This document shows, piece after piece, positions 1-14,223 of a stretch of 14,223 nucleotides of DNA. The DNA is from a bacterium (lineage in GTDB: Bacteria; Hydrogenedentota; Hydrogenedentia; Hydrogenedentiales; SLHB01). The position numbers and the translations under genes are program-made. The notes below the pieces were generated by a model, which ran no database searches, was not told the DNA's origin, and was given only the letters and a program-made list of their open reading frames with translations. The stretch spans positions 1-14,223 of the forward strand of contig JAAEQP010000093.1 of NCBI GenBank assembly GCA_024231375.1, written 5' to 3'. The number at the start of each line of letters is the position of its first letter. Positions within the stretch are counted from its first letter, which is position 1.

Positions 1-1761
1 GGGGTAATAACCGCCATCGGAACTGTTGTAGTTGACCTCCTGATAATCCGACAGGCCGTCCCCATCGCTGTCGTAGTCATCCGGATCGGTCCCATAGCTG
101 TTTTCATCGCGGCTGGAGAGGCCGTCCCCGTCCCAGTCGCCGTCGAGGTCATCGGAGGCGGAGAGGGGGTCCGTCCCATCCGAGACCTCCTGGGCGTCGT
201 TCGTGCCGCCGGCGTCCGTGTCGGCCAGCGTGGGATCGGTGCCGTGGGCGTTCTCCTGGGGCAGCGTCAGCCCGTCGCTGTCGTAGTCGCTGTTCCGTAT
301 GCCCGACCACATCTGGGAGTTGATCCCCGGATCGTCGTAGTCGTCCTCGCTCCCCAGCCTCCAGATGGCGACCCCCCCCGCCTTCCTCGACATCGCCTCG
401 TCGATCTTGGAGCCGATGAGCTTCTTGATCTCGTTGAGGCGCTTGCGCGAGGTCGCTTCACACCGCATCACGAGGACGGGCGACGTGTTGGACGCGCGAA
501 GCAGGCCCCAGCCGTCCGAAAACTCAATGCGCGCGCCGTCGATGGTGTTGACGTTCAAGCCCTCTTCCTGGAAGAAACGCGTGGCCTCCTCGACGATGGC
601 GAATTTCCGGGCTTCCTTGGTCTCGATCCGCATTTCGGGCGTGGAGAACATCTCGGGCACGTTGTTGAATCGCGCGCTCAACGTCTTCCGACCGTGCGAC
701 ATGAGTTCAAGCAGTCGCGCGCCGGCGTAGATGGCGTCGTCGAACCCATACCAACGGTGCTTGAAGAACATGTGCCCGCTCATTTCGCCGGCGACCTGGG
801 CTTTGAACTCCTTCATGGCGGCCTTGATGAGCGAATGGCCGGTGCGCCACATAATGGGCTTGCCGCCGTGCTTGGCCACGTCGTCGAACAGCGTCCGCGA
901 CCCCTTCACCTCGGAGATGATGGTCGCGCCAGGCTTCTCCTTCAGGATCGCGCGGGCGAACAGGATGAGTAACCGGTCGCCCCAGATGATGCCGCCCTTC
1001 TCGTCAACGACCCCGATACGGTCCACATCGCCGTCGTAGGCAATACCGCAGTCGGCCTTTTCTTTCTTCACGGTGGCGATCAGCTTCTTCAGGTTCTCGG
1101 GCACGGTCGGGTCGGGATGATGATTCGGGAAGGTGCCGTCCACGTCGCAGTACAGCGGGATGACCTCGCACCCGAGCTGTTCGTACAACGGCACGGCCAC
1201 GGGCCCGCCGGGACCGTTTCCGCCGTCGACCACGACCTTCAACTTGCGCTTGAGCGACACGCCCCGCAGGATGCGCTTGGTGTACTTGGGCACCAGGTCC
1301 ATACGGGTGACCGTGACGGGCTTCTTGTGGGGGTTGCCTTCGGGGATTTCGCCCTTCTCGACCGCCAGCTTGTACAGCTTCTGGATCTCGGCCCCGTGAA
1401 TGGTGGAATTGCCCGCAGCCACCTTCAACCCATTGTATTCTTTCGGGTTGTGGCTCGCCGTGATCATGACGCCACCGTCCACGTCCAAGGTGAACAGGCC
1501 GAAATACAGCACCGGCGTCGGCACCATGCCAATGTCGATGACGTTCATGCCGGTCGAGGTCACCCCGTCGATGAAGGCGTTCGAATACGGTTTCGACGTG
1601 AGCCGGCCGTCGCGTCCGATGACGATCTGGTTGTGCTTGCGCTTGCGGCGCATGTACAGGCCATAGGCCCGACCGATGCGCGCCATCACATCTTCGTCGA
1701 GTTGCTTGCCCGCGAGACCGCGGATGTCATATTCGCGAAAGATCCCCGGATTGATCTTCAT
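1..1761 (-). CDS. Phosphomannomutase/phosphoglucomutase fused in frame to thrombospondin type 3-like calcium repeats (C-terminus off window)
   Basis: The first 460 or so residues are a full alpha-D-phosphohexomutase, which interconverts mannose (or glucose) 6- and 1-phosphate in the cytoplasm to supply nucleotide sugars. All four family signatures are visible: the phosphoserine loop TASHNP (101-106, Ser103), the metal loop DGDVDR (243-248), the sugar loop GEMSGH (325-330) and the phosphate loop RASNT (422-426). The domain should end near residue 462, but no stop follows. The frame runs on through an acidic linker into Asp/Gly repeats: GTDP spacers, DGDWDGDGLSSRDE (540-553) and DSDGDGLSDYQEV (564-576). 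These resemble thrombospondin type 3 or EF-hand-like calcium loops of secreted proteins. At least 587 residues are visible, against about 450-465 for the family. The start is ATG with an AGGAGGAGGA ribosome site six bases upstream. No signal peptide is present, so the calcium repeats are out of place. Enzyme identity is near certain; the fusion could be real, a lost stop, or an assembly chimera. Confidence 0.93.
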   Translation of the reverse strand, partial: MKINPGIFREYDIRGLAGKQLDEDVMARIGRAYGLYMRRKRKHNQIVIGRDGRLTSKPYSNAFIDGVTSTGMNVIDIGMVPTPVLYFGLFTLDVDGGVMITASHNPKEYNGLKVAAGNSTIHGAEIQKLYKLAVEKGEIPEGNPHKKPVTVTRMDLVPKYTKRILRGVSLKRKLKVVVDGGNGPGGPVAVPLYEQLGCEVIPLYCDVDGTFPNHHPDPTVPENLKKLIATVKKEKADCGIAYDGDVDRIGVVDEKGGIIWGDRLLILFARAILKEKPGATIISEVKGSRTLFDDVAKHGGKPIMWRTGHSLIKAAMKEFKAQVAGEMSGHMFFKHRWYGFDDAIYAGARLLELMSHGRKTLSARFNNVPEMFSTPEMRIETKEARKFAIVEEATRFFQEEGLNVNTIDGARIEFSDGWGLLRASNTSPVLVMRCEATSRKRLNEIKKLIGSKIDEAMSRKAGGVAIWRLGSEDDYDDPGINSQMWSGIRNSDYDSDGLTLPQENAHGTDPTLADTDAGGTNDAQEVSDGTDPLSASDDLDGDWDGDGLSSRDENSYGTDPDDYDSDGDGLSDYQEVNYNSSDGGYYP

Positions 1762-1793
1762 TGTGTCCTCCTCCTTGATACGAGTGAGGTTAC

Positions 1794-1821
1794 AGTATCA
1801 GGTCGGGATTCGTCCGGTCAA
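1794..1821 (-). promoter_or_regulatory. Sigma70-type promoter of the phosphohexomutase gene
   Basis: On the minus strand TTGACC (1816-1821) and GATACT (1794-1799) are separated by 16 bases. They match the -35 and -10 consensus at five and four of six positions. Transcription would start near 1786, leaving about 25 bases before the ATG at 1761, enough for the strong ribosome site. It lies between the inverted repeat at 1846-1888 and the gene, so the phosphohexomutase looks like its own transcription unit. The call rests on sequence match only. Confidence 0.5.
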
Positions 1822-1845
1822 TGGAAGGGGCGTTGTAATCGGGAG

Positions 1846-1888
1846 TGGTGCGTACTCGCCCCGCCTTTGGCGGGGCGAGTACGCACCA
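1846..1888. repeat. Perfect 20-bp inverted repeat with a 3-base loop
   Basis: The arms 1846-1865 and 1869-1888 are exact reverse complements around the loop TTT (AAA on the other strand), and the stem extends two more bases with a wobble pair. The stem core reads CGTACTCGCCCCGCC. It lies downstream of the minus-strand secreted-protein gene and upstream of the phosphohexomutase promoter, so a transcript of the former could end here. No T-run follows on either strand, which argues against a classic intrinsic terminator. Its perfection and length fit a mobile palindromic unit (REP or MITE-like) at least as well. Confidence 0.7.
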
Positions 1889-1992
1889 TTCTTCCGCCGT
1901 CCCGCAAGATCCGTCAGGAACGACCCTCCTCGGCATGCTATGCTTCGGCCATGGGCGCCGATTCTAGGAACGATGGCCGCTCGCGGCTCTCC

Positions 1993-2008
1993 GCGGACGG
2001 CCGTCCGC
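1993..2008. repeat. 16-bp perfect palindrome just past a stop codon
   Basis: The sequence GCGGACGGCCGTCCGC equals its own reverse complement and begins three bases after the TAG of the minus-strand gene ending at 2012. In RNA it could fold as a six-pair GC stem with a GGCC loop. A transcript-ending or end-stabilising hairpin is plausible from its place; no U-tract follows, and a protein-binding palindrome is also possible. Confidence 0.4.
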
Positions 2009-2011
2009 CGA

Positions 2012-2812
2012 CTACGCATCCCCCCGACGCAGACGCCCCAAACACACGACACCCGCAACCATCAGAAGCACCATCGTCGCTCCCGGAACCCCATCCACCC
2101 CCAACGTCGCCGGTGCCACCGGCACGACCGCCACGTACTCGCCCACATACGGACCCGTCGTCATGGGGACGAACGAAGTGACCAGGGACGGCGAAGCCGT
2201 GGGCTCCGTGCTGTAGAATATGTTCGTCTCGTTCATGCCGCCGTTGTCGTTTATGCGACAGTCGTCCAGCCAAAGTCCGTACATTGTGGTTCCTGGCGTC
2301 AGGAACGGGTCGTCGTCCGATCGGGTTCCCGTCACGACCACCCAATTGTCCCAATCGCCCCCGAGAGGAATCATGGCCGGCGCATTCACCGGATTCGGCG
2401 ACACATCCGGGATGTTCCGGTTGAGCCAGTATCCGATTTGGCCCACGAACGCCGTGAAATCGCTTCCATGGATCACCTCGTACAGGTAGTCGGGATCCGG
2501 CACGTAGTTGTCCATGGTCCCCACGAGCATGTCGGCATCGAGTTCGAGGGCCGGCGTGAATGTGGGATCCAAAGAACGCCCGTAGTTCAGGATCTCGAGC
2601 AGCGTTTCGTCGCTACTACCAAGGAACCGCAGACACATCTGCGACGAGATCGCCGCGGAACTGTGCATCATCGGGTGCTGGTCATCCAGGTTGATGTGGT
2701 TGACGTCCAGATCCAGGATGTCCAGGGCCCCGGCCACCGGCCCAATCACACACGCGACAATCGCCAACAACACAACACGGCTCGCACCGCTCCCCCAAGA
2801 CTTCCTGCACAT
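2012..2812 (-). CDS. Secreted protein with degenerate C39-like body and PEP-CTERM-like C-terminal anchor
   Basis: A 266-residue protein. Residues 1-29 are a signal peptide (basic start, hydrophobic 13-24, likely cleavage after VAGA). The far C-terminus (about 241-266) has the layout of a PEP-CTERM-type sorting signal: a short motif VPGATM, a hydrophobic helix and an Arg cluster (RLRR), though the motif reads VPG rather than PEP. The body looks like a C39-like papain-fold peptidase: a helix HSSAAISSQMCLRFLG (50-65) where such enzymes have CGPTAAAM, then NWVVVTG (156-162) where they have HWVVVTG, followed by a strand ending in LDD. Both the catalytic Cys and His would be missing, so it would be inactive; that assignment is tentative. 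The chosen start is the second Met of the longer frame because a strong ribosome site precedes it and the signal peptide begins there. It is divergent from the sialidase-like gene. The function is unknown. Confidence 0.8.
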   Translation of the reverse strand: MCRKSWGSGASRVVLLAIVACVIGPVAGALDILDLDVNHINLDDQHPMMHSSAAISSQMCLRFLGSSDETLLEILNYGRSLDPTFTPALELDADMLVGTMDNYVPDPDYLYEVIHGSDFTAFVGQIGYWLNRNIPDVSPNPVNAPAMIPLGGDWDNWVVVTGTRSDDDPFLTPGTTMYGLWLDDCRINDNGGMNETNIFYSTEPTASPSLVTSFVPMTTGPYVGEYVAVVPVAPATLGVDGVPGATMVLLMVAGVVCLGRLRRGDA

Positions 2813-2816
2813 GACT

Positions 2817-2828
2817 CCCCCTCCCCTT
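2817..2828 (-). promoter_or_regulatory. Ribosome binding site deciding the start at 2812
   Basis: On the minus strand AAGGGGAGGGGG ends four bases before the ATG at 2810-2812. The alternative upstream ATG at 2869 would place 19 non-hydrophobic residues ahead of the signal peptide, so the internal start is preferred. Confidence 0.65.
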
Positions 2829-2890
2829 GCACGCTGTGTGGCCGCCCCCGCATGCCACAATGAACACACTATCTACGTAAGACCTCCGCG

Positions 2891-2899
2891 AGTATACCA
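2891..2899 (-). promoter_or_regulatory. Extended -10 promoter for the secreted-protein gene
   Basis: The minus strand reads TGGTATACT, an extended -10 (TGn followed by TATACT, five of six to TATAAT). No good -35 box is found 16-18 bases upstream, as expected for extended -10 promoters. The leader would be about 70 bases. Confidence 0.4.
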
Positions 2900-2914
2900 C
2901 GGACCTTCTCGCAC

Positions 2915-2944
2915 TGGACATCGTCCCTTGCCACGCCATAGTAT
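2915..2944 (+). promoter_or_regulatory. Sigma70-type promoter for the sialidase-like gene
   Basis: TGGACA (2915-2920, five of six to TTGACA) and TAGTAT (2939-2944, four of six) are 18 bases apart. The start of transcription would be near 2951, about 26 bases before the GTG. It sits a few bases from the oppositely directed promoter, so the two divergent secreted-protein genes share a control region. Confidence 0.4.
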
Positions 2945-2976
2945 CCACTCTCACAACGCAACCAGGGGAACAAGCC

Positions 2977-4281
2977 GTGAACACACAGACGACGCCTCGC
3001 GCACTGCTACTTGCGGTGACCATCGGGACGCTCGCCATCGCCGTGACAGATACATCCGCCGCCCAAACGGACCCGTCCCCCATCGTCGAGGTGGAACGCC
3101 AGCTCTACGTCGAGCACACCGAGACCGGCAAGAGCCGGTGGGTCAACGCCTACTACACGGGTTCCGGCCTCGAACGCGAAGAGATCCACACCTTCATGGC
3201 CAAGAGCGACACGCCCGAGAACCCCAAGCGCCGCCGCTCACCCGACAACGGCCGCACGTGGTCAGGGTTTGAGGAGATGTCTGCCGTCGTCAGTCATGAA
3301 CAAGGCGCTCGCATCTACTGGGGCGCCGGTCCCATGCATTACGACGACGAAACCGGCGTGACCGTATCCATCTGGCTGCGTCAGACGAAACTGAAGCTCT
3401 ACCACAACCATAGCTTCTCGCGCGTATCGAGCGACGGCGGCCGGACCTGGTCCGAGCCCAACCAGTTGCGCTACGAAGACGGCGCCTCCTTCGACCCGGC
3501 CAATCCCCTCAATCCCGACTACCTCGACCACAACCAATCCTACTTCGGAAGCAACATCATCCGCCACAGCAACGGCTCCCTGATCCATGCCGGCGCCGCG
3601 GTGAACGTGCCCTACGTCAACGAAACGGGCAAGAGCTACGACGGCCGCGTCCCCGCCGACGCCAAGAGCATCGGGTCCGTGTGCTACATCGGACAATGGA
3701 ATGCCAAAGCGAAGGACTACGACTGGGTGGGCGGCAATCCCGTTTGGGTGCCTCTCGAAGTGTCGTCCCGCGGGTTGATGGAACCGGAGGTGACCGAGTT
3801 GGCCGACGGCCGCGTCCTGGTCGTGTGGCGCGGGTCCAACACGCCCACCACGCCCGGCCGCAAATGGTTCAGTCTCTCCGAAGACGGCGGCCGCACCCTG
3901 AGTCCTGTCAAAGAATGGACCTACACCGACGGGACCCGGTTCTACTCACCCTCCAGCCTCCACCGGTTCCTGCGCCACAGCGTCACCGGCAAACTCTACT
4001 GGCTCGGCAACATCTGCGATACCCCGCCCAACGGAAACGGCCCGCGCTACCCTCTCATCATCGCGGAAGTCGACGAGTCATCCGCCTTGCTCAAGTACGA
4101 CACGGTGACCATCATCGACAAGAAGAGCCCAAGCGACAGCGACGCCCTCCAGCTATCCAATTTCTACATTCTCGAAGACCGCGAGACCCATCGCGTCGAA
4201 GTGTACGTCAGCCGCCTCGGAGAAGACCCCGACGACTTCTGGGGCGCCAACGCGTACCGATACGTCCTCACCTTCCCGTAG
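2977..4281 (+). CDS. Secreted sialidase-superfamily (BNR/Asp-box) protein
   Basis: A 434-residue exported protein predicted to be a six-bladed beta-propeller that binds or cleaves glycans outside the cytoplasm. Residues 1-29 are a signal peptide (hydrophobic 9-23, cleavage near TSAA). Three Asp boxes are visible: SPDNGRTW (88-95), SSDGGRTW (151-158) and the weaker SEDGGRTL (301-308). GLMEPEVTELADGRVLVVWR (266-285) matches the sialidase segment that carries the catalytic Glu and one of the Arg triad. The N-terminal FRIP motif of classical sialidases is absent, so true neuraminidase activity is uncertain; another exo-glycosidase or a glycan lyase of this fold is possible. The start is GTG with AGGGGAA six bases upstream. 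Its stop lies 10 bases from the stop of the convergent histidine kinase gene, leaving no room for a terminator between them. Confidence 0.88.
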   Translation: MNTQTTPRALLLAVTIGTLAIAVTDTSAAQTDPSPIVEVERQLYVEHTETGKSRWVNAYYTGSGLEREEIHTFMAKSDTPENPKRRRSPDNGRTWSGFEEMSAVVSHEQGARIYWGAGPMHYDDETGVTVSIWLRQTKLKLYHNHSFSRVSSDGGRTWSEPNQLRYEDGASFDPANPLNPDYLDHNQSYFGSNIIRHSNGSLIHAGAAVNVPYVNETGKSYDGRVPADAKSIGSVCYIGQWNAKAKDYDWVGGNPVWVPLEVSSRGLMEPEVTELADGRVLVVWRGSNTPTTPGRKWFSLSEDGGRTLSPVKEWTYTDGTRFYSPSSLHRFLRHSVTGKLYWLGNICDTPPNGNGPRYPLIIAEVDESSALLKYDTVTIIDKKSPSDSDALQLSNFYILEDRETHRVEVYVSRLGEDPDDFWGANAYRYVLTFP

Positions 4282-4291
4282 AACGGCGCCT

Positions 4292-7200
4292 TCATCTGTC
4301 CAGCGCCTGCCGCACCGCCTGCGCCAGCTCCAGCCCGGACATCGGCTTCATCACCAGCGCTGCCACCTCTACCTCACCCTCTCTTACGGCCCGGGCCGAC
4401 ACGCCGAACCCCGTGCATAGCACCACGGGGACCTCGGGACGGATTCCGACCAGAAGCTTGGTCAACTCCGTCCCGGTCATCTGAGGCATCATCTGATCCG
4501 TGACTACCACGTCGAACCGCTCGGGTTCCGACCCAAACAGATCGAGGGCATCCGCGCCGCACGTCACCGCGGTCACCTCATACCCCAGACGCACAAGGGC
4601 CGCCTCCGCCAGATGACACACCTGCTCTTCATCGTCCACCACCAGAATCCGTTCTGTTCCCCTCAACGACGCCTCGTCCGGAAGCACCTCCGGCGGCGCC
4701 TCCCCCTCGCCGTCCACGGCGGGGAGATACACCCTGAACACCGTCCCCTCACCCGGTTCGCTGTAGACATGGACAGCGCCGCCATAGCCCGTGACAATGC
4801 CGTGAACCGTCGCCAATCCCAGCCCCGTCCCCTCGCCCTGCTCCTTCGTCGTATAGTACGGCTCAAAGATATGGTCGAGCGTCTCCCGGTCCATCCCGTG
4901 CCCCGTGTCGCACACGCTCAGACACGCATACCGGCCCGAACTAAGGTCGACGCCCTCCAGCCCGGCCTCATCCAGAACCGCCGTCTCCTCCAGGCTCACC
5001 CGCAAGACGCCGCCCTTCTCCTTCATGGCCTGATACGCGTTCGTGCAGAGGTTCATGATGATCTGATGCAGTTCGGTCGGGTCCGCCATGACCGCCCCGC
5101 AGTCCGTATCGACATCCAACTCGAACTCGATGGTGGAAGGAATCGAGCGCCGCAGAAACTTCGCCACTTCCTTCACGACCACATGCGGCGAGAGCGGCCG
5201 CAACTCCCGTTCACCCCGCCGGCTGAACGATAGGATTTGCTGCACAAGATCCTTGGCCCTGGTGCCCGCCTCGGTCACCTGGCTCAGATGACTCTGCACG
5301 CGGGATCCCTCCAACGCCTCGGCCGAAGCCAATTCCGCGTACCCCAGAATCACGCTCAGAATGTTGTTGAAGTCGTGCGCAATCCCCCCGGCCAATGTCC
5401 CAATGGCCTCCATCTTCTGCGACTGGCGAAGCCGTTCCTCGATCTCACGCTCATACGTCACATCGCGCTTAACGGCTACATAGTTTACTACGCGCCCTGC
5501 CGGATCGCGCACAGGCGCGATCGAGGCATCCTCGTGAAACAGCCCCCCATTCTTCCGCTGGTTGATGAAGTGGCCGGTCCATGCCTCACCCCGTTTCAGC
5601 GTGTCCCAGAGGTTGGTGTAGAACGCCTCGTCGTGCCGGCCGCTCTTCAGGATGGACGGCCGCTTGCCCAACGCCTCCTCCGACGAGTATCCCGAGATCC
5701 GTTCGAACGCTGGATTCACATACTCAATGGCACCGTCAGTGTCCGTGACCACGATGCTCTCCGCGGCCTGTTCAAAGGCATACATGAACCGCGTACGCTC
5801 CGCCTCAGCCCGGACCCGATCCGAGATGTCCCGGCAGGACAATACAATCCTGGCCGGCCGGCCATCCTCATCGAAGATCGGCGCGGCCGTCACCTCGTGA
5901 GGCGCGTGCCCGCCCCCCTCCCCGCAATGCTCGTGCGAGATCACCGCCGGCATCGCCGTCTCCAGCACATGCTTCACGCAGCACACGCACCGCCCTGTGT
6001 CGCACGGGTCCGTCTCACCGTGGAGCAACTCATGACACTTCAGCCCTGTCCGGCCGGCCAAGTCCGGGGCGCCCTCCTGGGCCGCCCGATTCGCCAGCAC
6101 GACCGAGAAATCCGGTTCCACCACAACCGTGGGGTCCGGTATCGCATCGATCACGCTCTGAAGAAAATCGCGCGACTCCCTCACCGCCAACTCCGACCAA
6201 CGCTTCTCTTCCGACCGCCGCTTCTGCAACCGGGCAACCGAAAGACGCCACGAAAACAGTGTCAGCAGCGCCGTCAGCAGCGCCATCCCGAGACAGTACC
6301 TCGCGATCAAGCTCCTCCGCCCCTGATACAGCGCGTCCCTCGGAACATGGGCCACCACCTTCCAGGAGTATCCCTTGGCATCGAGCGCGGCGCTACTCGG
6401 GGCGTATGCCGTCGATGCGCCCGTACTGCTCTTCTGCCCCTCAAGAAGCGGGTACACCGTACGGAATGTGAAGAGCCCCCGGGCCGTCTCGAATTGACCG
6501 CTGTCACGCGACACCATCCCGGCCCACGCCTCCGGACAGTCGACCGCGAATCTGCGGTCCCGCTTGTCCTCGAACATGAAGCCCCACTCGTCCTCGGCCG
6601 TGGGCCCCTTCAGCCAGTAGCCGTCCGAATTCAGGAGCAACGGAACCTCCAACTGCGACTTGTGGCGGTACGCTCCGAACCGGTCCAGCAGGTGCGCCGC
6701 CAGATAGTTGACGATGACGATGCCCCGCTTTGTTCCGCCTTTGTCGAACACGGGCGTCCCGAGGCGAATCATCGGCTTGTGCGGGACCTCCACCTCGCCC
6801 CGCTCGATGTTCAGGTCCAGCGGCGACACGAACACCTCGTGCCGGTCCAAAACGAACGTATCCCGGAAGTAGTATCTGCGCCCCTTCTTCTGCAATTCGG
6901 ACACTGGAACGATGGCTGGTCGGCCGTCCTGGAAGTTCACGCGAACGAGTTCAAGCCCGCGTTCGTCCAATAACCGGATCTGGTCGTACAACCCCTGGGT
7001 TTGGCTGAAGGTGAGGTAACTCTGGGCTAGGTCGGCCTGCGCGTCCGGGTAGTCCTCCTCCCCCACGTCGAACACGCCGCTGGTGCACACCGTGTTGGCC
7101 AGGTACGCCAGGTCGGCCGAAGCCGCCGCGATGTCGCTGGCGATACCCGCGCTTTCCAGAAGCACGGTGTGCCGCTGCTCCTCCTCCAGGGCACGGCGGC

Positions 7201-7348
7201 TGGTCCCCGTCCCCGACACGAAGAACGCCACAGCGATACACAGTGATGCGGCCAGAAGGGGAAGTAGAGTGATCAACGTGCCCGAGGCTACGGCGTGGGC
7301 ATCGGACGCCTGACGCGAAGGTCTCTTGCCGCTATCAGCTTCAACCAC
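4292..7348 (-). CDS. Membrane-bound hybrid histidine kinase (Cache-like sensor, two PAS, HisKA, HATPase, receiver)
   Basis: A 1018-residue sensor kinase. Order of parts: membrane helix 24-44; an outside sensor of about 300 residues resembling a double Cache domain (YYFRD near 159-163, then RLGTPVFD near 195-202); membrane helix 346-367; PAS1 about 393-510, with Cys438, Cys449, Cys454, Cys456, Cys457, His473 and Cys475; PAS2 about 520-635; the dimerisation helix GGIAHDFNNIL with phospho-acceptor His658; the ATPase domain with Asn770, DTGHGM (814-819) and GTGLGL; then a receiver domain with acidic pair Asp905/906, phospho-Asp951, Thr979 and Lys1001. The His motif places it with NtrB-like kinases. 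It can therefore autophosphorylate and pass phosphate to its own receiver; no partner regulator is in the window. I chose the GTG at 7348, which has GGTGGGAG seven bases upstream; a GTG at 7378 is in frame but lacks a ribosome site. Confidence 0.95.
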   Translation of the reverse strand: MVEADSGKRPSRQASDAHAVASGTLITLLPLLAASLCIAVAFFVSGTGTSRRALEEEQRHTVLLESAGIASDIAAASADLAYLANTVCTSGVFDVGEEDYPDAQADLAQSYLTFSQTQGLYDQIRLLDERGLELVRVNFQDGRPAIVPVSELQKKGRRYYFRDTFVLDRHEVFVSPLDLNIERGEVEVPHKPMIRLGTPVFDKGGTKRGIVIVNYLAAHLLDRFGAYRHKSQLEVPLLLNSDGYWLKGPTAEDEWGFMFEDKRDRRFAVDCPEAWAGMVSRDSGQFETARGLFTFRTVYPLLEGQKSSTGASTAYAPSSAALDAKGYSWKVVAHVPRDALYQGRRSLIARYCLGMALLTALLTLFSWRLSVARLQKRRSEEKRWSELAVRESRDFLQSVIDAIPDPTVVVEPDFSVVLANRAAQEGAPDLAGRTGLKCHELLHGETDPCDTGRCVCCVKHVLETAMPAVISHEHCGEGGGHAPHEVTAAPIFDEDGRPARIVLSCRDISDRVRAEAERTRFMYAFEQAAESIVVTDTDGAIEYVNPAFERISGYSSEEALGKRPSILKSGRHDEAFYTNLWDTLKRGEAWTGHFINQRKNGGLFHEDASIAPVRDPAGRVVNYVAVKRDVTYEREIEERLRQSQKMEAIGTLAGGIAHDFNNILSVILGYAELASAEALEGSRVQSHLSQVTEAGTRAKDLVQQILSFSRRGERELRPLSPHVVVKEVAKFLRRSIPSTIEFELDVDTDCGAVMADPTELHQIIMNLCTNAYQAMKEKGGVLRVSLEETAVLDEAGLEGVDLSSGRYACLSVCDTGHGMDRETLDHIFEPYYTTKEQGEGTGLGLATVHGIVTGYGGAVHVYSEPGEGTVFRVYLPAVDGEGEAPPEVLPDEASLRGTERILVVDDEEQVCHLAEAALVRLGYEVTAVTCGADALDLFGSEPERFDVVVTDQMMPQMTGTELTKLLVGIRPEVPVVLCTGFGVSARAVREGEVEVAALVMKPMSGLELAQAVRQALDR

Positions 7349-7355
7349 GGCGAGT

Positions 7356-7363
7356 CTCCCACC
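7356..7363 (-). promoter_or_regulatory. Ribosome binding site deciding the kinase start
   Basis: GGTGGGAG on the minus strand ends seven bases before the GTG at 7346-7348. The longer in-frame start at 7378 has no purine-rich site at the right distance. Confidence 0.5.
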
Positions 7364-7788
7364 TTGGTGAGACCGCACAGACTGACACCAAGATCACGCC
7401 AACGCGCCGCCGTCCGGTAACCTTGCTTCAATCCACCGCCGGACAAGGCAGCGCTACAGAGCGAATCCCTTCCAAACCCGGTGTAGACGACCCGAGACCA
7501 CCGACCGCAGACGCCTACACGTCTCCTAGTGTAGCAAAGGATGCGCATTTTGGGAAGCCGCTTCATGAGCCCCAGAACGTCTGGTAGCGAGCTGTGGCGC
7601 GGTTGAAATGCTTGGTGACGCCTGAGTTCCGCTCAGAAGCGCCAACACCCGCAGGGTGATGGTGGTCCCGGGGAATGGGCGCGTCTGATCTTTGCGTGCG
7701 CGCCACTTGGTGGTCTTACCAAACGATTCGGGTGAGCGGCGCCACATTCAAGCCCAGCTTGAGGGCGTCTACCTCCCCTCCGCGCGCC
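7364..7788. other. Intergenic stretch without a convincing gene
   Basis: I see no gene I would defend in this stretch upstream of the kinase. A weak promoter-like pair on the minus strand (TTCCCA, 17 bases, TACACT, the latter inside the short inverted repeat 7515-7534) could serve the kinase with a long leader. A 47-codon minus-strand frame (7563-7706, GTG start, no good ribosome site) ends in TKHFNRATARYQTFWGS, which reads like the tail of a real protein. An in-frame TAA a few codons above its GTG closes it, so it may be a gene remnant. Confidence 0.4.
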
Positions 7789-8168
7789 CTACGCCGAGGC
7801 AAACAACCGCATCGGCGTCTGCACCTCCACGCCCACGGCCCCTTCATGCAACACGGGCGGGTACACGATCTGCACCGGGCCACCGCGCCCCTCGAAGTAC
7901 CATTTGGCCAACAGTTCCAGTCCCTCATCGGCCGCCTCGCGCACTGGCAACCACACATGCGCGCACGCCTCGTCCATCACAAACGCCTTATCTTCGTACG
8001 TCCAGCAAACGATCTCGAAATCCTTGCCCGGCACACGGCCGGCCCGTCGAGTTCCTCCGGTATCCGAGCGAAGCCCCGGTGAATGCAGGCTTCGCCGTCG
8101 TGTCCGGTGAACTCGGTAAAGGAACCGGCTTCGACAACTAACCGACAATCAACGTGAGGCGGTCCCAT
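7789..8168 (-). pseudogene. Small unrecognised gene broken by a one-base frameshift
   Basis: Two adjacent minus-strand frames each show protein-like composition and join at 8041-8048. The first (ATG at 8168) reads through CIHRGFARIPEELDG; the second continues AGRVPGKDFEIVCWTYEDKA and ends at a TAG with TPMRLFASA. Restoring one G in the run at 8043-8045 (plus-strand CCC) would give one protein of about 126 residues, with no signal peptide or membrane segment and a mixed alpha/beta character. I do not recognise the family. An alternative ATG lies at 8177; neither has a clear ribosome site. It is divergent from the acetyltransferase gene. The break could be a sequencing or consensus error in a G run, or true decay. 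Confidence 0.55.
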
Positions 8169-8293
8169 GCGTCCCATGAGACCTACGGGGCGCATAGGTC
8201 TTGGCTCCAACGTGCCCTTCCCTCCGGTCCGCAAACGCGCTATCATGGGCTCAGCGTTAGTGACACTGGGGGCCGCTCATCGGGGGATGCATC

Positions 8294-9205
8294 ATGGATC
8301 CTGTCACCTGTCTGTCTGCCGACGTGCCTGAAATCGCCGCCGCCTACAACCGCGCCGTCCGCCGCGTGCCGCACTGTCTTCCGGCTTCCGATGCGGCTGT
8401 AGCCACCGCACTCTTTCCAGAGAGTCCCAACGGCCCTCTGCGCGACCAAACGGTACTCGCCATCAGGACCGGCGGCCGCATCGCCGGATTCGCCCACGCT
8501 GTCATGGATCCCCCCGATCCGAAGAAACCGAACGAACCGCCCAAGGGCGTCATCCCCTTCCTGTGGTATGAACGCGGCAAACGCGCCGTGGGACAACGCC
8601 TGATCGATGCGGCCTGCGAACACGTGCGCGGAGCAGGCGCCACAACCATCGACGCGTTTCCCCAGCATCACCGGTACCCCTTCTACCACCTTAGAGCCGC
8701 GTATTTGTCCGAACGCCTTGACCACGTCCAGGCCCTGTTCCAATTCAACGGTTTCGAGCGCATCGGCGGCGAAGTCTTTCTCGATTGGGTCGATCTCGTC
8801 CCACCGCCCCAGGAAGCTTGCCCCGTGGACGCCGACATCTCCGTGGAGTTCGTTCCTGGCGGCGGCGTGCTGCCCGGCGTCCACGTGCGGGCTCGAAGGG
8901 GCGCAGATCTGGTTGCCGAGTGCGTCAATGTCTCGTGCGGTGAGTACACGGACGCACCCGCGGCGCAAGACTGGACCTTCACCACGTGGCTTGGTGTCGA
9001 GGACGCCGCTCAGGGCAAAGGGATGGGCCTGTACATGCTTCGCCGGGCGCTGGCGGAGGCCCACGGTGTGGGGTACCGGCACGCGTCCATCAGCACCGCC
9101 TGGGACAACCATCGTGCGTTCGTCTTCTACGCCAACCATGGGTACACCCTCTCCGACTGGACCTACGGTTGGCGGCAATCCGGGCAGATGGCAACAGCCC
9201 CGTGA
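8294..9205 (+). CDS. Tandem GNAT-family N-acetyltransferase
   Basis: A 303-residue cytoplasmic protein with two GNAT-fold halves. The C-terminal half (about 180-297) has a clear acetyl-CoA site: a beta strand then AAQGKGMGLYMLRRAL (238-253), with the QGKGMG turn that binds the pyrophosphate, followed by NHRAFVFYANHGY (272-284), the usual last helix and strand. The N-terminal half (about 1-168) has similar topology (IAGFAHAV 63-70, GQRLIDAACEHVRGAGA 100-116, FQFNGFERIGGEV 149-161), but its pyrophosphate turn is poor, reading KRAVGQRL, so it may not bind acetyl-CoA. The acceptor is unknown; small amines, sugars or a protein are all possible. The start is ATG with GGGGGA six bases upstream; TATCAT (8241-8246) is a candidate -10, without a good -35. 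The next gene begins 121 bases downstream in the same direction, so co-transcription is possible. Confidence 0.87.
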   Translation: MDPVTCLSADVPEIAAAYNRAVRRVPHCLPASDAAVATALFPESPNGPLRDQTVLAIRTGGRIAGFAHAVMDPPDPKKPNEPPKGVIPFLWYERGKRAVGQRLIDAACEHVRGAGATTIDAFPQHHRYPFYHLRAAYLSERLDHVQALFQFNGFERIGGEVFLDWVDLVPPPQEACPVDADISVEFVPGGGVLPGVHVRARRGADLVAECVNVSCGEYTDAPAAQDWTFTTWLGVEDAAQGKGMGLYMLRRALAEAHGVGYRHASISTAWDNHRAFVFYANHGYTLSDWTYGWRQSGQMATAP

Positions 9206-9326
9206 TCTTTCCCATTCCAATTCCCAGCGCGATCTGCTATACCTTCGCCCATTCGTGCTTCATGCACCGCAACGGCCCGGGCACGTCAGCCCGGAACGGG
9301 GCACCGCCCCAGGGAGTGACGCAGCC

Positions 9327-11336
9327 ATGAGCGAGTTGCGCGTCGAGACATTCCGCATGCCCGCGGGTGGGTTGAACGCCCCGAGCCCCCTGCCGCCGTT
9401 GCGGGCCCTGTCCAAAGCCCATGGCAAGATGGAAGTCCACGAGAGCGTGCCGGAAGAGGCCCGCAAATACCTTGGTTACGGCATAGACGGAGGCGTGCTC
9501 CCCTACACCATCCAGGACGACTACGACCGTGATCGCAAGGATCGTGACTTCAAGGTAGTCGTGCTAGAGAACGAGACACTGAAGGCCACGTTTCTGCTTG
9601 AACTCGGCGGACGCCTCTGGTCGCTCATTCACAAACCCACCAACCGAGAATTGCTCTACAAGAATCCCGTATTCCAGCCGGGCAACCTGGCCATTCGCAA
9701 CGCATGGTTCAGTGGCGGCGTCGAGTGGAACTGTTCCATCCAGGGCCATACGCCCTTCACGTGTTCGCCCCTGTTCGCGGCGCAATTGAGAGCCGACGAC
9801 GGCACGCCCGTGCTCCGCATGTACGAGTGGGAACGCATCCGTGGCGTCGCCTACCAGATTGACGCGTGGTTGCCGGACGGTTCGAGCGTGCTCTACGTGC
9901 GCCCGCGCATCGTCAATCCCCACGACACCGAGATCCCCATGTACTGGTGGTCCAACGTTGCCGTATACGAAACGCCCGACGTGCGCGTGATGGTCCCGGC
10001 CGACGCGGCCTTCAGCTTCACCTACGGCGGCCACATGCGTAGCGTCCCCTTGCCTGAATTCGAGGGTATCGACCGCACCTATCCCACCACGTCGCCGACC
10101 TCCGCCGACGCCTTCTACGAGATCCCCGACGGCGCGCGCCCGTGGATAGCGGCACTCGACAAGGAGGGACGGGGCCTGGTTCAGGCATCCACGCAACGGC
10201 TGCGCGGTCGCAAGCTATTCGTTTGGGGCATGGGCGCTGGTGGACGCCATTGGCAGGAGTTCCTCTCCGTACCGGGCCATCCCTACATTGAAATCCAGGC
10301 AGGCCTTGCCCGCACGCAGGTCGAGTGCATCCCCATGCCGGGCAAAGCCGCCTGGTCGTGGCTCGAAGCCTACGGGTTCATGGAAGCCGACGGCGACACC
10401 GTCCACGGAGACTGGATTGCCGCACGCGAACATGTGGCGGCTCTGGTGGAGGAACTCGTGTCCCAAGACACAGCAAATGCTGCCCACAAAGCGAGTGCCG
10501 CCATGGCCGACCGTGCCCCCGACAGCATCATCCAACGGGGATCGGGGTGGGGCGCTCTTGAGGCGCGCCGCCGCGCCAGGACCGGGGAACCGCCCGCTTG
10601 GGGGCCCAGCCTTGTGTTTGACGACGAGTCGCTCACACAGGAACAGGCGCCGTGGCTTTCACTGATCGAGGAGGGGGCTCTGTCCGAACCGGCCCCGTCC
10701 GATGCGCCCGACTCTTGGATGACCCAGACGCAGTGGCATGCCCTGCTGGAGAAAGCGGTGGCCGAAGGCCGCGCCGACCACTGGTTCGCATGGTTGCACC
10801 TGGGCGTCATGCGCTACAACGCGGGTGACACTCAAGGCGCGGACCAAGCCTGGAACGAGTCCAACGTCCGCACGCCCTCCGCATGGGCTCTGCGCAACCT
10901 GGCCGTCAGCGCCCAGCACCGCGGCGAGAAGGACCACGCCGCGGGCCTGCTTCGCGAAGCGTGCCGGTTGGCCCCGAATCAACCCCAGTTGACGGTGGAA
11001 TGCGCGGGGGCGTTGCTCGAATGCCAACGCTACGAAGACGCCGTTGCCTTGTGTGAAGAAGCGCCTTCAGGCGTGCGCGACCATCTCCGTCTGCAGATTC
11101 TACGTGCCAAAGCCCATCTCGAACTGGGCCACCTCGATCTGGTCGAGGCGTTCCTGTTACGCGAAGTGGAGGTCCCCGATATCCGCGAATGCGAAGTCAC
11201 CCTGACCGACCTCTGGTTCACGCTCCACGAGAAACGCACCGCCGAGGCCGAGGGCGTCCCCATCGACGACGCCCTGAAACAACGCGTCCGCAACGAGTTT
11301 CCGCCCCCGGCCCACATTGATTTCCGGATGCGGTAG
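9327..11336 (+). CDS. DUF5107 domain protein with C-terminal TPR repeats
   Basis: A 669-residue protein without signal peptide or membrane helix, so probably cytoplasmic. Residues about 75-345 match the DUF5107 type: LELGGRLWSLIHKPTNRELL (91-110), YKNPVFQPGN (111-120), then WFSGGVEWN (127-135), in a mainly beta fold related to aldose epimerases and other carbohydrate-binding beta-sandwiches. Residues about 485-615 are helical and TPR-like (HWFAWLHLGVMRYNAGD, later LAPNQPQLTVECAGALLE), suggesting protein contacts. The domain is often found with sugar-use genes, but its reaction is not established to my knowledge; a role in sugar binding or conversion is inferred. The start is ATG with AGGGAG ten bases upstream. 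Two short GC hairpins (9277-9294 and 9298-9310) sit just before the ribosome site. A much longer frame begins inside the acetyltransferase gene and is only overlap. Confidence 0.87.
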   Translation: MSELRVETFRMPAGGLNAPSPLPPLRALSKAHGKMEVHESVPEEARKYLGYGIDGGVLPYTIQDDYDRDRKDRDFKVVVLENETLKATFLLELGGRLWSLIHKPTNRELLYKNPVFQPGNLAIRNAWFSGGVEWNCSIQGHTPFTCSPLFAAQLRADDGTPVLRMYEWERIRGVAYQIDAWLPDGSSVLYVRPRIVNPHDTEIPMYWWSNVAVYETPDVRVMVPADAAFSFTYGGHMRSVPLPEFEGIDRTYPTTSPTSADAFYEIPDGARPWIAALDKEGRGLVQASTQRLRGRKLFVWGMGAGGRHWQEFLSVPGHPYIEIQAGLARTQVECIPMPGKAAWSWLEAYGFMEADGDTVHGDWIAAREHVAALVEELVSQDTANAAHKASAAMADRAPDSIIQRGSGWGALEARRRARTGEPPAWGPSLVFDDESLTQEQAPWLSLIEEGALSEPAPSDAPDSWMTQTQWHALLEKAVAEGRADHWFAWLHLGVMRYNAGDTQGADQAWNESNVRTPSAWALRNLAVSAQHRGEKDHAAGLLREACRLAPNQPQLTVECAGALLECQRYEDAVALCEEAPSGVRDHLRLQILRAKAHLELGHLDLVEAFLLREVEVPDIRECEVTLTDLWFTLHEKRTAEAEGVPIDDALKQRVRNEFPPPAHIDFRMR

Positions 11337-11381
11337 GCGGCGGGAAGGGCAGTCGCTGCCGGGAGGTCTTCGGCGGAGCCC

Positions 11382-11444
11382 GCAAAACGGGGACAGACAC
11401 GTCTCGCTCGAAGACTCGCTCGCTTGAGTCAGTCCCCGTTTTGC
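11382..11444. repeat. REP-like inverted repeat between two genes
   Basis: GCAAAACGGGGAC (11382-11394) pairs exactly with GTCCCCGTTTTGC (11432-11444). The 37 bases between hold a near-direct repeat (GTCTCGCTCG at 11401 and GACTCGCTCG at 11413). The layout, and the GGGGACAGACAC start, resemble the palindromic units mobilised by REP-associated tyrosine transposases in environmental bacteria, recalled from general knowledge. It follows the DUF5107 gene by 45 bases, so it could also end that transcript; TTTT at 11439-11442 lies within the distal arm. Confidence 0.65.
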
Positions 11445-11455
11445 TGCTCGATCCT

Positions 11456-11484
11456 TTGCACTCTGTACGCCATCCGTTTACCAT
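11456..11484 (+). promoter_or_regulatory. Weak promoter candidate for the GH84-like gene
   Basis: TTGCAC and TACCAT are 17 bases apart, matching consensus at three and four of six positions. The position, downstream of the inverted repeat and about 40 bases before the GTG, is reasonable, but the match is weak. Confidence 0.25.
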
Positions 11485-11526
11485 GCCGTGCGTTAGAGTT
11501 CACCGCTTCATCAAAGGAGATCCGTT

Positions 11527-13209
11527 GTGAGAATCCTTGCCCTTTGCTGTGTCGCAGTCCTGATCGCGTGCGCCGCACACGCCGCCGAACCCGTCTCGGA
11601 CTGGCTCCCGTCCCCGGTCGGTCAGGCGATGGGCAAGCCTTACTACTCCGGCGAGATTCTGCCGACGCCCAAACACGCCGACTACGGCGACGGGGCTCTG
11701 ACACTTCTCGACGGTCCATCCGCTGTGTCCCGTTGCGCCCTCGACGTCGCTTACGACGGTCCCGCCCGTGCCCTGCTGCTCCGTCTGCTGCACGGGCGCA
11801 TCGACGCATACACCGGCCACTTCCCGGCACTCAAGAACGCAGACCCATCCGCCGATGCCATGCCTGTCCTGTTTGCCTTGGGCGGCGCCGAAGAGGCTGC
11901 GGGGCCTTTACGGCATCGTGGCCTGACCAAGGCCGCCGCGGAACTCCCCGAGCAGGGCTACGTGCTGCACATCGACGACGACGGCGTGCTCTGTGTCGGC
12001 GCGGACAACGCGGGAGTGATGAACGGCATGGCGTCGTTCCTGCAATTGATGCATGTCCGCGACGAGAAGCTTGTGGTACGTCACGCAACCATTCGCGATT
12101 GGCCGACGTTTGCTGTCCGGTATGTGTCGGAGTATCACATCCCCGGCGACGACTTCTTCGACTGGATGATGCTGTACAAGATCAACGGATTCGCCACGTC
12201 CTACCGCGCCCTGAAGCGCGACGGTCTGACCGACGCCGACCGCGCGAACCTCCAACGCATCGGAGACTACGTCCGCACCTACGGCACGATGCACTACATG
12301 GCCCAGTTTCACATCGGCGGACGGGGCGGTCGTATCCTCGATTGCGGAAGCGTCGCGGATGTGGATATGTTGCTGAACACCATCGCGGAAACCATGACGC
12401 TCGCCCAGCCGCAGCACGTCATGATTTGCTACGACGACATTCTGCCCGAACTGCAGCCGGAAGCCGCCAAGCAGTTCGAACGCCCTGCCCAGGCCCACGG
12501 TGCCGTCATGCAGCGGGTGTACAGGGCCGTGAAGGCACTCGACCCGGATACGGTGGTAAGCTTCTGTTCGCCTTGGTACCAAGGCCGTGGCCATCGGAAG
12601 TGGCGGGAGAACGCCACGCATCGCGAGGACATGCTCGCCTATCTCGCCGACATCCGTACGTGGCCGACCGACGATATCCGCATCGTGTGGACCGGTCCCG
12701 TCACCGAGAGCAGGTCCGTAACGATGAAAGACTTCGACCACTACCGCTCGCACGTGGGGCTCAACCACGAATTGTTCTACTGGGACAACACGTGGCACTA
12801 CCACCAGCCCCTGCGCAATTTCCACGCCCGGTATCTCGATGGGTTCGTGGATTACTGCGCGGAACGCACCAGCTATGTGAATATCAACGCGACAAGCCCC
12901 ATTGCGCGCTTTTTTGCCGTCACCGCGAACGACTACTATTGGAATCCCGACGGTTTCGACGTGGTCCGCGCACGGCAGCACGCCGTCGCTCAGTTCATGG
13001 GGGCTACCGCCGTGCCCGCCGCCGAGGCGTTCTACGTTCTGCGCGGCGAGGACTACAACGTGTTCTTCACCGCCAAGGTGGACCTAACCGATCTCAAGGA
13101 CGTGTTTGCCCGTCTCGAAGAGACCAGCATCGACCAGCAACTGCCCCAGTACTGCTGGAAGGTGTACGAGTCCATCGTGAAGAAGCAGCAGGACGCGAAG
13201 AAGAAGTAG
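11527..13209 (+). CDS. Secreted GH84-like beta-N-acetylglucosaminidase
   Basis: A 560-residue exported glycosidase-like protein. Residues 1-20 are a signal peptide; cleavage after AHA is likely, though LIAC (12-15) could act as a lipoprotein box. Residues about 40-180 form the N-terminal beta/alpha domain usual in hexosaminidases (YVLHIDDDGVLCVGADNAG, 145-163). The catalytic barrel of about 190-480 carries GH84 hallmarks: CYDDILPE with the Asp303-Asp304 pair used in substrate-assisted catalysis, VWTGPV (387-392), YWDN (418-421) and YYWNPDGFDV (470-479). GH84 enzymes remove N-acetylglucosamine from glycans or glycoproteins. The usual first-strand EGFYG motif is replaced by SEYHI (201-205), so specificity may differ. 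The start is GTG with AGGAG seven bases upstream. The C-terminal helical region is short and ends in a Lys-rich tail. The stop is 22 bases from that of the convergent oxidoreductase gene. Confidence 0.87.
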   Translation: MRILALCCVAVLIACAAHAAEPVSDWLPSPVGQAMGKPYYSGEILPTPKHADYGDGALTLLDGPSAVSRCALDVAYDGPARALLLRLLHGRIDAYTGHFPALKNADPSADAMPVLFALGGAEEAAGPLRHRGLTKAAAELPEQGYVLHIDDDGVLCVGADNAGVMNGMASFLQLMHVRDEKLVVRHATIRDWPTFAVRYVSEYHIPGDDFFDWMMLYKINGFATSYRALKRDGLTDADRANLQRIGDYVRTYGTMHYMAQFHIGGRGGRILDCGSVADVDMLLNTIAETMTLAQPQHVMICYDDILPELQPEAAKQFERPAQAHGAVMQRVYRAVKALDPDTVVSFCSPWYQGRGHRKWRENATHREDMLAYLADIRTWPTDDIRIVWTGPVTESRSVTMKDFDHYRSHVGLNHELFYWDNTWHYHQPLRNFHARYLDGFVDYCAERTSYVNINATSPIARFFAVTANDYYWNPDGFDVVRARQHAVAQFMGATAVPAAEAFYVLRGEDYNVFFTAKVDLTDLKDVFARLEETSIDQQLPQYCWKVYESIVKKQQDAKKK

Positions 13210-13231
13210 GCGTCCAAGCGCGCCGGCGATC

Positions 13232-14223
13232 TTACAGTTCGAACTGGGGAATCTTCAGCAGTTCGCCATCGTTCATGGCCGACTGGTGCGCCACGATTCC
13301 GGGAACGGTCATGTTCAGCGCCGATACGATGTCGACCAGCGGCTGACGGTCCTGAAGGATGGCGCTGACGAACTCCTCGCACAAGTAGCCGTGGGAACCA
13401 CCATGTCCGCCGGGCTTCACGTTCGGCGGCAACGGAGGTTTGGCAAGTGTCACCTTCGAGATGTCTACCAGGCCCTCGTAGTGCGTGCCTGTCATCGATC
13501 CTTTCTGACCACGCACGCGTCCCACCTCGCCGTGGGAACCGGGGATGTCCCTGCTCTCGGCGATGCGCGCCATACCACCCTCGCTCGTGCGGTGCAGGGC
13601 GATCTCGGTGCCAAATGGATTCTTGTAGGCGTTGCTGTCGGCGCCGAAGCGCGACACCGTACTGGGCATGCCCATGCATGACACCTCGGTGAAGGTCTGG
13701 CCGGTTACGCACATGTAGTAGGCGTTGGAATGGGTGGGATACCATTGAGGCGGACAACCCATGCGCCAGCCCTTGTAGGAATCGATACCCTTCTCCGAGT
13801 AGTGGAAATACTCGCCCTCCGTGTACACCATCTTGCCGAACCCGCCCGCCTTGTAGACTTGGCGCATAGCGTAGCAATCGTTGCGATACGAAGACGTCTC
13901 AAACATCATGTACTTCAAGCCCGACTTCTTCACGGCGTCAAACAGACGGTCGGCATCCTCCAACGATCCGAAGACCGCGGGCACGGCACTCGCCACGTGC
14001 TTGCCGTGCTCCAACACATCGATGCAGTGCCGAGCGTGGCTCGGGGCATCCGTCGCTACGAAAACCGCTTCAATGCCGTCGTCCTTCACCAATTCCTCCA
14101 AGGAGGGATAGGTCTTGCTGCAACGGCACACATCCGCCAAGGCCTTGCATCGGTCAGGAAACAGATCGCTGACAGCAACCACTTCGATGTTCGGATGGTC
14201 CTGAAGACTGAAGGCCGCCCCAA
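13232..14223 (-). CDS. Gfo/Idh/MocA-family oxidoreductase (N-terminus off window)
   Basis: The visible 329 residues cover most of a two-domain NAD(P)-dependent sugar oxidoreductase. The first bases encode GAAFSLQDHPNIEVVAVSDL, the end of the first Rossmann helix and the second strand; the nucleotide-binding Gly motif and any export signal lie beyond the right edge. EAVFVATDAPSHARHCIDVL and GKHVASAVPAVFG follow as in the family. In the last, the usual EKP, whose Lys helps catalysis, reads AVP. The C-terminal substrate domain contains EGEYFHYSE, YPTHSNAYYM and GGSHGYLCEEF. Members oxidise or reduce sugars, inositols or sugar acids, or act as NAD-recycling glycosidases; the substrate cannot be assigned. 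The TAA at 13232 faces the stop of the GH84-like gene 22 bases away. Family assignment is secure. Confidence 0.92.
   Translation of the reverse strand, partial: GAAFSLQDHPNIEVVAVSDLFPDRCKALADVCRCSKTYPSLEELVKDDGIEAVFVATDAPSHARHCIDVLEHGKHVASAVPAVFGSLEDADRLFDAVKKSGLKYMMFETSSYRNDCYAMRQVYKAGGFGKMVYTEGEYFHYSEKGIDSYKGWRMGCPPQWYPTHSNAYYMCVTGQTFTEVSCMGMPSTVSRFGADSNAYKNPFGTEIALHRTSEGGMARIAESRDIPGSHGEVGRVRGQKGSMTGTHYEGLVDISKVTLAKPPLPPNVKPGGHGGSHGYLCEEFVSAILQDRQPLVDIVSALNMTVPGIVAHQSAMNDGELLKIPQFEL

Follow-up and report, generated by a model that had tools for sequence, protein, structure and literature searches.

The DNA analyzed here (the window, 14,223 nucleotides in all) begins on its minus strand with a reading frame of 587 amino acids (1761..1) that is free of stops down to base 1, which is assumed to be the end of the contig. 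The preliminary description had reported a phosphomannomutase whose frame passes its normal end without a stop, and this is what the frame contains. From its start towards the edge of the window, it is made up of the following parts:

397..1761, minus strand: phosphomannomutase/phosphoglucomutase (PMM), residues 1-455, identified by its Pfam domains, by 81% identity to its nearest relative and by a predicted C-terminal helix (439-458)
376..399, minus strand: junction zone, residues 455-462 (EAMSRKAG), where a cumulative score switches from PMM-like to GH18-like
295..378, minus strand: residues 462-489, what remains of a GH18 domain, comprising the last strand GGVAIWRLGSED and the final helix, recognized by the match to protein P0127 from its residue 754 on
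1..294, minus strand: bacterial TSP3 repeats (DxDGDG / GTDP; PF18884), residues 490-587, running on without a stop to the window edge

All four PGM_PMM domains (PF02878, PF02879, PF02880, and PF00408) score above their cut-offs in the window PMM, in agreement with the four signatures noticed earlier, and the TASHNP, DGDxDR, GEMSGH, and RASNT loops, which serve the catalytic serine, the metal, the sugar, and the phosphate, respectively, are all present. In an alignment of 23 sequences, the invariant columns include T101, S103, H104, N105, and P106 (A102 is nearly invariant), D243, G244, D245, D247, and R248, as well as G325-H330 (M327 included) and R422-T426. The nearest relative, a PgmG/AlgC-type PMM from a Candidatus Hydrogenedentes bacterium (P0001), is 81% identical and shares the four domains and the catalytic loops; a second relative (P0002) is 80% identical (best 120 of 8000 homologues scored), and a gene in the Hydrogenedentota genome G051 is 81% identical over residues 1-458. 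The score against the NCBIfam PgmG equivalog NF046027 is 535.6 bits (cut-off 600), and, judged by its sequence, the protein is a member of the PMM/PGM family that is not assigned to the PgmG equivalog. No signal peptide is evident by eye at its start, as had been stated before. The predicted model of the window protein (mean pLDDT 74) places the last PMM helix at residues 439-458, such that the window PMM lacks just its customary final few residues and stop and is otherwise a four-domain enzyme. PMM homologues are 452-461 aa long (best 120 of 8000 scored), and the PgmG/AlgC-type gene stops at 454-461 aa in all 31 of the Hydrogenedentota loci checked; in contrast, the window frame has no stop around residues 455-460 and extends for another ~130 residues to the edge.

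The repeats at the end of the frame, which begin at approximately residue 490-491 (base ~291-294), match TSP3_bac (PF18884) with an E-value of 4.9e-12 and 45.9 bits against a cut-off of 25, and could presumably bind calcium. The preliminary description had the PMM running directly into such calcium-binding repeats; the repeats are there, but a GH18 strand and helix (residues ~462-489) intervene. A search with residues 456-587 retrieved 245 proteins with E-values no higher than 0.001, and a PMM Pfam domain is found in none of the best 120 of these. The top six by E-value (best 120 of 245) carry TSP3 and have no GH18 domain, and the seventh, P0127, is the only one of the matches listed (again the best 120 of 245) that matches 100% of the tail. 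P0127 is a protein of 943 aa with a GH18 domain (PF00704, Pfam 521-762) and TSP3, and it is 72% identical to the tail across 132 aligned positions (E 2e-63 against 359 proteins), including the last GH18 strand, in a match that starts at its residue 741-748 and reaches residue 871. Residues 456-490, which lie mostly ahead of the repeats, match 77 of the 120 GH18-set proteins at E<0.01, compared with 0/120 PMM and 0/119 other TSP3 proteins.

The GH18 family motif GGIAIWRLGxED is located at the end of the domain (found in 83 of 120 proteins), and in the predicted model of P0127 (mean pLDDT 59, pTM 0.47, with most of the GH18 part near 90) it forms the last strand, at 755-759, after which comes a helix at 767-774; it is to this strand and helix that the remnant in the window equates. 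The motif sits where P0127 aligns with its best solved relatives by sequence, the YaaH-type GH18 cortical-lytic enzymes of PDB entries 4s3k and 4s3j. The match to these structures spans most of the GH18 domain of P0127, whereas the window has just the last strand and helix; the GH18 barrel with its DxDxE catalytic motif is absent, and nothing in the tail corresponds to region 568-575 of P0127 (DGIDIDYE). P0127 also possesses a hydrophobic N-terminus (a signal peptide by eye) and an N-terminal region that the window lacks along with most of the GH18 domain. The tail therefore consists of the last GH18 strand and helix without the rest of the domain, followed by TSP3 repeats. The first 460 residues of P0127 resemble another glycosidase by eye and are without a Pfam match (E 0.001). 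Over the last 400 bases the tail frame contains no stop, and one frame on the opposite strand is stop-free there too; openness alone is therefore weak proof and homology decides the coding status, which the match to P0127 supports. A structure prediction for the linker, as had been proposed, gives the tail a pLDDT below 50 from a model that had no tail homologues and hence says little there, while the PMM helix at 439-458 is normal.

The position of the join was determined by scoring residues 440-475 of the window against the ends of PMM proteins (116 of 120) and GH18 proteins (82 of 120). The running sum of PMM minus GH18 scores is highest at residue 455 and declines steadily from residue 462 onward, with mixed values at 456-461, and the join lies 376-399 bases from the window edge, close to base 375, near which the PMM had been said to end. 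Both parent families have a predicted helix at this point (at 439-458 in the model of the window protein; at 738-750, ahead of the last strand, in that of P0127). The stretch IGSKIDEAMSRKAGG in the window corresponds to IGHKLDAAMTRQVGG in P0127, and the PMM and GH18 families have in common same-register preferences for isoleucine at 449 and, strongly, for lysine at 452. A short microhomology at the join is possible. The break falls inside the GH18 domain, ahead of its last strand, and not at a domain boundary.

A run of eight C at window positions 372-379 (G on the coding strand) also lies at the join. Runs of eight G are typical sites of error, and a base error could have erased the PMM stop such that a neighboring gene is accidentally read in the same frame. 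This is the least probable of the explanations weighed, and hardly credible, since P0127 and other GH18 relatives align without gaps and in the same frame through the run, and since the tail starts inside a GH18 domain whose front part is missing, for which a stop change or a frameshift alone is insufficient. Stop loss or frameshift at the eight-G run was rejected on the strength of these in-frame alignments.

The join itself is seen in none of the relatives examined. The preliminary description had proposed looking for the same junction in related genomes; it is absent from all 31 Hydrogenedentota loci, where the PMM ends as described above, and the PMM-TSP3 architecture occurs neither among the best 120 of 8000 PMM homologues nor among the best 120 of 245 tail homologues. 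Additionally, a literature search pairing 'phosphomannomutase' with 'thrombospondin type 3' returned no paper with both. Among other Hydrogenedentota genomes, the match in G018 reaches residue 479 and contains two internal stops. These data bear on the unusual fusion enzyme that had been suggested, in which an evolved PMM would be anchored or stabilized by calcium-binding TSP3 repeats. The single open frame, the complete PMM domains, the normal final helix predicted for the PMM part, and a TSP3 domain that could bind calcium are all compatible with such an enzyme. However, a broken GH18 domain, reduced to one strand and one helix, forms the start of its tail, its architecture is missing among the relatives examined, and no export signal is visible by eye at the start of the frame for what would be a putative secreted, calcium-binding part. 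The low pLDDT of the tail also counts against it, though for the reason given above it says little. An evolved fusion is consequently very improbable, and the same small weight is given to a lineage-specific form of it, a working PMM that captured its calcium-binding tail from the end of a secreted GH18 gene and became a tethered or moonlighting mutase. If real, the protein would be a rare case in which a central enzyme has captured a secreted repeat.

The composition of the tail does not set it apart from the rest of the window. In codon usage, the tail (z 1.38) falls within the values spanned by the window's genes taken together, with 254 of 305 same-length gene windows scoring as low or lower; all 33 windows from the PMM score above it (1.54-3.43), and GC3 is 0.868 in the tail versus 0.866 in the PMM. 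A tail of foreign composition was thus rejected, codon usage and GC3 both being inside the spread of the window's genes, and a cross-species chimera is unsupported. Because codon usage carries no foreign sign, a join made within the cell has to be weighed: a deletion or rearrangement that really took place in the sampled cells, perhaps via microhomology, may have fused the 3' end of the PMM gene with the 3' portion of a GH18-TSP3 gene; the PMM would probably still work, extended by an accidental tail, and the GH18 gene would be broken. This possibility, the main rival, is unlikely, though much less so than an evolved fusion. The joined parts share one frame and one strand, the composition is compatible with the window's genes, some register-matched similarity exists at the join, and deletions at microhomologies are known in bacteria, as described in PMC3411829.

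Two surveys of relatives argue against a deletion. In the first, 8 of the 120 GH18-set proteins and the window's own proteins were used as queries against the surroundings of the PMM gene in 30 of the 31 loci (L082 omitted), and no GH18 or TSP3 match was found in the DNA covering 0.6-11.5 kb downstream; gene order in common with the window was limited to weak histidine-kinase matches (24-31% identity). In the second, a closer donor was sought with P0127 in 68 Hydrogenedentota genomes with up to 12 scored candidates each (E 0.001), in 392 genomes from the phylum of L047 and 387 from that of L060 (L047 and L060 being titled Planctomycetes and Kiritimatiellae; E 1e-15, up to 2 scored candidates each among the matches listed), in 4 single genomes, and in IMG/VR. 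GH18 and TSP3 together near 72% were found in none of the matches listed. The 68 Hydrogenedentota genomes yielded no P0127-like GH18 (best GH18 match 29%) and TSP3-only pieces of up to 58%; among the matches listed elsewhere, TSP3-only pieces reached 53% (phylum of L060) and the best GH18-only match 45% (phylum of L047).

The most likely explanation, with a probability of roughly two in three, is a chimeric contig end. The genuine contig would be Hydrogenedentota DNA with an ordinary PMM/PGM gene, and the last 376-399 bases would derive from the interior of another gene, a GH18-TSP3 gene of the P0127 kind, attached via a chimeric read or a false overlap. The two parent families, the break inside the GH18 domain, and the lack of the join in the relatives examined are shown by the data; an origin of the join in the library or the assembly and not in a cell is inferred. 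The break in the middle of a domain, the fact that no examined relative has the join, and the position near the edge together favor a chimeric contig end. The preliminary description had offered a deletion and an assembly chimera side by side; both fit, and the chimera is held to be likelier because the join lies <400 bases from the edge and no GH18-TSP3 gene is found near the PMM in the DNA covered for 30 relatives. The helix shared by the two families and the few register-matched residues suggest that the join may rest on a short stretch of DNA common to both genes, which would account for its being in frame. The in-frame, same-strand join and the codon usage of the tail were counted against a chimera, and the odds assigned to all four explanations are a matter of judgement.

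According to PMC3901335, every assembly of simulated viral gut metagenomes was affected by chimeric contigs, which it calls ubiquitous, and PMC8674242 describes chimeric reads born from microhomology during library preparation. In the Salmonella data of PMC3411829, 12 of 15 tested deletions were verified, an 8 bp microhomology cut-off was deduced for true deletions, and longer microhomology was read as a sign against ligation chimeras. A possible microhomology at the join would accordingly also fit a real deletion, and this too was counted against a chimera. If the join is a splice, it serves only as a warning, since gene callers would place a false PMM-TSP3 fusion in protein databases, and the break in the middle of the GH18 domain is the telltale sign.

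Elsewhere in the window, a BNR-like gene (2977-4281) shares 71% identity with one from G051, and an oxidoreductase (13232-14182) is 82% and 81% identical to genes in G067 and G065, respectively, in searches within Hydrogenedentota only; by sequence identity, these matches and that of the PMM are consistent with a Hydrogenedentota contig. The gap between the PMM and the next gene contains a palindrome (1843-1891) with 23-nt arms that are 96% complementary and a 3-base loop, for which a 20-bp RNA stem is predicted (-47.8 kcal/mol, z -10.6); a search run without a positive control found no copies of it in 68 Hydrogenedentota genomes. A 17-nt inverted repeat at 11382-11444 (GCAAAACGGGGACAGAC / GTCAGTCCCCGTTTTGC, 94% complementary) resembles REP-type elements. 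The protein encoded at 2012-2869 (minus strand) has no Pfam match at E 0.001 and ends in VPGATMVLLMVAGVVCLGRLRRGDA, which resembles a PEP-CTERM sorting tail.
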